Of a stretch of 64,000 nucleotides of DNA, positions 1 through 64,000 are shown piece by piece; positions within the stretch are counted from its first letter, which is position 1; each line of letters begins with the position of its first letter. Location: contig NZ_FNPB01000006.1 in the NCBI RefSeq assembly GCF_900107195.1, forward strand, positions 1 to 64,000. Reading direction: 5' to 3'. Both the position numbers and the translations under genes were made by a program. This stretch comes from Halobellus clavatus. GTDB taxonomy: Archaea > Halobacteriota > Halobacteria > Halobacteriales > Haloferacaceae. The notes under the pieces are model-generated. The model was given only the letters and a program-made list of their open reading frames with translations, did no database searches and had not been told where the DNA came from.

Positions 1-339
1 CTGAAGACACAGTACGAACTGGACAAGTTCGACACGAGCGACCCGGATGTCGTGAAGATTCTGTTGTACGCGGCGTTGCTGTCACTGCTGGTGAGTCGTG
101 ATCTGTTGGGTCTGGTCACCGAGCAGGCCGCCGATGAAATCGTGTTTCCGCCGGAACGCTGGGCGGCGACCTTCCGGTCGCACGCCCAGCTCATCCTCCA
201 CGAACTCGGCGAGTTCCTCGGCTACTCGCCACCGCCACTGCTGGAGCGACTGATCGAAGACGCACAGAAGATCCACCAACAACGACCGATCCTGCAAGAG
301 ACGCTCGCTACCGCTACGCAACCGAGGTGTGAGTCTTAG
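1..339 (+). CDS. IS4-family (ISH8-type) transposase, C-terminal part
   Basis: The window opens inside this gene and the reading frame is open from base 1, so only the last 112 codons are visible. They match the tail of haloarchaeal ISH8-type IS4 transposases: LKTQYELDKFD at the very start, the hydrophobic run LLYAALLSLLVSRDLL, then PPERWAATFRSHAQLIL and the ending TLATATQPRCES. In this family the catalytic Glu lies in a conserved segment just before the visible part, and the two Asp residues lie further upstream, so the active site is off-window. The element sits directly against the broken methyltransferase that follows. Whether the off-window part is intact cannot be judged. Confidence 0.85.
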   Translation: MKTQYELDKFDTSDPDVVKILLYAALLSLLVSRDLLGLVTEQAADEIVFPPERWAATFRSHAQLILHELGEFLGYSPPPLLERLIEDAQKIHQQRPILQETLATATQPRCES

Positions 340-352
340 CTAAAGACGAATG
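1..352 (+). mobile_element. ISH8-type insertion sequence, right end
   Basis: This is the downstream end of the element encoding the transposase. After the transposase stop (337-339) comes a short near-palindrome, GTCTT-agcta-AAGAC (333-347), then GAATG, after which the methyltransferase frame is open. I infer that the terminal inverted repeat ends at about 350-352, because element-like sequence stops there and foreign coding sequence starts. The matching left end and the target-site duplication are outside the window, so the exact boundary is uncertain by a few bases. Confidence 0.6.
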
Positions 353-2350
353 GATCTGGTAGAGGTGACCGATGACGGTGATGCAGCACTTACGAATTGG
401 GGTGGTGGAGTCGGAACCGGAGTTAGGGAACTCTACGAAGATGTTATCAAACAAATTGAACGCCACCAGAATGCTACTAGTGCTACTGAAGCACAGAATG
501 CACGCAAAACCGCAGAATCCCTTGTTGAGACACATAGCCGTGAATTAAACGAGAAGGTACTGGAGCAGTTCCACGCTGCTGGGTTGAAAGAAGTTGATGC
601 AGAGAAGGTGCAGGATTTCAGCCCGTTCCATTGGGTGCTCGAATTCGCACCGGTGTACGAGGATGGTGGATTCGACGTAATCATAGGAAACCCCCCATGG
701 GACAGAATCAAACCACTCCGTGATGACTACTTCTCAAAATTCGATGAGACGTTCCGGACACGTCTCCCAGACGACAAGGACAGAGTGCAGGAAGAACTCC
801 TCACAGACGATGAGATTGCGGAAGGGTGGCAGGAATACCAAGACGAAATGGAGCTCCGGGCTGAGTACTTCAAGAACACTCCTGCATATAACCTACAACG
901 ACCGGTGATTGATGGTAGGGTCAACCCAAGCACAAACGATCTTTCATCTCTTTTCTTCGAACGGGTCTTCGAGCTTGCCGGTGATTCCTCTCGTGTCGCC
1001 CAAATTCTTCCCGGTGCGATCTTCAATGGAGCGTCAGGCAAAGACCTACGAACCCATCTGTTGAATAATACTACCCTCGATGTACTCACAATCTTTGAGA
1101 ATCACGGTATTTTCAAAGGGGTTGATGATCGATACAAATTCGGTGTAGTAGTATTCAAAAACAGCGGTTCAACAGAGTATGTTTCAGGCAAATACGAGGC
1201 AGGTAATCTCTCTATTTTTAACAATTTTGATGAAAAGGCGATCAAAATCCCACGCGATGTGCTTGAATCGTACTCTCCCGAAGCAGGCATCTTCCCGTAT
1301 ATCGAATCAGAACACAAACTCCGTGTCCTAGAATCGATTATTGATAACCCACCAATCGCACCAGAGGGTGCCCCAACCGGGTATATGGAGCCGTATCAGG
1401 GACTCCGCCGAACGAGTGATGCAGACCGTTTCGTAGATAAGTCAGAAGCTGACTACCCCGTCTACGGTGGTAAGAATATATACCAATATTCGTACACCCC
1501 CGAGTTTATAAATGACGTAGAGGAACCCGAATTTTGGAGCGTCGAAGAAGAGAAAGATCCTGATCGAAGTGCCAAACAGCGGATGCGGGAGAAGACGGTG
1601 CGTGATCTCAAATCGGCCATTTACGAAGCTTTCGACGGCACCGGATCTCAGAAGGGATTCGTCAATGATCTACTGAAGCAACATCGAGGAAAGCCTCTCT
1701 CCGAAGATGACGTTCTCTTAGACTGTACGGAGTATCGAATTGGTATTCGACGGATTACGAACTCTACCAACGAACGTACCCTCATCGCATCGGTACTTCC
1801 GAAGGGAATCGTTTGTCACAATACATTGCTGACTATACCGAGCTACCTGATTCAGCCATACGAAGAGGGACTATCCGAAGATCCGCTCCATAACTTCTAT
1901 GAGCGGATGTTTTCGGATGAAGAGTTGTTTGCTAAGCTTGGTTTGCTCAACTCAATTCCGCTTGACTACCTTCTTAGGACCAAAGTAGACACCGGCATTG
2001 TGATGTACAAGTTCAAAGAGTCACAGATGCCTGATCTCTCCAAGGATGATAACTGGTTCCACTACATCTCTGAACGGGCTGCTCAGCTGAGTTGCTACGG
2101 TGATGAATTCGCTGAGATGCGCGACCGTTTGGGCGGAGTTGATCCCGTGACCACTCAAAAAGAAAGGCGAGAACTACAGGCCGAGATTGATGCAGCAGCC
2201 TTCCACGCCTATGGACTGGAACAAGACGAAGTACAATTCGTGCTTGATGACTTCCACAGAGTAACGAATCCTCGTATTATGAACGAGAACTACTTTGAAA
2301 TGGTCTCTGAAAAGTTCGACATACTGGATCAAGAAGGTCCGATGCTGTAG
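350..2350 (+). pseudogene. Eco57I-type DNA adenine methyltransferase, N-terminus lost to IS insertion
   Basis: The readable frame gives 666 residues of an N6-adenine DNA methyltransferase of the Eco57I/PglX kind. The catalytic motif IV is present (IIGNPPWDRIK, NPPW at residues 114-117), followed by a long C-terminal target-recognition region (YPVYGGKNIYQYSY at ~375-390 and beyond). Family members are usually around 1000 residues or more and carry the SAM-binding motif I (DPACGSG-like) upstream of NPPW. Nothing like it is present in residues 1-113. The apparent ATG at 350 lies in the putative inverted repeat of the adjoining IS, and the frame is closed by a TAA at 341-343. So this is most likely the 3' part of a gene split by the IS, with the 5' part beyond the left edge. 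It probably cannot methylate DNA as it stands. It converges on the helicase gene, 23 bases apart. Base composition is more AT-rich than the rest of the window. Confidence 0.85.
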
Positions 2351-2373
2351 GGATTGATTCGTCGGTCGCTCAG

Positions 2374-5300
2374 TTAATGTCCCACGACACCCCAGCACAT
2401 CAGTCGAGCCTGAACTTCGCTTTCTCCTACTAACTTGGCCTGATACTCGGTAGATGCCTCTACGTTCTCTTCTAAGAATGCCTCAAGCTCTTCCAGGAAC
2501 TCGACGGGGGGCCATTCTGTGAATGAATCATACTGTTCGTTATGACGGAATATATCCCTGAGAATCTGATCTTCATCAGTGTTCGCCAATTTCACGTCAC
2601 GGAGTCGCTCGTGGAGATCGGTAGCCCATTCTTCAAGCGTTGCGTGCTCCTCTATGGGAGCAGACGTTTCACCGTGGTTTGGTAGTAGGTAGTGATCAAT
2701 AAAGTCCAGAATCGTTTCCTGCTCTTTTGAGAATTTATTCCCTTGCTTGAATATCTCCTCTGTCTGACTGCTCCGGATCGCTTCCAAGCGGTCATCAAGA
2801 ACTTGCTGAATTGCGTCTCGGTCTGCCAGCACGTTTTCGGTGCTTCCGGTGATCGGTTCACCGTCTACCGTTGGGTCGATCTTGAGCGTACTCACAGGAC
2901 GTTCTTTCACGTCGTCAGCGAACGGTTTGTAGTAGAATGCCCGCCGAACACGCCCGAGCGGTGACTCGTGGTCGTCATCGTCGAACCAGAGATGTGCGAG
3001 CCCGAACACACCGGGTCTCGGACCAGAATCATGGTTGGTGACGTTCGTGTACAGGAAGTCTCGTTCCGCTGGTGGGGTGCCGAAGTAGTCTTGCGCGTAT
3101 TCGAAGTCGTCCTCTGTGAGCCCGAAGTCCTCGTTCAGTTCTTGCTTCAGTAGGTACCGTTCGAATGCGGCGTTTTCGTTACTCCCAGCGTTCCGGAGTA
3201 GCGGATTCTTGCTCGTGTCGTCGAGTTCGTTCACGTCCTCGATGTCACGAGATTTCTTGAGTGAATCCTCGATTTCGTCGATCTGTAACTCTCCGATCGT
3301 CTTCTCCGTCTCAACACCGGCCTGGTTGAGTAGCTGATCCTCATTCGGATCAAGGATGTTATTCTCCTTTCCGACGATCAACGCAATGTCGTTGATTTTC
3401 GCCTGCAAGCGTTCCAGAAGTTTAATCGCAGCCTCAATATCACCGTCGGGGTAGAAGTTGTGAACGTGTTTTTCGGCGGTACTCCCGATGCGGTCGATCC
3501 GACCGACTCGCTGAACGATCCGCATAGGGTTCCACGGCAGGTCATATGATACTTGAACTGATACATCTTGAAGATTGACACCTTCAGACAGTGTGTCGGT
3601 TGCAACGACGTACTGGAGCTCTGATTCATCGGTCTCCGCAAGCGTCTGTTGGTACCCGGATGCTTCAGGAGCGAACCGCTGTATCACGTCCTGTTTATTC
3701 TCGTCACCGCCTTTGACGACTGCACTATTCGCATCTGTTAGCGGCGAATCCGGATTCGTCAGGAGTGTACGGTAGACGTAATCGGCTGTTGCTCGGTACT
3801 GTGTGAAGATGAGTACCTTCTCATCATCATATCTATTGAGTACGTCCGCGAGTCGGTCGATCTTCGGGTCACGGAACTCGCGTAGTGAAAACACGGCTTC
3901 GTAGAAGTCACGGGTGGCTGCATCAACATCGCTCAGGTCACTCTGTGGGTACAGAATCGGATTCAACTTGTCCTCGGGAACATCCGGGAGAACACCCGCA
4001 TTGTGATCATACAGCCACTGACGTGTGGTGACAGCGTGATCGCTCACGTCACCAGCATCCCGTGCAACGTCCCCGATGAACTGCGAGAGGAAATACGCGA
4101 GTAGCGTCAGATCTTCTCGGATGTACGTCTTCACGTCACCGATCGTCGCGTCTGCTAACTCGTCCGCGTCCGCACTCTCTCCGGCATTCTCGGCTTGAAC
4201 AGTAGTGGTATCAAATCCGAACTCTTCCAGCGTCTGTTCGAGATCCTCTGCAGCATCTTTCCCTTCGACGAAATCGCCAATCGTTTCGGATTCATCGCCG
4301 TCCTGAATCGTTCGCAGCATATCGATCTTCTCGTCCTCAGGAAGCCCATCCAGTAATCCCAGGAGCTGGCGTTCGCTCTCATGAAGTGTCTCAATAGATT
4401 GGACGAAGGCGTACGTTGAGGATTCCAGTCGCTTCAGCAGATTCAGTTTGTACAGGGCTTTCAGTGTGCTGCCGGCTTTCGGGTTCTTTACCGTAATGTG
4501 CGGCAAATGGAGTGCGTCCATCACGTCCGGCAACATCTGGTACACGGGTTGATAGGCCGGTGGGAGTGAGTACTCTTGTTTGTAGAGCTTCGGGGGTTCG
4601 AAACTCATCTCGAAGTCCTCATCCTCTTGGACTTGGTCCTTGACGTGTGTCCGTGTCCGCAGTACCATTACTTCATTGAGGATGTCCGAGATCTCCTCGG
4701 AGTGGCGCTGTAAGTCCTTATTGATCTGTTTCTGTTCTTCGTCAGTCACCTCTTCTTTTCCAGCAGCGATCTGCTTCCGCGTCTCCGACAGGTCGATGTA
4801 CTCGTCGAATGCATCGAAATCAAGCGATGTCTTGTTCCGGATCTCTTCAGGACTCGTGAAGAGACTGATGAGGTTCTTCAGGTCAGTAGCGCTGTTGTTG
4901 ATCGGCGTCGCGGTCAGCATGATCATCGTCTTCCCCCGGAGCTGTCGCAGGTTCGCGTGCCGACGCGTTCCCTTGTAGTCGTCATCGTGATCCGGATCCG
5001 GTCGCCACTTTCCGAAATTCCGGAACCGGTGAGCCTCGTCAATGAGCAGTACGTCGAACGCGTCTTTGAGCCCCTGTACCTCATCGAAAGTGAGATTCTG
5101 GAATTTGCTGATACTCATCACATCAAGGTGCGTGCCATCCACCTCTAACCCGAAGTACGGGTTCCCATCTTCGTCGGTATCGTCTTCGAGCAGGTCTTCC
5201 CACTGGTCAGTGAGGTTCGCAGGAACGATGAGCAGGCAGCGATCACCGCGTTGTCGGTAGTCGTGCAGGAGTTCTCCGCCGATGAATGATTTGCCAAGAC

Positions 5301-6189
5301 CGACTGAGTCAGAGATGATACAGCCGTTGAATTGGGAGAGTTTCTCTTTAGCGCTCTCGTACCCGAGTTTTTGGAAGTAGTAGAGCGGGCTGTCACGAAC
5401 GGTGACGTTCCCGTTTAGTTCGTCGTAGGCGAGGAGCTTGTACAACTCGAACGGTTCGAGGTAAGTTCCAAGTTCATCGTCCGACTCTTCCTCTCCATCT
5501 CCGGTGTCATCGTCTTGCTGCTCTTTCCACTCTTGGTATTCGGTGCTGTTTTCGATGATTCGGATGATCTCTTCGCTGAAGTCTTCGGCATTCGCCCATT
5601 GGTTATCATACCATTTCTCGAAGGCTTCGGCCTCGCGGCGCTCTTGACTCGTGAGATTCAGTTCGATATTGTTGCGATGCCCGCTCGCAGTGAAGTTTGA
5701 CGATCCGACAACGGTTGCACAGGCACGGGTATCTGTATCGTCCTCTCCCCAGCCATCGTCTTCGGGTGGGGCTCTGAACGATGCACCCTTGGCGTGGAAG
5801 TAGCCGTGTTCTGGGTTTCGCACACGGACGTTGACCTTGTCTTCTGCTATAAAGTCGCGGAGCCGATCAAGTCGGTCGATCTGTGCATTGTTCAGCTCCG
5901 AAATACTCTCCCGTACTTCGTCCTTGAGTTCTTCCCGTAGGTTCTTTCCCTCGCTAATTTCGTCGGCAGTACTCCTGTCCGTCTGTCGCCCCATCAGGAT
6001 CCGAAGTGGTGCGTGGCCGAGTTCTTCGGGATCTGCAAGTTGTTCGAGATCTTCGCGGTAGAGGTCAAACCCGGAGAGGTAGAAATACCCCGTTGCGATG
6101 CGAGCTTCTTCGATCTGGGGGATGATCTTCTTGTAGATGTCCTCAAGTGTCCTATCAGTGTTATCAACGAGTGGGGGGAGAGAAAGCAT
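2374..6189 (-). CDS. PLD nuclease-SNF2/DEAH helicase fusion protein
   Basis: A predicted 1271-residue DNA-defence ATPase. The N-terminus is a phospholipase-D-type nuclease half-site: YFHAKG gives the HxK motif (H132, K134) and VGSSNF (~162-166) the downstream GSxN. An acidic linker (~225-245) leads to a superfamily 2 helicase of the SNF2 class, with Walker A SVGLGKS (~295-301), DEAH box LLIDEAH (~381-387), motif III LTATPINNS (~425-433) and motif VI QRVGRIDRIGS (~893). I chose the ATG at 6187-6189; a TTG four codons upstream is less likely. The gene follows the HsdR_N-type nuclease gene by 84 bases on the same strand, probably one operon, and converges on the broken methyltransferase. Established: PLD and SNF2 modules occur together in phage-defence loci such as DISARM, though usually on separate proteins. 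The role in restricting foreign DNA is inferred from domains and neighbours. Confidence 0.85.
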   Translation of the reverse strand: MLSLPPLVDNTDRTLEDIYKKIIPQIEEARIATGYFYLSGFDLYREDLEQLADPEELGHAPLRILMGRQTDRSTADEISEGKNLREELKDEVRESISELNNAQIDRLDRLRDFIAEDKVNVRVRNPEHGYFHAKGASFRAPPEDDGWGEDDTDTRACATVVGSSNFTASGHRNNIELNLTSQERREAEAFEKWYDNQWANAEDFSEEIIRIIENSTEYQEWKEQQDDDTGDGEEESDDELGTYLEPFELYKLLAYDELNGNVTVRDSPLYYFQKLGYESAKEKLSQFNGCIISDSVGLGKSFIGGELLHDYRQRGDRCLLIVPANLTDQWEDLLEDDTDEDGNPYFGLEVDGTHLDVMSISKFQNLTFDEVQGLKDAFDVLLIDEAHRFRNFGKWRPDPDHDDDYKGTRRHANLRQLRGKTMIMLTATPINNSATDLKNLISLFTSPEEIRNKTSLDFDAFDEYIDLSETRKQIAAGKEEVTDEEQKQINKDLQRHSEEISDILNEVMVLRTRTHVKDQVQEDEDFEMSFEPPKLYKQEYSLPPAYQPVYQMLPDVMDALHLPHITVKNPKAGSTLKALYKLNLLKRLESSTYAFVQSIETLHESERQLLGLLDGLPEDEKIDMLRTIQDGDESETIGDFVEGKDAAEDLEQTLEEFGFDTTTVQAENAGESADADELADATIGDVKTYIREDLTLLAYFLSQFIGDVARDAGDVSDHAVTTRQWLYDHNAGVLPDVPEDKLNPILYPQSDLSDVDAATRDFYEAVFSLREFRDPKIDRLADVLNRYDDEKVLIFTQYRATADYVYRTLLTNPDSPLTDANSAVVKGGDENKQDVIQRFAPEASGYQQTLAETDESELQYVVATDTLSEGVNLQDVSVQVSYDLPWNPMRIVQRVGRIDRIGSTAEKHVHNFYPDGDIEAAIKLLERLQAKINDIALIVGKENNILDPNEDQLLNQAGVETEKTIGELQIDEIEDSLKKSRDIEDVNELDDTSKNPLLRNAGSNENAAFERYLLKQELNEDFGLTEDDFEYAQDYFGTPPAERDFLYTNVTNHDSGPRPGVFGLAHLWFDDDDHESPLGRVRRAFYYKPFADDVKERPVSTLKIDPTVDGEPITGSTENVLADRDAIQQVLDDRLEAIRSSQTEEIFKQGNKFSKEQETILDFIDHYLLPNHGETSAPIEEHATLEEWATDLHERLRDVKLANTDEDQILRDIFRHNEQYDSFTEWPPVEFLEELEAFLEENVEASTEYQAKLVGESEVQARLMCWGVVGH

Positions 6190-6273
6190 CGTGTTACCCA
6201 ATTTAACCGGCAGTTTGACTTAGTAGTTAGCACAGAACATCTCGTGGTCTTTCAGTGAAAACAGATCAGAGGA

Positions 6274-7452
6274 TTAGAGCATATCGTCAGTCGTCTCTGC
6301 TGTCCGGAGCGCTCCGAGTGTCGTATACTGGAGCGACTGGGGATACTTCGTTTCGTAGGGAACCGGATCTTCCAATTCGTATAGGCTACCTTCCTCAAAG
6401 ACCACTACCTGCTGGTCAGGGTCGAATCCGGCTTGAGCTTCGTCGGACGCCGATTCAAAGTATGCTTCACGGGGACGAGCGAGATCTGCCTCGGTGGCTG
6501 GGACTATATCACTGACACGAGCAACGTATTTTATTTCTCGTACATCTTCAGAGAGGTACATCGCCACATATTCTGGATTCTGACCGATACGGACGAACCC
6601 CCAAGCATTGTTTTCACGCAGGAACTCCAGACCCGATCTTTTCGTAGGGAAGACCGCTACTTTGGCGTCGTTGTCGCCCTCAAATTCACTGCGCTTGATT
6701 CGTCCTACGATGTGGCTGTCTACTGGGTCAGGACCAGGATCACCAGTCCCACCGTCTTTCGGAGATTCAGTGCTACCATCAGCGTCTATTTCAGACTCAA
6801 TATCCGCGACGAGTCGGTCAATCATTTCCTTAGCCTGCGTTTCCGCAAGCGACGAGATAGCGTCCGAAACCTCATCAGCCAGCACGTTCGAGAGTTCAAC
6901 CGCCAAGTCGTCCTTTTCGAATTCAAGGGTACGACGGGCTTCCCGGAGTTCATTGATTCTACCAAGGATTTTCCCAGACTCCCCCGACTCGATGGCGTCC
7001 TTCTCGAAGGCTTTCACCACTGCGAGACGGTTGGGAAGGTCTTCGAGGGCTATGTCACCGACCTGCTGAACATTCACGTTCGAGGCGTCAACCCGACGCT
7101 GAAAGAAACGGTACTGCTTCCCGTTCGTCAAAATTCCGTAGTTGACGTTCTTGTTCATCATATAGGACGAGAGTTGTTCGTCGTGGTCCGCCGTTAGGGC
7201 GGTGTCCGCCCCTTTGGCTTCGAGGAAGGCGACCGGTGTTCCGTCGAGAATCAACGCATAATCGACCTTATACGTCTGTCCAAACGCTTCGACAGAGTAT
7301 TCGAGTTGGGTATTCTGTGGGATCTGCCAGTCGAGTAGGTCCAAAAAGTCACGCAAGATGGCGGCCTTCGTGTTGGCCTCATCCATTTGGGGAGAGGCTT
7401 CAAGAACAGCGTCAGATTGTTTCACATAGTCCCTAACAGCGTCCCTATTCAT
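6274..7452 (-). CDS. HsdR_N-type restriction nuclease with C-terminal PUA/EVE-like domain
   Basis: A 392-residue protein whose first ~150 residues match the N-terminal nuclease domain of type I restriction R subunits. The PD-(D/E)xK site reads VDYALILDG then FLEAKGAD (D64, E78, K80), and a QxxxY motif follows (Q93, Y97), as in HsdR. There is no helicase domain; the SNF2 helicase encoded next could supply that activity. A helical stretch (~160-225) and an acidic linker lead to a C-terminal ~150-residue domain. Its pattern, WGFVRIGQNPEYVAMYLSE followed by IKYVARVSDI, looks to me like a PUA/EVE-type fold, a class that can bind modified bases; that assignment is inference. ATG at 7450-7452. It is first in the probable operon with the helicase. 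Composition is AT-rich, like the rest of the island. Confidence 0.85.
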   Translation of the reverse strand: MNRDAVRDYVKQSDAVLEASPQMDEANTKAAILRDFLDLLDWQIPQNTQLEYSVEAFGQTYKVDYALILDGTPVAFLEAKGADTALTADHDEQLSSYMMNKNVNYGILTNGKQYRFFQRRVDASNVNVQQVGDIALEDLPNRLAVVKAFEKDAIESGESGKILGRINELREARRTLEFEKDDLAVELSNVLADEVSDAISSLAETQAKEMIDRLVADIESEIDADGSTESPKDGGTGDPGPDPVDSHIVGRIKRSEFEGDNDAKVAVFPTKRSGLEFLRENNAWGFVRIGQNPEYVAMYLSEDVREIKYVARVSDIVPATEADLARPREAYFESASDEAQAGFDPDQQVVVFEEGSLYELEDPVPYETKYPQSLQYTTLGALRTAETTDDML

Positions 7453-7830
7453 CCTATTTAGCTACGACTAGCGGCCACCATATGAAACCCTGTGAACAGA
7501 TGTAGTGGCTCAACTGAGTGCGGACATTAGAGAACGTCTCCATTGTATCACAGACGCGAGCTTGTACGACCGCGAGCGCGCGCTCGTCGATGACCGGTGC
7601 GACTATTCGACCACTGGGCAAAGAGCGTCCAATCGTTTCGATCCCGCGTCACATCCAATGACCCAATGATTATACCCTTTCCACCCGGGTTTGGATGTAC
7701 GCGAACCACCAGACGGCACCCCACTCAAACGGAATCGTTCGACTATCGAACGAAATCAAATTCGGCAGCCAAAGTCGGTTTATAAACAACCCGACGCCGT
7801 CTGTCGGATGTTGGTCGTTCGAGAATCGAA
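7453..7830. other. Gene-free junction between defence island and tRNA-Arg
   Basis: About 380 bases without a convincing gene. The first part should carry the promoter of the nuclease-helicase operon (AT-rich CTATTTAGC just before the start codon). A TATA-like TTTATAAAC lies at about 7779-7787, with no clear gene behind it. I looked for a second copy of the tRNA 3' end that would mark an attachment site and found none here. Short open frames in this stretch look like chance. Confidence 0.5.
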
Positions 7831-7905
7831 TGGGCGCTGCAGGATTTGAACCCGCGACAACTTGGTCCGAAGCCAAGCACTCTGTCCAAACTGAGCTAAG
7901 CGCCC
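7831..7905 (-). tRNA. tRNA-Arg (anticodon UCG)
   Basis: A complete cloverleaf on the minus strand: acceptor stem GGGCGCT paired with AGCGCCC, discriminator A (7831), anticodon stem CTTGG/CCAAG around the loop CTTCGGA, which places UCG at 7868-7870, and a T arm with GGTTCAAATCC. It reads CGA codons (and other CGN codons depending on modification). No intron is present and the terminal CCA is not encoded, as is usual for haloarchaea. The 3' end points towards the defence genes, the orientation expected if the gene serves as an integration site. Confidence 0.95.
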
Positions 7906-7932
7906 TCACTTCCCGTCTCCGGCGTGGGTCGA

Positions 7933-7938
7933 TTTAAA
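7933..7938 (-). promoter_or_regulatory. TATA box of tRNA-Arg
   Basis: TTTAAA lies 28-33 bases upstream of the tRNA 5' end, the usual archaeal TATA spacing. It sits in a small inverted repeat, GTGGGT at 7924-7929 and ACCCAC at 7938-7943. Confidence 0.6.
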
Positions 7939-8158
7939 CCCACGGATTCGACGCTGTCTTCGGGCCTCTTTGGTTCCCTCGTCTGGGAATCCGCTGTCTT
8001 CACCAATCCCAGACGTGGCCGACGGCTATGGCGGTAGCGTGCAGCCTTGGGAGCAAGCTACCTCCGCAATTTCTCTCCGAAAGGGTCGCAGATCAGGAGC
8101 CCTTTCACCGCGGGACTCGTTGCGACTGGGCCGGCACCGAGAACCGGCCCATCGTCGA

Positions 8159-8476
8159 CTATCGAGTCTCTCGCTGTTCGACTTTGTTCAGTTCGATGAG
8201 CAGTCGGAAGACCGCCTTCACAAGGTTCGAATCGACGCCGAACTGTTCGGCGTTTCGCCCCGCACGCTCCATCACCCGCTCTTCTTGCCCCTCGTCGGTC
8301 GTCGGCAGGTCGCGTTCGGCTTTCACCTGCGCGACTGAATCGGCGACGTACGTGCGCCGCGCAATCAACTCGACGATCTCGCGATCGATGTCTTCGATCT
8401 CCGTCCGCAGTTCGTCCAGCGACATCTCGTCGGTGTCGACGCTCCGATCAGTGTCAGTGTCGTGTTCTCGAGTCAT
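8159..8476 (-). CDS. Chorismate mutase (AroQ-type)
   Basis: A 105-residue, all-helical protein of the AroQ class, which rearranges chorismate to prephenate on the way to phenylalanine and tyrosine. The family pattern is clear: SLDELRTEIEDIDREIVELI, then RRTYVADSVAQVKAE with the Arg and Lys that bind substrate, and a C-terminal helix ending in LIELNKVEQ. I place the start at the ATG 8474-8476, which overlaps the stop of the shikimate kinase gene as ATGA. An upstream in-frame start (8515) would overlap that gene further. The two adjacent shikimate-pathway genes are surely co-transcribed. Confidence 0.9.
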   Translation of the reverse strand: MTREHDTDTDRSVDTDEMSLDELRTEIEDIDREIVELIARRTYVADSVAQVKAERDLPTTDEGQEERVMERAGRNAEQFGVDSNLVKAVFRLLIELNKVEQRETR

Positions 8477-9333
8477 TCCAGTCGTGCTCCGTCTGTTCGG
8501 GTCGTCGTTCGCCACGTCTGTCCCCCGCGCTCGTCCCAGCGCTCTTGGACCTGGTCGAGTCCGTCCTCATCGCCGACGGCGACGACGCTGGGGCCGGTCC
8601 CCGAGAGCGAGACGCCGGCGACGTGCGGCATCGCTTCGACGGCCGGATCGGCGGAGAAGCCGAGCGCCGCCGAGAATGCGAGTCCGTTGACCGTCATCGC
8701 CTCCGCGTACCGACCGTCGAGTGCGAGGTCTGCGACCAGTTCGGCCATCGGCGCGACGTTCGCACACCGCTCGACGTCGGCGTCAGCGGTGTAGGCGCGC
8801 TCTGGCGGCGTCCACACGAGGACGCTCCACTCGACCTCGTCGTGGGCGAGCAGGTCGTCGGCGTCGTTGTCGGTGACGGTGACACCACCGAGCATCGACG
8901 CTGAGGCGTCGTCGAAAGCACCGGTGACTGTCACACCGACGTCCCGAGCCGCCTCGACACCCAGCCGACAGGCGTCCAGGCGGTCGGGGTCCGCCCCCAG
9001 CGCATCAGCGGTCGCGAGTACGGTGGCGTTGGCGGCGGCGCTGGAACTCTTGAGACCGGCCGCCATCGGGACGTCGCTCTCAGTTCTGACCGTTCCACCC
9101 GAGACCGGTTCGTCGTCCGCTGTCGCGTAGGTTTCGATCGCGAGTTCGACGCAGCGTTCGATCAGCCGCGTGTCGGCGGTGTCGTCCTCGGCGACGGCTC
9201 CCTTGACCTGTCCGGAGTCGTCGAGTTCGACGGTCGCGGTCGTCTCGGCGTCGATCGCGAACGCCGATCCGACGCCCGTCGAGAGGGCGTTCAGCACCGT
9301 CCCCGCTCCGAGTGCGACTGCTCGGCCGTGCAT
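8473..9333 (-). CDS. aroK: Shikimate kinase, archaeal GHMP type
   Basis: A 286-residue kinase that phosphorylates shikimate to shikimate-3-phosphate. Archaea use a GHMP-superfamily enzyme unrelated to bacterial AroK, and this one shows its features: the ATP loop VPMAAGLKSSSAAANA (~90-105), an N-terminal GAGTVLNALSTGVGSAFAI, and a C-terminal SLSGTGPSVVAVG glycine motif. Length is normal. It is followed by chorismate mutase with a 4-base overlap. ATG start at 9331-9333. Confidence 0.93.
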   Translation of the reverse strand: MHGRAVALGAGTVLNALSTGVGSAFAIDAETTATVELDDSGQVKGAVAEDDTADTRLIERCVELAIETYATADDEPVSGGTVRTESDVPMAAGLKSSSAAANATVLATADALGADPDRLDACRLGVEAARDVGVTVTGAFDDASASMLGGVTVTDNDADDLLAHDEVEWSVLVWTPPERAYTADADVERCANVAPMAELVADLALDGRYAEAMTVNGLAFSAALGFSADPAVEAMPHVAGVSLSGTGPSVVAVGDEDGLDQVQERWDERGGQTWRTTTRTDGARLE

Positions 9334-9390
9334 ACAGGAGTGCTATCGACCGACGTGAAAGGTGTAGCGATCCGCCGTGACAGTTCCGCG

Positions 9391-9885
9391 TCAGGACCCG
9401 TCTTCGGGGTCGCGTCTGACCATTCCCAAAACGCGCCAGGTGACGACTGGTGCACCCTCGGGTCCACGACCGGTCACGTCGACATCGACGTGGCCACGCC
9501 TGTCGTCCGCCTCTGGGAGCCGTTTGTCGGCGACCTCGACGTCGACGGCGAGCGTGTCGCCGGGTGCGATCGGTCGGTGCCAGCGCAAGTCGTCGACGCC
9601 GCGGCCGCCGAGAAACGCGACCGTCCCGAAGAACGCCGCCGTCGCCAGGCGGTTGCACTCACAGAAACTGTGGAGTCCGCTCGCGACGAGGCCATCGAAC
9701 GGCGCGGCATCGTCCACCGCCTCGCCGAGGTGGAACGGCTGGGGGTCGTACGCCGACGCGAAGTCGATGATCGACTCTCGGGTGAACGTGACCGTCTCGT
9801 CGGCCTCGAATCGCTCCCCGACAGCGAGGTCTGCGTACGTCAGTCGATCATCGCCGTCTCGGTCGGCGACTGCGTCGTCGGTCAT
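9391..9885 (-). CDS. MaoC-like hot-dog fold dehydratase
   Basis: A 164-residue MaoC-family protein. The hot-dog hydratase signature is seen as FASAYDPQPFHLGEA (~40-55) with the Asp and His expected of R-specific enoyl-CoA hydratases, followed by GLVASGLHSF and DLRWHRPIAPGDTL. Such enzymes hydrate trans-2-enoyl-CoA in fatty-acid or polyester metabolism. The substrate here cannot be told. I chose the ATG at 9883-9885 because the family N-terminus (RLTYADLAVGERF) begins soon after; the open frame runs upstream only as non-conserved sequence. It stands alone, divergent from the PQQ-repeat protein gene. Confidence 0.87.
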   Translation of the reverse strand: MTDDAVADRDGDDRLTYADLAVGERFEADETVTFTRESIIDFASAYDPQPFHLGEAVDDAAPFDGLVASGLHSFCECNRLATAAFFGTVAFLGGRGVDDLRWHRPIAPGDTLAVDVEVADKRLPEADDRRGHVDVDVTGRGPEGAPVVTWRVLGMVRRDPEDGS

Positions 9886-9992
9886 AGGACGGCACTCGGT
9901 GCCACGGGTGATAACCGCTGGGTTCCCGCGGTCGTGCTCAGGCCATTCAGGAGAGCCGAAGACACTTATTGTGGGCTCTCCGGGCGTCGTGT

Positions 9993-11408
9993 ATGGTCTC
10001 CGCGGACGACGGATCTGCAGCCGACGCCTCCAGTGACGACTCACTCCGCAGTGGGGTCGGCCGACGGCTCACTCGGCGGCGACTCCTCCTCGCCGGCGGC
10101 GTGGCCCTCGGCGCGTGGGGAGTGGGTCGAATGCGGACGGCGGCGCCAACGGCGACGGCCACACCGGACGGAACCTGGCCCGTCGCCGACCGTGACGCCA
10201 CGCGAACGAGTGCCGCCCGAGGCGCGACGCCGCCGAGCGCGCCATCCGTGGCGTGGCGACAGCGCCCGGTCCCCGCGGTCGACTCGCTCGTCGTCGGCCC
10301 CGAGCAGGTCTACGTCGGGAGCCAACGGCGCGACAATCGGGCGCCGCAGGTCGCCGCCCTCGCCAGAGACGACGGGACAGTCCAGTGGACCGAGCAGGCT
10401 CCGGGGACGCGTCTCGCGTACGCCGACGGCGCTGTGTACGCCACTGGAACCGCCGCAGACGAGCGCGACACCGACGACCGGGAACCGCCGTACGGGTCCG
10501 TGGCTCGACTCGACGCCACGACGGGTGAGACACGCTGGCGACGGCCGGTCCGGGACCGTGGCGAACGACTCCTCCTCTCTCGGCGGACGGTCTACGTGGG
10601 CAGTCACTCCGGTCTCGAGGCCGTGAGCCGCGACAGCGGCCGTCGGGTGTTCCGCGGGCAGACGTGGGGCGCGCCGACCACGCCGCTCCTCGTCGACGGG
10701 TCGCTCGTCCTTACTGGCGGCCGGGTCGGCAAATACGGCGCACGCCGGTGGAGCGAAGTCGTCCGCAAGCAGGTACCGACTCCAGTCTGGACGCGGAATC
10801 CGGTGGGCTACACGCTCGATCCGGCTGTCGTCACAGACGCGACTTCGGGATCGGAGCTGATCGCGACCGGCACACTGGGGATGTACAACGACGACGTACA
10901 GACAGTGCGTGCGCACGCGCTCTCGGACGGAACACGGCGATGGACCGCGGTGGATGCGGCGTCACGTGCTGATCCCACGGTTGTCAAGGAACTCTGTGCG
11001 GCTGAACACCGCCTGTTCCACGCCCTCCGAACCGGGACCGACGCACAGCGGCGGCGTGCGCTCGTCTGTCGGGAGGCGACGACCGGCACTCTGCAGTGGC
11101 GCGCGTCGTTCTCGAACTGGCTCCGGGCCGTCGTGGTCGCCGGTGATCTGGTGCTGGCGGGGACCCGGTGGGACGGTGTCAGCCCAGCGGGACCCGGTGA
11201 GGTCGAAGCGGGTGCGAGCACCGACGACACGCCGCCACCGGGGCGCGTCACGGCCTTCACGCTCGACGGCGATGTCCGCTGGCGGGTGCCGATCTCGGGG
11301 TCCGTCGCGCACGTCGTGCCAGTCGCCAACCGGGTGTTCGTCGGAACCGACGATGCGAGTTACGGCGGCCGGACGGCGCGTCCCGGTCAGGTGATCGCGC
11401 TGGAGTGA
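9993..11408 (+). CDS. PQQ-repeat beta-propeller protein, Tat-exported
   Basis: A 471-residue secreted protein. The N-terminus carries a twin-arginine signal (RRLTRRRLLLAGG followed by a hydrophobic segment, ~25-48). The rest is built of PQQ/BamB-like blades with repeated G-x-VYVGS, VAALARDDGTVQW and VARLDATTGETRW motifs, which form an eight-bladed or similar propeller. No enzymatic residues are evident, so a scaffold or binding role outside the membrane is likely. The ATG at 9993 fits the signal peptide; a TATA-like TTATT lies at 9966-9970, 23-27 bases upstream. Confidence 0.8.
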   Translation: MVSADDGSAADASSDDSLRSGVGRRLTRRRLLLAGGVALGAWGVGRMRTAAPTATATPDGTWPVADRDATRTSAARGATPPSAPSVAWRQRPVPAVDSLVVGPEQVYVGSQRRDNRAPQVAALARDDGTVQWTEQAPGTRLAYADGAVYATGTAADERDTDDREPPYGSVARLDATTGETRWRRPVRDRGERLLLSRRTVYVGSHSGLEAVSRDSGRRVFRGQTWGAPTTPLLVDGSLVLTGGRVGKYGARRWSEVVRKQVPTPVWTRNPVGYTLDPAVVTDATSGSELIATGTLGMYNDDVQTVRAHALSDGTRRWTAVDAASRADPTVVKELCAAEHRLFHALRTGTDAQRRRALVCREATTGTLQWRASFSNWLRAVVVAGDLVLAGTRWDGVSPAGPGEVEAGASTDDTPPPGRVTAFTLDGDVRWRVPISGSVAHVVPVANRVFVGTDDASYGGRTARPGQVIALE

Positions 11409-11477
11409 GTACACTCGCCCGCCGAGACACAGGGCCTCATCGCGGTGCTTTTGGGTGGCCCGGGCGAACGTGGCGGT

Positions 11478-11951
11478 ATGAGCGCCCGCAACGACATCCC
11501 GCCGGACACTGTCGGGGTCGAACTCCTCGATCACGGCGTGGAAGTCGAATACATCGACGGCCGGACGACGCTGTACCGAGGAGTGCCCGAACCCGTCACC
11601 GACACGCTCACCACCCCACCAAAGAAGGAGACTCACGTCCTCGTGACTGACCCGACAGAGACCGAGGGCGTGATGCTCTACGTGAACGATCTGAAGACCC
11701 ACGACGACGTCCTCGAATCGACGGGCGTCGGCCGGGTCATCCTCGACGAAGGCGAGGAGGAGGAACTCTTCCCGGGCGTCGCCGTCCGACGCCTCGGCGG
11801 GATGCGGACCGAGATCGAGGCCGACCCCGAGACCGCTCGCGGCCGCGTGTTCGTCTTCGTCGAGGACGACTGGAGCGAGTCGTCCTACGAATTTGTGACC
11901 GAGAGCGAGGCCGCCGATCGCGACGACGCTGCGGCCGCTGGCGAGGACTGA
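11478..11951 (+). CDS. DUF5796 family protein
   Basis: A 157-residue cytoplasmic protein matching a family I know only from haloarchaea (DUF5796), with VELLDHGVEVEYIDGRTTLY near the start and VNDLKTHDDVLESTGVGRVI in the middle. It is acidic, mostly beta by appearance, and its function is unknown. ATG at 11478 chosen over an upstream in-frame codon because conservation begins at SARND. The stop shares a base with the start of the next gene (TGATG), indicating an operon. Confidence 0.82.
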   Translation: MSARNDIPPDTVGVELLDHGVEVEYIDGRTTLYRGVPEPVTDTLTTPPKKETHVLVTDPTETEGVMLYVNDLKTHDDVLESTGVGRVILDEGEEEELFPGVAVRRLGGMRTEIEADPETARGRVFVFVEDDWSESSYEFVTESEAADRDDAAAAGED

Positions 11952-12181
11952 TGGCGCTCAGGAAGGCGTGGCGCTCGCTCGATCGGGGGACCGTCGGTCG
12001 CGCACCGGACGCCTACGGACTCGTCGAGTTCGGTGACGGGGAAGGCACCGTCATCGAGGCGAAAGCGGGCCTCCTGCCCGATCTGCTCCGCGAGGAACTG
12101 GCTTACGGCGATGCCGAACAGGTCCGCTGGAAGCGGGCGCAGTCGGACGCGCATGCGCACCAGTTGCTCGAAGAGCGCTGA
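11951..12181 (+). CDS. Small conserved haloarchaeal protein
   Basis: A 76-residue protein (ALRKAWRSLDRGTVGRAPDAY...) with one base of overlap with the DUF5796 gene, so co-translated with it. The middle (AYGLVEFGDGEGTVIEAKAG) resembles a short beta-hairpin domain and the end is a charged helix. I recognise it as a recurrent small haloarchaeal protein found beside DUF5796 but know no function. Confidence 0.75.
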   Translation: MALRKAWRSLDRGTVGRAPDAYGLVEFGDGEGTVIEAKAGLLPDLLREELAYGDAEQVRWKRAQSDAHAHQLLEER

Positions 12182-12200
12182 GCGGCGACGTCGCCCGGTT

Positions 12201-12250
12201 CGTCAGCGAACGTCAGTGAACGTCAGCGAACGTCGGCGAACGTCAGCGAA
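12201..12250. repeat. Five tandem copies of a 10-bp unit
   Basis: CGTCAGCGAA is repeated five times head to tail with single-base changes in copies 2 (CGTCAGTGAA) and 4 (CGTCGGCGAA). It lies in the 93-base gap between the convergent small-protein and DR2241 genes, so it is not coding. Confidence 0.9.
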
Positions 12251-12274
12251 CCGATCGGGACGGAGGCCGGCCAC

Positions 12275-13411
12275 TCAGTGGTCGTCGTGCTCGGCCGCGT
12301 TGGCTTCCTCGTGGTCGTCGGGGTGCGTCGGCGTCCCCGAGAGGTTCCCCTCGTCGTCGAACCGCTTCGACCGGAGGAAGCGCGCCCGGTATCGGTTCGC
12401 TCCCTCGTACACGTCGGCCTCGCGGATCTCTTCGACCCGGCCGTCGGCGACGGAGTCGACGATCTCCTCGAGTTGTTCCTTTTCGGAGGGCGTGAGTTCG
12501 AACTCGTACGTGTGGGTCTCTTCTTCTTCGAGCTTAGTCCACTTCCGCGCGGCGGCGACCACGAGCGAACACGGTTCCCGACACGGGAACGTCCCGGTTC
12601 CCCCGTCGGCTTCGAGTTCGTCGCCCTCGTCGTACTGCCACTCGCGGCGCTTGAGGCACTGTGAGTCCACGCAGCACGCCGACGCGACCCACTCGACCCC
12701 CTCACGGGGCAGTTCCTCGATGACGTCGTAGATGCCGGTCTGCCGTTCGGCGGTCTCCCGCCAGTGGGTCACGTCCAGTTCGCCTTCGCGCTCGCGGTTC
12801 CAGTTGGCGATCGAGGCGGGGTAGAGCACGTCGAGCGTCTCGACGGCGTCGCGCCCGTCGAGATCCGGGAAGACCCAGCCCGACACGAGCGACGGGGCGG
12901 TCTTCAGTGGGCGGTAGCGACCGCGGTCGTCGTAGGTCGCGAGCTCCCGGGCGTCGAGCGGGTCGTCGTAGGCGTCGAGGTGCTCGGCGTCGGTGCCGGC
13001 GTCGTCCTCGTGCCGCACGTGGTACCGCCGTTCGCCGTCCTCGCCCAGCGTCGCGGTGATCAGCACCTCGCCCCACGCAGTTTCCATTCCGTCTCGAAGC
13101 GCGTCGTAGCGTTCGGGGACGGGGTGCTTCTCGGCCGCCTCCGCGTGCCGGAGGAACGCTCGACGGTGCCGTCCGCTGTCGCCGACGGTGACCTGCCAGT
13201 AGTACCAGTTCGTCACGTACGGAGCGAGGTCTTCGGTGAGCGCCTCCCGGAACTCGGATTCGGTGAGTCCCTCGTGGTCGACTTCCGTACCGTCGATCGC
13301 GAGCGCGTATCCGTCTTCGGTCGCATCCGCGTGGAGACCGTCGAAAGCGACCGGGTCGTCGGTCACTCGCTCGACGAGGGCGTCCAGTTGGTCGTCCCGC
13401 ACGTCAGTCAC
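12275..13411 (-). CDS. DR2241-family protein, partner of CbiX
   Basis: A 378-residue protein of the DR2241 family, often found next to or fused with CbiX chelatases in cobalamin loci. Four cysteines near residue 243-283 (ASACCVDSQCLKR and FPCREPCS) form a probable 4Fe-4S ligand set, matching the ferredoxin-like region known in this family. The tail is histidine- and acid-rich (HPDDHEEANAAEHDDH), suggestive of metal handling. The start is a GTG at 13409-13411, inside the end of the cbiX gene (8-base overlap), so the two are translated together. The exact biochemical role is not established. Confidence 0.85.
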   Translation of the reverse strand: MTDVRDDQLDALVERVTDDPVAFDGLHADATEDGYALAIDGTEVDHEGLTESEFREALTEDLAPYVTNWYYWQVTVGDSGRHRRAFLRHAEAAEKHPVPERYDALRDGMETAWGEVLITATLGEDGERRYHVRHEDDAGTDAEHLDAYDDPLDARELATYDDRGRYRPLKTAPSLVSGWVFPDLDGRDAVETLDVLYPASIANWNREREGELDVTHWRETAERQTGIYDVIEELPREGVEWVASACCVDSQCLKRREWQYDEGDELEADGGTGTFPCREPCSLVVAAARKWTKLEEEETHTYEFELTPSEKEQLEEIVDSVADGRVEEIREADVYEGANRYRARFLRSKRFDDEGNLSGTPTHPDDHEEANAAEHDDH

Positions 13412-14309
13412 CTGCCGCCTCGGTTCCGGATTCGGACGCCGAATCCGTCTCTGCCTCGCGCGTGGCCTCGCGGACCGTGTCGATGGCCTCCTCGATATCG
13501 GCCCCGGCGTCCGCGGCGCGTTCGAGGATCACGTCGGCCATCAGCCCCTCGGTCCCGACCGCACCGGCGTACCAGATTCGGTGGCCGTCGACCGCGGCGG
13601 GGACGTCGTAGCCCGTCCGGTAGTCGTCGGTCAGCCCCATATCCTCCGGGATGTCTTCCTGCGTGTGGAAGCCGTCGGCGATGAAGAGCGGAACGACGAC
13701 GACGTCTTCGGCCTCGAAGTAGTCGGTCACGTCGTCCACTTCCGGCTCTTCGTCCATGTAGAGCGCCTGGACCTCGTCGAAGCGGTCCATCTCGCGGACG
13801 CGCTGGGCGTGATACTCGATCGCCTTCGCGGAGTTCTCGTTGCGTTCGGTGCCGTGTCCGACGACGGCGAGGCCGAAGCCCTCGCCCACGTCGGGGTCTC
13901 CAGTCACGGTCTCCGCGCGGCGGACCAGTACGTCCGTCATCGCCTCGTGGGTCCCCACGGGACCGCAGTAGTGGACTGTCTGTCCGGTGTCTTCGGCGGT
14001 CAGCGTCGCCGTGTCGGCGCTGAGACCGTCGGAGTCCCACTCGGAGACGTCCCAGTCCGAAAGCCGGAGTTCGCGCGGGATCACCTGCTCGGTGAAGTAC
14101 CCCTCGCTGATGAACAGCGGAACGACGTAGACCTCGTCGGATTCGACGGTCCGCAGGACCTCTCTGAGTGAGGGCTCTTCCTTCCAGAATCCGGTTTTCA
14201 CTTCGTCGAACGCGCCCGTTTCGCGGATCGTGTCCGCGTGACGGTGCGTCGGCGTCGAGGAGTCGGGATTGAGATGCGACCCGTGCGCCACGATAACCAG
14301 CGCTTGCAT
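13404..14309 (-). CDS. cbiX: Sirohydrochlorin cobaltochelatase, CbiX
   Basis: A 301-residue two-domain chelatase that inserts cobalt (or iron/nickel in some relatives) into sirohydrochlorin during B12 or related tetrapyrrole synthesis. Each half carries the chelatase pattern: LVIVAHGSHLNPDSS with the metal-binding His at the start, and VVGHGTERNENS near residue 157. VVPLFISEGYFT and VVPLFIADGFHT repeat likewise. The C-terminal tail is acidic. ATG at 14307-14309 chosen because QALVIVAHGSH is the family start. Followed by the DR2241 partner with overlap. Confidence 0.9.
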   Translation of the reverse strand: MQALVIVAHGSHLNPDSSTPTHRHADTIRETGAFDEVKTGFWKEEPSLREVLRTVESDEVYVVPLFISEGYFTEQVIPRELRLSDWDVSEWDSDGLSADTATLTAEDTGQTVHYCGPVGTHEAMTDVLVRRAETVTGDPDVGEGFGLAVVGHGTERNENSAKAIEYHAQRVREMDRFDEVQALYMDEEPEVDDVTDYFEAEDVVVVPLFIADGFHTQEDIPEDMGLTDDYRTGYDVPAAVDGHRIWYAGAVGTEGLMADVILERAADAGADIEEAIDTVREATREAETDSASESGTEAAGD

Positions 14310-14438
14310 ATAGGAACCAGAGGACGGAGCGCCCTTAGGGACTTCGGGTTCAGCCAACGATTCTTCGCCTTTCGGAAGCGCCGGTTCGGTGTGCGAAAAC
14401 CATCGGGACTTTTCCGGTCGTCGACCGAGGGCAGTGAT

Positions 14439-14957
14439 ATGTCACTGGCCGCAGAGACGCGGGCCGCCGTTCGAGACCGGCCGTGGTTGCTCCGGGCGCT
14501 CAGAGCAGGGGTGATCAACTACACGGCCGCCGCGGAGTCGCTGGCGGTCGACGGCGACACCGACTCGATCGCGACGGCGCTCCGACGGTTCGAGGACGAC
14601 ATCGATCCGGCGGCGGCCGCCTCCCGCGACGTCACCGTCCGGATGCGCAGCGGTGTCGGCCTCGCCGGCGTCGACGTGGCCGACGCGGAATCGACGCCGG
14701 AGTCGGCGGCGGACGTCCTTCTCAGCGTCGGGGACTCGGCGATTGTCACGACCGATGGCAGTCTGACGGCCATCGTCGTCGAGGGCGCGGTGGATGCAGC
14801 TGCACTCTCCGCGGTCGTCGGCCGACTCCGCGCGGAGAACGTCCTCGTCGATGCCGCGGGCGTCAGCGGCGATACCCTGGTCGTCGTCGTCCCCCGAAGC
14901 GACGGGGCGAACGCGCTCAGACTCGTCGAATCGGCGCTGGAGATGGTCCCGGAGTGA
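14439..14957 (+). CDS. Conserved haloarchaeal protein, possible ligand-binding domain
   Basis: A 172-residue protein. The N-terminal half (TRAAVRDRPWLLRALRAGVI, then AESLAVDGDTDSIATAL) is helical and HTH-like. The C-terminal half alternates strands and helices (SAIVTTDGSLTAIVVEG, then ALSAVVGRLRAENVLVDA), which looks like an ACT-type regulatory fold. I recognise it as recurrent in haloarchaea but know no function. ATG at 14439 chosen; the frame is open upstream but overlaps the divergent cbiX promoter. Confidence 0.72.
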   Translation: MSLAAETRAAVRDRPWLLRALRAGVINYTAAAESLAVDGDTDSIATALRRFEDDIDPAAAASRDVTVRMRSGVGLAGVDVADAESTPESAADVLLSVGDSAIVTTDGSLTAIVVEGAVDAAALSAVVGRLRAENVLVDAAGVSGDTLVVVVPRSDGANALRLVESALEMVPE

Positions 14958-15229
14958 CGGTCGATCCGCTCTCCTCGTAACTCGACTCGTCTCGGTAGTC
15001 CCTGTCTTACTAACTCGGGTCGGTCCTCTCAGTACCGCCCGCAGTTTCCGTATTCCTGTCGGTAGTGCTGCGATTGTTGCGATTGCACCGTGGGTATTCG
15101 GCGATTGGGAGATGGCTTACTTCGGGCCAACAACCGGCGTGCTTTCGACTCCGATTCACTCGGTTGATCGAAACACAAGATGTCTGTGAAAAACGAGCCA
15201 GAGAAAAACGTGGCCTGTTAACTACTGTT
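14958..15229. other. Non-coding or remnant stretch, AT-richer than flanks
   Basis: No recognisable gene. Codon use in the open frames is poor. It contains a direct repeat, TGCGATTG at about 15069 and 15078. A 13-codon mini-frame (15180-15221, ending in TAA) stands 8 bases before the small open frame that follows. Confidence 0.4.
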
Positions 15230-15367
15230 ATGGACAACTTACCAGCCCGGAAGGGACGAACGCCCCCGTGTGATTTAGACGATGAGGACAGCAAGGGTCA
15301 CGCGGGGACGGACCCACCACAGCTTACGAACCCGGGACCAGTCCGGATCGAAGCCACCGTGATCTAG
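15230..15367 (+). CDS. Small hypothetical protein, 45 aa
   Basis: A short open frame (DNLPARKGRTPPCDLDDEDS...) starting at ATG 15230. It is acidic in the middle and shows haloarchaeal-looking residue use (DLDDEDS), and a second small frame follows 21 bases later. I do not recognise it. It lies in an AT-richer patch that could be a mobile-element scar. Confidence 0.35.
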   Translation: MDNLPARKGRTPPCDLDDEDSKGHAGTDPPQLTNPGPVRIEATVI

Positions 15368-15388
15368 GGGCAGAACCGACACGGGGCG

Positions 15389-15586
15389 ATGACCGTAAGA
15401 GATGATGACACAGCCGCCACGTATCACATCGTCCGATACCCAGATCCGAGCGTAGCCAAAAAAGCGATTAATCTCACCCGAAACGCCAGCGTGGCACTCT
15501 CGCTATCGTCAGTGGGGTACCGAGCCAACGCCTGGCAGGTAGATCGGTTGAGAGAAATCCACAGGGCGGGGGAGGATTTCATCTGA
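15389..15586 (+). CDS. Small hypothetical protein, 65 aa
   Basis: ATG at 15389 opens 65 codons (TVRDDDTAATYHIVRYPDPS... ending REIHRAGEDFI). The composition is protein-like, with a predicted strand then two helices, but I know no family. It follows the 45-residue frame on the same strand. These may be an accessory pair of plasmid or viral origin, or chance. Confidence 0.4.
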   Translation: MTVRDDDTAATYHIVRYPDPSVAKKAINLTRNASVALSLSSVGYRANAWQVDRLREIHRAGEDFI

Positions 15587-15893
15587 TAGCCCCTTCCCAG
15601 TGAACACAACATTTCCGGACAGTTTCTCGTTCGTAGGTGGTAATTTCGACGCGTATCCTCTTTTTGCGTCTCTGCGTGCCGGTAGAGATGACTCTCCGTG
15701 AGTATCAAATTACAGGCTATCCGCAACAGGAGCCAGTGGAGTGGCCGATACCGACTATCAAACCCTCATTCTCCCGCCTACCGTTGCCCCGTATCGCTCA
15801 ATAGGCACGCGGTCGCTGACGGCTGGATCACAGTCAGTTTTTTGCTCGAACGGACCATCGCGACGAGAGGGGTAATAGCGTCCTCGGAGACGG
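15587..15893. other. Gene-free stretch before the lactate dehydrogenase gene
   Basis: About 307 bases with no supported gene. The only item of note is the possible plus-strand hairpin and T-run near 15816-15843, listed separately. Confidence 0.4.
15816..15843 (+). terminator. Possible hairpin plus T-run terminator
   Basis: CTGAC (15816-15820) can pair with GTCAG (15833-15837) across a 12-base loop, followed directly by TTTTTT (15838-15843). Archaeal termination depends mainly on the T-run. It would serve the small plus-strand frames if they are transcribed. Confidence 0.3.
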
Positions 15894-16862
15894 TCACTCG
15901 TCGTCCAGGTCCAGCTGCTCGATGGATTCTCGGATGACGTCGGCCGAGTCACGGAGGGCCGACCGCTCCGTGGCCGCGAGGTCGAAACCCAGCACTTCAC
16001 GGACACCGCCGCGGTTCACGACACAGGGGAGACTCAAGTAGACCCCGTCGATGCCGTGGCGACCGGTGACGAGCGTCGAGACGGTGAGGATCGCGTCGTC
16101 GTCGCCGAGGATCCGCTCGACGATTGCGGAGACGGAACGGGCGACGCCGTAGTTCGTCCGATCCTTCCGTTCGATGATCTCGTAGGCCGCCTCACGGACT
16201 GCAGTCTCGATCCGAGATTCGAGTGCCTCGACGTCGTCGACGCCACGCTGGTCGCAGTAGGTGTCGATCGGAACGCCGCCGAGGTTTGCCGAACTCCAGA
16301 CGAGCACCTCGCTGTCGCCGTGCTCCCCGATCACGTAGGCGTGGACGTTGGCCGAGTCGATCTCGAACTCGCGGCTGAGCGCGTGTCGAAACCGCGACGT
16401 ATCGAGCACCGTCCCCGACCCGATCACGCGCTCGGCCGGGAGGTCCGAGACCTGCCAGGCGACGTGCGAGAGGACGTCGACGGGATTCGTGACCACCAGA
16501 AGCACCGCGTCGTCGTTGAGACCCGCCGTCACCTCCGGAATCATTTCGGCGAAGATGTCGGCGTTGCGCTCGAGCAGATCGAGGCGCGTCTCCTCTGGGC
16601 GCTGACTGGCGCCCGCGGTGACGATGACCACGTCGGCGTCCCAGCAGTCCTCGTACCCACCCGAGCGGACGGTGACCGAGGAGGTGAAGTACGCGCCGTG
16701 GTTGAGGTCAATCGCCTCGCCGGCGGCCCGTTCGTCGTCGATGTCTACGAGAACGATCTCGCCGACGAGGCTGCTGTCCATCAACGCGAAGGCCGTGCTC
16801 GACCCCACTGCGCCCGCGCCGCCGACGATTGCGACCGTTCCGGTCCCACCGGGTTCACTCAT
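15894..16862 (-). CDS. ldh: L-lactate dehydrogenase (LDH/MDH family)
   Basis: A 322-residue NAD-dependent 2-hydroxyacid dehydrogenase. The Rossmann glycine motif is GGAGAVGSS (~14-22), with D40 as the NAD-selecting acid, and the catalytic pair sits in VIGEHGDSEV. In this family the loop residue equivalent to dogfish position 102 decides the substrate: Gln for lactate/pyruvate, Arg for malate/oxaloacetate. Here the loop reads TAGASQRPEETRLDLL, aligning with the TAGANQKPGETR of bacterial LDH and giving Gln at residue 87 with the substrate-closing Arg at 93. Automated annotation might call it malate dehydrogenase; the loop argues for L-lactate. ATG at 16860-16862, divergent from cysS. Confidence 0.85.
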   Translation of the reverse strand: MSEPGGTGTVAIVGGAGAVGSSTAFALMDSSLVGEIVLVDIDDERAAGEAIDLNHGAYFTSSVTVRSGGYEDCWDADVVIVTAGASQRPEETRLDLLERNADIFAEMIPEVTAGLNDDAVLLVVTNPVDVLSHVAWQVSDLPAERVIGSGTVLDTSRFRHALSREFEIDSANVHAYVIGEHGDSEVLVWSSANLGGVPIDTYCDQRGVDDVEALESRIETAVREAAYEIIERKDRTNYGVARSVSAIVERILGDDDAILTVSTLVTGRHGIDGVYLSLPCVVNRGGVREVLGFDLAATERSALRDSADVIRESIEQLDLDDE

Positions 16863-16876
16863 GTCTCAGTGTTATT

Positions 16877-16893
16877 TGAGTAATGAGTAAATA
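16877..16893 (-). promoter_or_regulatory. ldh promoter with tandem TGAGTAA repeat
   Basis: On the minus strand TATTTA (complement of 16888-16893) is 26-31 bases before the ldh start codon, the spacing of a leaderless archaeal promoter. Two perfect head-to-tail copies of TGAGTAA (plus strand, 16877-16883 and 16884-16890) overlap it, a possible regulator site. Confidence 0.5.
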
Positions 16894-17013
16894 CTTGTGC
16901 CGTATCCGTCGCGGGGTGAGACCGTCCACCGGCGTCCCGCGAGCCGACAGGGGACACTGACAGCACCAGCCGTTCCGACGACTTGAAAAACGCGTCCGGA
17001 GTATGAGGAGGCG

Positions 17014-18504
17014 ATGACGCTGTCCGTGACCAACACCCTGACGGGCGAGCGCGAGGAGTTCGAACCGCGGAACGACGACGAGGTCCTGCTGTACGTCTGT
17101 GGGCTGACGGTCTCGGACGACGCACACCTGGGGCACGCTCGCCTGTGGGCGCACGCGGACGTGATGCACCGATGGCTGGCGTACGAGGGCTACGACGTCC
17201 GACACGTCGAGAACTTCACTGACGTCAACGAGAAGATCGTCGCGCGGATCGGCGAGGACGAATACGGAGACAGCGAGGCGGACGTCGCCGAGCACTTCAC
17301 CTCGCACGTCATTCGCGATATGCGCGGGCTGAACCTCAAGCGGGCCGAAGTGTATCCGCGGGTCTCAGAGCACGTCCCCGAAATTATCGATCTCGTCGAG
17401 ACGCTCGTCGAGCGCGGATACGCCTACGAGTCGAACGGGTCGGTGTACTTCGACGTCACGTCGTTCGACGACTACGGGAAGCTCTCGAATCAGCAGTTAG
17501 ACGAGATCGAGACGCAGGGGCCAGAGGAGGAGCGCTCCGAGAAGCGCCACCCGGCGGACTTCGCGCTCTGGAAGGCCGGCGCGGTCGACCCCGCGGACGT
17601 CGCCGAACACCGCGATCCCGACCTCCACCCCATCGAGGAGCCCTCCGGCCAGACCTGGGAGTCACCGTGGGGCGAGGGGCGACCGGGGTGGCACGTCGAG
17701 TGCTCGGCGATGTCGATGACCCATCTGGACGACACCCTCGACATCCACGTCGGTGGCCGCGATCTGGTGTTCCCACACCACGAAAACGAGGTCGCCCAGA
17801 GCGAGGCCGCGACGGGCGAGCAGTTCGCGCGCTACTGGCTCCACGTCGGCCTCCTCCAGACCGCTGGCGACAAGATGTCCTCGAGTCTCGGGAACTTCCT
17901 CACCGTCGACCAGGCGCTCGACCAGTACGGCGTCGACGTCGTCCGGACGTTCTACTGCTCGACTGCCTACCGGAGCGAGCAGACGTTCGGCGAGCGCGAG
18001 ATGGAAGAGGCACGAGAGCGCTGGGAGCGACTCGAACGCGCCTACGAGACCGCCGTCGATATCTGCGACGGGACCGACGCGTACGCGAAAGTCGAGGACG
18101 CGCAATTCCGAGAGGCGATTGCCGAGACGCGCGCGGACTTCGAGGCGGCGATGAACGACGACTTCAACGTCCGCGAGGCGATGGCCGCCCTCCTAGAACT
18201 GGCGACTGCGACGAACCGACACGTCGACGATCACGACGCCTACGACTACTGGGCGCTCCGGGAGGCCATCGAGGCCTTCGAGGACCTCGGTGGCGAGGTG
18301 TTCGGCCTCTCTCTCGGTGACGCGGCCACGGATTCGGGGACGGTGACGCTCGCGGAGGAACTGGTCGAACTCGTGCTCGACGTTCGCGAGGCCGAACGCG
18401 ACGCCGGTAACTACGAGCGGGCGGACGAACTCCGCGACGACCTCGCCGACCTCGGCGTCGAGGTGCAGGACGAGGACGACGGGACGACGTATCGCTTCGA
18501 GTGA
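17014..18504 (+). CDS. cysS: Cysteinyl-tRNA synthetase
   Basis: A 496-residue class I aminoacyl-tRNA synthetase that charges tRNA-Cys. The ATP-binding HIGH motif appears as HLGH in LTVSDDAHLGHAR (~40-48) and the KMSKS loop as DKMSSSLGNFL (~288). Zinc ligands are seen as YVCGLTVS and HVECSAMS with later His and Glu. Length is normal. ATG at 17014. It is divergent from ldh and convergent with the DUF357 gene. Confidence 0.97.
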   Translation: MTLSVTNTLTGEREEFEPRNDDEVLLYVCGLTVSDDAHLGHARLWAHADVMHRWLAYEGYDVRHVENFTDVNEKIVARIGEDEYGDSEADVAEHFTSHVIRDMRGLNLKRAEVYPRVSEHVPEIIDLVETLVERGYAYESNGSVYFDVTSFDDYGKLSNQQLDEIETQGPEEERSEKRHPADFALWKAGAVDPADVAEHRDPDLHPIEEPSGQTWESPWGEGRPGWHVECSAMSMTHLDDTLDIHVGGRDLVFPHHENEVAQSEAATGEQFARYWLHVGLLQTAGDKMSSSLGNFLTVDQALDQYGVDVVRTFYCSTAYRSEQTFGEREMEEARERWERLERAYETAVDICDGTDAYAKVEDAQFREAIAETRADFEAAMNDDFNVREAMAALLELATATNRHVDDHDAYDYWALREAIEAFEDLGGEVFGLSLGDAATDSGTVTLAEELVELVLDVREAERDAGNYERADELRDDLADLGVEVQDEDDGTTYRFE

Positions 18505-18528
18505 GCCGTCGCTGCGGTGCGAGGGCCG

Positions 18529-18816
18529 TTAGTCGGTCGTGAACAGTTCCGTCTCGTCGGGGATCCTGAACAGACCAAATCGGACCCCGGCGTCGAGCCA
18601 GCCGTACCCGTACGAGTACGCGGCGAGCGCGTTCACCGGATCGCCGTTCTCCCGGAAGTGCCGGCCGTCCTCGAGGTAGGACACGGCCATCTCTCTGCTC
18701 TCTGTGGCCGCCGCACCGAGCGGGCTCGATTCTGGGACAGCCACCTCTGCCTCGGCGAGCGCATCGGCGAGCATCGCCTCGTACCTGTCCGTCTTCTCGG
18801 CCAGATCAGCGGGCAT
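18529..18816 (-). CDS. DUF357 family protein
   Basis: A 95-residue helical protein of the archaeal DUF357 family, with EKTDRYEAMLADALAEAEVA at the N-terminus and the conserved AVSYLEDGRHFRENGDPVNA and ALAAYSYGYGWLDAGVRFGLF. These are two- or three-helix TPR-like proteins of unknown function. ATG at 18814-18816. Confidence 0.88.
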   Translation of the reverse strand: MPADLAEKTDRYEAMLADALAEAEVAVPESSPLGAAATESREMAVSYLEDGRHFRENGDPVNALAAYSYGYGWLDAGVRFGLFRIPDETELFTTD

Positions 18817-18960
18817 ACTGACACTCCCCTTCGCGAGGGTAAGTATGCTTCTGCCGACCGGGGCGCTCCGTCCCGGTGGCCTCGGCGACTTCGATGACCC
18901 GCCGCTGGGACACCCCTCGATGTTTCGAGGCATTCGAGACGAACGTTTATTAGTCGGTTC

Positions 18961-20670
18961 GTGTTTTGTGAGACCGATTTGGTAGAGCCACTCGGCGCGC
19001 TCGTCGTCCTCGCAGCCTTCGCGGCCGCCACCGGCACGCTCGGCCTGATGTGGTACTTGCGCCAGTACCGCGAGACAGTCAGCGCTCGGTGGTTCATCCT
19101 CACCCTGGGTGCACAGGCCGTCGTCGCCGCCGCGTACGGTGTCGGCTTACTCACCTTCGATCCGGTGCTTCGCCGGTACGCGGAGGCGAGCGTGTGGATC
19201 GGGTTGGTCTGGCTCGGCCCGTCGTTCCTGGCATTCGCCCTGAGTTATACGGGCCGGACGGATCTGTTCCGTTCGCGTGGCTTTCGGCTCCTGTTCGCCG
19301 TCCCCGCCGCTGGCAGTCTGCTCGCGCTCACCCATCCGGCGCACGACCTCCTGTGGCGCGGATTCCGGCTCTCCCCGCTGTTCGAGGTCGCAACGGTCCG
19401 GTACGCTATCCACCCGCTCGGCTACGCTCTCGCGCTGGCTTCCCTCGCCGCCGCCGCCGTCGCGGTCCTGCTGTTAGTCGAGACCATCGTCGCGTACGGG
19501 CCGCTGTACCGACGCGAGGCGATCGCAGTCGCGGTCAGCACGCTCCCGCCGGCCGCGGCGTTCGTTGTCTGGCTCGCCGGGGTGGGTCCCTGGCCGGAAC
19601 TCAATCTCGGCGTGGCAATGTTGGTCCCGCACGTCCTCTTCGACACCTACGCGTTCGTGGGCACGCATATGTTCGAGACCAACCCGACGACCCAGCGGGC
19701 CGCCGCACGGAGCGCGCTCGACGACCTCGACAGCCCACTGCTCGTCGTCGACACCGACAGCCGGGTGGTGAAACTGAACGACCGCGCTGCGTCGCTGTTC
19801 GATGTCGACTCGACGGCGCGACGACCGACGGATTTTGAACGGCTCATCGGCGTCGACCTCGAGACGGTGCTCCGGGACGGAGAGATCGAGGTCGACGGGG
19901 AGCGGGGAGCCGTCTTCTCGGTCTCCTACACCGAACTGACCGATCCCGCCGGCACGGAGGTCGGGGGGCTAGTGGTGCTCTACGATATCTCGACCGAGCG
20001 CCAGCAGACCCAGCAACTCGACGTCCTCAATCGGATCCTGCGGCACAACCTCCGGAACGAACTGACAGTCATCCTCGGACGCGCCCGGTTGATCGAGTCC
20101 TCGCCGGATGCCGACCCCGGGTCGCAGGCCCGCACGATCCGACAGGCCGGCGAGCGACTCCAGTCGATCTCGGAGAAAGCGCGCGACTTCGCGCGGGTCG
20201 TCGAACGGGACGTCCAGTCCGTCGATGTCGACCTCGATTCGATCGTCGCCGACGTGGTCGAAGCGAGTAGCGACGAGCACCCTGCCGCGTCCGTCGACGT
20301 CGACATCGACGTTTCGCGACCGACGGTCCGGTCCGACCCGGAACTTCTGTCTCTGACGCTCTCGACACTGGTCGAGAACGCGGTGGTTCACGCCCCGACG
20401 GAGCCGACAGTATCAGTTCGCGTCACCGACGGGGCCGACGGCACGATCCGCATCGAGATCCGCGACAGCAATCCGGAGATCGATGCGGCCGAACTCGCGC
20501 CCATCGAATCGGGAACCGAGACCGCACTGGAACACGGCAGCGGCATCGGCCTCTGGGTGGCCACGTGGTGTGTCTCCGCCCTGGGAGGCGACCTGCACTT
20601 CCGATACGAGGACGGGAACGTCGCCGTCGTCGACGTGCCGGCGGGAGACGAGCCGGACTCGGAGGCGTGA
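18961..20670 (+). CDS. 7TM-sensor histidine kinase with PAS domain
   Basis: A 569-residue membrane sensor kinase. Seven hydrophobic segments fill residues ~8-225, matching the histidine-kinase N-terminal 7TM region, then a PAS-like domain (SPLLVVDTDSRVVKLNDRA, ~255-345), a dimerisation helix with the phospho-acceptor in LRHNLRNELTVIL (His ~362), and an ATPase domain with the N box (LSTLVENAVVHA) and G box (EHGSGIGLWVA). It should phosphorylate a response regulator, but none is encoded nearby. The listed start is GTG; a TTG at 18979 is as likely because the TATA-like TTTATTA sits at 18946-18952. The signal sensed is unknown. Confidence 0.88.
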   Translation: MFCETDLVEPLGALVVLAAFAAATGTLGLMWYLRQYRETVSARWFILTLGAQAVVAAAYGVGLLTFDPVLRRYAEASVWIGLVWLGPSFLAFALSYTGRTDLFRSRGFRLLFAVPAAGSLLALTHPAHDLLWRGFRLSPLFEVATVRYAIHPLGYALALASLAAAAVAVLLLVETIVAYGPLYRREAIAVAVSTLPPAAAFVVWLAGVGPWPELNLGVAMLVPHVLFDTYAFVGTHMFETNPTTQRAAARSALDDLDSPLLVVDTDSRVVKLNDRAASLFDVDSTARRPTDFERLIGVDLETVLRDGEIEVDGERGAVFSVSYTELTDPAGTEVGGLVVLYDISTERQQTQQLDVLNRILRHNLRNELTVILGRARLIESSPDADPGSQARTIRQAGERLQSISEKARDFARVVERDVQSVDVDLDSIVADVVEASSDEHPAASVDVDIDVSRPTVRSDPELLSLTLSTLVENAVVHAPTEPTVSVRVTDGADGTIRIEIRDSNPEIDAAELAPIESGTETALEHGSGIGLWVATWCVSALGGDLHFRYEDGNVAVVDVPAGDEPDSEA

Positions 20671-20807
20671 CGAGGCGATATCGGTCCTTCGAGGGGGCCA
20701 GGTGCGCGCTCTCGACCGTCTCGGGAGCGGCCGACGAGCACTGGCCGGAGGTGATATTGTGAAAAACGTGCAATACAGTTTGGCAGAGGCGACGCACGAC
20801 AGCGGAA

Positions 20808-20814
20808 CCTAAAA
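20808..20814 (+). promoter_or_regulatory. TATA box of the thioredoxin-reductase-like gene
   Basis: CCTAAAA, 27-33 bases before the ATG at 20841, fits a leaderless haloarchaeal promoter. Confidence 0.45.
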
Positions 20815-20840
20815 GGAGGGCACTGCCGAAGGGATGGTAT

Positions 20841-21905
20841 ATGGCATCAGACGCAGACGACGTCGTCGACCACCGACCGCTCATCGTGGCCGGTTCCGGC
20901 ATTGCTGGCCTCTCAGCCGCAATCTACGCGGGCCGATCGAACAACGATCCACTCGTCTTCGAGGGCGACGAGCCTGGTGGCCAACTCACGCTGACTACGG
21001 AAGTCGACAACTACCCCGGCTTCCCCGAGGGAATCTCCGGACCCGAGCTGGTCCAGAATATGAAGCAGCAGGCCGAGCGATTCGGCGCGGAGATCAAAAA
21101 CGGCATCATCGAGCGCGTCGACGGAGCGGAGCGACCGTTCACCGTCGAACTGGCGAACGGTGACGTCTACACCGCCGACGCGGTCATCGCGGCCTCCGGC
21201 GCATCCGCGCGGACGCTCGGCGTCCCCGGTGAGGACGAACTGATGGGCTATGGGCTTTCGACGTGTGCCACCTGTGACGGCGCCTTCTTCCGCGACGAGA
21301 AGATTCTCGTCGTCGGCGGTGGCGACGCGGCGATGGAGGAAGCGAGCTTCCTCACCAAGTTCGCCTCCACCGTCTATCTCGTCCACCGCCGTGAGGAGTT
21401 CCGCGCGGAGGACTACTGGATCGACCGCGTGATGGAGCAGGTCGACGACGGCGAGATCGAGATTATGCGGAACACCGAACTGACGGAGATCCACGGAAGC
21501 AAAGCGGATGGCGTCGATCACGTCACTCTGGTCGAAAACCCCGAGGGTCATCCCACGGACAAACTGGACGACCCCGACACCGAGGAGTTCGACTTCGATG
21601 TGGGCGCGGTGTTCTACGCCATCGGCCACACCCCGAACACGTCGTATCTCGAAGGCACCGGCGTCGACCTCGACGACGAGGGATACCTCGATACGCAGGG
21701 TGGCGAGGGCGGCGGGCAGACCGCCACGGACGTTCCCGGTATCTTCGGCGCGGGCGACGTCGTCGATCACCACTACCAGCAGGCCGCGACGGCCGGCGGA
21801 ATGGGCGTGAAGGCAGCCCTCGACGCCGACGACTACCTCGAGGAACTGGAACGGTCCGGGCAGGCTGAGACGAGCGGGGAAGTCGCTACCGCCGAGTCCG
21901 ACTAA
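20841..21905 (+). CDS. trxB: Thioredoxin reductase-like FAD/NAD(P) oxidoreductase
   Basis: A 354-residue flavoprotein of the thioredoxin reductase family, which passes electrons from NAD(P)H via FAD and a redox-active disulfide to thioredoxin-like partners. FAD motif GSGIAGLSAAIYAGR (~17-31), redox pair CATCDG (~143-146), second dinucleotide motif VVGGGDAAMEEASF (~157), VHRREEFRAE for pyridine nucleotide, and FAD-closing GIFGAGDVVD (~300) are all present. An acidic insertion (~240-255) and tail are haloarchaeal additions. ATG at 20841. Confidence 0.92.
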   Translation: MASDADDVVDHRPLIVAGSGIAGLSAAIYAGRSNNDPLVFEGDEPGGQLTLTTEVDNYPGFPEGISGPELVQNMKQQAERFGAEIKNGIIERVDGAERPFTVELANGDVYTADAVIAASGASARTLGVPGEDELMGYGLSTCATCDGAFFRDEKILVVGGGDAAMEEASFLTKFASTVYLVHRREEFRAEDYWIDRVMEQVDDGEIEIMRNTELTEIHGSKADGVDHVTLVENPEGHPTDKLDDPDTEEFDFDVGAVFYAIGHTPNTSYLEGTGVDLDDEGYLDTQGGEGGGQTATDVPGIFGAGDVVDHHYQQAATAGGMGVKAALDADDYLEELERSGQAETSGEVATAESD

Positions 21906-21948
21906 CCCACTTTTTTCGGCCTCGGCTGCGCCTTCGGCCGCTCCGGAC

Positions 21949-22767
21949 TCAGCCCGCGAACGGCTCGGAAGGCTGGTCGTTCCCGCTCGGTGGGCTCTCG
22001 TCCCAATCGGCCGACTGCGGTGGCAACGTCGGCACCCGTCGGAGGCATCGGGCCGCTTTCGGCCCGAGCAACACGGCGTCCGCTGTCGCCGTCAGTTCCG
22101 CGTCATCGACGACGCTCCCGAACACGGCGAGCACTGCCTCTCGATAGGCTGCGTCGCACCGTCCCCCGAGTCTGACCGCGAAGCCGTCCGGTCCGGCCTC
22201 CAGTGACCGCCCGCGGCGGACCGTGTAGGTCTGCGACCAACGAATCCGCGTCGATCGCGGAGCCGATTCGAGCCACTGGACCGCCGCCGGCGACACGCCG
22301 ACCTTCGAGCCGACGGGTGCACCGAGGACACCGGCGAGGAACCGGCCCAGATGACTCCCACCCGACCCGCTGGGTCTGCGCTCGGCTGTCCGGCCATCCG
22401 ATTCCCCGCTGACGATCCGCGACGGCACGCCGGCAGCGTCGAACGCCGCCCGGAGGAGTCCCTCCGGATCGTCTGTCCCGATCACACACGACGGCACGAA
22501 CGTCTCGCTCGCGATGCTCCCGCTGGCGAGCAGCCACGCGTGAAGGACCACCAGTCCCTCGAACGCCCGGCTCCCCGGCTCGGCGTCGAGCCAGCCGTGC
22601 CGCGCCGCGGTCTCGATCGCCCGCTGGGCGTGCGGCTTCGCGCCGTCGAACCACGGGCGAATCCGCCCCCGCGGCAGTCCGAGCGCCCGACTGGCCGCGT
22701 ACGCTCCTCCCTCGGTGTGTGCCGCTCGCCAGCGCATCACGCGTTCGTACTCACCGACGCGCTCCAC
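21949..22767 (-). CDS. Conserved protein with HTH and degenerate LAGLIDADG-like fold
   Basis: A 272-residue protein I cannot name. Residues ~20-45 (AYAASRALGLPRGRIRPWF) look like a helix-turn-helix. Residues 71-118 (GLVVLHAWLLASGSIASETF then a strand and the helix PEGLLRAAFDAAGVPSRIV) follow the order of a LAGLIDADG homing-endonuclease half, with ASGSI where an active enzyme would have GDGSI. A second, weaker half begins at HLGRFLAGVLGAPVGS (~139). The catalytic Asp is missing at the first site, so it may be a domesticated DNA-binding protein. Start is GTG at 22765-22767. Convergent with trxB. Confidence 0.6.
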   Translation of the reverse strand: MERVGEYERVMRWRAAHTEGGAYAASRALGLPRGRIRPWFDGAKPHAQRAIETAARHGWLDAEPGSRAFEGLVVLHAWLLASGSIASETFVPSCVIGTDDPEGLLRAAFDAAGVPSRIVSGESDGRTAERRPSGSGGSHLGRFLAGVLGAPVGSKVGVSPAAVQWLESAPRSTRIRWSQTYTVRRGRSLEAGPDGFAVRLGGRCDAAYREAVLAVFGSVVDDAELTATADAVLLGPKAARCLRRVPTLPPQSADWDESPPSGNDQPSEPFAG

Positions 22768-22926
22768 CCGGATGTGCCGTCGTAGGTATCCGCCACCCGT
22801 CTGGCGCGTTCAGTTCGCGATACCAACTGCTGATCGGTTCTATCGGACGACATAACTCTCGACTCATCGCGACGCGAAAATCCGTGCTCTCCGCTCGGTA
22901 CGATCGAATCGAAATCGCGTGCCCGA

Positions 22927-23319
22927 TCAGGGGGCCGTACTCTGTGAGATTGTGGCGGAGGTTTCTCCGTTCGTCGACGTCCAGATCACTCGCACTGTAC
23001 TTTCTGGTTCATAGTCGGTGAGAACCTTCGAATCACCTGCTGAAATCGGCGTAGTCCAAGACTCATTCTGTGTCCCATCGGATATTGATACGCTCCCACT
23101 GCTGATCGTGTCCCCCGCTGAGTGTGTGACAGTGACGTCGCTTGAATTATAGTCGAAATCGAACGACGCCTGCGGCGCCGTCTGCTGGACGCTCTGGCCG
23201 AGGTTGAGCACGAACGTTCCGATGACGGCCGCGAGGATGACCGTGATCGCGACCATCAGGATAACGCCGATGACCGGACTGACCGCCGAATCGTCTGTAA
23301 ATAAGTTCTTCAGTTGCAT
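22927..23319 (-). CDS. Type IV pilin (PilA-like)
   Basis: A 130-residue pilin. The N-terminus has the haloarchaeal class III signal: a short charged leader, DDSAVSPVIGVILMVAITVI, then a long hydrophobic helix that anchors and assembles the pilus after cleavage by prepilin peptidase. The rest is a small beta-rich head (VTVTHSAGDTISSGSVSISD). Such pilins mediate surface attachment. No assembly ATPase or membrane platform genes are nearby, so it relies on distant ones. Confidence 0.9.
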   Translation of the reverse strand: MQLKNLFTDDSAVSPVIGVILMVAITVILAAVIGTFVLNLGQSVQQTAPQASFDFDYNSSDVTVTHSAGDTISSGSVSISDGTQNESWTTPISAGDSKVLTDYEPESTVRVIWTSTNGETSATISQSTAP

Positions 23320-23356
23320 TGTATCTCGCTCCCTACTGCGGATTCATCTCCACCAC

Positions 23357-23362
23357 ATATAA
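23357..23362 (-). promoter_or_regulatory. TATA box of pilin gene
   Basis: TTATAT on the minus strand, 38-43 bases before the ATG. This allows a short leader containing GGGAGCGAGAT, a possible ribosome binding site. Confidence 0.5.
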
Positions 23363-23455
23363 GGCTAGTGTCAAAATTATCGAAATTGATATTTTGTGTG
23401 TGAGCGATCGATACAGAACGGAATCCCTTAGCCCGAGGCGTTCCTCCGTTCGCCT

Positions 23456-24880
23456 GTGTCCAGTCCCCGGGGGATCGAATCGTCCATCGCACGCGCACTG
23501 GCGACCGCGGGCGTCATCGAAGAGCCGCATTTCCACGACACCGTCGACCTGGCGTGGCCGCGGGTCGTCACCGGATTCGCGATTATGTCCAAGCGGACAG
23601 TCGACCTCGCACTGGTCGGACTGGTCATCGGGCCGACGGCCGTCGCGGGGTTGACGCTCGCGAGTGCCTTCTGGATGGTCGCGAAGTTCCTCGCGATCGG
23701 GCTGGCCGGGGGAACCGTCGCACTCGTCTCGCAGAACTACGGCGGCGGCGACGACGACCGCGCGGCCGCCGTCGTCCGATTGGCCGTCGTGCTCTCGATC
23801 CTGACCGGCATCCCGGTCGTCGCGTTCTTCGGGCTCGGAGCCGAGCCGCTCGTGTCGCTTCTCGGCGGCGACGCCGAAAGCATCGGCTACGGTGCGACGT
23901 ACCTCGCCGTCGTCGCGCCGGGACTCTTCTTCGAGTACCTGAACCTGATCGCCAGCCGGACGTACGCGGGCGTGGGCGATACGGTCACGCCGATGGCGGT
24001 CCGGGCCGGTGGGGCGGTCGCGAACATCGCGCTCTCGGCCACGTTCGTGGTCGGGTTCGAGATGGGTGTGGCCGGCGCGGCCCTCGGGACGGCGGTGGCG
24101 ACGGCGCTCGTGACGGTGGTGTTCGCGTGGGGGATGACGGGGCGCTCGTACGTCCGCGGTCGCGGGGCGAGTCCCGTCCCACTGACGCTCTCGGGACCGA
24201 TCTTCGATCGGGAACTGCTCCGGCAACTCGCGACCGTCTCTGCGCCGCTCATCGCCCGGCGTGCCGCACAGGGCCTCGTCGTCTTCCCGCTGCTCGCCAT
24301 CGCGGCGACGTTCGGTCCCGTCGCAGTCGCAGCGATCGGCGTTGGGCGCCAGGTCCGGGAACTGATGGGGAGTTTCACCTGGGGCTTCTCGATCGCGTCC
24401 TCGACGCTCGTCGGTCAGGAACTCGGCTCCGGTGGCGAGGCGGAAGCGGAGGCCTACGGCTGGGGGATCGTCCGACTCTCGCTGTTGATCTACATCGTCG
24501 TCGCCGCCGCGGTCGTCGTTTTCGCGGACCCGATCGCGGGAATCTTCGTCGACGATCCCGCCAATCAGGCGTTATCGGCGCGGTTCGTCCGCGTCGCGGC
24601 CATCAGCGTGATCGCACTCGGCGTCGACGGTTCGGTGACAGGCGCCCTCCGGGGCGCAGGCGACACCCGAATCCCCTTCCTCTCGGCACTCGCTGGGTTG
24701 TATCTCGTCGCGCTCCCGGCCGCGTGGCTCGGGACGGTCGTCCCGGCAATCGGAATCAGCGGCCTGCTCGTGGCGCTCTTGGCCGAAAAGGTGATTCCGA
24801 TGGCGGTGAACCTCTGGCGGTTCCGTTCGAACCGCTGGAAGGTCGTCAGCCGCGGGTACCGTCCCGATCCGAGCGACTGA
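23456..24880 (+). CDS. MATE family efflux transporter
   Basis: A 474-residue, twelve-helix membrane protein of the MATE family, which exports organic cations or drugs in exchange for Na+ or H+. Family landmarks include DLALVGLVIGPTAVAGLTLA, RTYAGVGDTVTPM in the first half and TGALRGAGDTRIPFL in the matching place of the second half. It uses a GTG start at 23456; the N-terminal ~40 residues before helix 1 are soluble. Substrate unknown. Transcribed away from the pilin gene. Confidence 0.9.
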   Translation: MSSPRGIESSIARALATAGVIEEPHFHDTVDLAWPRVVTGFAIMSKRTVDLALVGLVIGPTAVAGLTLASAFWMVAKFLAIGLAGGTVALVSQNYGGGDDDRAAAVVRLAVVLSILTGIPVVAFFGLGAEPLVSLLGGDAESIGYGATYLAVVAPGLFFEYLNLIASRTYAGVGDTVTPMAVRAGGAVANIALSATFVVGFEMGVAGAALGTAVATALVTVVFAWGMTGRSYVRGRGASPVPLTLSGPIFDRELLRQLATVSAPLIARRAAQGLVVFPLLAIAATFGPVAVAAIGVGRQVRELMGSFTWGFSIASSTLVGQELGSGGEAEAEAYGWGIVRLSLLIYIVVAAAVVVFADPIAGIFVDDPANQALSARFVRVAAISVIALGVDGSVTGALRGAGDTRIPFLSALAGLYLVALPAAWLGTVVPAIGISGLLVALLAEKVIPMAVNLWRFRSNRWKVVSRGYRPDPSD

Positions 24881-24941
24881 TTCACCTGGACTCGCGGGTC
24901 GTCGAAAGGACGGGACGAGGCTATGTGGGTTTCGATAGACA

Positions 24942-24968
24942 CCCTCAGCGGTCGATTGACCGCTGGGG
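24942..24968. repeat. Strong inverted repeat between MATE and BCCT genes
   Basis: CAGCGGTC (24946-24953) and GACCGCTG (24958-24965) are perfect arms with a 4-base GATT loop. CCC/GGG just outside extends the stem across one T-G pair. No T-run follows. It could be an operator, an RNA hairpin at the end of the MATE transcript, or part of the BCCT leader. Confidence 0.7.
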
Positions 24969-25032
24969 ATTTCAATGGGTTACATATGCACTATCATAAT
25001 TGACAGTGTCTCATCCGAGGGTCCGTACGTGT

Positions 25033-26664
25033 ATGCGAATGGGAGGCGAGAGCCTGAAACGATTCGTGGACGAACTCGACTCCGTGGTGTTCGGGGTCGG
25101 GTTCTCGGTATCGCTCGTAGCCATTCTGGTCTTCTTCCTCAATCCCGACGCGTCAGCGGACCGGATGAGCCAAATAAACGAATACCTCTGGACGGAGTTT
25201 ATGTGGGTGTACATCGGGACGATGTTCCTGATGGTGACGTTCAGCCTCTGGCTGATGTTCGGTCGCTGGGGCAACATCAAACTCGGCAAGCCGAACGAGG
25301 AACCGGAGTTCGGCCTGTTGTCGTTCTTCTCGATGATGTTCTCGGCCGGCATCGCAGCCGGAATCGTGTTCTGGGGGCCGGCCGAAGCGCTCGCGCACTA
25401 CGAGACCGTTCCGCCGCTGATCGGCGCTGAAGCCGGGACGCCCGGGGCTGCGGTCGGCGCTATTCAGTACACGCTCTTTCACTGGGGGATCTCCTACTGG
25501 GTGCCGTACCTGATCGTCGCGCTGCCGATCGCGTACTACGCCTTCCGGAAGGACGCGCCGATGCGTGTCTCGACGCTCATCGCCCCATTCGTCGGCATCG
25601 ACAACCTCGACGGTTTCTGGGCGAAGACGATCGACGTCCTCGCGGTGTTCGCGACGATCGGCGGCATCGCCACGACGCTGGGCTTCGTCGGCCGGCAGTT
25701 CCTCACCGGCCTGCAGTACACGGCCGGCGTGTCGCTCGGCGACGCCGGGACCGTCGTCGTGATCACCGGTCTAACAGTCGCCTTCACCGTCTCGGTGACG
25801 CTCGGCGTGAAGAAGGGGATCGCGCGCGTCTCACTGTTCAATATGGCCGTCTTCGCTGGTCTGGCGGTCGTGACGTTCCTCCTGGGACCGACGAACTACA
25901 TTATGAACACCGGGCTCCAGGCCGTCGGGAGCTACTTCGGTGAGTTCCTCTCGATGAGCCTCTACACCAACGCGACAGGGACCGGCGAGTGGGTCGGTAA
26001 CTGGACGGTGTTCTACTGGGCCTGGGTGTTCTCCTGGGCCTGGGTGTTCTCCTGGGCGCCCTTCGGCGGACTGTTCGTGGCCCGCATCTCGAAGGGGCGG
26101 ACGATCCGACAGGTCGTCGCGACGGCGCTCATCGGCGCGACGGCCTCGACGATTCCGTGGTTCCTCACGATGGGCGGGAGCGCCATCTTTTTCGAGCGCA
26201 ACAACATCGCGCCGATGCTCCAGATGGTCGACCAGTACGGCGTCTCCGTCTCCGGCTTCCCGCTGTTCGGGGCGCTCCCGTTCGGCGGCGTTCTTTCGGC
26301 GGTATTTATGCTGCTCGTGGTGACGTTCTTCGTCACGTCGGCGGACTCCTCGACGCTGGCGCTCGGGATGCTCACCACCGGCGGCAAAGAGCACCCCTCG
26401 ACGGTCAATCGGCTCATCTGGAGTGGACTGATGGGCGGGTTGGCGTCTCTGCTCATCGTCGGCGGCGGGATCGACGCCCTCCGTTCCTCCGCCATCATCA
26501 CGGGCTTCCCCTTCGCGCTCATTTCGATCGTCGCGATAGCCGGGATGGCGTGGGAGTTCCAGTCGGTTTCACCGCTGCTCTCGTCGGATCAGGACCAGAG
26601 CCCGTCGGTGGCGCAGTCGGACGACGCAGCCCCGGTTGCCTCCTCGACCACCGACGACGACTGA
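25033..26664 (+). CDS. BCCT family compatible-solute transporter
   Basis: A 543-residue, twelve-helix carrier of the betaine/carnitine/choline family, used by halophiles to import osmolytes with Na+. Landmarks: FSAGIAAGIVFWGPAEALAH (helix 3 with the GxG Na+/substrate motif), LFHWGISYWVPYLIVALPI, and the tryptophan box of helix 8 followed by RISKGRTIRQV. At that box an 18-bp tandem duplication gives WAWVFSWAWVFSWAPF where relatives have a single WAWxxSWxPF, so six extra residues sit in the binding helix. The ATG at 25033 is chosen; 25039 is equally possible. A strong hairpin lies upstream. Confidence 0.92.
   Translation: MRMGGESLKRFVDELDSVVFGVGFSVSLVAILVFFLNPDASADRMSQINEYLWTEFMWVYIGTMFLMVTFSLWLMFGRWGNIKLGKPNEEPEFGLLSFFSMMFSAGIAAGIVFWGPAEALAHYETVPPLIGAEAGTPGAAVGAIQYTLFHWGISYWVPYLIVALPIAYYAFRKDAPMRVSTLIAPFVGIDNLDGFWAKTIDVLAVFATIGGIATTLGFVGRQFLTGLQYTAGVSLGDAGTVVVITGLTVAFTVSVTLGVKKGIARVSLFNMAVFAGLAVVTFLLGPTNYIMNTGLQAVGSYFGEFLSMSLYTNATGTGEWVGNWTVFYWAWVFSWAWVFSWAPFGGLFVARISKGRTIRQVVATALIGATASTIPWFLTMGGSAIFFERNNIAPMLQMVDQYGVSVSGFPLFGALPFGGVLSAVFMLLVVTFFVTSADSSTLALGMLTTGGKEHPSTVNRLIWSGLMGGLASLLIVGGGIDALRSSAIITGFPFALISIVAIAGMAWEFQSVSPLLSSDQDQSPSVAQSDDAAPVASSTTDDD
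26020..26055 (+). repeat. 18-bp perfect tandem duplication inside BCCT gene
   Basis: Two identical 18-base units (26020-26037 and 26038-26055), in frame, duplicate six codons of the conserved helix-8 motif. Confidence 0.95.
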
Positions 26665-26793
26665 CGCGCTCGGTCGGGAGTCGACCCGACTCACACGCAG
26701 TCCGGATCGTCGGGTGTTGATCGACACGGTCGCGTTGGTGCGGTTCGCGGCCGATTCCCACAGACCCTTATGTCGAGCCCCCCCAGGTGGGGT

Positions 26794-27078
26794 ATGGTCG
26801 ACACTGAGACCTATACGATCGAAGCGCCGAACGGCGACGTCGAGGAACTCGAACTCCCCGAGGGACTCGCCGACGTCTTCACTGAGCAGGGCGAGTCGTC
26901 CACGGCCGTCGTCGGCGACCTCCTCGTCCAGTCGTTCGCCCAGCAGGCGCACGCCGTCGTTCACCACAGTCAGGGCGAGACACCTGCGGATCTGGACGCG
27001 CTGAACGGGAAGATGGAGGAACTCTTCGAGGAGCGCTTCGGCGTCCCGCTCGAAGAGGCGATGGGCCACAGCCACTGA
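26794..27078 (+). CDS. Small conserved haloarchaeal protein
   Basis: A 94-residue acidic protein (VDTETYTIEAPNGDVEELEL...) seen across haloarchaea with unknown function. A beta-hairpin start leads to two helices (GDLLVQSFAQQAHAVVHHS) and the C-terminus ends in HSH. ATG at 26794 chosen because conservation starts there. Convergent with the ZIP transporter gene, 18 bases apart. Confidence 0.78.
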   Translation: MVDTETYTIEAPNGDVEELELPEGLADVFTEQGESSTAVVGDLLVQSFAQQAHAVVHHSQGETPADLDALNGKMEELFEERFGVPLEEAMGHSH

Positions 27079-27096
27079 GGCCGTCTGCGGGATTCG

Positions 27097-27942
27097 TCAG
27101 ACGAACGCCAGCGGAACCATTGCGAGTACGCCCGCGGTAACGCCTGCCAGCAACTCACGCCGGCCGCCGCCGGGGAGCCCCGCACCGGCTTCCAGTGCCT
27201 CGGGAATGAACTCAGAGAGCACTAGATAGATCATCGCGCCCGCAGCGAAGCCGAAGCCCGCCGGGAGAAACTGCCGCGCCACGCGAACGAAATAGAACGC
27301 GAGCACCGCACCGATCGGTTGGGGCAAGCTGGAGAAGACCGACCACCAGACGAGTTTCCAGTTCTTCACGCCCATCGAGCGCAGCGGAATCGAGATCGCG
27401 ACGCCCTCGGGAATGTTGTGGATCGAGATCGCGATCGTCATAAAGATCGCCAGCAGCGGGACGACGAAGCCGAAGAGCTCGGCTCCGCCCGCCAGACCCA
27501 GATCGGCGAAGGAGACGCCGACGGCGACGCCCTCGGGAAACGAGTGGATGGTCAGGACCCCGAGGATGAGGACCAGTTTCTTGAAGTCGGCCTCCTCGTA
27601 CTGTCGCGGGTCGACCTCGGCGGCTTCGATGAGGTCGTGTGCGACGTAGACCAAAACGACCCCAGCGAACAGCCCGGTGCCGAGCAGAACGAGTTGCTGT
27701 CGGGGAATCGCCTCGATCGAGGCCCCCGACAGCGAGACGTTGATGTACGCGCCCAGGGCTTCGAGTACCAGTCCGAACACCGACGCCGAGAGCATAATCC
27801 CCGAGGCGATCCCCCACAGCGCGACGTTCCATCGGTCGCTCACGTCCGAGACGAAGAAGAACGGCAGCGCGCCCAACCCGGTGGCGAGCGCGGTGATGAA
27901 CCCTGCGACGAAGACGAAGAGGAACGCTCCGAGAGCCACCAT
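27097..27942 (-). CDS. ZIP family metal transporter
   Basis: A 281-residue, eight-helix transporter of the ZIP family (GufA-like), which imports zinc or another divalent metal. The two metal-binding helices are unmistakable: HSFPEGVAVG (~148-157) and HNIPEGVAIS (~185-194). The loop after helix 3 is acidic rather than histidine-rich. ATG at 27940-27942. Its promoter holds a TATA box at leaderless distance and an inverted repeat that could bind a metal-dependent repressor. Confidence 0.93.
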   Translation of the reverse strand: MVALGAFLFVFVAGFITALATGLGALPFFFVSDVSDRWNVALWGIASGIMLSASVFGLVLEALGAYINVSLSGASIEAIPRQQLVLLGTGLFAGVVLVYVAHDLIEAAEVDPRQYEEADFKKLVLILGVLTIHSFPEGVAVGVSFADLGLAGGAELFGFVVPLLAIFMTIAISIHNIPEGVAISIPLRSMGVKNWKLVWWSVFSSLPQPIGAVLAFYFVRVARQFLPAGFGFAAGAMIYLVLSEFIPEALEAGAGLPGGGRRELLAGVTAGVLAMVPLAFV

Positions 27943-27966
27943 ACCAGTGGCTAGCAGACGAACGAG

Positions 27967-27975
27967 TATAAATAT
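27967..27975 (-). promoter_or_regulatory. TATA box of ZIP transporter gene
   Basis: ATATTTATA on the minus strand, 25-33 bases before the ATG, a textbook leaderless archaeal promoter position. Confidence 0.6.
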
Positions 27976-27992
27976 TTCATATTCCTTACCAA

Positions 27993-28008
27993 TTTTGGCA
28001 GACCTAAA
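27993..28008. promoter_or_regulatory. Possible DtxR-family metal-repressor site
   Basis: TTTTGG-caga-CCTAAA is an inverted repeat with five of six pairs matching, about 18 bases upstream of the ZIP TATA box. It resembles the TTAGG-N-CCTAA type of site recognised by DtxR/MntR-like repressors. It lies in the divergent gap, so it could also act on the MazG-like gene. Confidence 0.4.
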
Positions 28009-28085
28009 TCAGCCGTTCGAGAGGCTTCGGACTGATCGCAGTGTGCGTCGTTTCACAATCGAAACACTTTCGACCGAACACTCGT

Positions 28086-28406
28086 ATGCGACGGACGATG
28101 CGCAACAGCCAGCGACGCGTCGCCGAATTTCTCGACGACGAGGACCTTCACGCCCCGCCAGCGTACAGACTCTTAGACCTGAGCGCGGAGGTCGGCGAAC
28201 TGGCCGCAGACGCGACAGCGTCCAGCGGATACGGCTCCGATCCCGACGCGCTGTCGGTCCAGCGCGACGAGCTGGGTGACGCGCTCTTCGCTCTGCTCGC
28301 GCTGGCAGACGAACTCGATATCGACGCTGCAGCGGCACTCGAGGAATCGATCGCGAAGTACGAGGCGCGAATCGACGACGGAGGGGCGCCAGGCTCCGGC
28401 GAGTGA
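28086..28406 (+). CDS. MazG-like nucleotide pyrophosphohydrolase
   Basis: A 106-residue all-alpha NTP pyrophosphohydrolase. The MazG metal-binding pattern is present as LLDLSAEVGELAADA (EVGEL giving ExxE) and RDELGDALFALLALADEL (ELGDAL giving ExxD). These enzymes cleave NTPs or dNTPs to the monophosphate and clear abnormal nucleotides. ATG at 28086 chosen; another at 28098 is possible. Next comes the YbaK-like gene, 47 bases downstream, probably co-transcribed. Confidence 0.85.
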   Translation: MRRTMRNSQRRVAEFLDDEDLHAPPAYRLLDLSAEVGELAADATASSGYGSDPDALSVQRDELGDALFALLALADELDIDAAAALEESIAKYEARIDDGGAPGSGE

Positions 28407-28453
28407 CCCCTCACGGCGAAGTGCTCTTGCCGCCGGGCACGGAGTGAGCGTAT

Positions 28454-28921
28454 ATGCACGCACGAGCACGCGAGTTCGCCGACCGAGCACGCGAGCGATA
28501 CGGCCTCGATCTGACGATCCAGGGGTTCCCCGAGGGCACGGAGACGGCTGCGGACGCCGCCGAGGCGATCGGCTGTGCGGTCGGACAGATCGCGAGCAGT
28601 CTGGTGTTCGCTGCCGACGGCGACCTGGTCGTCGTCGTGACGAGCGGTGCGAACCGCGTGAACGAGTCTCGGCTCGCGTCGCATCTCGGGAGCGAGTCCG
28701 TCTCGATGGCCGCCCCCGAGGAAATCAAAGACGTCGTGGGGTGGTCGATCGGCGGTGTCCCACCCTTCTGTCACGACGCGTCGCTCCCGGTCTACGTCGA
28801 CGAGACACTGCTCGCACACGACACCGTCTGGGCGGCCGCGGGTGCCCCCACTGCAGTCTTCCCGATCGCTCCGGACGAACTCGTCGAACTCACCGACGCG
28901 ACGGTCGTGGACGTCTGCTAG
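28454..28921 (+). CDS. YbaK/ProX-type aminoacyl-tRNA editing protein
   Basis: A 155-residue protein of the YbaK/EbsC superfamily that hydrolyses mischarged tRNAs such as Cys-tRNA(Pro). The expected core is seen in AAEAIGCAVGQIASSLVF (~35-52), VVVVTSGANRVN, then GWSIGGVPPFCH (~97-108) and the closing AGAPTAVFPIAPDELVEL. Length is normal for stand-alone members. It follows the MazG-like gene; both are quality-control hydrolases. Confidence 0.9.
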   Translation: MHARAREFADRARERYGLDLTIQGFPEGTETAADAAEAIGCAVGQIASSLVFAADGDLVVVVTSGANRVNESRLASHLGSESVSMAAPEEIKDVVGWSIGGVPPFCHDASLPVYVDETLLAHDTVWAAAGAPTAVFPIAPDELVELTDATVVDVC

Positions 28922-29090
28922 TGGGTACTCTCAGTATTCACCGCCGGGTGCCCCCCCGTTGACGGCGCCCGACGGTACGGGACGAGAGTAATCAGTATCT
29001 CTCTCGCGCCGATCGAGCGTTCGGGAGCAATCGGACGTGAGCGACCGGTTCGGCGATCGATAACTCGAAACCGAGTACACGAAGGCTGGA

Positions 29091-29096
29091 TTTAAG
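29091..29096 (+). promoter_or_regulatory. TATA box of ADP-forming acyl-CoA synthetase operon
   Basis: TTTAAG, 26-31 bases before the ATG at 29122. Confidence 0.5.
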
Positions 29097-29121
29097 CACC
29101 GAGGCGGAGTATCCCCAGCCG

Positions 29122-31215
29122 ATGGCAGAGCTATCCGAGTTGTTCGCGCCCGAGCGCATCGCCGTCGTGGGCGCGACCGATCGCGAGGGCTCCGTCGGAC
29201 GGGCCATTATGGAGAACCTCATCGATTCCTACGTCGGTGCGGTCGTGCCCGTGAATCCGAGCAGGGAGGCGGTCTTCGACCGCACTGCCTACGACGGGGT
29301 AGCGGAGACCGACGCCGACCTCGCGGTGGTGGTCGTCCCGCCGGACATCGCGGTCGAGGCCGTCCGCGAAGCCGGTGAAGCCGGAATCAAGAGCGTGGTG
29401 GTCATCACCGCCGGCTTCGGCGAGACCGGGAGTGAAGGTGCCGCCCGCGAGCAGGAGCTTCGAGCGGTCGCCGAGTCGTACGACATCGACCTGGTCGGCC
29501 CGAACAGCCTCGGGATTATGTCGACACCGGTCGGAATGAACGCCAGTTTCGGCCCCGAGGACGCACAGTCGGGCCGGATGTCGTTTATGAGCCAGTCGGG
29601 CGCGTTCATCACGGCCGTCCTCGACTGGGCCAACGAGCAGGGGATCGGGTTCAAAGACGTGGTGTCGCTCGGCAACAAGGCCGTCCTCGACGAATCGGAT
29701 TTCGTCGAATCGTGGGGCGAAGACCCTGATACCGACGTGGTCATCGGGTATCTCGAAGGCATCGACGACGGACAGCAGTTCATCCGGACGGCCCGCGAAG
29801 TCACCCAGGAGACGCCAATCGTCCTCGTGAAATCGGGCCGAACCGACGCGGGCGCGCAGGCGGCCTCGAGTCACACCGGCACCATTGCCGGGTCCGACGA
29901 GGCCTACGAGGCGGGCCTCGATCAGGCCGGCGTCATCCGCGCGGAGTCGGTGCAGGAACTCTTCGACGCCGCCCGCGTCCTCGAGAGCCAACCGGTTCCC
30001 GAGCGCGACGGCGTCGCGGTGATCACCAACGCGGGCGGCCCGGGCGTGATGACCACAGACGCCATCGGCGACTCGCGGCTCTCGATGGCCTCGTTCACCG
30101 ACGAGACGCTCGACGCCTTCCGGGAGGCGCTGCCAGCAGGCGGCAACGTCTACAACCCCGTCGACGTCGTCGGCGACGCAGACAACGAGCGCTTCCGCGA
30201 CGCAATCGACGTCGCCCTGGCCGACGAGAACGTCGGGAGCGTCATCGTCCTCGCCTGTCCGACGGCGGTCCTCGACTACGAGGCGCTGGCCGAGGAGACC
30301 GTCGCGCTGCAGGCCCACCACGGCAAACCGGTCGCGGCCTGCTTTATGGGCGGCGGGCGGGTCGACGCCGCAGCGCGGACGCTCGCTGAGGCCGGGATCC
30401 CGAACTACTTCGATCCCGCGCGGGCTGTGGGCGGCCTCGACGCCCTCTCGCAGTTCCGCGACATCTCGACACGCGAGTACCGGGAGCCGACCGAATTCGA
30501 CGTCGACCGCGACCGCGCGCGAGAGATCCTCTCCGCCGTCGAGGACCGCGAGGACACCCGACTCGGGGTCGAAGCGATGGAGTTGCTCGACGCGTACGGC
30601 ATCGAGACACCCCAAGGCGGCATCGTGGATGCGCCCGCAGACGCACTGGAGATCGCAGAGGACATCGACGGCGACGTGGTGATGAAGATCGTCAGCCCCG
30701 ACATTCTGCACAAATCGGACATCGGCGGCGTCAAGGTCGGCGTCTCCCACGAGAACGTCTACGACGCCTACGAGGACCTGGTCTCGCGGGCTCGCAACTA
30801 CCAGCCGGACGCGACGATCATCGGCGTTCAGGTTCAGGAGATGGTCGACCTCGACGCCGGTGTCGAGACCATCGTCGGTGTCAACCGCGACCCACAGTTC
30901 GGACCGCTCTTACTCTTCGGACTCGGTGGGATCTTCGTCGAGACGCTCGAAGACACGACGTTCCGCGTCGCCCCCGTCTCGCGCCCCGAGGCCGCGGCGA
31001 TGACCGACGAGATCGACGCCGCGCCGCTCCTGCGCGGGGCGCGCGGCCGCGATCCGGTCGACGTCGAAGGCGTCGTCGAGACGATTCAGCGGCTCTCACA
31101 GCTCGTGACCGACTTCCCCGCGATCTTGGAACTGGACATCAACCCACTGGTGGCCGGGCCAGACGGCGTTTCCGCCGTCGACGTGCGGCTCACCGTCGAC
31201 CCCGACCGACTCTGA
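29122..31215 (+). CDS. Acetate--CoA ligase (ADP-forming), fused alpha-beta
   Basis: A 697-residue enzyme that interconverts acetyl-CoA (or another acyl-CoA) and ADP + Pi with acetate and ATP, the archaeal energy-conserving route for acetate formation. The alpha part has a CoA-binding Rossmann domain (AVVGATDREGSVGRAI) and two succinyl-CoA-ligase-type domains. The phospho-relay His lies in ASSHTGTIAGSDEAY (His 251). The beta part is an ATP-grasp domain from ~470 (KIVSPDILHKSDIGGVKVGV, LLFGLGGIFVE). Fused alpha-beta order is usual in haloarchaea. Followed after 15 bases by the DRTGG protein gene, so one operon. It could use longer or branched acids instead. Confidence 0.92.
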   Translation: MAELSELFAPERIAVVGATDREGSVGRAIMENLIDSYVGAVVPVNPSREAVFDRTAYDGVAETDADLAVVVVPPDIAVEAVREAGEAGIKSVVVITAGFGETGSEGAAREQELRAVAESYDIDLVGPNSLGIMSTPVGMNASFGPEDAQSGRMSFMSQSGAFITAVLDWANEQGIGFKDVVSLGNKAVLDESDFVESWGEDPDTDVVIGYLEGIDDGQQFIRTAREVTQETPIVLVKSGRTDAGAQAASSHTGTIAGSDEAYEAGLDQAGVIRAESVQELFDAARVLESQPVPERDGVAVITNAGGPGVMTTDAIGDSRLSMASFTDETLDAFREALPAGGNVYNPVDVVGDADNERFRDAIDVALADENVGSVIVLACPTAVLDYEALAEETVALQAHHGKPVAACFMGGGRVDAAARTLAEAGIPNYFDPARAVGGLDALSQFRDISTREYREPTEFDVDRDRAREILSAVEDREDTRLGVEAMELLDAYGIETPQGGIVDAPADALEIAEDIDGDVVMKIVSPDILHKSDIGGVKVGVSHENVYDAYEDLVSRARNYQPDATIIGVQVQEMVDLDAGVETIVGVNRDPQFGPLLLFGLGGIFVETLEDTTFRVAPVSRPEAAAMTDEIDAAPLLRGARGRDPVDVEGVVETIQRLSQLVTDFPAILELDINPLVAGPDGVSAVDVRLTVDPDRL

Positions 31216-31230
31216 CGGAGGACCCCACAG

Positions 31231-32337
31231 ATGCACACCAACACCCTACTCGTCACCTCGATGGAGGAAAGCACCGGCAAGACGGCAGTTACGCTCGCGC
31301 TCGGCCGCCTGGCGCAGGACCGCGGCCTCTCGGTGGGCTATATGAAACCGATGGGCACCCGCCTCCAGTCGAACGTCGGCAAGACGCTCGACGAGGATCC
31401 GATGCTCGCGCGGGAACTGCTGGATCTCGACAGCGAGATGCACCAGATGGAGCCGATCGTCTACTCGCCGACGTTCATCGACGGCGCGATCAGGGGGCAG
31501 GAGGACCCCGAGGAACTCGCCGGCGTCGTCGAGGGACACTTCGCGGACCTCGCCGCCGGCACTGACCTGATGCTCGTCGAGGGCGGCGGTTCGTGGACCA
31601 CCGGCGGTATCGTGGAGTTGACCGATCCAGACGTCGCTGCCCGACTCGACGCCTCCGTCCTGCTCGTCGCCGACTACGAGCAACCCGGCAGCGTCGATGA
31701 CGTGCTCGCCGCCGCCGACGCGTTCGGTGACCGCCTCGCTGGCGTGCTGTTCAACGGCGTCGCGGACGCCGTCTTCGACGAACTCGAACAGGAGGTGGTT
31801 CCGTTCCTCGAGAGCCGCGGCGTGCCCGTGATCGGCATCGTCTCCCGCGAGCGGGACCTCGCGGGCGTGACCGTCGACGCGCTCGCGGCCGAACTGGGCG
31901 CGGAGGACCTCGTCAGCGGCGATCGCGACGCCTACGTCGAGCGGTTCCTCGTCGGTGCGATGGGCGGCGACGCCGCACTGCGGTACTTCCGTCGGACGAA
32001 GAACGCCGCGGTCATCACCGGCGGCGATCGCTCGGAGATCGTCACCGCCGCTCTCGAAGCCCCGGGCGTCAACGCCATCATCCTCACCGGGGGACATCGT
32101 CCCACCCCGGCCGTGCTCGGGAACGCCGAGGAGAAGGGCGTGCCGATCCTCCTGGCCACCGGTGACACGCTCTCTGTCGTCGATCGCGCCGAGACGGTGG
32201 TCAACACCGGCCGCGCCCGCGACGCCGAGACCATCGATCGGATGCGCGACCTCCTCAACGACCACGCCGACGTGGACGCACTGCTCGGCTCACCGCAGGG
32301 GGCAGAAGACGGATCCGACGGGGACGCGGACACCTGA
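31231..32337 (+). CDS. Phosphotransacetylase-family P-loop/DRTGG protein
   Basis: A 368-residue protein that resembles the N-terminal regulatory part of long bacterial phosphotransacetylases without the catalytic domain. It opens with a dethiobiotin-synthetase-like P-loop (TSMEESTGKTAVTLALG, ~9-25) and LVEGGGSWTTGG (~114), then a DRTGG domain (~205-320) containing GDAALRYFRRTKNAAVITGG and NAIILTGGHRP. Co-transcribed with the acetate--CoA ligase. In archaea it may sense nucleotides and regulate that enzyme; this is inference, since no activity is firmly known. The tail is acidic. Confidence 0.85.
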   Translation: MHTNTLLVTSMEESTGKTAVTLALGRLAQDRGLSVGYMKPMGTRLQSNVGKTLDEDPMLARELLDLDSEMHQMEPIVYSPTFIDGAIRGQEDPEELAGVVEGHFADLAAGTDLMLVEGGGSWTTGGIVELTDPDVAARLDASVLLVADYEQPGSVDDVLAAADAFGDRLAGVLFNGVADAVFDELEQEVVPFLESRGVPVIGIVSRERDLAGVTVDALAAELGAEDLVSGDRDAYVERFLVGAMGGDAALRYFRRTKNAAVITGGDRSEIVTAALEAPGVNAIILTGGHRPTPAVLGNAEEKGVPILLATGDTLSVVDRAETVVNTGRARDAETIDRMRDLLNDHADVDALLGSPQGAEDGSDGDADT

Positions 32338-32399
32338 GCGCCGCAGCGGGGGTTCCAACTCCCGGAGTCCGTCTCGAACGATAGCTCACGGCCGACCAA

Positions 32400-33524
32400 C
32401 TAGTCGGCTGCCGCGTCCAGTTCCCATCCTCTCGTCGTCCGGTTCAATCGCTCGCACCCGTCTTCGGTCACGACCACCAGGTCCTCGATTCGAACGCCGA
32501 ACGCGCCGTCGAGGTAGACCCCAGGCTCGACGCTGAAGACCATCCCCGGCTCCAGCGTCCGATCGCTGCCGGCGACGATGTAGGGGGCTTCGTGGACGTC
32601 GAGGCCGACGCCGTGCCCGGTCCGGTGGACGAACGCGTCGCCGTATCCGGCGTCCTCGATCACTGAACGGGCCGCCTCGTCGACCGCCGACGCGGTGACC
32701 CCGGGCGCGACGGTGTCGACTGCGGCCGCCTGCGCTTTCTCGACGACCGCGTGCACCTCGCGGAACCGCTCGCCGGGGTCGCCGTCGAAGACCACGGTTC
32801 GGGTCTGATCGCTCGCGTATCCGTCGACGCGCGTCCCGAAGTCGAGGACGACCGGATCGCCCGGCGCGATTCGCCGCTCGCCGTGCGTGTGGTGCGGCAT
32901 TGCGCCGTTCGGCCCGGAGCCGACGATCGTCTCGAAAGAGACGCCTTCGCCGCCGGCCTCAGTGAGGAACGACTCGATACGACCGGCGAGTTCGGCCTCG
33001 GTCAGTCCGATCGCGTCCTCGCCGAGTGCACGGACGCGCTCCATCGCCGCATCTGCCGCCCGAGCGGCGGTCCGGAGCGCCGCCAGTTCCGCGTCGTCCT
33101 TCCGGGCCCGGAGGTCGGCGAGCACGCCGCTCGCGAGCTCGATCGTCGCCCCCGGCCTGACGGCCCGAAGGTCCTGCATAAACGTCACCCACATCCGATC
33201 GTCGACGTAGAGGTCCGGCGCGGCCGGGATGCCGAGGTCGTCGAAGAGCGTCGCGAGCGCTGTCACCGGATCCGCAGCGTCGCCCCAGGTCTCGAGTTCC
33301 CGGACCCAGGTGGTCGAACGGAGTTGCGATTCGTACAGTTCGGGCGCGAAGAACGTCGCGTCGCCGACGGCGGGAAGCAGCAAGAAGAGGTGTCGCTCGC
33401 GCTGTTCGTCGGCGAACCCCGTGAGGTACTGGAGGGACCGGCCGGGGACGCAGATCAGCGCGTCCGCGCCACTGTCGGCGAGTTCGGCTTGGACCGCTTC
33501 AGTGCGGCGCTCGTACGGATTCAC
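32400..33524 (-). CDS. M24 family Xaa-Pro-type aminopeptidase
   Basis: A 374-residue metallopeptidase of the pita-bread fold. All five metal ligands are visible: D in VVLDFGTRVDG, D in YASDQTRTV, H in HRTGHGVGLDVHE, E in VFSVEPGVY and E in FGVRIEDLV. The N-terminal creatinase-like domain (residues 1-135) includes LQYLTGFADEQRERHLFLLL. Such enzymes remove the residue before proline from peptides. I chose a GTG at 33522-33524; the longer frame begins with a TTG at 33551, which is less likely. Confidence 0.9.
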   Translation of the reverse strand: MNPYERRTEAVQAELADSGADALICVPGRSLQYLTGFADEQRERHLFLLLPAVGDATFFAPELYESQLRSTTWVRELETWGDAADPVTALATLFDDLGIPAAPDLYVDDRMWVTFMQDLRAVRPGATIELASGVLADLRARKDDAELAALRTAARAADAAMERVRALGEDAIGLTEAELAGRIESFLTEAGGEGVSFETIVGSGPNGAMPHHTHGERRIAPGDPVVLDFGTRVDGYASDQTRTVVFDGDPGERFREVHAVVEKAQAAAVDTVAPGVTASAVDEAARSVIEDAGYGDAFVHRTGHGVGLDVHEAPYIVAGSDRTLEPGMVFSVEPGVYLDGAFGVRIEDLVVVTEDGCERLNRTTRGWELDAAAD

Positions 33525-33696
33525 ACGTAGCAGGTGCGCGTATGCGCACAAGAAGGTTGTCGAAGGGACCGTGCTCGTCGCTCCCGCGTCGGTCGCCAGT
33601 CATACAAGCGTCAGCCGCGCGTCTGACGATCCGAATCCGGCCGCTCGACGGCCATAACGAGTCATTAACTATTACATATGCCTCCAAAGATGGCGT

Positions 33697-33873
33697 ATGG
33701 ACTTCGACTGGCCAACGTACTTCGAGTGCGCCGCGTGTGGAACCGAACTCCCGGCCGACTCGGTTCAGTACGACGACCTGGGCTATCCCCAGTGTCCCGA
33801 GTGCGCGGCCCGCACCGGGCCGCTCGCGAGCGTCGAAGCCGCCGAGGCAGTCGAGCCGGAACTCGCCGACTGA
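33697..33873 (+). CDS. Zinc-ribbon microprotein, 58 aa
   Basis: A very small protein starting at ATG 33697: DFDWPTYFECAACGTELPAD... with two CxxC pairs (CAAC at residues 10-13 and CPEC at ~34-37), enough for one zinc site, then an acidic tail. Haloarchaea encode many such small zinc-finger proteins, several of which affect biofilm, motility or regulation. An AT-rich TATA-like stretch (TTAACTATTACATA, 33665-33678) lies upstream. Function unknown. It is followed 80 bases later by another small gene on the same strand. Confidence 0.75.
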   Translation: MDFDWPTYFECAACGTELPADSVQYDDLGYPQCPECAARTGPLASVEAAEAVEPELAD

Positions 33874-33953
33874 CGGGTCCTGGTGCCGTTCGCTCGGCGA
33901 CTTCATCTCTGGGGACCGGAACATACAGACCGCGCCGAGCCGATGCACTGCGT

Positions 33954-34187
33954 ATGGAGTGGGAACGGACGCGGGACGAAGAGGACCTCGTGGAGTGGAC
34001 GCGCGAGGACGGGTACGTGACGCTGCGTCGTCGACATCACCCCGACGGGTCGTGGGTCGTCAGGCTCGATCGCCTGCATCAATCCCCGGAAGGCAGCGCC
34101 TACCGCCGAGAACGCGTGGACGACGCCGAGGCGGCCACCTCCCTGCTCGAACGGTGGAAGCGCGACGCCGCGAGTGACGCCGAGTGA
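33954..34187 (+). CDS. Small conserved haloarchaeal protein
   Basis: A 77-residue protein (EWERTRDEEDLVEWTREDGY...), with a beta-sheet core VTLRRRHHPDGSWVVRLDRL and a final helix ATSLLERWKRDA. It recurs in haloarchaea with no known function. ATG at 33954. It converges on the CBS-domain gene, 13 bases apart. Confidence 0.78.
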   Translation: MEWERTRDEEDLVEWTREDGYVTLRRRHHPDGSWVVRLDRLHQSPEGSAYRRERVDDAEAATSLLERWKRDAASDAE

Positions 34188-34200
34188 GTACTGGTGTCTG

Positions 34201-34986
34201 TCACTCCTGAAGCCGCTGGGTCGTCTCGATCAACGGGTGACGGCCGTAATCGGCGATTTCGATGTCCTCGATCGTCTCTAAGCCTTCTTGTTCGGCGGTC
34301 CGTTCCATTCCCAGTTCAACGGTTTCGTCGAGGACGATGACCGAGGCGTCCATCTCCTCAATGCCGAGTTGGTGGGCCGCCATCACGCGGTGGTGCCCGT
34401 CCGCAAGGAGCAGTGAACCGCCGTTGTCGATGACGACGAGTGGTTCCGCGAGGCCCCGTTCGAGTTCGTACTGCCGTCCCTCGAGTTCGTCGGCATAGAC
34501 TCGCGCCTGTGAGGGCGTGAGATCGTCGAGTTCGACGATCCGCGGCTCTTGATGGACGGTCGTTTCGTGTATCTGTTCGAGGGTTCGCATCAGTTTCCCG
34601 ACTTTCTCCGGCGTGGCGCGCTCGATCTGTGAGCGAACGACATCCGTGTTGGAGATGATGCCCACGAGATTGTCAGCGTCGTCGACCACTGGGAGTTTCT
34701 GGATGCCTGAGCGGAGGATCACCCGCGCCGCGTCGATGACATCCATATCCGGATCCGCGACGATGATGTCCTCAGTCATCACCGTAAACACCGGATCCTC
34801 GTCGTCCACCAAGAGCAGGTCTCGGGCCGTGATGAAGCCCTCGACCTTGCGGCCCTTCGAGACCGGAAAGCCGTTGTGTCCGTCGCTCTCTTTGATCCGT
34901 CGAGCGACGTCGGCAACCGTATCGTCCAGCGAGACGGTCTGCACCTCTCGCGTCATGTACTCCTCGACTTTCGGTCTCCCGCTCAT
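34201..34986 (-). CDS. CBS-pair protein with ParB/sulfiredoxin-like domain
   Basis: A 261-residue protein with two CBS motifs in the first ~125 residues (VEEYMTREVQTVSLDDTVAD, then VFTVMTEDIIVADPDMDVID), which usually bind adenine nucleotides or SAM. A ParB-N-like domain follows at ~140-240, with LLLADGHHRVMAAHQLG matching the GxHR nucleotide-binding box of ParB. A nucleotide-responsive regulator is plausible but its target is unknown. ATG at 34984-34986. Same strand as the DHH gene, 88 bases away. Confidence 0.87.
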   Translation of the reverse strand: MSGRPKVEEYMTREVQTVSLDDTVADVARRIKESDGHNGFPVSKGRKVEGFITARDLLLVDDEDPVFTVMTEDIIVADPDMDVIDAARVILRSGIQKLPVVDDADNLVGIISNTDVVRSQIERATPEKVGKLMRTLEQIHETTVHQEPRIVELDDLTPSQARVYADELEGRQYELERGLAEPLVVIDNGGSLLLADGHHRVMAAHQLGIEEMDASVIVLDETVELGMERTAEQEGLETIEDIEIADYGRHPLIETTQRLQE

Positions 34987-35074
34987 TGGCGGCGATACGC
35001 GGTGGCCGCGCAAAAACGTACTCCTCGTGGCCGCCGGCGGGCTCCGCGAGCGTCTCCGTGCCTTCGGCCGACGA

Positions 35075-36613
35075 TCACTGGTCCGGGCCCTCGGGACGGT
35101 CCAGCGATCGTCCGCCACCCGGGGGCTCCGAGCCGACCGGCTCGCCGCTGTGACCGTCGAACGGGAACTCGACCGTCCAGTCGGTCTCGTCGTCGGCGGC
35201 GTCGAGGAGCGTCGTCGCGTCTTCGAGCGTCTCGAAGAGACGGCCGGCAATCACGTCCGTGACGATCGTCTGCAACTCGTTGGGAGACGAGTCGGCCTCC
35301 GCGAGGATCCCCAGGGGGATCTGTCCGCCGGCCATATCGGCGTGCCCGCCCGCGCTACCGATGGCACCGAGGGCGTCTCTGAGCGTCTCTCCGAGGTCGA
35401 CGTCGGTGCCGCGGGCCCGGCCGGAGACGTACACCGTCCCGTCGGTGAACCCGTAGACCACAGCGATTTTGACTCCTTCCATATTCAGGATCCGGTCGGC
35501 GGCCTGCGCGAGGGCGTCGCGGTCGGAGATCGACCCCACGTTCGTCGCCAGCGCGTCCCCGCGAACGTCGCGGTTCCGGATGGCTCGGGCGAGTGTTTCC
35601 ACGACGGCGGAGGTCATACTCGGTGACTCGACGCGTTCAAGGACCGAGAGATCGGCGTGCGTGAGCAACCACGCGGCCGCCTCGAAGTCGATCGTCGTGA
35701 CCTCACGCGTGAAGTCGTCGGTATCGACCCGGATCCCGAAGAGCAGCGCCGTCGCCAACGACTCGTCGGGGTCGATGCCAGCGCGGCGCAGATAGTCCGA
35801 CAAGAGCGTGCTGGTGGCTCCGATGTCCCGTCGAATGTCGACGAAGCGTGCCTCTACGGGTGCACGCGGGGGATGGTGGTCGACGACGATGTCGACCGTC
35901 GTTTCCTCGGGGAGGCCGTCGTTGACGCCGGGCCGGGAGTGATCGACGAGCGCGACGCCCCCGTAGTCGTCCATCGACGAGGCGTCGTCGAGTTCGACGA
36001 GGTCGAGTTCGAGGAGGTTCACCAGTGCGCGGTTCTCCTGATGAGCGATGTTGCCGAAGTAGCACGCGTCCGCGGCGACCCCGGCGCGGGAGGCGACCCG
36101 CGCGAGCGCGAGTGCACTGGCGATCGCGTCGGGATCAGGGTTGTCGTGCATCACGACCGCCAGCCGACCCTGCGTGCTGCGGAGCGTCGCGAACAGCCGC
36201 TTGAGCCGTTCGGCCCCCGGGCCACGGGTCAGGTCGTCCAAGCGATCCAGCAGCGCGCGCCGGGCGTCGACGACCTGATCGACCACCTGTCGAAACCGCG
36301 TCTGCGCCTCGGGATCGGCCTCACCACTCAGAAATCCGACGATCTCCGCATCGGGGAAGTGTTCGCGGGCGCGCTCGGCCGCGTCGACGTTGGTGCCGTC
36401 GTTACCGCCCGCAACGTAGACGAGATCCACCGCCGGCGGGTACGCCGTCGGATCGTCCAGCGAACGCCGCTCGATATCGACATCGCTCCCGATCCCCTCC
36501 GGCAACGTGCAGTCGTCGCCGACGACGATCGTCAGCTCGCCGGGCCACTCAGCGAGGCGCTTGACGGTCCCGCGTGCGGTCGACCCGCACCCGAGGACCA
36601 GCCGGCGTTGCAT
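35075..36613 (-). CDS. DHH-family phosphoesterase with N-terminal Rossmann domain
   Basis: A 512-residue protein. Residues ~1-120 form a Rossmann/TrkA-N-like domain (RLVLGCGSTARGTVKRL). A DHH/DHHA1 phosphoesterase follows: MHDNPDPDAIASALALA (~157-175), VALVDHSRPG, DIVVDHHPPRAP with the signature DHH, and the C-terminal GGHADMAGGQIPLG of DHHA1. Relatives degrade nano-RNA, pAp or cyclic dinucleotides. The tail is acidic and disordered. ATG at 36611-36613 chosen; the open frame runs far upstream but without conservation. Confidence 0.87.
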   Translation of the reverse strand: MQRRLVLGCGSTARGTVKRLAEWPGELTIVVGDDCTLPEGIGSDVDIERRSLDDPTAYPPAVDLVYVAGGNDGTNVDAAERAREHFPDAEIVGFLSGEADPEAQTRFRQVVDQVVDARRALLDRLDDLTRGPGAERLKRLFATLRSTQGRLAVVMHDNPDPDAIASALALARVASRAGVAADACYFGNIAHQENRALVNLLELDLVELDDASSMDDYGGVALVDHSRPGVNDGLPEETTVDIVVDHHPPRAPVEARFVDIRRDIGATSTLLSDYLRRAGIDPDESLATALLFGIRVDTDDFTREVTTIDFEAAAWLLTHADLSVLERVESPSMTSAVVETLARAIRNRDVRGDALATNVGSISDRDALAQAADRILNMEGVKIAVVYGFTDGTVYVSGRARGTDVDLGETLRDALGAIGSAGGHADMAGGQIPLGILAEADSSPNELQTIVTDVIAGRLFETLEDATTLLDAADDETDWTVEFPFDGHSGEPVGSEPPGGGRSLDRPEGPDQ

Positions 36614-36974
36614 ACCCCGGCATCCGGACTCGGATGCAAAAACCCTGCCGACCCGCTGGCTCCTCGCTGCCGCGGCGGTCTGTGGGTACTCGGCGGAGAG
36701 TCCAGTGAGAACCCCCTGCAGACGCCGGTGCGAGGTCCATCGGCCTGGACCGAGGGGTGGTGTGAAGCGTCGCAAGGGACCGTGTGCAGTGTCACGGGCC
36801 TCGAGCAGCCTCGACGAGGGGATGATCCGCACTGATCGCCCCGTCTCGTCGATATCTGTTCCCCGTCTCCGGCGAACCCGAGTCTCGGCTCCAACTGACT
36901 GCACTGCGTGAAGCTGATCAGGGGCTTGAAACGACGCAACGCATATTGGGAAACCGGGAGATGGATCAGCTACC
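36614..36974. other. Gene-free stretch between DHH and wHTH genes
   Basis: About 360 bases in the divergent gap. Open frames here lack haloarchaeal codon and residue bias and I reject them. A TATA-like CATATT near 36942 precedes the wHTH gene. I see no RNA gene or repeat. Confidence 0.45.
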
Positions 36975-37316
36975 GTGTCCGACGTGCGAGACCCAGACGC
37001 ACTCGCGGACCTGCTCGGAGACGACTGTGCCAGGACGATCCTCGTCGAAGCGAAGAAGGAGCCACGCTCGGCGGCAGAACTCAGTGACTGCGCCGGCGTC
37101 TCCGAACCCACGGTGTATCGTCGGCTCGAACGGCTCCGAGAGTACGATCTGGTCACCGAAGACATCCAGCCCGTCACCGACGGGAAGAACTACAAGGTCT
37201 ATCGGACGGAACTCGAAGGCATCGAACTCGACCTCGAGGAGGACGGCTTCGAGATCACGGTCTCGCGCGGAGAACGGATGACCGACCGGTTCACTCGGTT
37301 CGTGGAGGGACGATAA
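36975..37316 (+). CDS. Winged helix-turn-helix regulator (ArsR-like)
   Basis: A 113-residue transcription factor. The recognition core is AAELSDCAGVSEPTVYRRLE (~32-51) with the wing LREYDLVTEDIQPVTDGKNY, followed by an acidic dimer strand region. The start is GTG at 36975. Its stop is one base from the start of the next gene for a small membrane protein, so the pair is one unit. The signal is unknown; the membrane partner may control it. Confidence 0.88.
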   Translation: MSDVRDPDALADLLGDDCARTILVEAKKEPRSAAELSDCAGVSEPTVYRRLERLREYDLVTEDIQPVTDGKNYKVYRTELEGIELDLEEDGFEITVSRGERMTDRFTRFVEGR

Positions 37317-37317
37317 G

Positions 37318-37635
37318 ATGCTCGACCTCATTCTCCAGTCGATCGATCTCGACGCGTTACGCACCGCTCGCCAGCTCAGCGAGGCTGTGATCGTTCTTCT
37401 CGGACTGGCGATCAGTTACATCGCCTACAGGGCGTATCGACAGAACCGGAGCCGGCCGATGCTGTACATCGCGGTCGGATTCGTCCTGGTGCTGTTCGTT
37501 CCGGGCGTCCTCGCCGTCACGCTGTATCTCCTGTTGAACGTTCCCGCGCCGGTCGTCAACAGTATCAGCCAGTTCAGCGAGGTCGCTGGGCTGGGACTGA
37601 TTCTCTACGGCCTCTGGGCCCCGCGGCGAGACTGA
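37318..37635 (+). CDS. Small three-helix membrane protein paired with wHTH regulator
   Basis: A 105-residue protein with three hydrophobic helices (AVIVLLGLAISYIAYRAY, LYIAVGFVLVLFVPGVLAV and GLGLILYGLWA). It belongs to a haloarchaeal family commonly encoded right after an ArsR-like regulator. Likely a membrane sensor or anchor for it; function not shown. A second pair of the same layout lies at 40956-41609. Confidence 0.82.
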   Translation: MLDLILQSIDLDALRTARQLSEAVIVLLGLAISYIAYRAYRQNRSRPMLYIAVGFVLVLFVPGVLAVTLYLLLNVPAPVVNSISQFSEVAGLGLILYGLWAPRRD

Positions 37636-37697
37636 GACCGCTCGTCGTCCGTCGGACTCGACGCGGTTCGAACGAACATCGCGGTTCGGTCGGTGCG

Positions 37698-38606
37698 TCA
37701 GTCGGACGGGTCGGCGGCGGGGCGACCGCCGGTAGCGTTCCCGGCCGCGGATCCGTCAGTCGACTGGGTCTCCGTCCACCGCGGCCGGACCACGTCCCGG
37801 TGTGACAGCGTCGCAGGACCATAGCGGAGGACGAGCAGTGCAGCGAGCACCCCGAACACGCCGGTCAAAATCACCGCGTATGGAACCGGCACCGCAGCAG
37901 CGCCACCGACGACCTGTCCAGGGACGTTCACCGCGGCGTTGATCGTCCCGTGGAGCAGTACGGCACCGAGAACGGATCCGTCCGACGCGTTGTAGTACCA
38001 CGTGAGGATGACCGCGAAACTGACCACGCTGGCAGTGTACAGCACCGGTGAGTGGGGGTACACGTCGTAGACGAACATCGGGACGTGCCAGAGTGCCCAG
38101 ACGCCACCGACGAGGACACTCGCGGTGAGCGCACTGAATCGCTTCTGGAGATGTGGGAGGGCGAATCCCCGCCACCCGAACTCCTCGTTCCCGCCGGTGA
38201 ACAGCGTCGCCAGCACCAGATTAAACAGGAAGAGCGGGGCCAGCTGCCCGAGGGAACTGCTGTCGGGAAGCCCTACGAGTGAGAAGACGACAACACCGAC
38301 TCCGAGGGCTCCGACCACCGGGACCGCGATTGCGAGTCCGTACCAGCGGAGTGGTCGTCGCCACTCGAAGATCGTCGCGAGCCAAGCGCGGACTGATTCG
38401 CCACGGAGACGCGTCACGGCCGCTCCCGCGACCCCGGGGCCGAAGGCACCCAGACCCATACCGAGATATCCGAGTCCCGACCGTGGCGTGGTCACCGAAA
38501 ACGTCGTGAGCCATACCGTCCAGGAGACGCCGATCGCGAGGATCGAAAACACGACGACCGGCTGTTCGTTGGTGAGTCGTTCGAGCAGTGAGCGGATCGA
38601 TTGCAT
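37698..38606 (-). CDS. CPBP family intramembrane metalloprotease
   Basis: A 302-residue membrane protein with about eight helices and the full CPBP (Rce1-like) active site: GGNEEFGWRGFALPHLQ (EExxxR), ALWHVPMFVYD (HxxxF) and a late LLHGTINAAVN His. Members cleave CAAX-type or other membrane substrates or serve in bacteriocin immunity; the haloarchaeal role is unknown. ATG at 38604-38606 preferred over the GTG one codon upstream. Confidence 0.9.
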   Translation of the reverse strand: MQSIRSLLERLTNEQPVVVFSILAIGVSWTVWLTTFSVTTPRSGLGYLGMGLGAFGPGVAGAAVTRLRGESVRAWLATIFEWRRPLRWYGLAIAVPVVGALGVGVVVFSLVGLPDSSSLGQLAPLFLFNLVLATLFTGGNEEFGWRGFALPHLQKRFSALTASVLVGGVWALWHVPMFVYDVYPHSPVLYTASVVSFAVILTWYYNASDGSVLGAVLLHGTINAAVNVPGQVVGGAAAVPVPYAVILTGVFGVLAALLVLRYGPATLSHRDVVRPRWTETQSTDGSAAGNATGGRPAADPSD

Positions 38607-38875
38607 CACACCCGGATAGAGGGGTGGAAGGAGTATCAGGGCCAGCGGCCGGCTTCATCGGCTGAAGCTACCGGTAGACAGTAAGGGGAGATCTCGGCCT
38701 CGTTCCCGACGGCGACGGCTGCCCGCTCGGTGTCGGCCGATTGTCACTCAGACGACCCCCCGGGACGAGTCCCGCCGACGTCGAACGGCCACTCACCGAG
38801 GCGCGCTCAACACCTCGATCCGGTCCGCTGGCAGGAGACACAAGAATTTCACCGTACCGCGCTGTGGAGCCATCT

Positions 38876-39514
38876 ATGTCCCGCTGGTCCCGCAGAGCCT
38901 TCCTCAGGGCGTCCTCCCTCCCGATCCTCGGCGGCGTCGCCGGGTGTTTGGAGTTCCGCGACAGCGCCCGACAGGACGTCGATCTCTCGTCGCACCGAAC
39001 AGAGCCAGTCACCGATTACGAGCGACGAACGGTCAGAAACGAGGCGGGAGCCGCACTCGTCGCAGACGGCGCTTCCTCCGACCGGATCCACTTCTACGAT
39101 CACCTGACCGACGCCGAGAGCGTGCCGGCATTCAGCGATGTCGCAGAAGCCCGTGAACTCGAAGCATTCGTCAGCGACACCGACCTCGAGACCGACTCGG
39201 TGCTGCTCCTCGTCCGGCCGATCCCGGAGTGCTACGAACTCCGACTCACCGCCGTCAGAAAGGAAGACGACGGCGTCGATTCCGAGTACTGCCGGTCGAT
39301 GCGACCCGCCGACGTGCAGTGCGAACAGGATGCCGAAGACACGGTCGGGGTCGCGATCCGACTCCCGTTCGCTGGCGATTCGTTCAACAGTCTCGGGATG
39401 GGATTCAGCAGTTCCTGCAGGGACCGACCGTCAGTCCTCAACTTCGAGCCAGTCACGCCGATGTCGAACGAGACCGCGACGTCGACCTCGGCGTCGGGCG
39501 GTGGTGCAGGATGA
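38876..39514 (+). CDS. Tat-exported lipoprotein of unknown function
   Basis: A 212-residue secreted protein. The signal has the twin arginine (SRRAFLRASSLP) and a lipobox (GGVAGC, Cys ~22), so the mature protein is lipid-anchored outside. Four further cysteines (IPECYEL, SEYCRSM, VQCEQD, SSSCRDR) could form disulfides, uncommon in haloarchaea. The tail is Ser/Thr-rich. ATG at 38876 fits the signal. Its stop overlaps the ATG of the next lipoprotein gene (ATGA), so the two are co-translated. No family recognised. Confidence 0.78.
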   Translation: MSRWSRRAFLRASSLPILGGVAGCLEFRDSARQDVDLSSHRTEPVTDYERRTVRNEAGAALVADGASSDRIHFYDHLTDAESVPAFSDVAEARELEAFVSDTDLETDSVLLLVRPIPECYELRLTAVRKEDDGVDSEYCRSMRPADVQCEQDAEDTVGVAIRLPFAGDSFNSLGMGFSSSCRDRPSVLNFEPVTPMSNETATSTSASGGGAG

Positions 39515-40887
39515 CTCGCCGCTCACGTCGGGACCTCCTCGCCGGTGCCGGAACGGCGCTCGCGGCGACGCTCGCAGGGTGCGGCGGGGTGGGCGAGTCG
39601 CTCCTGGGCGACGACGACACGGTCTCGTACGATCAGGCCGCCTTGGCCGAGGTAGCAGAGCGGTCGCCGCCGACGCGGCCGGACCCGTTTCCGCTCTCGA
39701 TCCCACCCGAGGCGATGGATCGGCACCGGTCCCGGATCCGGACGCTCCTCGGTGGCGTCCCAGAATCGCCCGAGTTCCCGAACGAGGCGCTCTCGGCCGA
39801 ACTCGCGGAGCAGCGATCGCACGTCGCTGATCGGTTCAGCGAACTCAATAGCGGGGAGGGCTCATCCCGCGAATCCCGGGATGAGTACTCCCTGCGACCG
39901 TCGACCGACCGAGAACGGCTGGCCCGCCTCCGGTCGGTTCGTGCCGAAGCGGCCGGGCTCGACGCGGCCTACCGTGCGGCGATCGGAGCGATCGATCCAG
40001 AGTCCCCCCGATCGCGGCGGGAGTCCGTCCGGTCGGCGATGTACGATTTCCTGGCTTCGTGGCGGTACGAGGGCGCGTCGCCGCTGGAGGCCCTGCTGGT
40101 CCACGACTTCATCGAGACTCTTATCGCGGCGGTTCAACGGTCACTCCGTCGTGGTCAAGACCTTCCAGAGGCGCCCAGAAGCGACGTGTTCCGGGTGAGT
40201 GACGTCGCGGCCTCGGTCGAATCCGCTGAGGCCGCACTCGCCGACGCGATGGCGCTCCGGGAGGCGTACCGCGACTCGCTCTCGGAACCGACGGCCTACC
40301 GCCCGCGGATCGAGGCGGCTGCGGAGCAGTTAGTCAGGGAGTTCGAGATCACGTCCTCGCGCGCAGATGTGCACGACTATCTGGACCTGAACGAGCCGCC
40401 GTTCACGCGATCGATCGATGGAACGCCGGCCGAAGAGCTCTACCGCGCTGCCCTGAATCTCGTCGACGACGACTTCATCCGCGGGCGGGGACTCGAACGC
40501 CAGCCCGCGAAGTGGTCTCTCCAGGCGGCCGCCGGACTGGCCGGAATCGAAACGTTCCGTACGGTCATCGACGGGATTCAGGCGGGCGAGTACGGCGTCC
40601 CGGACTCGGCGACGGAGATCGCGTCGGCGTACGACGACGCGGTCGATGCACTCCGGATGGTATGGTCCGGTGCGCCGCGAGGCATCCGGATCGAACTGGA
40701 CTGGCCGGCGACAGACGTATTCGACTACCGGATGCGCGAGTTCCGCGAGGAAGTGACAGAAGACGGCGGCGAGGTGCCGACGCGTCTGATCAACGACGTG
40801 TACGGCGGTCTGAAACACACCTTCCACTACGCCACGTACGTCCCGCCGGTGGCGGATCACCTCGCTGGCGTCCTACAGGAGCCGTAG
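39511..40887 (+). CDS. Large Tat-exported lipoprotein of unknown function
   Basis: A 458-residue lipoprotein with twin-arginine signal RRSRRDLLAGAGTALAATL and lipobox LAGC (~Cys 21). The mature part is almost entirely helical (SVESAEAALADAMALREAY, AAEQLVREFEI, PAEELYRAALNLVDDDF), reminiscent of an extracellular helical-repeat protein. I do not recognise a domain. It overlaps the preceding lipoprotein gene by 4 bases, suggesting an envelope complex of the two. Confidence 0.75.
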   Translation: MTRRSRRDLLAGAGTALAATLAGCGGVGESLLGDDDTVSYDQAALAEVAERSPPTRPDPFPLSIPPEAMDRHRSRIRTLLGGVPESPEFPNEALSAELAEQRSHVADRFSELNSGEGSSRESRDEYSLRPSTDRERLARLRSVRAEAAGLDAAYRAAIGAIDPESPRSRRESVRSAMYDFLASWRYEGASPLEALLVHDFIETLIAAVQRSLRRGQDLPEAPRSDVFRVSDVAASVESAEAALADAMALREAYRDSLSEPTAYRPRIEAAAEQLVREFEITSSRADVHDYLDLNEPPFTRSIDGTPAEELYRAALNLVDDDFIRGRGLERQPAKWSLQAAAGLAGIETFRTVIDGIQAGEYGVPDSATEIASAYDDAVDALRMVWSGAPRGIRIELDWPATDVFDYRMREFREEVTEDGGEVPTRLINDVYGGLKHTFHYATYVPPVADHLAGVLQEP

Positions 40888-40955
40888 CGCGTCCGCCTCG
40901 GGAACAGAAGCGGTCGAGCCACGAGCGAGGCGCTGTAGAACCGCTTTTGCGGGGG

Positions 40956-41246
40956 TTATCGGAGCGACACGATCGTCAGGAAGACGATGGCGACGAACTG
41001 GAGACCCCGCATCGCCAGCACCGCCTGTTGGGCCGCGGCCGACCCGGTGTAGAGCATCCCCATACTGAAGAAGAACGACAGCGCGACCAGATTCTCGACG
41101 GCGAGGACGGCGGCGAAACTGAGGAGTCCGAGCGTGAGCGGCGACCGAAACGTCCGGTAGTTTCGAGCCCAGACCGCACTCACCACGGCGAGCAGCACCA
41201 CGTTCACCACTGAGAGCGCCGCAGCGAAACTCAAGAGGGGCGTCAT
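40956..41246 (-). CDS. Small three-helix membrane protein paired with wHTH regulator
   Basis: A 96-residue protein with three hydrophobic helices (LSVVNVVLLAVVSAVWARNY, FAAVLAVENLVALSFFF and QFVAIVFLTIVSL). It is encoded just after a winged-HTH gene on the same strand, 48 bases downstream of its stop, repeating the arrangement at 36975-37635. Function unknown; a membrane cofactor of the regulator is plausible. Confidence 0.75.
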   Translation of the reverse strand: MTPLLSFAAALSVVNVVLLAVVSAVWARNYRTFRSPLTLGLLSFAAVLAVENLVALSFFFSMGMLYTGSAAAQQAVLAMRGLQFVAIVFLTIVSLR

Positions 41247-41294
41247 CGAACTCGGTCCTCCCCTCTGCGGCTGTCTATCGGCTGTGCGCCCGCG

Positions 41295-41609
41295 TCAGTC
41301 GGTGTGTGTGTCATCACTCTCATCCTCCGTCTCGAACTCCACTCTGTCGACGATTCGACCGAACGCCTCCCGGTTCGCCTCGAACCGATCAGAGAGAAAG
41401 TACAGTTCGCCGTAGTCCTCGCCGCCGGCCTCGACGACGTCGTGATCGAGAAGGACGTCGAGGTAGTGTCGAATCGTGTTGTAGTCCACCTCCAGCGCTT
41501 CCGCGAGTTGGTTGGCGTTGCGCGGTCTGTCGTCGAGGAGGCGAATGATGCGGGCCCGGTTCGCCCCACCGCGCGTGCCCGCCAGTAGATACCAGAGTGC
41601 CTTCTCCAT
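41295..41609 (-). CDS. Winged helix-turn-helix regulator (ArsR-like)
   Basis: A 104-residue regulator with GANRARIIRLLDDRPRNANQ then LAEALEVDYNTIRHYLDVL as the DNA-binding helices and DVVEAGGEDYGELYFLSDRF as the wing. ATG at 41607-41609. It precedes a small membrane protein gene. Divergence from the first wHTH in the window suggests the pair type has spread, rather than a fresh duplication. Confidence 0.87.
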   Translation of the reverse strand: MEKALWYLLAGTRGGANRARIIRLLDDRPRNANQLAEALEVDYNTIRHYLDVLLDHDVVEAGGEDYGELYFLSDRFEANREAFGRIVDRVEFETEDESDDTHTD

Positions 41610-41660
41610 CGCGAGTTGCGGACCATTCAGCGCGTGTTGATAAATTACTCCCGATGCGGG

Positions 41661-43211
41661 TCAGGGTCGCACGGTCTCTGAGACCCAGCCGGTCGATCCG
41701 CTGGGGAACGCGTCCGACTGTTCTTTGGGTTGCATCGTCCCGGTCCCGTCGATGGCCCTGACTACGACTTCGTGCGTCGAATCGGCCTCGTAGACGTGTC
41801 GCCACTGCCGCCAGACGTCCGAGCCGGGGAGCGGCTCCGACAGCTCGGCGTCCGTCCAGGTGGACCCGCCGTCCGTCGAGACCTCGACGCGCTCGATGCC
41901 ACGGGTTCCCGCGTAGGCGTGTCCGGCCACTTCCACGCGACCGTCCTCGAGCGTCGTGGTGCTCCACAGTTTGGCGACCGTGTTCACCGGGCCGGTGCCG
42001 TGCCACCCGCGCTGTTCCCAGTATCCGTCGGCCTCGGCCTCCAGCAGTTCGATCTCTGTGACCCACTTGACGTTCGTTTCGCCCCAGTGGCCGGGGACGA
42101 GCACCCGAACCGGGTGACCGTGCGACGTCGGCAGCGCCTGCCCGTTCATCTCCCAGGCGAGGAACGCGTCTTCGAGCGCATCGACCGGGAACTGGACGAA
42201 GTAATCGTCTTCGGCCCGCAGCATCGCACACCCGCAGGCGCCCTGCGGATCGACTTCGTCGAGCAGCGGCTTCAGCGGTGTCCCCGTCCAGACAGCCGTG
42301 TCGAGTTTCTTTCCGTTGAGCGATTCACCGACGCACCGCAACGTGACGTACCGGTGCTCGACGGGGCGATCGGTCAGTTCCTCGAACGTGATGGTGCGCT
42401 CGGAGCCGACTTCCCCGGTGAACGTCAGCGACCAGTCCTCCGGCGGCAGTTCGGGGTCGAACTGCGCGATGTCGACGTTGTAGAACGAGCCGATCTCGCT
42501 GACGAGGCCGGGGAGCCCGTCGCCGGCGAACGCCAGCGACTGCGACTCGGCCTGTCCGAGCAACTGCTCCACCTCGCTGGGCTCGGGCGTCGATTCGGGT
42601 TCGGCCTCCCCCTCGACGGTCGGTTCGGACGTCTGGGTCGGCTCGCTCACCGCCTCGGCGTCCGTCTCAGTCCCCGCCGTCCTCCCGACGTCGATCGCTC
42701 GGAGCACTCCGGCGCCGCCGGCAAGCACCGCGACTCCCAGCGAGCCGAGTTCGGCGAGGAGTACGCGCCGCTGCGAGGAGGTGGTCGCGTCGCGGTCGAA
42801 CGCCCCCGAGGAAGCCTCCAGCGCGACGAGCAGTGCGACCGGAACGGCCGCGCCGAGCGACTCGACCGGCAGTCCGGTGAGTCCCACGGTGACACCCCAC
42901 GCGAGGACCCCACCCAGCGCGGGTCCCACGACGCGCGGTCGAAGCCCGATCTGCTGTGCACCGAGGTACCCGACCAAGCCGGCCGCTCCGAGCGCTCCGA
43001 TCGCGGCGACCAACGCGAGCGCGACGTGGAGCACGTGCGCCTCCGAGCCGACGTTGGTGATCATAAACGAGACGATCCGGCCGGGCGTCGCTCTGACGAC
43101 GAACGCGTCGATGGGGGCGACGACGAACTGACGGGAGTACCCCGTCACGGCGTACGACCCGGCGACGCCTCCGACACCGGCCGCGCCGGCGAGCCTGAGT
43201 CTACGGTTCAT
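41661..43211 (-). CDS. Sulfite-oxidase-like molybdopterin oxidoreductase, membrane-anchored
   Basis: A 516-residue protein. The first ~180 residues hold four to five hydrophobic helices, an unusual membrane domain for this family. A Thr/Glu-rich linker (~185-215) leads to the molybdopterin domain with the Mo-ligating Cys in YVTLRCVGESLNG (Cys 293), HGHPVRVLVPGHWGETNVKW, and a C-terminal immunoglobulin-like dimerisation domain (RGIERVEVSTDGGSTWTDA). The catalytic part should face outside and oxidise sulfite or reduce oxidised sulfur compounds; the exact substrate is not told by sequence. ATG at 43209-43211. A repeat lipoprotein gene is immediately upstream on the same strand. Confidence 0.88.
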   Translation of the reverse strand: MNRRLRLAGAAGVGGVAGSYAVTGYSRQFVVAPIDAFVVRATPGRIVSFMITNVGSEAHVLHVALALVAAIGALGAAGLVGYLGAQQIGLRPRVVGPALGGVLAWGVTVGLTGLPVESLGAAVPVALLVALEASSGAFDRDATTSSQRRVLLAELGSLGVAVLAGGAGVLRAIDVGRTAGTETDAEAVSEPTQTSEPTVEGEAEPESTPEPSEVEQLLGQAESQSLAFAGDGLPGLVSEIGSFYNVDIAQFDPELPPEDWSLTFTGEVGSERTITFEELTDRPVEHRYVTLRCVGESLNGKKLDTAVWTGTPLKPLLDEVDPQGACGCAMLRAEDDYFVQFPVDALEDAFLAWEMNGQALPTSHGHPVRVLVPGHWGETNVKWVTEIELLEAEADGYWEQRGWHGTGPVNTVAKLWSTTTLEDGRVEVAGHAYAGTRGIERVEVSTDGGSTWTDAELSEPLPGSDVWRQWRHVYEADSTHEVVVRAIDGTGTMQPKEQSDAFPSGSTGWVSETVRP

Positions 43212-43217
43212 TGTCGG

Positions 43218-43592
43218 TCACCCCGACGTCCCGGTCGTCATCTCGGTGCTCGTGGATTCGGTCATCGTCTCATTCACGGTCTCTGTCTGCATAGCACTGT
43301 TCATCGTTTCAGTCTCCGTCGAGTCGTTCATCGTCTCGGTCTCCATCGAGTCGTTCATTGTCTCGGTCTCCATCGAGTCGTTCATCGTCTCAGTTCCCAT
43401 CGAGTCGTTCATCGTCTCAGTTCCCATCGAGTCGTCTGTGGTCTGGCCGTCCATCGACGCCTCGGTCGATTCGTCGTCACCGGCCGTCTGTGCCCCGTCA
43501 TCGGACCTGGTCGTACACCCGGCCAGCGCGGCGGCCGTTGCCGCCCCGACAGCACGCACCAGCCGCCGTCGTGTGAGGATGGAGTGACTCAT
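43218..43592 (-). CDS. Tat lipoprotein with nine-residue repeats
   Basis: A 124-residue secreted lipoprotein. The signal LTRRRLVRAVGAATAAALAGC has the twin Arg and lipobox (Cys ~26). Almost all the rest is a 9-residue repeat of the form DSMxTETMN, five clear copies and two worn ones, with no globular domain. It precedes the molybdoprotein gene by 6 bases and is probably co-transcribed. It may be a spacer or surface linker, or a degenerated gene. Methionine in each repeat (often two) is striking and could bind metal or act as an oxidant sink; that is speculation. Confidence 0.8.
   Translation of the reverse strand: MSHSILTRRRLVRAVGAATAAALAGCTTRSDDGAQTAGDDESTEASMDGQTTDDSMGTETMNDSMGTETMNDSMETETMNDSMETETMNDSTETETMNSAMQTETVNETMTESTSTEMTTGTSG
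43321..43428. repeat. 27-bp tandem repeats encoding the lipoprotein repeat
   Basis: Four consecutive 27-base units starting GAGTCGTTCAT at 43321, 43348, 43375 and 43402, differing at a few positions, with degenerate copies on both sides. Confidence 0.9.
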
Positions 43593-43740
43593 CTACGAGT
43601 GTCGAGACACGATGCCCGGAAGTACATTTTTCAAGGTCGATCCGAAGTCACCTCCAGATCCCCTCCGGATGAGTGCAAACTCCGTTCAAATTTCGTCCCG
43701 ACTCCGGTGGACGGGACAGACGAGCCCCGCCGTACGGCAG

Positions 43741-43747
43741 TATTTTA
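43741..43747 (+). promoter_or_regulatory. TATA box of CoA-binding protein gene
   Basis: TATTTTA, 25-31 bases before the ATG at 43772. Confidence 0.55.
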
Positions 43748-43771
43748 CGCCCCGCGCACGTCTGTCCACCT

Positions 43772-44200
43772 ATGCACATCACTGACGACACCGGACTCCG
43801 ATCGGTACTGGACGGCGAGACGGTCGCCGTGGTCGGATGCTCGACGACCGCCGGGAAAGCGGCTCACGACATCCCGGCGTACCTCCAGCGGCGGGGCTAC
43901 GAGATCATCCCGATCAACCCCTTCGCGGACCAGATCCTCGGCGAGACGGCCTACGACTCGCTGTCGGACGTTCCGGATTCGGTCGACATCGACATCGTCG
44001 ACGTGTTCCGTCCGAGCGAGGAAACCGGCGACATCGTCGACGCGGCGATCGACCGCCACGAGAACGTCGGCGACGTCGCTGCGGTGTGGCTCCAACTCGG
44101 CATCACCAACGACGACGCCGCTGACCGCGCTGTTGAGGCCGGACTCGATTACGTCCAGGACAAGTGTATGAAAGTCGAACACGCCCGGCTCGCTGACTGA
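43772..44200 (+). CDS. CoA-binding domain protein (YccU-like)
   Basis: A 142-residue single-domain protein of the CoA-binding family, related to the N-terminal Rossmann domain of succinyl-CoA synthetase alpha. Landmarks: TVAVVGCSTTAGKAAHDIPA (~16-35), GYEIIPINPFADQILGE, DIVDVFRPSEET and a final AGLDYVQDKCMKVEH. Binds CoA or a nucleotide; the role is not established. ATG at 43772 agrees with the TATA position. Confidence 0.92.
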   Translation: MHITDDTGLRSVLDGETVAVVGCSTTAGKAAHDIPAYLQRRGYEIIPINPFADQILGETAYDSLSDVPDSVDIDIVDVFRPSEETGDIVDAAIDRHENVGDVAAVWLQLGITNDDAADRAVEAGLDYVQDKCMKVEHARLAD

Positions 44201-44253
44201 TTCCGCGCCCGGGTATCGGGGGCGCAATCGGGCGAGACGGCTGCGAACTCAGA

Positions 44254-44577
44254 TCAGGCGTCTGATTCGTCCGCGTCCGCAGCCTCAGCCGAGTCCTCCG
44301 CTCCGTCCGCAGCGGCAGCGTCGTCGGCTTCGGCCTCTGCGATGTGTGCCTCAGCGGTCACGGTGTCGATGTCGATTCCCTCGTTCTCGGCGAGGGTTTC
44401 GAGTATCGCCCGCATCTCGGCGGTTTCGTTCTCGAGCCGTTCGACCCGGTCGGCCGTCTCCTGGGTCGTCTCACGCATCCCGATGATCTGGTCCCGCAGA
44501 TCGTTCAGCCGCGTGTAGACGTCCTCGGCCATCTCCGTCACTTTCTGGAGCTTCTTTGCCGTGCCTCCGAGTCCCAT
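44254..44577 (-). CDS. DUF5798 family coiled-coil protein
   Basis: A 107-residue haloarchaeal protein. Residues 5-65 form a helical coiled coil (LQKVTEMAEDVYTRLNDLRD, then ETADRVERLENETAEMRAIL) and the tail is Ala/Asp/Glu-rich and disordered. Family function unknown. ATG at 44575-44577. Confidence 0.83.
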   Translation of the reverse strand: MGLGGTAKKLQKVTEMAEDVYTRLNDLRDQIIGMRETTQETADRVERLENETAEMRAILETLAENEGIDIDTVTAEAHIAEAEADDAAAADGAEDSAEAADADESDA

Positions 44578-44655
44578 ATGCTCTCTCGACGCCCGGGGGT
44601 TGTGTGTGTTCCGGCTTTCGACCGTCGCGCACCGGCTCCGCTCAACGTCGCCTGA

Positions 44656-45723
44656 TCAGAGCGCGTCGGGATCGACACGCCCGACGATCCCGCGGAGCCC
44701 TAGGTAGGCGGCGAGCGACGCGATGACGACGGCCCCCACCGCCGCGTACTCGATCCCGCTGGCGCTCCCGATAGCGAGCCGCGCGGCGGCGTTGATCGGC
44801 CCGTTCGGGAACACCGCGGTTCCGCCGAAGACGAGCAACACCCCCAGCGAGTAGAGGAGCTGCGCGGCCCGACGCTCGGGGGCGAGCAGGGCGACCGCGG
44901 CACCGACCGAACAGACCAGGAGCGCCATCGCCGCGACCAGCACGAGCAGGGCAGGGACGTTCGAGACGCTGGTCCCATTCAGTTCGAGCAGGAGTACCCA
45001 CAGCGCGGCCTGCGCGGGAGCGAGCCCCGCGGCAGCGAGGAGCTTCCCGTCGACGACGTCAGTCATCGAGACGGGTGCGACCCGGAGCAACTCCAAGGTC
45101 CCGCGATCGATCTCCTCGGTGAGTGCGTCGACGGAGATCGACCCCGAAATGAACACCGGGAGGAAGAGCAACAGCGGCAGGAGCACGGTGTAGGTGAACC
45201 CGAAGTACGGGCTTGAGGAGGTCTCCGGCGGCAACTCCAGCGGGAGCGAGTCCAGATACGCCGCGCGCTGGGTGCGCTTGAGGTCCTCGAAGGACCGTAA
45301 CACCTCGCGCAACTGGACGACGACGACCGTCGTCTGCACGTTGCCGTCGGGGGCGACCGCTCGCACGAACACTCGTTCGTCCCGGGTCTCCGCAACCAAC
45401 ACCGCGTCGATCCCAGTCCCCCGGTACTCGTGGAACGCCCGTAAGGCCGTCTCCTCGCTGCGGTAGTACTGCGCGTCGACACCGCGGACCTCGCTCGCGG
45501 CCCGGATCAGATCCTCGGAGGCGTCGCCCGTCACCGCGATGTCGACCTCGGTCCCCTGGACTTGCCCGGGGTCGTACAGCGACACGAGGCCGACGACCAG
45601 GAACGACGAGAACGCCGCGATGAATAGCTGTAAGACCAACGCGAGCACGATCGTCTTCTCCTTCCGGAGGCTCCCGAGTTCTCGCCGGGCGATCGTCAGA
45701 CGCGGGTCGGTCCGATCAGCCAA
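44656..45723 (-). CDS. ABC-2 type transporter permease
   Basis: A 355-residue membrane protein: one N-terminal helix after RRELGSLRKEKTIVLAL, a long external domain (~45-170), then five to six helices including YFGFTYTVLLPLLLFLPVFI and DRGTLELLRVAPVSMTDVVDG, the usual ABC-2 signature. It is the last gene of a three-gene exporter operon with an 8-base overlap with the gene before. The likely start is TTG at 45721-45723. Substrate unknown. Confidence 0.85.
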   Translation of the reverse strand: MADRTDPRLTIARRELGSLRKEKTIVLALVLQLFIAAFSSFLVVGLVSLYDPGQVQGTEVDIAVTGDASEDLIRAASEVRGVDAQYYRSEETALRAFHEYRGTGIDAVLVAETRDERVFVRAVAPDGNVQTTVVVVQLREVLRSFEDLKRTQRAAYLDSLPLELPPETSSSPYFGFTYTVLLPLLLFLPVFISGSISVDALTEEIDRGTLELLRVAPVSMTDVVDGKLLAAAGLAPAQAALWVLLLELNGTSVSNVPALLVLVAAMALLVCSVGAAVALLAPERRAAQLLYSLGVLLVFGGTAVFPNGPINAAARLAIGSASGIEYAAVGAVVIASLAAYLGLRGIVGRVDPDAL

Positions 45724-47533
45724 GGCGACTCACCACCGTGAGGTTGTACGCCGTGTGCAGCACGACGCTGCCGGCGAACGCCAGCGCGTACCACCGGAGA
45801 TCCCGCTTCGCGCCGAGCGCCGTCAGGCTCGCCGTGGTGACGTGCAAGACGAGCGGCGCGACCAGCAACCCGGCGGCCGAGAACAGGCCGATCCCGGCGG
45901 GGGCGAAGGCGGCCTGCCCCAGCGCCAACTCCGGGAGGCCGACGACCTGCGCGACCGCGGTGAACTTCTCGCCGACGAAGAAGCCGAGCCCCGAGAGCGC
46001 GCCGAGGACGAGTGCGACGCGCCGCGTTCCGGCGAAGGTCCCGCTCTCGAACGCGGCGTAGACGTGGAGGCTCTTGGCGACCTCCTCGATCAGTGCCACG
46101 ACGAAAAGCAAGAGCGGGATCGTGAGCGACACCGGCAGTGCGAAGAGCACGGCGATGGCGAGTAGTTCCGCGACGAAGACGAACGGGATCGACAGCCCCG
46201 AGAGGATCGCGACGTCTCGCGGTCGCGACACCCGAGCGTCGAGCGCGTCGAGGAATTTCAGCGGCACCGGCCGCTGTGTGAACAGGTCCTCCTCCCGGTA
46301 GATGCCGACACCGAGCAGGAACAGCACCCCGGCACACAGCGTGAACGGCGCGGTCGCGAACAGGAATGCGTCCGGCGTCACCGACTGCAGGGGCTGGAGG
46401 TCGCGGACGACGACCGTGAGCGGCGAGATGAGCGCGATCGGCGTCACGTTCGCGAAGATCGCGGGCACGAACGTGTAGGCGGTCAAGAACACCGACACGG
46501 TGACCGTCACGAAGGTGAGTTCCTTGAACGACCGGGCGAACATCGCGCCCGCGAACGTGGCGGCCAGGAACACGAGCGCGATCGGGAGGACGGCCGCCAC
46601 GGAGACGAGGCTCCCGCCGACGCCGAGCGCAACGAGCGCCGTCAGCACGATCATCGCACCCAGGTACGGGAGTGTCTTCCCAGCGACGATGTCGGCCGGT
46701 GAGACCGGGGCCACCAGCAGCAGTTCGCCGCGGCGGTTGATCCGCTCGTTGAGCATCGTGCTGCCGTAGGCCTGCACGACGAAGTTCATCGGGACCAGGA
46801 ACGCGAAGGCCAGCACCAGAGATCCGAACGGGAACGGCGGCTGGATCTCTGCGGGGGATCCCGATCCACCGCTCCCGAGCGGGTTGATGCCGCCGAGTCC
46901 CGGCACGCCGAGGGGCCCGCTGCTCCCACCGTCGGCTGCCGCATCGCTGTCGTCACCGGTCGGCGTCGCCGTTCCGCCACCGCTTCCGTCGCCGCCGCTG
47001 TCGCCCCCGTCGCCGCCACTGATTCCCCCGCCGCCGTCGTCGTCGGTAACCGCGTCGGGAAGTCCCGAAGAACGCGAGACGTACTGGAGGACGACGACGA
47101 CCGGGAACGCGGCGGAGCCGTTCTCCTGCGTTCGCATCAGTTCGACGTTGGCGGAGCGAACCGCCGACCGGAACTCCGAGAGCGCTGCGCGCCCCTTCGG
47201 CGTGTCGGCGATGCGGACGCGTCCGTCGGTTACCAGGACGTCGACGTCGCCCGCGCGGAGCGCGTCCGGATCGGGCCGCGTCGCCTCGAGCGCGACACTT
47301 CGCTCGACGGGCCCGTGGTAGGGGCTGTCCTCGGCGACGCCCACGCGGTAGATGTCGCGGTCGAGCGAGACACCGCCGGCCATCGCGCCCGCGCCGACGA
47401 CTGCCCCGGCGAGGAGGAGTGCGACCGCCCCGAGGGCGGCCGTCCGGCGATCGACGATCCCGGCGGAGCGCTCGATCTCCCAGCGGGCGATCCGACGGAT
47501 CGCGGAGAGGTGTTCCCGGAGCGAGCGCGTCAC
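45716..47533 (-). CDS. ABC-2 permease fused to PrsW-like intramembrane protease
   Basis: A 605-residue two-part membrane protein. Residues 1-~430 form an ABC-2 permease, with an N-terminal helix, an external domain containing a Gly/Asp/Ser-rich low-complexity stretch (~165-200), and helices including INRRGELLLVAPVSPADIVA. The C-terminal ~170 residues resemble PrsW proteases: LIEEVAKSLHVYAAFE (EExxK, Glu ~483-484), GFFVGEKFTAV and two late His segments, LVLHVTTASL and VVLHTAYNL. Start is GTG at 47531-47533, overlapping the ATPase gene stop. The fusion suggests transport coupled to cleavage or sensing of a membrane substrate. Confidence 0.83.
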   Translation of the reverse strand: MTRSLREHLSAIRRIARWEIERSAGIVDRRTAALGAVALLLAGAVVGAGAMAGGVSLDRDIYRVGVAEDSPYHGPVERSVALEATRPDPDALRAGDVDVLVTDGRVRIADTPKGRAALSEFRSAVRSANVELMRTQENGSAAFPVVVVLQYVSRSSGLPDAVTDDDGGGGISGGDGGDSGGDGSGGGTATPTGDDSDAAADGGSSGPLGVPGLGGINPLGSGGSGSPAEIQPPFPFGSLVLAFAFLVPMNFVVQAYGSTMLNERINRRGELLLVAPVSPADIVAGKTLPYLGAMIVLTALVALGVGGSLVSVAAVLPIALVFLAATFAGAMFARSFKELTFVTVTVSVFLTAYTFVPAIFANVTPIALISPLTVVVRDLQPLQSVTPDAFLFATAPFTLCAGVLFLLGVGIYREEDLFTQRPVPLKFLDALDARVSRPRDVAILSGLSIPFVFVAELLAIAVLFALPVSLTIPLLLFVVALIEEVAKSLHVYAAFESGTFAGTRRVALVLGALSGLGFFVGEKFTAVAQVVGLPELALGQAAFAPAGIGLFSAAGLLVAPLVLHVTTASLTALGAKRDLRWYALAFAGSVVLHTAYNLTVVSRLG

Positions 47534-48537
47534 TGCTCGCGGCTCCCGTTCGATGGCTCCGCGCCCGTTCGCCCGCCGTCTGACGGCTGCGCGTTCGCTT
47601 CTTCCGCGGCCGCCTCACTCGGCGCTCGCCCGCCACCGGCGGCCGCTTCGGGCGGCGTCTCGTCCGCCAGGTCGAGGAAGATGTCCTCGAGGCTCTGCTC
47701 GCGCGTCCGGATGTCGACGACTTCCCCGTCGGCCGCAGCGGCGGCCTCCCGAATCGACTCCACGGCGGCCATATCGTCGACGACGGCCTGGTAGCGTTCC
47801 GTATCGGCGCGATGGTCGCGCTCTGCGCCCGCCACCGGGACGGTCGTGAAGACGTGGTACGCGGTGGTTCCGTACTCCTCGCGGATCTCCGGAACGGTCC
47901 CCCGGGCGATGATCTCGCCCCGGTTCATGATCACGATCCGATCGCAGATACTCTCGACGTGATAGAGGTTGTGCGCGCTGAAGACGACCGTCTTCCCCTG
48001 GTCGGCGAGGTCGCGCGTGAACTCCAGTACGTAGTTCGTCGTCAGCGGATCGAGTCCGGACGCAGGCTCGTCGTAAATGAGGAGATCCGGATCGTTGACG
48101 AGCGAGCGCGCGATCGCGACCTTTCGCTTCATCCCTTTCGACATATCTCCCAGGCGTCGCTCGCGGTGTTCGAGTTCGAGGCGGTCGAGCGTCGATTCCG
48201 TTCGCTCGCGCGCGGCCTCGCGGGGGACGTCGTAGAGGTCCGCGAAGAATCCCAGATACGACCGCGGCGTCATATCCTCGTACAGCGGAGACTCCTCCGG
48301 GAGAAACCCCAGGTCTCGACGCATCTCCGGATCGCCGGCGTCGCGGCCGGCCACCTCGGCGACGCCCGCTGTCGGCTCGACGAGTCCGGCCAGCATCTTC
48401 AGCGTGGTCGTCTTGCCCGCGCCGTTCGGCCCGACGATACCGAAGATCTCGCCGGTGTCGACGCTGAAGTCGCTCCCGACGACCGCGGGGAAGTCGCCGT
48501 AGGTCTTTCTGAGTCCCTCGACACGTATCGTCGCCAT
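47530..48537 (-). CDS. ABC transporter ATP-binding protein
   Basis: A 335-residue ATPase of the ABC-2 exporter class. Walker A GPNGAGKTTTLK (~37), signature LGDMSKGMKRKVAIARSL (~133), Walker B LLIYDEPASGLDP and switch His SAHNLYHVE are present. The C-terminal ~100 residues are an extra domain ending in an acidic, disordered tail. ATG at 48535-48537. It leads an operon with the two permeases (4- and 8-base overlaps). Confidence 0.93.
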   Translation of the reverse strand: MATIRVEGLRKTYGDFPAVVGSDFSVDTGEIFGIVGPNGAGKTTTLKMLAGLVEPTAGVAEVAGRDAGDPEMRRDLGFLPEESPLYEDMTPRSYLGFFADLYDVPREAARERTESTLDRLELEHRERRLGDMSKGMKRKVAIARSLVNDPDLLIYDEPASGLDPLTTNYVLEFTRDLADQGKTVVFSAHNLYHVESICDRIVIMNRGEIIARGTVPEIREEYGTTAYHVFTTVPVAGAERDHRADTERYQAVVDDMAAVESIREAAAAADGEVVDIRTREQSLEDIFLDLADETPPEAAAGGGRAPSEAAAEEANAQPSDGGRTGAEPSNGSREQ

Positions 48538-48660
48538 TGTCGGATCGTCGGCGGCACCCCGAATAAAGCCGCCGGCGAGGCTATCAGCCCTGAGATTGGT
48601 CGATCCGATGACGGAAATACTCAAGTTACCGACTGTGGAGTTACAACCAGAGGGGCAACT

Positions 48661-49677
48661 GTGACAGACGATGGGGACGAGTCCAGCGAGCCGATCGCTC
48701 CCGATCCCGACGCCGAGGAGCCGGGGTTCGAGAGCGGTGCCGACGTCCCCGACGGTGAACCGCTCGACATCCCGCTGCCGTGGAACACGATCCCGGACGA
48801 GGGCGCCGAGGATGCGGCTTCTGAAGCCGATGCGTCAGACACGGACGACGGCGGCGACGGCATAGGCGCGGACACCTCCGAGGATCGCCCCGTCCCAGCG
48901 GAGTTCGAGGAGCTCCGGTTCGTCGGCCCGAAGTCTGCGCCGCTCCTCGCGGCGTCGGAGATCTCGGTCGCGGACATCTGGAAGAAGCGCGTCTCCTACC
49001 GGGATCTGACGGACGCGGGCGTCAACCCCGGCGTCGCGGCGAAGATCCGGCGAGAGCACTCACTGTCGTGGTCACTCGACGGCGGCGGGACCGATCTGGA
49101 TCGGCGCTCCGACCAGATTCGCGGACTCGACGACGACGAACGCGCGTGGATCGCCGAATCGTCGGGCTGGTCAGAGTCGGATTCGGACGCCGACGCGGAG
49201 GCCGACGGATCTGGGAACGCGACCGCCGGTGAGGCCGTCTGGCAGGCTCGAACGAACGAACTGGCGGACGACGACGATTCCGACACGGACGGGTCGCCGT
49301 CGACGGCCGGCGAAGCGGCGTGGCGCGCCGGGGAGATGACAGCGGTCGACGAGGCCGAGGACGCCGACGACACAGACGACCGCGATGCCGACGACGCCGA
49401 CCGCGACGCCGCCGCCGCCGACCGCGATGCCGCCGCCGCCGACCGCGATGCCGAGTCGATCTGGCGGGACCGGAGCGCTCCGACCCCGCTGACGGCCGTG
49501 GACGGCTTCGACGACGACGTCGCGACGACCCTCCGAAAGGCGGGGATCGGCTCGGTTCGACGGCTCGCGACGGCGGATCCCGAGAGCGTCGCAGACGCGC
49601 TCGACATCGACCTCGAACGCGTGCGATCGTGGCGGCAACGCGCCCGCGACCACGACGCCGACGGGCGCGGTCAGTAA
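48661..49677 (+). CDS. Acidic protein with two helix-hairpin-helix-like domains
   Basis: A 338-residue, extremely acidic protein. Two short folded segments sit in disordered sequence: [21 protein letters not shown] (~83-103), and near the end [21 protein letters not shown] plus [15 protein letters not shown] (~280-315). Both read like helix-hairpin-helix modules of the kind that bind DNA. Between them are low-complexity Asp/Ala repeats (RDAAAAD, ~245-265). Haloarchaeal family, function unknown. GTG at 48661 chosen as start; the much longer open frame upstream runs through the ABC gene on the other strand and is spurious. Confidence 0.75.
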
Positions 49678-49850
49678 CCCGACACGACGAGCGCGACCAG
49701 TATCCCGACAGCCGGCGATCGGCGGGAGGGAGAAGCACGCGAATTCGGCCGGTATGCCTTCGATACCGATCGATTTTTGAACAAAGATTTTATGTGATCT
49801 GTCGTCGCATCGTCTCCTACTCACGCCGTAACTCGAGTGATCTCACAGTT

Positions 49851-50753
49851 ATGCCCGACCGCTCCGCTCCATCCGACGCCGAATCGATCAGCGCGACCGT
49901 CGACGCCGTCTTCGACGTCGTCGCACAATCTGCGCCCGACGTCAGGGAGGGTCTCCCGGGTCGCCGGGCGACGATCGAGGGCGAAAACCCCTCCGGCGAG
50001 ACGCAGAAGCAAGCGGACGTCTACGCGGACGAGCTGTTCGAATCGCGGCTCGGAGCCCTCGACGGCGTCGGCACGTACGCCAGCGAGGAACAGCCCGAGC
50101 CGATCGACGTCGGGTCGGGGCTCTCGGTGTGCGTCGATCCCCTGGACGGCTCGTCGAACCTCGAACCGAACGCGGCGATGGGAACGATCGTCGCGATCTA
50201 CGACGGGGACCTGCCGGCCACGGGCGACCAGTTGGTGGGGGCGGCGTACGTACTCTACGGAGCGACGACGACGATGATGGCCGCCCAGGAGTCACGTGTC
50301 ACCGAGTACGTCATCCATCCGGACGGCCAGTACCAGGTCATCCAGGAGGAGGTCACGATCCCCGAGGACCCCTCGGTGTACGGCTTCGGCGGCCGCGTCC
50401 CCAACTGGGTCGACGAGTTCGCGGACTTCGCCGCGGGAGTCGAATCGGACCCGTCGATGAAACTCCGCTACGGCGGAGCGATGATCGGCGACGTGAACCA
50501 AGTGCTCACCTACGGCGGGATCTTCGCGTATCCGACGCTCGAAACCGCGGCCGAGGGCAAACTCCGCGTCCAGTTCGAGGGGTACCCGGTCGGATACATC
50601 GTCGAGAGCGCCGGCGGCGCGTCTTCCGACGGGTCGCAGTCGCTGCTGGACGTCGAGAAAGACGACCTTCACGCCCGGACCCCGGTCTACGTCGGCAACC
50701 GGGAGTTCGTCGACGACGTCGAGGCCGCGCTCGCGGATCGCGAGCAGGCATAA
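49851..50753 (+). CDS. fbp: Fructose-1,6-bisphosphatase, class I
   Basis: A 300-residue sugar phosphatase that makes fructose-6-phosphate for gluconeogenesis. The class I metal/substrate signature [13 protein letters not shown] (Asp 96 - Asn 103) and upstream [11 protein letters not shown] (metal-binding Glu-Glu) are clear, as are [16 protein letters not shown] and [21 protein letters not shown]. Slightly shorter than bacterial FBPases. ATG at 49851. An AT-rich TTTTATG at about 49783 may be part of the promoter, giving a leader of some 40 bases. Confidence 0.93.
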
Positions 50754-50956
50754 GAACGACTATATAGTTTTCTTCTGAACTATATCTTGTCGTAGCGACC
50801 GCCAAAGGGCGTTTCAGTCACTGGATGGGAAGGCAGGGTGGCTGCAATAGGCAGTTAGGGGAGCTGAATAAACACACTCGTGGTTTCTATGCGGTAGCAA
50901 CGAGTCTCTGACGGGGAAGCACAACAGATAATTTCCGGGCGTGACCACGTCCGACG

Positions 50957-51208
50957 ATGGACCCCGGAACGGCGTTCGTCCTCCTGCTGTTCGGACTGGT
51001 GACGGTGCCGATTTTCCTGGGCGTCGTCGCATTCCTCAACCGCGACACCGACGGTCAACAGCCGGAGCGACGGGACGAAGAATTGGCGCAACGGATCAGA
51101 ACAGTAACACGAAGGCTCGACGACCTGGAACGACAGGTGGCGGACCTCGAACAGCAGGTCGACGCGGTGGCACAGCGCGTCGAGGACCTCGATACCGAGC
51201 GGACCTGA
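50957..51208 (+). CDS. Small membrane-anchored coiled-coil protein
   Basis: An 83-residue protein with one N-terminal transmembrane helix (FVLLLFGLVTVPIFLGVVAF) and a heptad coiled coil after it (RTVTRRLDDLERQVADLEQQ). ATG at 50957. It resembles no named family I know; such proteins often serve as membrane adaptors. Convergent with the DUF3179 gene, 13 bases apart. Confidence 0.7.
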   Translation: MDPGTAFVLLLFGLVTVPIFLGVVAFLNRDTDGQQPERRDEELAQRIRTVTRRLDDLERQVADLEQQVDAVAQRVEDLDTERT

Positions 51209-51221
51209 TCCGCCGGCCGGG

Positions 51222-52721
51222 TCACTCCACGACGTGGACTGTCTCGTAGTGCGTCCGGAACGCGAACCAGAGGCCGTGGCGACCGGGGATCCGCTCGCGC
51301 GTCTCGCCGTCGGTCGACCGGAGTTCGTTGCGGTGGAGGTCCCAGCGCGTCCCAGAGTCGTCGACGAGGGCGACCCCGTCCGCGTCGGCGACGCGCTCGA
51401 CCGTCGACCCTGGGGACTCGTAGACGGCGACGTCGTCGGTCGCATCGAGCGTCGCGACCACTCGTCGACCCGCCACTTCGCCGGTGACCACGCCGTGTTC
51501 TCGCTCGCTGAGCGCGTCGACGGGGACGACCCAGACTTCGTCCGGACTGTCGCCTGTGAGACCGTAGACCGAGGCTTTCTCCGGAAGCGGCCCATCGGCC
51601 CGCTTGACGCCCGGCTGGACGACCTCCTCACGGTTCCAGTAATGTTCGAAGAAGCCGATGTCGCCGTCGTAGTGCGCGTAGTCGTACCCGTAGCCCGTCT
51701 CGATGTCGAGCGCGAGTGTGTCCGGGTACTGAGCTTTCCAGTCACCCCACTCGGTCTGTGTGACCGCGAACTGGTCGAGGAACAGATCCGGGTTCTCGGC
51801 GAGTTCCGGCCCCCCGATCGGCGTGCCGGCGTGCTGGTCCCAGAGTGTCTCGGTCTCCTCGTCGTACATCACCTTGTTGCCGGACGCGAGCATCCCGCTG
51901 TTACCGAAGGTCCGCACGCCCGGCGCGGCTCCGTCGTCGCCTCCCTCGCCCGTCGGAAGCCGTCGGTCGTAAAGGATCGGCGCGTTACAGAGCGTGCAGT
52001 AGGTGAGGCTCACCGGGACGCCGTCGAGCTCCGCGTTCAGGAGTTCGTGCGGGAACAGCACCCATCGCGGCACGGCGTAGGCCGTCCCCTGAATCTCGAA
52101 CCCGAACACGAGGTGGTCGTCCTCCAGGTAGCGCTCCGGGGCGTCGTCACCGTCGCCCGCGTCGGTGTCCGCCTCAGTGGCCCCCGCCGCTCCGGCGTCG
52201 ACAGCGTCGCCGGGGACGAACGTCGGCGCGTTCAGGGCCGCGAGGAACGATCGGTCGCAGTTGCCCCAGCGGATGTCCTGGATTTCGAAGTCGCGCGGTT
52301 CGCAGTCCAGCAGTCCGCCCACGGGCGGCAGATACGAGTGATAGAGCCGACGCTTCCAGTCCTCGAAGCCCGGGAGGGGATCGATTTCTTGCTGAGAGTA
52401 CCACGACTCCCACTCGACCCACGCGTGATCGGAGTCGAAATCCGGTTCGGTGAGCGCCGCGAGCGCGTCACGGACACCGGGCCAGCGCACCTCCGGGAGG
52501 TCCAGATACCGCGGGGGGTCTCGGTCTCTGAGGACCGCGGGAAAGCCGAAGGAGTCCCAGTCGTTGGCGATGCTGTCGATCACGATCAGTTCGGCCAGGT
52601 GGGGGACGACGCGTTCGTCGCCCTCCGTGGCGAGCGCGTCGATGGCGTCCGCGTGGGCGGCGGCGTCGCGGACCAGGAGTCGATCGGTCAGTTCCTGCAA
52701 TCGCTCGGTGGTCGCCGACAC
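51222..52721 (-). CDS. DUF3179 domain protein
   Basis: A 499-residue protein. The central and C-terminal part matches DUF3179, with YAVPRWVLFPHELLNAEL, VSLTYCTLCNAPILYDRRLP (CxxC) and MYDEETETLWDQHAGTPIGG. The N-terminal ~150 residues are helical with HEAT-like features. No signal peptide, although many relatives are secreted. Function unknown; the CxxC and strict His/Asp pattern suggest metal or redox chemistry. GTG at 52719-52721. Divergent from the FAD/Fe-S dehydrogenase. Confidence 0.88.
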   Translation of the reverse strand: MSATTERLQELTDRLLVRDAAAHADAIDALATEGDERVVPHLAELIVIDSIANDWDSFGFPAVLRDRDPPRYLDLPEVRWPGVRDALAALTEPDFDSDHAWVEWESWYSQQEIDPLPGFEDWKRRLYHSYLPPVGGLLDCEPRDFEIQDIRWGNCDRSFLAALNAPTFVPGDAVDAGAAGATEADTDAGDGDDAPERYLEDDHLVFGFEIQGTAYAVPRWVLFPHELLNAELDGVPVSLTYCTLCNAPILYDRRLPTGEGGDDGAAPGVRTFGNSGMLASGNKVMYDEETETLWDQHAGTPIGGPELAENPDLFLDQFAVTQTEWGDWKAQYPDTLALDIETGYGYDYAHYDGDIGFFEHYWNREEVVQPGVKRADGPLPEKASVYGLTGDSPDEVWVVPVDALSEREHGVVTGEVAGRRVVATLDATDDVAVYESPGSTVERVADADGVALVDDSGTRWDLHRNELRSTDGETRERIPGRHGLWFAFRTHYETVHVVE

Positions 52722-52841
52722 CTATGCAGGCACCTCGGCGCGGAGGGTGAAAACAGTACCTTCGGTGACGGCTGGTGTGGCCGCTCACGTCGCTCTCCTC
52801 ACCGCCGACTCACGAGCACCCGGGGTCCCGACAGCGGCGAA

Positions 52842-52847
52842 TATAAG
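52842..52847 (+). promoter_or_regulatory. TATA box of FAD/Fe-S dehydrogenase gene
   Basis: TATAAG, 28-33 bases before the ATG at 52875. Confidence 0.55.
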
Positions 52848-52874
52848 TGCCCGTTCCACTCAGTAATAGGCAAT

Positions 52875-55800
52875 ATGCCTGATCGCGACAGCGATGCCGT
52901 CCCCGACGGCGGCGTGGCACGTCCCGCGCCGGCCCGCGACGACCGCTCGGACTACCAGTACGTCTCCGAGTCGGTCGAACGGCCGGACCTCGTGGACGCG
53001 CTCGACGCGCGCGTCACCGGCGAGGTCCGCTTCGATACGTACACCCGACAGATGTACGCCACCGACGCGAGCGCCTACGAGGTGACCCCGATCGGCGTCG
53101 TCTTCCCGACGTCGACGGCCGACGTCGCGAGCGTCGTCGCCTACTGCGCGGACGAAGAGATCCCGGTCCTCCCGCGTGGCGGCGGGACGAGCCTCGCCGG
53201 CCAGACGGTCAACGAGGCCGTCGTGCTGGACTTCACGCGGCATATGGACGGCGTGCAGTCGATCGACCCCGACGCCCGCGAGGCGCGAGTGCAGGCGGGT
53301 ACCGTTCTCGCGACGCTCAACGACCGCGCGGCCGAGCACGGACTGACGTTCGGCCCTGATCCGGCGGCGGGCAACCGGAGCGCCATCGGCGGCGCGATCG
53401 GGAACAACTCGACCGGCGCGCACTCGCTCGTCTACGAGAAGACGGACCACTACGTTGAAGAGGTCGAAGCGGTGCTGGCCGACGGCACGGTCACCACCTT
53501 CGGCAACGTCGAGGTGGCCGAACTCCGCGAGCGCGCCGATCCCGAGGGCGACGCAGCGGAACGCATCGCCGCGGGCGTCGTCGAACTGCTCGACGAACAC
53601 GGCGAGGAGATCGAGCGGCGCTACCCCGAGATGAAGCGGAACGTGTCGGGATACAACCTCGATCGCCTGCACGCGGAGGCCGAAGGCGAGTTCGGCGAGG
53701 CGGGCGTGGTCAACCTCGCGCGACTGCTCGCGGGATCGGAAGGCACGCTCGCGGTCATCACGGAGGCGACCGTCTCGCTGGAACCGAAACCCGAGACGAA
53801 ATCGGTCGCCCTGCTGACCTACGACAGCGTCCTCGACACCGTCAGCGACGTCGTTCACGTCCTCGAGCACGACCCCGCGGCCGTCGAACTCATCGACGAC
53901 GTGCTGATCGGACTCGCCGCGGAGACGTCCGAGTTCGAGGAAGTCGCCGGGAAACTGCCAGACCGAACCGAAGCCGCGCTGCTCGTCGAATTCTACGCCG
54001 AGGACGAGGACGACGGGAGAGAGCAGATCCAGAGGCTCCTCGCCGATCGTGTCCCCGGACGGGGCGCCGACGACGCCGAAGATGACGGCGATGCCGACGA
54101 CGCCGACAGCGCGGCGGAGTGCTACGCCTTCGACGCGCTGGAAGCACACGACGAGGCGGACCGCAAAGAGCTCTGGAAACTCCGGAAATCGGGGCTTCCG
54201 ATCCTCCTCAGCCGGACGAGCGACGCGAAACACATCAGTTTCCTCGAAGACTGCGCCGTCCCGCCGGAGCACCTCCCCGAGTTCGTCTCCGGCTTCCAGG
54301 ACGTTTTGGACGAACACGACACGTTCGCGGCGTTCTACGCCCACGCCGGTCCGGGCGTCCTGCACGTCCGCCCGCTCGTGGACACGAAGTCCCAGCCCGA
54401 CGTCGACGCGATGCAGGCCATCGGCGAGGCCGTCACCGACCTGGTCGTCGAGCTCGGCGGGTCAGTCTCGGGCGAGCACGGTGACGGACGCGCGCGGACC
54501 CAGTGGAACCGGAAACTGTACGGCGACGAACTCTGGTTCGCCTTCCAGGATCTCAAGACCGCGTTCGATCCCGACTGGCTGCTCAATCCCGGACAGGTCT
54601 GCGGCGACGTCTCGCTCACCGAGAACCTCCGGTTCGATCCCGACTACGAGTTCGAGGCGGGGTTCGATTCCGCCCTGGAGTGGGACAACGAGAACGGGAT
54701 GCAGGGGATGGTCGAACTCTGTCACGGGTGTGGCGGCTGTCGGACTCAGCAGTCCGACGGCGGCGTGATGTGCCCGACCTACCGCGCGGCCGACGAGGAG
54801 ATCACCGCGACCCGCGGGCGGGCGAATATGCTCCGGCAGGCGATGAGCGGCGACCTCCCCGACGACCCGACGGATGAAAAATTCGTCACTGAGGTGATGG
54901 ACCTCTGTATCGGCTGCAAGGGCTGTGCGAACGACTGCCCGAGCGAGGTCGACCTCGCGAAGCTCAAAGCCGAGGTCACGCACGCCTACCACGAGGAACA
55001 CGGGTCCTCGCTGCGCTCGAAGATCTTCGCCAACGTGGACACGCTCGCCAGTCTGGGGAGCACGTTCGCGCCACTCACCAACTGGGCGACGAAAGTGCCC
55101 GGCGCACGGACCGTCTTGGAGCAGACGATCGGTATCGCGACCGAACGGACGCTCCCGACCTTCGAGCGCGAAACGCTGCAGGACTGGTTCGAGGCACGCG
55201 GCGGGTCACGGGTCGATCCCGACGACGCCGAGCACCGGGTCGTGCTCCTCCCCGATACGTACACCAACTACAGTCACCCGGACGTCGGAAAGGCCGCCGT
55301 CGAAGTGCTGGAAGCCGCCGGCGTGCACGTCGACGTCGCGGACGTGACAGACAGCGGTCGCCCGGCGTTCTCGAAAGGGTTCCTCGACGTCGCCCGCGAG
55401 ACGGCCCGGGAGAACGTCGACGCGCTGCTCCCGCGCATCGAGGCGGGGTGGGACGTCGTCGTCGCCGAACCCTCCGACGCGGTGATGCTCCAGTCGGATT
55501 ACGGCGACCTGCTCTCGGGCCCCGACGTCGAGACGTTCCGGGCGAACAGTTACGGCGTCTGTGAGTACCTCGATACGTTCCGGCTGGACGATGGGATCGA
55601 GTTCGACGCCCCCGACCGCTCGGTCGCGTACCACGGCCACTGCCATCAGAAGGCGACGAAGAAAGATCACCACGCCGTCGGCGTGCTCCGCCGGGCGGGC
55701 TACCGCGTGGACCCGCTCGACTCGGGCTGCTGTGGGATGGCCGGGAGCTTCGGATACGAGGCCGAACACCACGCGATGAGTACGGCCATCGGAGAGACGC

Positions 55801-55979
55801 TGAAAGAACAGATCGACGACAGCGGCGCGGAGTCGGTCGTCGCCCCCGGTGCCTCCTGCCGGACGCAACTCTCCGATTTCGATACGACCGTCGATCACGC
55901 GCTCTTAGCTCGCGAGAACCGAGATCGCGAGGAGCCGCCGACACCGATCGAGGCGCTCGCCGCCGGCCTGGCGCGGTAG
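52875..55979 (+). CDS. FAD- and Fe-S-containing D-lactate/glycolate-type dehydrogenase
   Basis: A 1034-residue fused flavoprotein. The FAD-binding PCMH domain (~75-300) shows VLPRGGGTSLAGQTVNEAVV and GAIGNNSTGAHS; the FAD-oxidase C domain ends with GSVSGEHGDGRARTQWN. Two 4Fe-4S motifs follow: CHGCGGC...CPTY (~616-635) and CIGCKGCANDCP (~677-688). Then comes a C-terminal cysteine-rich (CCG-type) domain, YHGHCHQKATKKD and LDSGCCGMAGSFG, as in heterodisulfide-reductase-like electron carriers. Members oxidise D-lactate, glycolate or other 2-hydroxyacids and feed the respiratory chain. An acidic insertion (~398-415) is a haloarchaeal trait. Converges on an MFS carrier that could bring the substrate. 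Confidence 0.92.
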   Translation: MPDRDSDAVPDGGVARPAPARDDRSDYQYVSESVERPDLVDALDARVTGEVRFDTYTRQMYATDASAYEVTPIGVVFPTSTADVASVVAYCADEEIPVLPRGGGTSLAGQTVNEAVVLDFTRHMDGVQSIDPDAREARVQAGTVLATLNDRAAEHGLTFGPDPAAGNRSAIGGAIGNNSTGAHSLVYEKTDHYVEEVEAVLADGTVTTFGNVEVAELRERADPEGDAAERIAAGVVELLDEHGEEIERRYPEMKRNVSGYNLDRLHAEAEGEFGEAGVVNLARLLAGSEGTLAVITEATVSLEPKPETKSVALLTYDSVLDTVSDVVHVLEHDPAAVELIDDVLIGLAAETSEFEEVAGKLPDRTEAALLVEFYAEDEDDGREQIQRLLADRVPGRGADDAEDDGDADDADSAAECYAFDALEAHDEADRKELWKLRKSGLPILLSRTSDAKHISFLEDCAVPPEHLPEFVSGFQDVLDEHDTFAAFYAHAGPGVLHVRPLVDTKSQPDVDAMQAIGEAVTDLVVELGGSVSGEHGDGRARTQWNRKLYGDELWFAFQDLKTAFDPDWLLNPGQVCGDVSLTENLRFDPDYEFEAGFDSALEWDNENGMQGMVELCHGCGGCRTQQSDGGVMCPTYRAADEEITATRGRANMLRQAMSGDLPDDPTDEKFVTEVMDLCIGCKGCANDCPSEVDLAKLKAEVTHAYHEEHGSSLRSKIFANVDTLASLGSTFAPLTNWATKVPGARTVLEQTIGIATERTLPTFERETLQDWFEARGGSRVDPDDAEHRVVLLPDTYTNYSHPDVGKAAVEVLEAAGVHVDVADVTDSGRPAFSKGFLDVARETARENVDALLPRIEAGWDVVVAEPSDAVMLQSDYGDLLSGPDVETFRANSYGVCEYLDTFRLDDGIEFDAPDRSVAYHGHCHQKATKKDHHAVGVLRRAGYRVDPLDSGCCGMAGSFGYEAEHHAMSTAIGETLKEQIDDSGAESVVAPGASCRTQLSDFDTTVDHALLARENRDREEPPTPIEALAAGLAR

Positions 55980-55995
55980 TCTCGCGCGGCCGGGT

Positions 55996-57201
55996 TCAGC
56001 TTCCGGCGGTCGGGTCGTCAGTCGGAGCCGTGCCCCGGTAGAACAGTCCCCCGCCGAGCAGCGTCAGCCCACCGACGGCGAGCAGCGGGACGGTGTACCC
56101 ACCCGAGAGGTCGTAGAGGACGTTCAGCGCGACGGGGGTGGTGAACGACGTCGCCGCTTGGCCGAGGATGAAGAGGCCGACGATGGCCGTCGCGTTCGCC
56201 GGGCCGAAGCGCCCGATGATGATCGGCGAGAACAGCGGCGCGACGGTCCCCAGGCCGATCCCGAACAGGACCAACAGCGCGTACATCATCAGCCGAGAAC
56301 TCATCCACGGGAGCGCCACCATCGCCAGTGCGGCCAGCGCGACGCCGCCTGTCAGCGTCACCCGCATTCCGATCCGGTCGCCGAACTCGCCGCTGGCGAC
56401 GCGACCGGCGACGCTGACGCCCCCGATGATCCCAAACGCCGTCGCGGCGACCGATCTGCTGATCCCGTTCGCAGTGAGCACGCCGACGGCATCGACCGAG
56501 AGCACGAAGTACCAACTCCAGAGGAACGAGAACCCGGCGAGCGCGCCGACGAACCGCGGATCGGTGAGGTTCGCCCGCAGCCAGGAGACGTCGACCGGCG
56601 ACGACGTGGACCGGCTGCCGGGCGGCCGGCGGTACACGAGGCTGGCACCGAGGATCACGAGCGCCATCGCCCCCGCGACGACGGCGAACGCGTCGCGGAT
56701 ACCCGTTCGCTCGAGGAGCCAGATCCACAGCGGGGGCAGCACGAGGATACCCAGTCCGTTCCCGATCATCGTGATACCCATCGCTCGGCCCTCGTACTGG
56801 TCGAACCACTGCGGGACCAGCGATACGACGATGACGAACATCGATCCGCCGGCCATCCCGACGAGGGCGAAGGCCGCGACGAGGCCGGCGTACGAGCCGG
56901 AGACCTGCAGCAGGGCGACTGCGACGCCGAAGCCCACTCCGGCGACGGCGACGACCGGACGGAGCGGCACGCGGGCGATGAGAACGCCGATCAGCCCTCC
57001 GGCGACGTAGAACGTGGCGGTGGTGATCGAGAACACCGACGAGACCTGCAACCCCGAGAGCCCGAACGCACTCGCGAGCGCGTCCGAGTAGACGGTGAAG
57101 GTGAAGATGAGGCCCCAATCGAGTACGAGGATCGTCAGGCCGAGAGCGACGATGAGCCAGCCGGTGAGCGAGTCGAGCGCGTCGTCGTCGGTTCGGTTCA
57201 T
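55996..57201 (-). CDS. MFS transporter, monocarboxylate/oxalate-formate type
   Basis: A 401-residue, twelve-helix carrier. The first helix pattern (GLIFTFTVYSDALASAFGLS) and the conserved segment after it resemble MCT/OFA-type organic-acid carriers. R-x-motifs such as DQYEGRAMGITMIGNGLG and GEFGDRIGMRVTLTGG fit the general MFS signature. ATG at 57199-57201 chosen; an upstream frame adds only disordered sequence. Its neighbour is a D-lactate/glycolate-type dehydrogenase (16 bases between stops), so a 2-hydroxyacid substrate is the best guess. Confidence 0.85.
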   Translation of the reverse strand: MNRTDDDALDSLTGWLIVALGLTILVLDWGLIFTFTVYSDALASAFGLSGLQVSSVFSITTATFYVAGGLIGVLIARVPLRPVVAVAGVGFGVAVALLQVSGSYAGLVAAFALVGMAGGSMFVIVVSLVPQWFDQYEGRAMGITMIGNGLGILVLPPLWIWLLERTGIRDAFAVVAGAMALVILGASLVYRRPPGSRSTSSPVDVSWLRANLTDPRFVGALAGFSFLWSWYFVLSVDAVGVLTANGISRSVAATAFGIIGGVSVAGRVASGEFGDRIGMRVTLTGGVALAALAMVALPWMSSRLMMYALLVLFGIGLGTVAPLFSPIIIGRFGPANATAIVGLFILGQAATSFTTPVALNVLYDLSGGYTVPLLAVGGLTLLGGGLFYRGTAPTDDPTAGS

Positions 57202-57369
57202 ACTGAGGTATCGTGGGTCGGCGGTCGGCCGCCGACTCGTAGTCTGTGAGTCATCGGTTGGCCCGTGCTCTTTATCCTGTCGGACCGGCGTCCTGCCACC
57301 GTCCGCCTCTCTGTCGCCACGTGTCCGGGACGGCATCGCGTCATCGTCCCGGTGGGCGAGTGAGTCCGC

Positions 57370-58866
57370 TCAGTCAGCAGCACTCCTGAACGCGTCCGGC
57401 GGCCGCCGATGCCCCGTTCCCTGTTCGTAGGAGTACCCGATCCCGAGGAGGTCCGCCTCTCCGAACGGCCGGCCCGCGAACTCGATGCCGACGGGGAGGC
57501 CCTCCTCGTCGGTGAATCCGGCCGGAACCGTGAGCGCGGGAAGTCCGGCCGCGGCCGTCAGCGTCGTGTTGAGAGCGCTCACTGGCACGTTCTCGCCGAC
57601 CGGGGCCGGCGGGACGGCGGCCGTGGGATAGACGAGCGCGTCGAGGTCGTCCGCCGCGAACACCTCGAGAACGCGGTCGCGGAACTCCCCGAGCCCGACC
57701 CGCCGGCGCAGGTACTCGACGTTCGCACCGAGCGCCCCGGCGTCGACGTCCGCGCACTCCCGGAACGTCTCCTCGTAGTCGTCGCGGAACTGGCCGGATT
57801 CGATCAGTTCATCGAGCGTCGAGGGCACGGCGTCGCCTTCGAGGGTCGGGAGGTACGCGTCGAGGTCGCGCGCGAACTCGCGGTTCACCAGGTTCAGATC
57901 CCGCCAGGCCTCGCCCGGGTCGGTGTCCGGGACCGTCGTCCGCTCGAGGGTCGCGCCCAACCGTCCCATCTCGCGCTCGGCCTCCGCGAGGACCGTCGTG
58001 ACCTCGTCGTGCGCGGCCTCAACCGTCCCCGAGAGCAGGCCGATCCGTGCCCCGTCGAGGGCGTCCTCTCGGAGTGAGTCACGGTAGCTCCCCTCGGGCG
58101 GCCCCGGCCGCCGGCCGTGTCCCCTCGCGGTCGCTCGGTCGGCGGGATCGTACCCGGCGATGGCGTCTAGTACCGCCGCGACGTCCTCGACGGTCCGAGC
58201 CATCGGCCCGGCCGTGTCGTGGGTGAGCGCGTTGGGGACGATCCCGTCCCGGCTCACCAGTCCCACGGTGGGACGGAGCCCGACGGTGTTCGTGTAGGCC
58301 GCCGGCAGCCGGACCGAGCCGCCCGTGTCAGTCCCCATACCGACGACGGCGAGGTTCGCCGCGAGGGCGACCGCCGTCCCGCCGCTGGAGCCGCCCGGAT
58401 GTCGGTCGAGGTCGTAGGGATTGTGGATCTGTCCCCCGAGCGGGCTGTATCCGTCCCCGCCGCGGGCGAACTCGTCGAGGTTGGTCTTCCCGAGGACGAC
58501 GGCACCGGCCTCCCGCAGCCGGCGGACGATCGTGGCGTCGTCGGGCGGGAAGGCGTTGGCCAGCGCCTGGGAACCGGCCGTCGTCGGCGTCCCGGCCACG
58601 TCCACGTTGTCCTTCAGGACGACCGGGATTCCGTGGAGCGGGCCGACCGGCCCCTCCGCTTCGAACCGCTCGTCCAATTCCTCTAGGCGGTCGCGGACGT
58701 CAGCGGAGACGTGGATGAACGCCCCGAGCCGGTCGTCGAAGCGGTCGATCCGGTCGAGGTGCCACTCGGTCAGTTCCCGGGCCGTCAGGTCCCCCGCAGC
58801 CATCGCGCGGTGGATATCGGAGACCGTCGCCTCCTCGAGTCGGGGTGGTGAGTCAGGGCTTGCCAC
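57370..58866 (-). CDS. Amidase-signature family amidase
   Basis: A 498-residue hydrolase with the Ser-cisSer-Lys triad: Lys in VVLKDNVDVAG, cis-Ser in PGGSSGGTAVALAA and nucleophile Ser in GTDTGGSVRLPAAY. The family splits amides into acid and ammonia. A GatA role is unlikely because there is no gatC or gatB nearby and the C-terminus differs. GTG at 58864-58866 chosen; a longer start (58914) adds unconserved residues. Lies next to a set of catabolic genes. Confidence 0.88.
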   Translation of the reverse strand: MASPDSPPRLEEATVSDIHRAMAAGDLTARELTEWHLDRIDRFDDRLGAFIHVSADVRDRLEELDERFEAEGPVGPLHGIPVVLKDNVDVAGTPTTAGSQALANAFPPDDATIVRRLREAGAVVLGKTNLDEFARGGDGYSPLGGQIHNPYDLDRHPGGSSGGTAVALAANLAVVGMGTDTGGSVRLPAAYTNTVGLRPTVGLVSRDGIVPNALTHDTAGPMARTVEDVAAVLDAIAGYDPADRATARGHGRRPGPPEGSYRDSLREDALDGARIGLLSGTVEAAHDEVTTVLAEAEREMGRLGATLERTTVPDTDPGEAWRDLNLVNREFARDLDAYLPTLEGDAVPSTLDELIESGQFRDDYEETFRECADVDAGALGANVEYLRRRVGLGEFRDRVLEVFAADDLDALVYPTAAVPPAPVGENVPVSALNTTLTAAAGLPALTVPAGFTDEEGLPVGIEFAGRPFGEADLLGIGYSYEQGTGHRRPPDAFRSAAD

Positions 58867-59126
58867 AGTCGGCCTGGGAGTCGGGCGGGCGGAAAAAAAG
58901 CGTACCGGACACACTGCGGCCGACCCGGCAGGGAGACGAAGGAACGGCCATCCACGGCTCGTGGAACATCTCGATGATCACAGACCAAGCGTCTGTGCGT
59001 GCACCGACCACGGCCGTCCCCTTGTTCCGCCACGACGAACCCCCAGGACCGCGGTACAGAAAATTTCCGATATCACCGATGTAACCGGGGTAACAGCCGG
59101 TAAAACCGGGCATCTGACCAAACTTT

Positions 59127-59146
59127 CATTAGTGCTACGCCTAATG
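59127..59146. promoter_or_regulatory. Inverted repeat before aldehyde dehydrogenase gene
   Basis: CATTAG (59127-59132) and CTAATG (59141-59146) are perfect arms 8 bases apart, ending 7 bases before the ATG. Because it covers the expected start of a leaderless transcript, a repressor site is possible. Just upstream, TAACCGG-like units repeat at 59090-59110. Confidence 0.5.
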
Positions 59147-59153
59147 GTATTGT

Positions 59154-60653
59154 ATGGCACTCGAAGGCCAGTCACCGTACAGTATCGACGCGGACTGGAA
59201 CAAACTGTATATCGACGGCGAGTGGGTCGAATCCGAGAGCGGGGAGAGCACACCCGTCGAGGACCCCTCGACGCGGGCGGTCGTAGCCGAAGTTCCCGCG
59301 GGCACGGAAGCGGACGTCGACGCCGCGTACGAGGCGGCCGTCGAAGCCCAGAAGGAGTGGGGCGAACAGCCCCCCGCCGCGCGCGAGCAGGCCATCCAGG
59401 GCCTCATCCAGGAACTCGACGCACACCAAGAGGAAGTCATCGAGCTGAATACGGCCGAGATCGGCGGCATCCACGGCGTCGGTGAGACCGCCGTGCAGAT
59501 CACGATGGACCACCTCGGCGAGGCCGCGACGCTGCCGCGGCGGATGAAAGGCGAGACCGCCGGCTCGAACATCCCGGGCAAGGACAACCTCGTCTACCGC
59601 GAACCCGAGGGCGTGGTCACGGTCATCTCGCCGTGGAACTTCCCGCTGAATCTCACGGCGCGCGCGCTGGCGCCGGCCGTGGCCGCCGGGAACTCAGTCG
59701 TCCTCAAGCCCGCGACGGACGCGCCGATCGTCGGCGGATTGCTCTGGGCCCGCCTGGCCGAGCAGGCCGGCATCCCCGACGGCGTGATCAACGTCGTCAC
59801 CGGTTCCGGATCCGACATCGGTGACCACCTCGCCAGTCATCCGGACAGCGACGTCGTCGCGTTCACTGGCTCGACGGAGGTCGGCCAGCACGTCGCCGGG
59901 CTCGCGGCGGAGAACCTCTCGGTCCCCGCGATGGAACTCGGCGGCAACAACGCCCACATCGTCACCGAAGACGCCGACATCGACGAGGCGATCAACTCTG
60001 CGGTGTTCGGGTCCTTCATCCACCAGGGCCAGGTGTGTATCTCCATCAACCGCCACGTCGTCCACGAGTCCGTCTACGACGAGTACGTCGAGAAGCTGAC
60101 CGAGCGTGCGGAGTCGCTGCCCGCCGGTAACGCCCACGACGAGGTCGTCATCGGACCCATCATCAACGAGTCCCAGCGCGATGAGATGCTCGACTACGTC
60201 GAGCGCACGGTCGAAGCTGGCGCGACGCTCGAAACCGGCGGCGAGACGGCCGACGTCGAAGGCGTCGACGACTCGCTGGTGGTCAAGCCGACGGTCCTCT
60301 CCGACGTCACGAACGACATGGCGGCCGCCTGCAACGAGCACTTCGGTCCCATCGCACCCGTGATTCCGTTCTCGGACGTCGACGAGGCGGTCGAGATCGC
60401 GAACGACACCGAGTACGGCCTGACGGGGTCGGTCCACGCCGGCGACATCGGCGAGGGTCTCGAGATCGCGAAACGGATGGACACCGGCAACGTCCACGTC
60501 AACGATCAGGGGATCAACGACGAGGCGCACGTTCCGTTCAGCGGGACGAAGGCCTCCGGCCTCGGCGGATACAACAGCGACGACTTCCTTGACGAGGTCA
60601 CCGAGAAGAAGTGGATCTCCCTGCAGACCGAACCGCGCGAGTACCCGTTCTAA
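59154..60653 (+). CDS. Aldehyde dehydrogenase (NAD(P)+)
   Basis: A 499-residue aldehyde dehydrogenase that oxidises an aldehyde to its acid. Motifs: VISPWNFPLNLTARALAPAV (~161-180), VAFTGSTEVGQHVAG (NAD loop), general base Glu in AMELGGNNAHIV (~262) and nucleophile Cys 295 in QGQVCISINR. Closing motif GTKASGLGGY. The sequence resembles benzaldehyde/aromatic-aldehyde types more than betaine-aldehyde types, but specificity is not certain. It opens a run of catabolic genes on the plus strand; the SDR gene follows 18 bases after its stop. Confidence 0.94.
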   Translation: MALEGQSPYSIDADWNKLYIDGEWVESESGESTPVEDPSTRAVVAEVPAGTEADVDAAYEAAVEAQKEWGEQPPAAREQAIQGLIQELDAHQEEVIELNTAEIGGIHGVGETAVQITMDHLGEAATLPRRMKGETAGSNIPGKDNLVYREPEGVVTVISPWNFPLNLTARALAPAVAAGNSVVLKPATDAPIVGGLLWARLAEQAGIPDGVINVVTGSGSDIGDHLASHPDSDVVAFTGSTEVGQHVAGLAAENLSVPAMELGGNNAHIVTEDADIDEAINSAVFGSFIHQGQVCISINRHVVHESVYDEYVEKLTERAESLPAGNAHDEVVIGPIINESQRDEMLDYVERTVEAGATLETGGETADVEGVDDSLVVKPTVLSDVTNDMAAACNEHFGPIAPVIPFSDVDEAVEIANDTEYGLTGSVHAGDIGEGLEIAKRMDTGNVHVNDQGINDEAHVPFSGTKASGLGGYNSDDFLDEVTEKKWISLQTEPREYPF

Positions 60654-60671
60654 CTCACGGTCACGAACGGA

Positions 60672-61571
60672 ATGCTTCAGGACACGGTCTGCATCGTCGC
60701 GGGCGGCGGCAACGGCCTCGGTGAAGCCGCCGCACACGAACTCGCCTCCCACGGGGCTCGCGTCGTCGTCAACGACCTCGGCGCGGCCGTCGACGGGACC
60801 GGAAGCGACGCGTCCGTCCCCGAAGCCGTCGCGAGCGACATCCGCGAGGCCGGTGGCACGGCGATCGCCCACCACGGCGACGTGAGCGACTTCGACTACG
60901 CCGAGACGCTGATCTCGGACACCGTAGCCGAGTACGGTCGGCTCGACTTCGTCTGCAACTTCGCGGGCATCCTCCGCGACGGCATCAGTTACAAACTCTC
61001 CGAGGAAGACTGGCGCGAGGTCCTCGAGACCAACCTCACCGGTCAGTTCGCGCCGCTTTGCGCGGCCGGCGCACACTGGCGCGACGCGGCCGACGATGAC
61101 GAGGATGCGGGATTTGACCGCCAGCGCTCGTATCTCGCGGTCAGCGCCGGCGCGGCTCGCGGCAGTCTCGGGCAGGCCAACTACGCCGCGGCGAAGGCGG
61201 GCGTCCTGGGGATGATGCGCTCGGTCTCGAACGAACTGCTGCGCTCCGGCGTTCGGGTCAACGCGCTGGTGCCGAACGGGTATACCCGGATGACCGAGAC
61301 GGTCCCCGAGGAGCACCGCCCCTACACCCGCGAGGAGATGCCGCCCGAGAAGGTCGCTCCGCTCGTCGCCTATCTGGCGAGCGACGCGAGCGAGGGAGTG
61401 ACCGGTTGCACGCTGTACGCCGGCGGCGACCGCGTCGGCGTCCTCTCGGACCCGGCGATGGACGCCGTCGGCGTCGAGCCCGACGGCTGGACGCTCGACT
61501 CGCTCGCGGCGCACTTCCGTGAGGACGTCGCGGCCGACGTCGACCTGTCGCGCACCGAGAGTCACCTGTAG
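60672..61571 (+). CDS. SDR family oxidoreductase
   Basis: A 299-residue short-chain dehydrogenase. Cofactor loop VAGGGNGLGEAAAHEL (~10-25), VCNFAGILRDG (NAG position) and the active site Tyr/Lys in GQANYAAAKAGVLGM. The NDLGAAVDGTG segment matches multifunctional-enzyme-type 3-hydroxyacyl-CoA dehydrogenases (17-beta-HSD4 class), so it may act on a hydroxyacyl-CoA or an alcohol. Active Ser appears as LAVSAGAARG. ATG at 60672; co-transcribed with the aldehyde dehydrogenase. Confidence 0.9.
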   Translation: MLQDTVCIVAGGGNGLGEAAAHELASHGARVVVNDLGAAVDGTGSDASVPEAVASDIREAGGTAIAHHGDVSDFDYAETLISDTVAEYGRLDFVCNFAGILRDGISYKLSEEDWREVLETNLTGQFAPLCAAGAHWRDAADDDEDAGFDRQRSYLAVSAGAARGSLGQANYAAAKAGVLGMMRSVSNELLRSGVRVNALVPNGYTRMTETVPEEHRPYTREEMPPEKVAPLVAYLASDASEGVTGCTLYAGGDRVGVLSDPAMDAVGVEPDGWTLDSLAAHFREDVAADVDLSRTESHL

Positions 61572-61615
61572 GACTTCCGATCGGCCCGAGCCACGCTCGC
61601 GGCCCGAACGGAACC

Positions 61616-61621
61616 TTTTAT
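61616..61621 (+). promoter_or_regulatory. TATA box of fumarylacetoacetase-family gene
   Basis: TTTTAT, 26-31 bases before the ATG at 61647, which suggests this gene also has its own promoter. Confidence 0.5.
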
Positions 61622-61646
61622 CACCGATTCCGACGAACTCACGGGT

Positions 61647-62525
61647 ATGCGATTCGTCCGCTACGACGACGATCAGCTCGGACTGCTCACAGACGACGGC
61701 AACGGCGTGATCGACCTCACCGACCGCCTGGGCCTCGACGGCGACGAACCGCTCGTGGAGTACATCGAGGGCGACTACGACGCCTCCGAGTACGAGGACG
61801 AGGCTCCCGATCACGACGTCGAGGACGTCGAGATCGGCTCGCCGGTCGGTCGTCCGGGCAAAGTCATCGCCGCGCCGCTGAACTACGAGAACCACATCGA
61901 GGAGGCCATCTCCGACAAGGACATCACCACCGACGAGTGGTTCTCGATCAAGGACAAAGGCTACTTCCTGAAAGCCCCCTCCAGCGTCGTCGGCCCGGAC
62001 CACGGGATCGAACTGCCGTTCGAGGACCGCCGCACCGACCACGAGGTCGAACTCGCGTTCGTGATGGGCGAGGAGGCGAAGGACGTCTCCGCCGAGGAGG
62101 CCTGGGACCACATCTTCGGATACACGATCCTCCTCGACATCTCGCTGCGCGGCGATCAGGACCGCTCGAACCGGAAGTCCTACGACACGTTCACCGTCAT
62201 CGGCCCGTGCGTCGTCACGGCCGACGAGATCGACGATCCGCAGGACCTCCAGATGGAACTCGAACTCAACGGCGAGCGCCGCCAGTACGAGAACACCGGC
62301 GATATGGTTTACACCTGCGCGGACGTCGTCAAGTACGCCTCGCTCGGCGCGACCCTCGAAGTCGGTGACGTCATCACCACCGGCACGCCCGAGGGCGTCA
62401 GCGAACTACACGACGGCGACACCATCGACGCCGAGATCGAGGACGTGGGCTCGATGACCGTCGACGTCACCGGCCGCGACGTGAGCTACGCCGACGCGAA
62501 CGTCCAGAAGGGCGGGCAGGAGTAG
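61647..62525 (+). CDS. Fumarylacetoacetate hydrolase family protein
   Basis: A 292-residue hydrolase of the FAH superfamily, which cleaves or decarboxylates acylpyruvates in aromatic and related ring-cleavage pathways. Metal-site acids sit in RRTDHEVELAFVMGEEAKDV (ExE) and FTVIGPCVVTADEID, with the typical GVSELHDGDTIDAEIEDVG end. Lies behind the SDR gene, supporting a catabolic pathway in which an aldehyde, an alcohol or hydroxyacyl-CoA, and a keto-acid are handled in turn. Confidence 0.92.
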   Translation: MRFVRYDDDQLGLLTDDGNGVIDLTDRLGLDGDEPLVEYIEGDYDASEYEDEAPDHDVEDVEIGSPVGRPGKVIAAPLNYENHIEEAISDKDITTDEWFSIKDKGYFLKAPSSVVGPDHGIELPFEDRRTDHEVELAFVMGEEAKDVSAEEAWDHIFGYTILLDISLRGDQDRSNRKSYDTFTVIGPCVVTADEIDDPQDLQMELELNGERRQYENTGDMVYTCADVVKYASLGATLEVGDVITTGTPEGVSELHDGDTIDAEIEDVGSMTVDVTGRDVSYADANVQKGGQE

Positions 62526-62614
62526 GCTGCACTCGGCGCGCGCTCTGCGCACATCGCTCTTTTTCTGGCCAAGTGACCGGTGAGCTCCCCGCGGCGCGTC
62601 GACCGAAAGGTAGG

Positions 62615-62620
62615 CTTAAG
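62615..62620 (+). promoter_or_regulatory. TATA-like box of livF-type gene
   Basis: CTTAAG, 30-35 bases before the ATG at 62650. Confidence 0.4.
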
Positions 62621-62649
62621 AAAGACCGTGACAATCCACGTGGTAGTCA

Positions 62650-63354
62650 ATGTCACTACTCGAAGTGGACGCCATCGATGTCGCGTACGGCAACGTACAG
62701 GTCCTCTGGGACGTGAGTCTCGAAGTCGAGGAAGGCGAGACTGTCGCGCTCCTCGGCGCGAACGGTGCGGGGAAGACGACGACGCTGAAGACTATCTGTG
62801 GGGACCTCTCGCCGATGTCCGGAGAAATCAGGTACAAGGGCCAGTCGATCGGCGACCTGCCGCACGAGGAAGTCGTCGCCAAGGGCGTCGCACACGTTCC
62901 GGAGGGACGGGAGGTCTTCACCGAGAGCACCGTCCGCGAGAACCTCGAACTCGGTGCGCACCTCGATCGGAGCCGAATGCAGGAGCGACTCGAACGGATC
63001 TACGACATCTTCCCGCGACTCGAGGAACGCAAAACGCAGACCGCCGGCACGCTCTCCGGCGGGGAGCAGCAGATGCTCGCCATCGGCCGCGGGCTGATGA
63101 GCGAACCGGACCTCCTCCTTCTGGACGAGGCCAGCCTGGGGCTCGCACCCGTCCTCGTCGACGACGTGTTCGAGGCGATCCAGCGGATCAACGACGAGGG
63201 AACGACGGTACTGCTCGTAGAACAGGACATCTACAACGCCCTGCGCGTCGCCGACCGCGGCTACGTGATCAAGACCGGCGAGATCTCGCTCTCGGGCACG
63301 GCTTCGGAACTCGCACAGGACAAGCGCGTCGAGGAGTCGTACCTCGGGGCCTGA
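62650..63354 (+). CDS. livF: Branched-chain amino-acid-type ABC transporter ATPase, LivF
   Basis: A 234-residue ATPase of the LivF kind, part of high-affinity uptake for branched-chain amino acids, urea or small organic acids. Walker A GANGAGKTTTLKTI (~37), signature LSGGEQQMLAIGRGLM, Walker B LLLLDEASLGLAP and the LivF-typical VAHVPEGREVFTESTV are all present. ATG at 62650. The other transporter genes are not in line with it; the LivM-like permease is on the opposite strand, converging. Confidence 0.94.
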   Translation: MSLLEVDAIDVAYGNVQVLWDVSLEVEEGETVALLGANGAGKTTTLKTICGDLSPMSGEIRYKGQSIGDLPHEEVVAKGVAHVPEGREVFTESTVRENLELGAHLDRSRMQERLERIYDIFPRLEERKTQTAGTLSGGEQQMLAIGRGLMSEPDLLLLDEASLGLAPVLVDDVFEAIQRINDEGTTVLLVEQDIYNALRVADRGYVIKTGEISLSGTASELAQDKRVEESYLGA

Positions 63355-63535
63355 GGTCGAACGCGACGGGGTGTTCTGCGACGGAACCCGTCCTCCACGC
63401 CGATCGTCGGTACGGGTTCGGCGGGCGGACCGGTCCCCTTCGGACACCCGCGTCGATGGCGTTTCTCTTGGCCGTCGTCGGATCCGAACGATTCACCGCG
63501 AGAAGTGAGCAATCCCCGCCGAAAAAACGGCCCGG

Positions 63536-64000
63536 TCAGTCGTCTGCAACGTCGGCGTCCATCTCGCCGCCGGTGTCGGCAGTCTCCGAGACGAGATAGT
63601 CGTCGACGAGGCCGTAGAGGCCACTCGGGAGGAAAATGATGAAGAGGATGATCAAGATCCCCTCGACGGCCTCCGCCCAGCCCCCGACGATGGCCGAGAG
63701 GCCGTTGTCTAAGAGCAGGAACAGCCCGGCGCCGAAGAACGGCCCCGCGAAGGTGCCCATACCACCGAGGATCACGACCACGAGGGAGTCGACGGTCCAC
63801 GTGACCGCGAGGGTCGACTGAGCGTTGATGTACAGCGAGAAGTGCGCGTACAGCGCGCCGGCGATCCCCGCGAAGAACGAGGACGCCACGAAGGCGTACA
63901 TCTTGTACTTCAGCGGGTTGACGCCCAGGCTGCTCGCGGCCTCCTCGTCGTCGTGGATGGCTTTCATTCCGAGACCGGCCGGCCCCCGGACGATGTAGTA
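63536..64000 (-). CDS. livM: Branched-chain amino-acid-type ABC permease, LivM (5' end off window)
   Basis: The C-terminal 154 residues of a LivM-type permease; the frame is open to the window edge (YYIVRGPAGLGMKAIHDDEE...). The cytoplasmic loop that docks the ATPase shows MKAIHDDEEAASSLGVNPLK, followed by helices such as FAGIAGALYAHFSLYI and LVVVILGGMGTFAGPFFGAG, as in the family. The acidic tail is haloarchaeal. It converges on livF, so the liv genes here are split between strands. Confidence 0.92.
   Translation of the reverse strand, partial: YYIVRGPAGLGMKAIHDDEEAASSLGVNPLKYKMYAFVASSFFAGIAGALYAHFSLYINAQSTLAVTWTVDSLVVVILGGMGTFAGPFFGAGLFLLLDNGLSAIVGGWAEAVEGILIILFIIFLPSGLYGLVDDYLVSETADTGGEMDADVADD

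Follow-up and report, generated by a model that had tools for sequence, protein, structure and literature searches.

The window, the whole 64-kb stretch of DNA analysed here, covers positions 1-64000 of contig C15 (G000:C15), one of the 30 contigs in the genome of the haloarchaeon Halobellus clavatus. At its contig-edge end, three genes lie between the remnant of an insertion element and a tRNA gene (Table 1). The HsdR_N and PLD-SNF2 genes share a strand and are separated by a 72-bp gap. Both open reading frames lie where the earlier note had placed them, and its description of a PLD-SNF2 fusion with all its motifs and an HsdR_N nuclease without a helicase was confirmed by Pfam and by alignments.

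Table 1. Features at the contig-edge end of the window.
Feature	Position	Strand	Evidence or remark
3' end of an IS4-family (ISHma1-like) element with transposase C-terminus	1..345	+	The contig starts within it, at base 1
Truncated Eco57I/Type IIG-like adenine methyltransferase	346..2350	+	Pfam Eco57I, E 2.5e-17; convergent with the PLD-SNF2 gene
PLD nuclease-SNF2 helicase fusion, intact	2374..6201	-	Pfam; PADLOC C3a139 'HKD+Snf2', E 9e-81
HsdR_N-type PD-(D/E)XK nuclease-like protein without a helicase	6274..7452	-	Pfam HSDR_N_2/HSDR_N, E 1e-8
tRNA-Arg gene flanking the defence genes (island edge)	7831..7905	-	ARAGORN

The PLD-SNF2 gene encodes 1275 residues, in which Pfam placed PLDc_2 at residues 33-202, a SNF2-rel_dom/ResIII domain, and Helicase_C at 780-906. 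Across 50 homologues, the PLD motifs (H136-x-K138 and G166-S-S-N169) are invariant, as are the helicase motifs GLGKS (301-305), DEAH (388) and TATP (430-433) and the motif VI arginines. The reading frame opens with a TTG; an ATG at 6189, 12 bases further in, matches the start in relatives and is likely the true start. A PDB sequence search with the protein returned helicase matches only (RapA and other SNF2/DEAD-type proteins), and one with the methyltransferase returned none. The sequence closest to PLD-SNF2, at 93% identity, comes from locus L047, on a contig (PUKE01000032.1) that was assigned by binning to a Nitriliruptoria bacterium and is probably misbinned haloarchaeal DNA.

We surveyed the neighbourhoods of PLD-SNF2 homologues in a first set of 19 loci from named species plus the window, and in a census of 391 genomes of the class, 45 of which held a PLD-SNF2 match at the threshold used (one a fragment only). 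Throughout the first set, window included, the PLD-SNF2 gene adjoins a methyltransferase gene. Overall, a ~1200-residue Eco57I-type adenine methyltransferase lies beside PLD-SNF2 in 49 of 50 haloarchaeal loci, counting the window, and the lone locus without one sits on a 7.5-kb contig. An integrase gene lies near PLD-SNF2 in 13 of the 50. Beyond these, no neighbour was conserved across most of the 50 loci, save open reading frames opposite in strand to the system's own genes. On a plasmid of the cyanobacterium Synechocystis PCC 7339, a PLD-SNF2 gene lies ~3 kb from a related methyltransferase gene, so the pairing may extend to bacteria. In a distant clade (L102, L103 and L104; 58-60% PLD-SNF2 identity), methyltransferase genes lie on both sides of PLD-SNF2, all in one direction, and no integrase was found in the fetched stretches. 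TIR-domain genes lie upstream of PLD-SNF2 in L035 and L149, joined in L035 by a gene for an 8xMP membrane protein, which suggests that some two-cassette loci (described below) belong to a wider defence cluster.

The methyltransferase of the window is a fragment. It corresponds to residues ~545-1217 only, aligning to residues 541-1216 of the full-length protein of L034 and 546-1202 of that of L047; it keeps the NPPW motif and the C-terminal recognition region, and lacks the first ~545 residues together with SAM motif I (DPAVGSGAF). The missing N-terminus was not found elsewhere in the assembly with either the whole methyltransferase or its first 434 residues as query. The transposase part abutting the fragment is 91-93% identical to annotated IS4 transposases, and the other copies of the element in this genome all stop at the position of base 345. 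With the N-terminus removed by the IS4 element, restriction and modification are probably off in the window copy. In the close relative G220, the methyltransferase lies in two pieces on separate contigs; the contig ends have 68 bases in common that do not belong to the methyltransferase, which points to another insertion there.

The earlier note had seen no specificity subunit at the locus. No HsdS-like neighbour is conserved, and the note had overlooked the convergent methyltransferase fragment, which lies outside the positions that it covered and is the likely carrier of specificity. To judge from its variable recognition region in the C-terminal half, the methyltransferase is most likely the subunit that had been missed. 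We propose that the two genes form an ATP-dependent restriction-modification system, equipped in about a third of carriers with a recombinase-linked specificity switch, and we regard this as the likely reading of the locus family. The methyltransferase would recognise and methylate a target and so supply specificity, and PLD-SNF2 would act as translocase and nuclease, cutting DNA that carries unmethylated targets. Probably the methyltransferase recruits it or forms a complex with it, in the way of Type I or Type ISP enzymes. We infer this partnership, and the restriction of DNA itself, from the pairing and the domain content. The window would then contain a damaged, probably inactive copy of a two-gene haloarchaeal system.

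Two other divisions of labour between these proteins were weighed. PLD-SNF2 could be a modification-dependent nuclease of a Type IV-like kind, comparable to SauUSI, an enzyme with an N-terminal PLD domain and an SF2 helicase that cleaves modified DNA (PMC7913695, PMC12707154); the adjoining methyltransferase would then act separately. The intact PLD-SNF2 frames of the window and G220, kept despite interrupted methyltransferases, speak for this. An intact frame beside a destroyed methyltransferase in the window also fits a nuclease that needs its methyltransferase, although a recent loss would look identical. In 49 of 50 loci, PLD-SNF2 is paired with a methyltransferase of variable specificity, which argues against independent action, and a Pfam search detected no reader domain in the PLD-SNF2 C-terminus, where the AlphaFold model is of low quality; we consider a Type IV-like nuclease improbable.

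The second possibility is a self-contained Type IIG methyltransferase that also supplies the nuclease, with PLD-SNF2 as an accessory anti-phage helicase. The best PADLOC matches of the methyltransferase are indeed Type IIG REase-MTase models. Yet across 45 N-terminal parts, no D-ExK residues are invariant within the first 140 positions (the AlphaFold fold there is of low confidence), whereas the PLD catalytic residues are invariant. The PLD domain is therefore most likely the nuclease, and a self-sufficient Type IIG enzyme is unlikely. We return to the two-gene restriction-modification system as the preferred reading.

The methyltransferase side of the locus takes a second form in many relatives. 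In five loci of the first set, two methyltransferase genes stand head to head, one full (~1200 residues) and one headless (~770 residues), followed by a Phage_integrase gene. This two-cassette state with its tyrosine-recombinase gene occurs in about 16 of the 45 carrier genomes, roughly one third. In 11 census genomes the locus and its integrase lie on one contig (G180, G219, G026, G383, G231, G375, G198, G148, G293, G088 and G296); five others (G338, G159, G123, G302 and G283) hold an integrase of the same family with the locus pieces split or rearranged, and are less certain in the count of 16. By a quick tree method, two-cassette loci spread over more than one clade of the PLD-SNF2 tree. 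The two cassettes of a locus carry the NPPW motif and are 80-90% identical at their start and ~30-60% identical in their variable middle. Between inverted repeats within both cassettes lies an invertible segment of ~1.47 kb that holds the start region, the N-terminus and SAM motif I.

Both orientations of this segment were found. The N-terminal part is joined to the distal cassette in L061, L064, L065, L067, L069, L075 and L076, and to the proximal cassette in L059, L066, L071, L072 and L073. L034 and L035 are collinear outside the segment and inverted inside it, and the Halorubrum genomes G198 and G148 share flanks of ~99% identity around a middle of opposite orientation. The closest pair, L065 and L066, lies on a single Halorussus vallis plasmid record (NZ_CP100003.1; G383:C4), where the two copies are 99.97-100% identical over 17.3 kb save for the inverted middle. 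The ends of this record, 1-46181 and 121285-167465 (~46.2 kb), match at 99.9% or more. Although the record is labelled complete, it most simply represents a circular plasmid of ~121 kb with an overlap left uncollapsed, the two ends having caught different orientations; a true 46-kb duplication would likewise mean that both orientations occur within one genome.

The Halorussus aquaticus plasmid NZ_CP100403.1 holds two two-cassette copies, L039 and L044, in the same orientation with switch regions 99.8% identical, and the PLD-SNF2 and methyltransferase frames of L044 are interrupted. In L068 (G375; matching NZ_CP084475.1 of Natrinema sp. DC36), the inter-arm stretch at ~10635-13114 measures 2480 bp, is ~90% self-complementary and contains N-terminal fragments in both orientations; its distal cassette is interrupted, and an IS6 transposase is annotated in the matching record.

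In the larger clade, the crossover falls in a 54-bp inverted repeat just past SAM motif I (DPAVGSGAFLL, residues 415-425). The two arms of one locus match at 52-54 of 54 positions, as against only ~138 of the adjoining 200 bp, and locus-specific substitutions are common to both arms, as expected if the arms keep recombining. In a second clade (L059, L061 and L067), the exact shared stretch lies elsewhere, in the GVDIDQGAVEICK coding region, and spans 38-80 bp. Several draft contigs end exactly at an arm (L032, L049, G338, G159 and G123): the two contig ends of G338 share a 55-bp arm. In G338 and G123 the opposite end of the contig carries an integrase gene, and in G159 one stands at the beginning of the facing contig. 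Such breaks are supporting evidence only, because a 54-bp repeat can by itself break a short-read assembly. A search for the arm pattern in viral contigs gave no match.

The recombinase is a Phage_integrase protein with its R, K, HxxR, W and Y residues visible. Its gene is present in two-cassette loci and absent from single-cassette loci; the frame is interrupted in G283 and G123. The inverted repeats, both orientations and the linked recombinase are features of relatives, and not of the window copy, which has a broken methyltransferase, no switch and no adjoining integrase. An integrase-like gene elsewhere in the genome of the window (G000:C27, 41%) was rejected as a counterpart; its neighbours are unrelated, and the 3.6 kb inspected contained no inverted repeat.

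Genome comparison establishes the gene content, the two orientations, the repeat identity and the association with a recombinase. In the mechanism that we propose, inversion between the identical repeats would join the N-terminal segment to one or the other C-terminal cassette, and the tyrosine recombinase encoded beside the distal cassette is the likely invertase. As the locus could encode no more than one complete methyltransferase at any moment, inversion is expected to alter specificity; cells with a two-cassette locus thus appear able to change the target sequence of both protection and attack. The head-to-head cassettes might instead be a fixed duplication, with the orientations as old rearrangements and not an active switch, and a single orientation is indeed seen in all deposited assemblies but one. 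A fixed state fits poorly with both orientations on one plasmid record otherwise 99.9% identical over 46 kb, with arm identity maintained within loci, and with a recombinase gene tied to the two-cassette state, and we judge it quite unlikely beside an active switch.

The remaining gene of the window, that for the HsdR_N protein, encodes 392 residues with HSDR_N domains only and no helicase. Its VDYAL...FxEAK...QxxxY residues are largely conserved in 31 relatives, and its C-terminal ~150 residues (matches cover ~245-391) also occur alone in short open reading frames of other haloarchaea. The earlier note had joined this gene to PLD-SNF2 as a two-gene operon. The two genes are adjacent in only three of the 50 loci (the window, G220 and G046), and L047, with the PLD-SNF2 closest to that of the window, lacks the HsdR_N neighbour. 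Conversely, the ~6-8 kb surrounding the gene in 14 other close relatives of HsdR_N, where the contig allows, revealed no orthologous PLD-SNF2. In haloarchaea, then, the two genes are usually apart, the very pattern that the note had said would refute the operon. A two-nuclease defence operon is very unlikely on these counts, even though the same-strand adjacency in the window recurs in G220 and G046 and is not one recent accident, since the PLD-SNF2 and HsdR_N trees alike place G046 in another clade than the window and G220. By the neighbourhoods surveyed, the HsdR_N gene is an optional neighbour that the system does not consistently include.

Among bacteria, the phase variation of restriction and methylation is well documented. 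We found no archaeal case in the literature searched, whose incomplete coverage means that this is not proof of absence, and an inversion survey that included six archaeal data sets reported no inversions in those (PMC5903667). If the switch works, individual haloarchaeal cultures would contain cells that differ in DNA methylation and virus resistance, with consequences for transformation, for studies of viruses and their hosts, and for how archaeal methylomes are read. The two-gene layout would also offer a compact PLD-SNF2 restriction system whose putative function is directly testable.

Finally, we compared the system with those already named. As the earlier note had suspected of a restriction system at this locus, the PLD-SNF2 system fits none in the model libraries at their cut-offs. 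The nearest by content are the Type-2 BREX-related (BR) systems, which comprise a DUF499 ATPase, an N6-MTase, an HKD-Swi2/Snf2 helicase and DUF3780 (PMC12839542). Both have an N-terminal HKD/PLD nuclease fused to a Swi2/Snf2 helicase plus an adenine methyltransferase, and C3a139 is the best PADLOC match. However, DUF499 (PF04465) is absent from 22 of 30 carrier genomes, that of the window included, and never lies beside the locus in the other eight; the haloarchaeal methyltransferase is of Eco57I/Type IIG type, and no third gene is conserved in the 50 loci. Membership was rejected for want of DUF499 and a third conserved neighbour. With DISARM the system has in common a SNF2 helicase (DrmD-like), a PLD domain and a DrmMI-like methyltransferase, but neither DrmA nor DrmB is a conserved neighbour in the 50 loci, and DISARM was rejected; the DrmD model NF038317 gave 131.5 bits where its cut-off is 610. 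Likewise, NF042964, the NCBIfam equivalog for a PLD anti-phage protein, scored 142.8 bits, against the 1100 required.

Among restriction enzymes, the predicted parts (nuclease, SF2 motor, methyltransferase and recognition domain) are those of Type ISP (LlaBIII-like) and Type I systems, except that here they are divided between two convergent genes and PLD replaces the Mrr/HsdR nuclease. Assignment to Type I itself was rejected, as the HsdR_N protein has no helicase and no HsdS-like neighbour is conserved. ATP-dependent restriction with a helicase-like ATPase, which we infer for the haloarchaeal system, is also known from CglI/NgoAVII (PMC5737866, PMC4267653) and SauUSI (PMC7913695). CglI and NgoAVII keep nuclease and ATPase in separate genes (PMC5737866, PMC4267653), whereas SauUSI, like PLD-SNF2, holds PLD and helicase in one chain but is modification-dependent.

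The switch has its own parallels. BREX type 1 of Lactobacillus rhamnosus carries a duplicated pglX, one full (1198 residues) and one partial (743 residues), with a site-specific integrase (PMC7513527), a design shared by the haloarchaeal pair of 1217 and ~769 residues. There, the integrase lies between the methyltransferase genes, in a bacterium with BREX core genes; here, it lies outside the cassettes, in a haloarchaeal host with a PLD-SNF2 effector. At the pneumococcal cod locus, inversions in hsdS by the tyrosine recombinase PsrA change methylation specificity (PMC7096588, PMC11709252); the haloarchaeal inversion is likewise recombinase-linked and would have the same effect. Unlike that Type I system with its separate HsdS, the haloarchaeal methyltransferase is itself split, between motif I and motif IV. 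On balance, the locus family is somewhat more likely than not a phase-variable haloarchaeal system distinct from those named, in which a PLD-SNF2 effector would work with a methyltransferase whose N-terminal half, SAM motif I included, would be flipped between two recognition cassettes by its own small tyrosine recombinase; this archaeal invertible specificity switch would have no fewer than two crossover positions across clades.

Follow-up and report, generated by a model that had tools for sequence, protein, structure and literature searches.

An in-frame 18-bp duplication in TM8 of a BCCT-family transporter gene of Halobellus clavatus, seen in one genome among the relatives searched

The window analysed here is a stretch of 64,000 nucleotides from Halobellus clavatus (assembly GCF_900107195.1, contig NZ_FNPB01000006.1, positions 1 to 64,000), and it contains an intact gene for a transporter of the BCCT family (Table 1). 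The probable gene start is the ATG at 25033 or the one at 25039; the mechanical open reading frame opens at TTG 25000. The protein matches PF02028 over profile positions 1–481 of 485 with 485.5 bits (cut-off 27, E 1.9e-145). Its modelled fold is that of BCCT carriers (LeuT type), with TM-scores of 0.81–0.87 by query length against chains of TmaT, BetP, BetT and CaiT among the best 50 of the 58 matches that had E <= 0.001. For the NCBIfam model TIGR00842 (bcct) the window protein scores 399.8, below the curated cut-off of 407.55, whereas a single-copy orthologue (L004) reaches 409.9; differences besides the insertion described below contribute to this shortfall, too. The gene is flanked by a MATE-family gene on one side and by a DUF7545 gene, followed by a ZIP gene, on the other. 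In one relative the BCCT gene is flanked by ORFs of equal lengths (474, 281 and 697 residues). Two further BCCT genes are present in the same genome, L002 and L003. The two identities to the window gene are 40% and 36%, and the TIGR00842 score is 329 for L002 and 450.7 for L003. Both genes lie on contig C18, separated by about 15 kb, and L002 reads WTVWNWAW instead of WTVFYWAW.

Table 1. Coordinates of the BCCT gene and of the repeat-associated features within it.
Feature	Position	Strand	Evidence
BCCT-family transporter gene, intact frame	25033..26664	+	no internal stop; dN/dS against five orthologues
Lengthened first part of TM8, coding for WTVFYWAWVFSWAWVFSWAPF; single-copy form WTVFYWAWVFSWAPF	26002..26064	+	ortholog comparison, aligned rows
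Period-18 array, 2.8 copies, 96% matches (one mismatch allowed)	26007..26057	+	
Perfect period-18 tract (duplication)	26016..26057	+	24 successive matches at offset 18

Comparison with the five orthologues yields dN/dS values of 0.11–0.14, which indicate purifying selection. Such low values are as compatible with a young lesion as with a functioning transporter. A degenerate gene was considered and rejected, as no other lesion was seen in the frame or in the ortholog comparison. Among 533 alignment columns, 13 residues are private to the window protein (1–7 in four of the orthologues, 18 in the fifth); a longer branch may be the source of these residues.

The initial annotation described an exact 18-bp duplication, and bases 26020–26037 are indeed identical to bases 26038–26055. 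This frame is one of several equivalent frames, as the 18 extra bases sit within the perfect tract (Table 1), inside which the exact breakpoint is undefined. A chance repeat was rejected: when the codons of the gene were shuffled 2000 times, no self-match run at periods 6–100 reached 24, the longest being 16. The run is not the longest in the window, as two other arrays contain longer exact runs, one of 39 bases at 43370 and one of 25 bases at 49408. The first of these runs, the longest exact self-match of the window at periods 6–100, belongs to a 27-bp tandem array within 43299–43457 (43299–43435: 5.1 copies, 92% matches), and a 21-bp tandem array is found at 49377–49454 (3.7 copies, 91% matches).

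The six residues that the duplication was said to add to a Trp-rich helix are in frame and fall where the protein aligns with TM8 of relatives of known structure. All residues of the TM8 motif WTxFYWxW-x3-W-x-PF are present, and its fixed spacing is broken by the six extra ones. This broken spacing concerns the allele at hand, not the descent of the family. The duplication of a TM8 unit is real, in frame and, among the genomes searched, private, and it affects a member of a known transporter family.

The initial annotation further regarded the length of this helix as conserved and proposed an alignment with relatives. Such alignment agrees with the claim, and the insertion was seen in this genome only. 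BCCT matches were obtained in 64 of the 99 genomes searched (own genome included). The five orthologues of the same genus (L004–L008) are 88–92% identical to the window gene and carry one copy each of the 18-bp unit. Pairwise comparison over about 18 kb each displays an 18-base insertion in the window at 26016–26041 in all five cases. The remaining gaps of at least 6 bases, read against the ORFs, are mostly intergenic or at gene ends. This does not hold for a 14-base gap at 20326 and a 6-base gap at 26595, each present in one comparison, the latter within the BCCT gene in its variable tail; further gaps occur near 33874 and 35055–35090.

Normal TM8 spacing was found in 111 of 111 other BCCT loci inspected (L002–L112), and an insertion throughout a subfamily, the refuting case named beforehand, was looked for and is absent from all of them. 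For 106 loci the spacing was scored by script, and five (L002, L017, L035, L036, L063) were read by eye. The loci stem from two sources, some of them possibly representing the same gene, and most of the weaker matches of the 99-genome search lie outside this set. Since the peptide WTVFYWAW served in part to find 80 of the loci, these lean to the normal motif, whereas the matches from the 99 genomes do not. Scans of 17 genomes of the genus (fixed spacing) and of 392 of the order (any spacing between 12 and 39 instead of 9) retrieved the lengthened form from one genome each, in both cases the own genome. The normal pattern is found in 223 of these 392 genomes, with the own genome counted via another BCCT gene. 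The order-wide scans require exact FYW and WxPF codons, so that genes with other residues and insertions before FYW escape them.

A tblastn search with a 45-residue stretch matched 148 plasmid records. Three plasmid-borne BCCT genes drawn from the best 15 of these matches (Haloarcula sp. JP-L23, Natrinema sp. SYSU A 869, Haloterrigena salifodinae) were checked; all of them have the one-copy form given in Table 1 and share a WAWVFSW core. At the Natrinema locus (L119), the annotation places two BCCT coding sequences side by side with an overlap (1–600 and 486–717 of the locus), which looks like a single gene interrupted by a frameshift. A literature search on tandem duplication with BCCT, transporter and transmembrane helix found no paper, nor did one on slippage and short repeats. 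Among the relatives searched, the duplication is private to this genome and not a subfamily trait.

If one copy is left out, two 15-bp arms become apparent that are 18 bp apart and identical at 14 of 15 positions; at the five orthologous single-copy sites the arms match at 12–13 of 15. The coding motif VFYWAW-VFSWAP is an imperfect repeat in itself, and the repeat at this site is closer at the DNA level because of the codons used in this genome. Slippage at this pre-existing imperfect repeat appears to be the most likely origin of the duplication: slippage or misaligned recombination between the imperfect 15-bp arms would produce one extra 18-bp unit. The arrangement does not always expand, since another genome (G380) is single-copy although its codons there are almost identical (by eye, 35 of 36 bases). 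The arm score of 11 in G380 comes from a shorter stretch and is not comparable with that of the other sites.

From the identity of the two copies it had been concluded that the event is recent or that the copies are kept uniform. This does not follow. The closest relatives in the sample are separated from the window gene by a dS of 0.39, one 18-bp unit offers about three synonymous sites, and the chance that two copies stay identical over much of such a branch is roughly a quarter (both hand estimates). Identity would be unremarkable if the duplication were older, and because of the few synonymous sites per unit it cannot alone serve to date the event.

According to the part of the TmaT study available to us, Trp325, Trp326 and Trp329 of TM8 are located within substrate boxes, and alanine at these positions largely impaired transport (PMC11708041). 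Trp326 and Trp329, unlike Trp325, are described there as conserved only among carriers of quaternary ammonium compounds (PMC11708041). For DddT, the accessible portion of the report lists Trp313, Phe316 and Tyr317 of TM8 as likely entry-path residues and describes enhanced transport for the W321A form (PMC13270143); going by this portion, a carrier lacking that Trp may still function. The equivalents of the three entry-path residues in the window protein are W321, F324 and Y325 (hand mapping). Together with T322 they show no variation across the 59 aligned rows, one row being the window protein. In the shifted register, the places of W321, T322, F324 and Y325 hold Ala, Trp, Phe and Ser (by hand).

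The equivalent of TmaT Trp326 is Val in the window protein and in the five single-copy orthologues, as derived from the ungapped single-copy form; the gapped HMMER alignment of the duplicated protein puts this equivalent elsewhere. The Val (26044–26046) occurs in 7 of 59 aligned rows, including L004–L008, independently of the duplication, and the same Val is found in the plasmid-borne genes of Haloarcula, Natrinema and Haloterrigena (L119–L121). Val-bearing BCCT genes perhaps form a subgroup with an uncharacterised substrate. The window protein scores 422.1 for the glycine betaine BCCT equivalog NF047988 (cut-off 650), which is also missed by L004 (431.5), L002 (358.4) and L003 (497.8). In view of this score and of the Val, the "betaine site" of the initial annotation is too strong a term. 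Since the Trp326 equivalent is Val, the substrate may not be betaine.

AlphaFold2 models were computed for the duplicated form and for a single-copy control, given 59 and 58 sequences, respectively. Overall, both forms are folded equally well (mean pLDDT 89.2 and pTM 0.88 each). TM8 is predicted as one helix at 319–345 in the control and as a helix at 327–348 in the duplicated form. The latter corresponds, with an offset of 3, to control residues 324–345, which places the second copy in the native position in the model. Confidence over residues 311–320 and 321–330 is 53 and 42 in the duplicated form, as compared to 84 and 90 in the control; the six alignment columns without relatives may account for part of this low confidence. 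By prediction only, the extra residues are pushed outward, to the N-terminal end of TM8. Because this register is set by where the aligner put the gap, the model is not independent evidence for it.

We propose, with a probability of roughly 0.55, that a private slippage duplication displaced the outer end of TM8 and weakened or changed uptake, the effect perhaps being cushioned by the other BCCT genes. As the unit repeats the sequence of the helix itself, the second copy could take the normal place beside the substrate, and the six extra residues would shift to the outer, N-terminal end of TM8 in the LeuT-fold carrier. In the shifted register, Trp, Thr and Tyr of the outer end, all of them invariant, would be displaced, by which uptake would most likely be weakened or changed. 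The two other BCCT genes, or a weak need, may let the cell tolerate the lengthened carrier. However, these genes, at 40% and 36% identity, may carry other substrates, which would speak against such cushioning. Reduced activity and the reason for its tolerance are guesses on our part, and putative harm or altered specificity of the carrier seems plausible. A working allele would serve as a natural experiment on the extent to which a LeuT-fold carrier tolerates lengthening of its substrate helix. An allele that fails would be an ordinary slippage mutation that happened to be sampled in a single genome. A VFYWAW-VFSWAP pattern with matching codons can render a conserved helix slippage-prone.

A serious rival, which we nevertheless consider rather unlikely, is a neutral insertion, with TM8 re-forming in register, a harmless outer bulge and unchanged transport. 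The added unit is self-similar, so that residues from W332 onward are native, and the confidently predicted fold, its match to TmaT and BetP and the low dN/dS are consistent with this explanation. However, invariant positions would be displaced, and TM8 length is otherwise constant in the inspected loci, so such insertions seem to be normally removed.

A sequencing or assembly error would account for the presence of the repeat in one draft assembly of 30 contigs and for the single copy in every relative inspected. This minor rival appears improbable, as the whole array spans just 51 bp, the reading frame is kept and the site is located 26 kb from the contig start. Common reads are longer than 51 bp, and assemblers collapse repeats more often than they expand them. 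Least likely, and highly doubtful, is an adaptive change of specificity, in which the carrier would work with the outer half of TM8 shifted by six residues and take up other solutes or be gated differently: in the portions of the sources available, TM8 residues of DddT (PMC13270143) and TmaT (PMC11708041) are assigned to the entry path and the substrate site, but no second genome carries the insertion in the searches made, and no cluster of changes accompanies it (2–4 residue differences per orthologue over 130 surrounding alignment columns).

Among known systems, the trimethylamine transporter TmaT (BCCT; 8zw8) is the best solved relative by sequence (E 1.9e-78), and its chain 8zxk_C is the best fold match to the window model (TM 0.87 and 0.94). 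Equivalents of TmaT Trp146, Trp151, Tyr154, Trp325 and Trp329 are present in the window protein (hand mapping), which differs from TmaT by the Val at the Trp326 equivalent (ungapped, single-copy form) and by six extra TM8 residues. The DMSP carrier DddT, likewise of the BCCT family, represents the second-best group of solved sequences. DddT shares the WTVFYWAW motif with the window protein and is devoid of the TM8 insertion, its Tyr324 aligning with Trp338 of the window protein. BetP, the glycine betaine carrier of Corynebacterium glutamicum, belongs to the same family and has the same fold. It is 30–31% identical to the window protein in fold alignments, the latter being six residues longer in TM8. 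The same-genus orthologues L004–L008, whose regions align with the window along the stretch, carry one 18-bp unit only.
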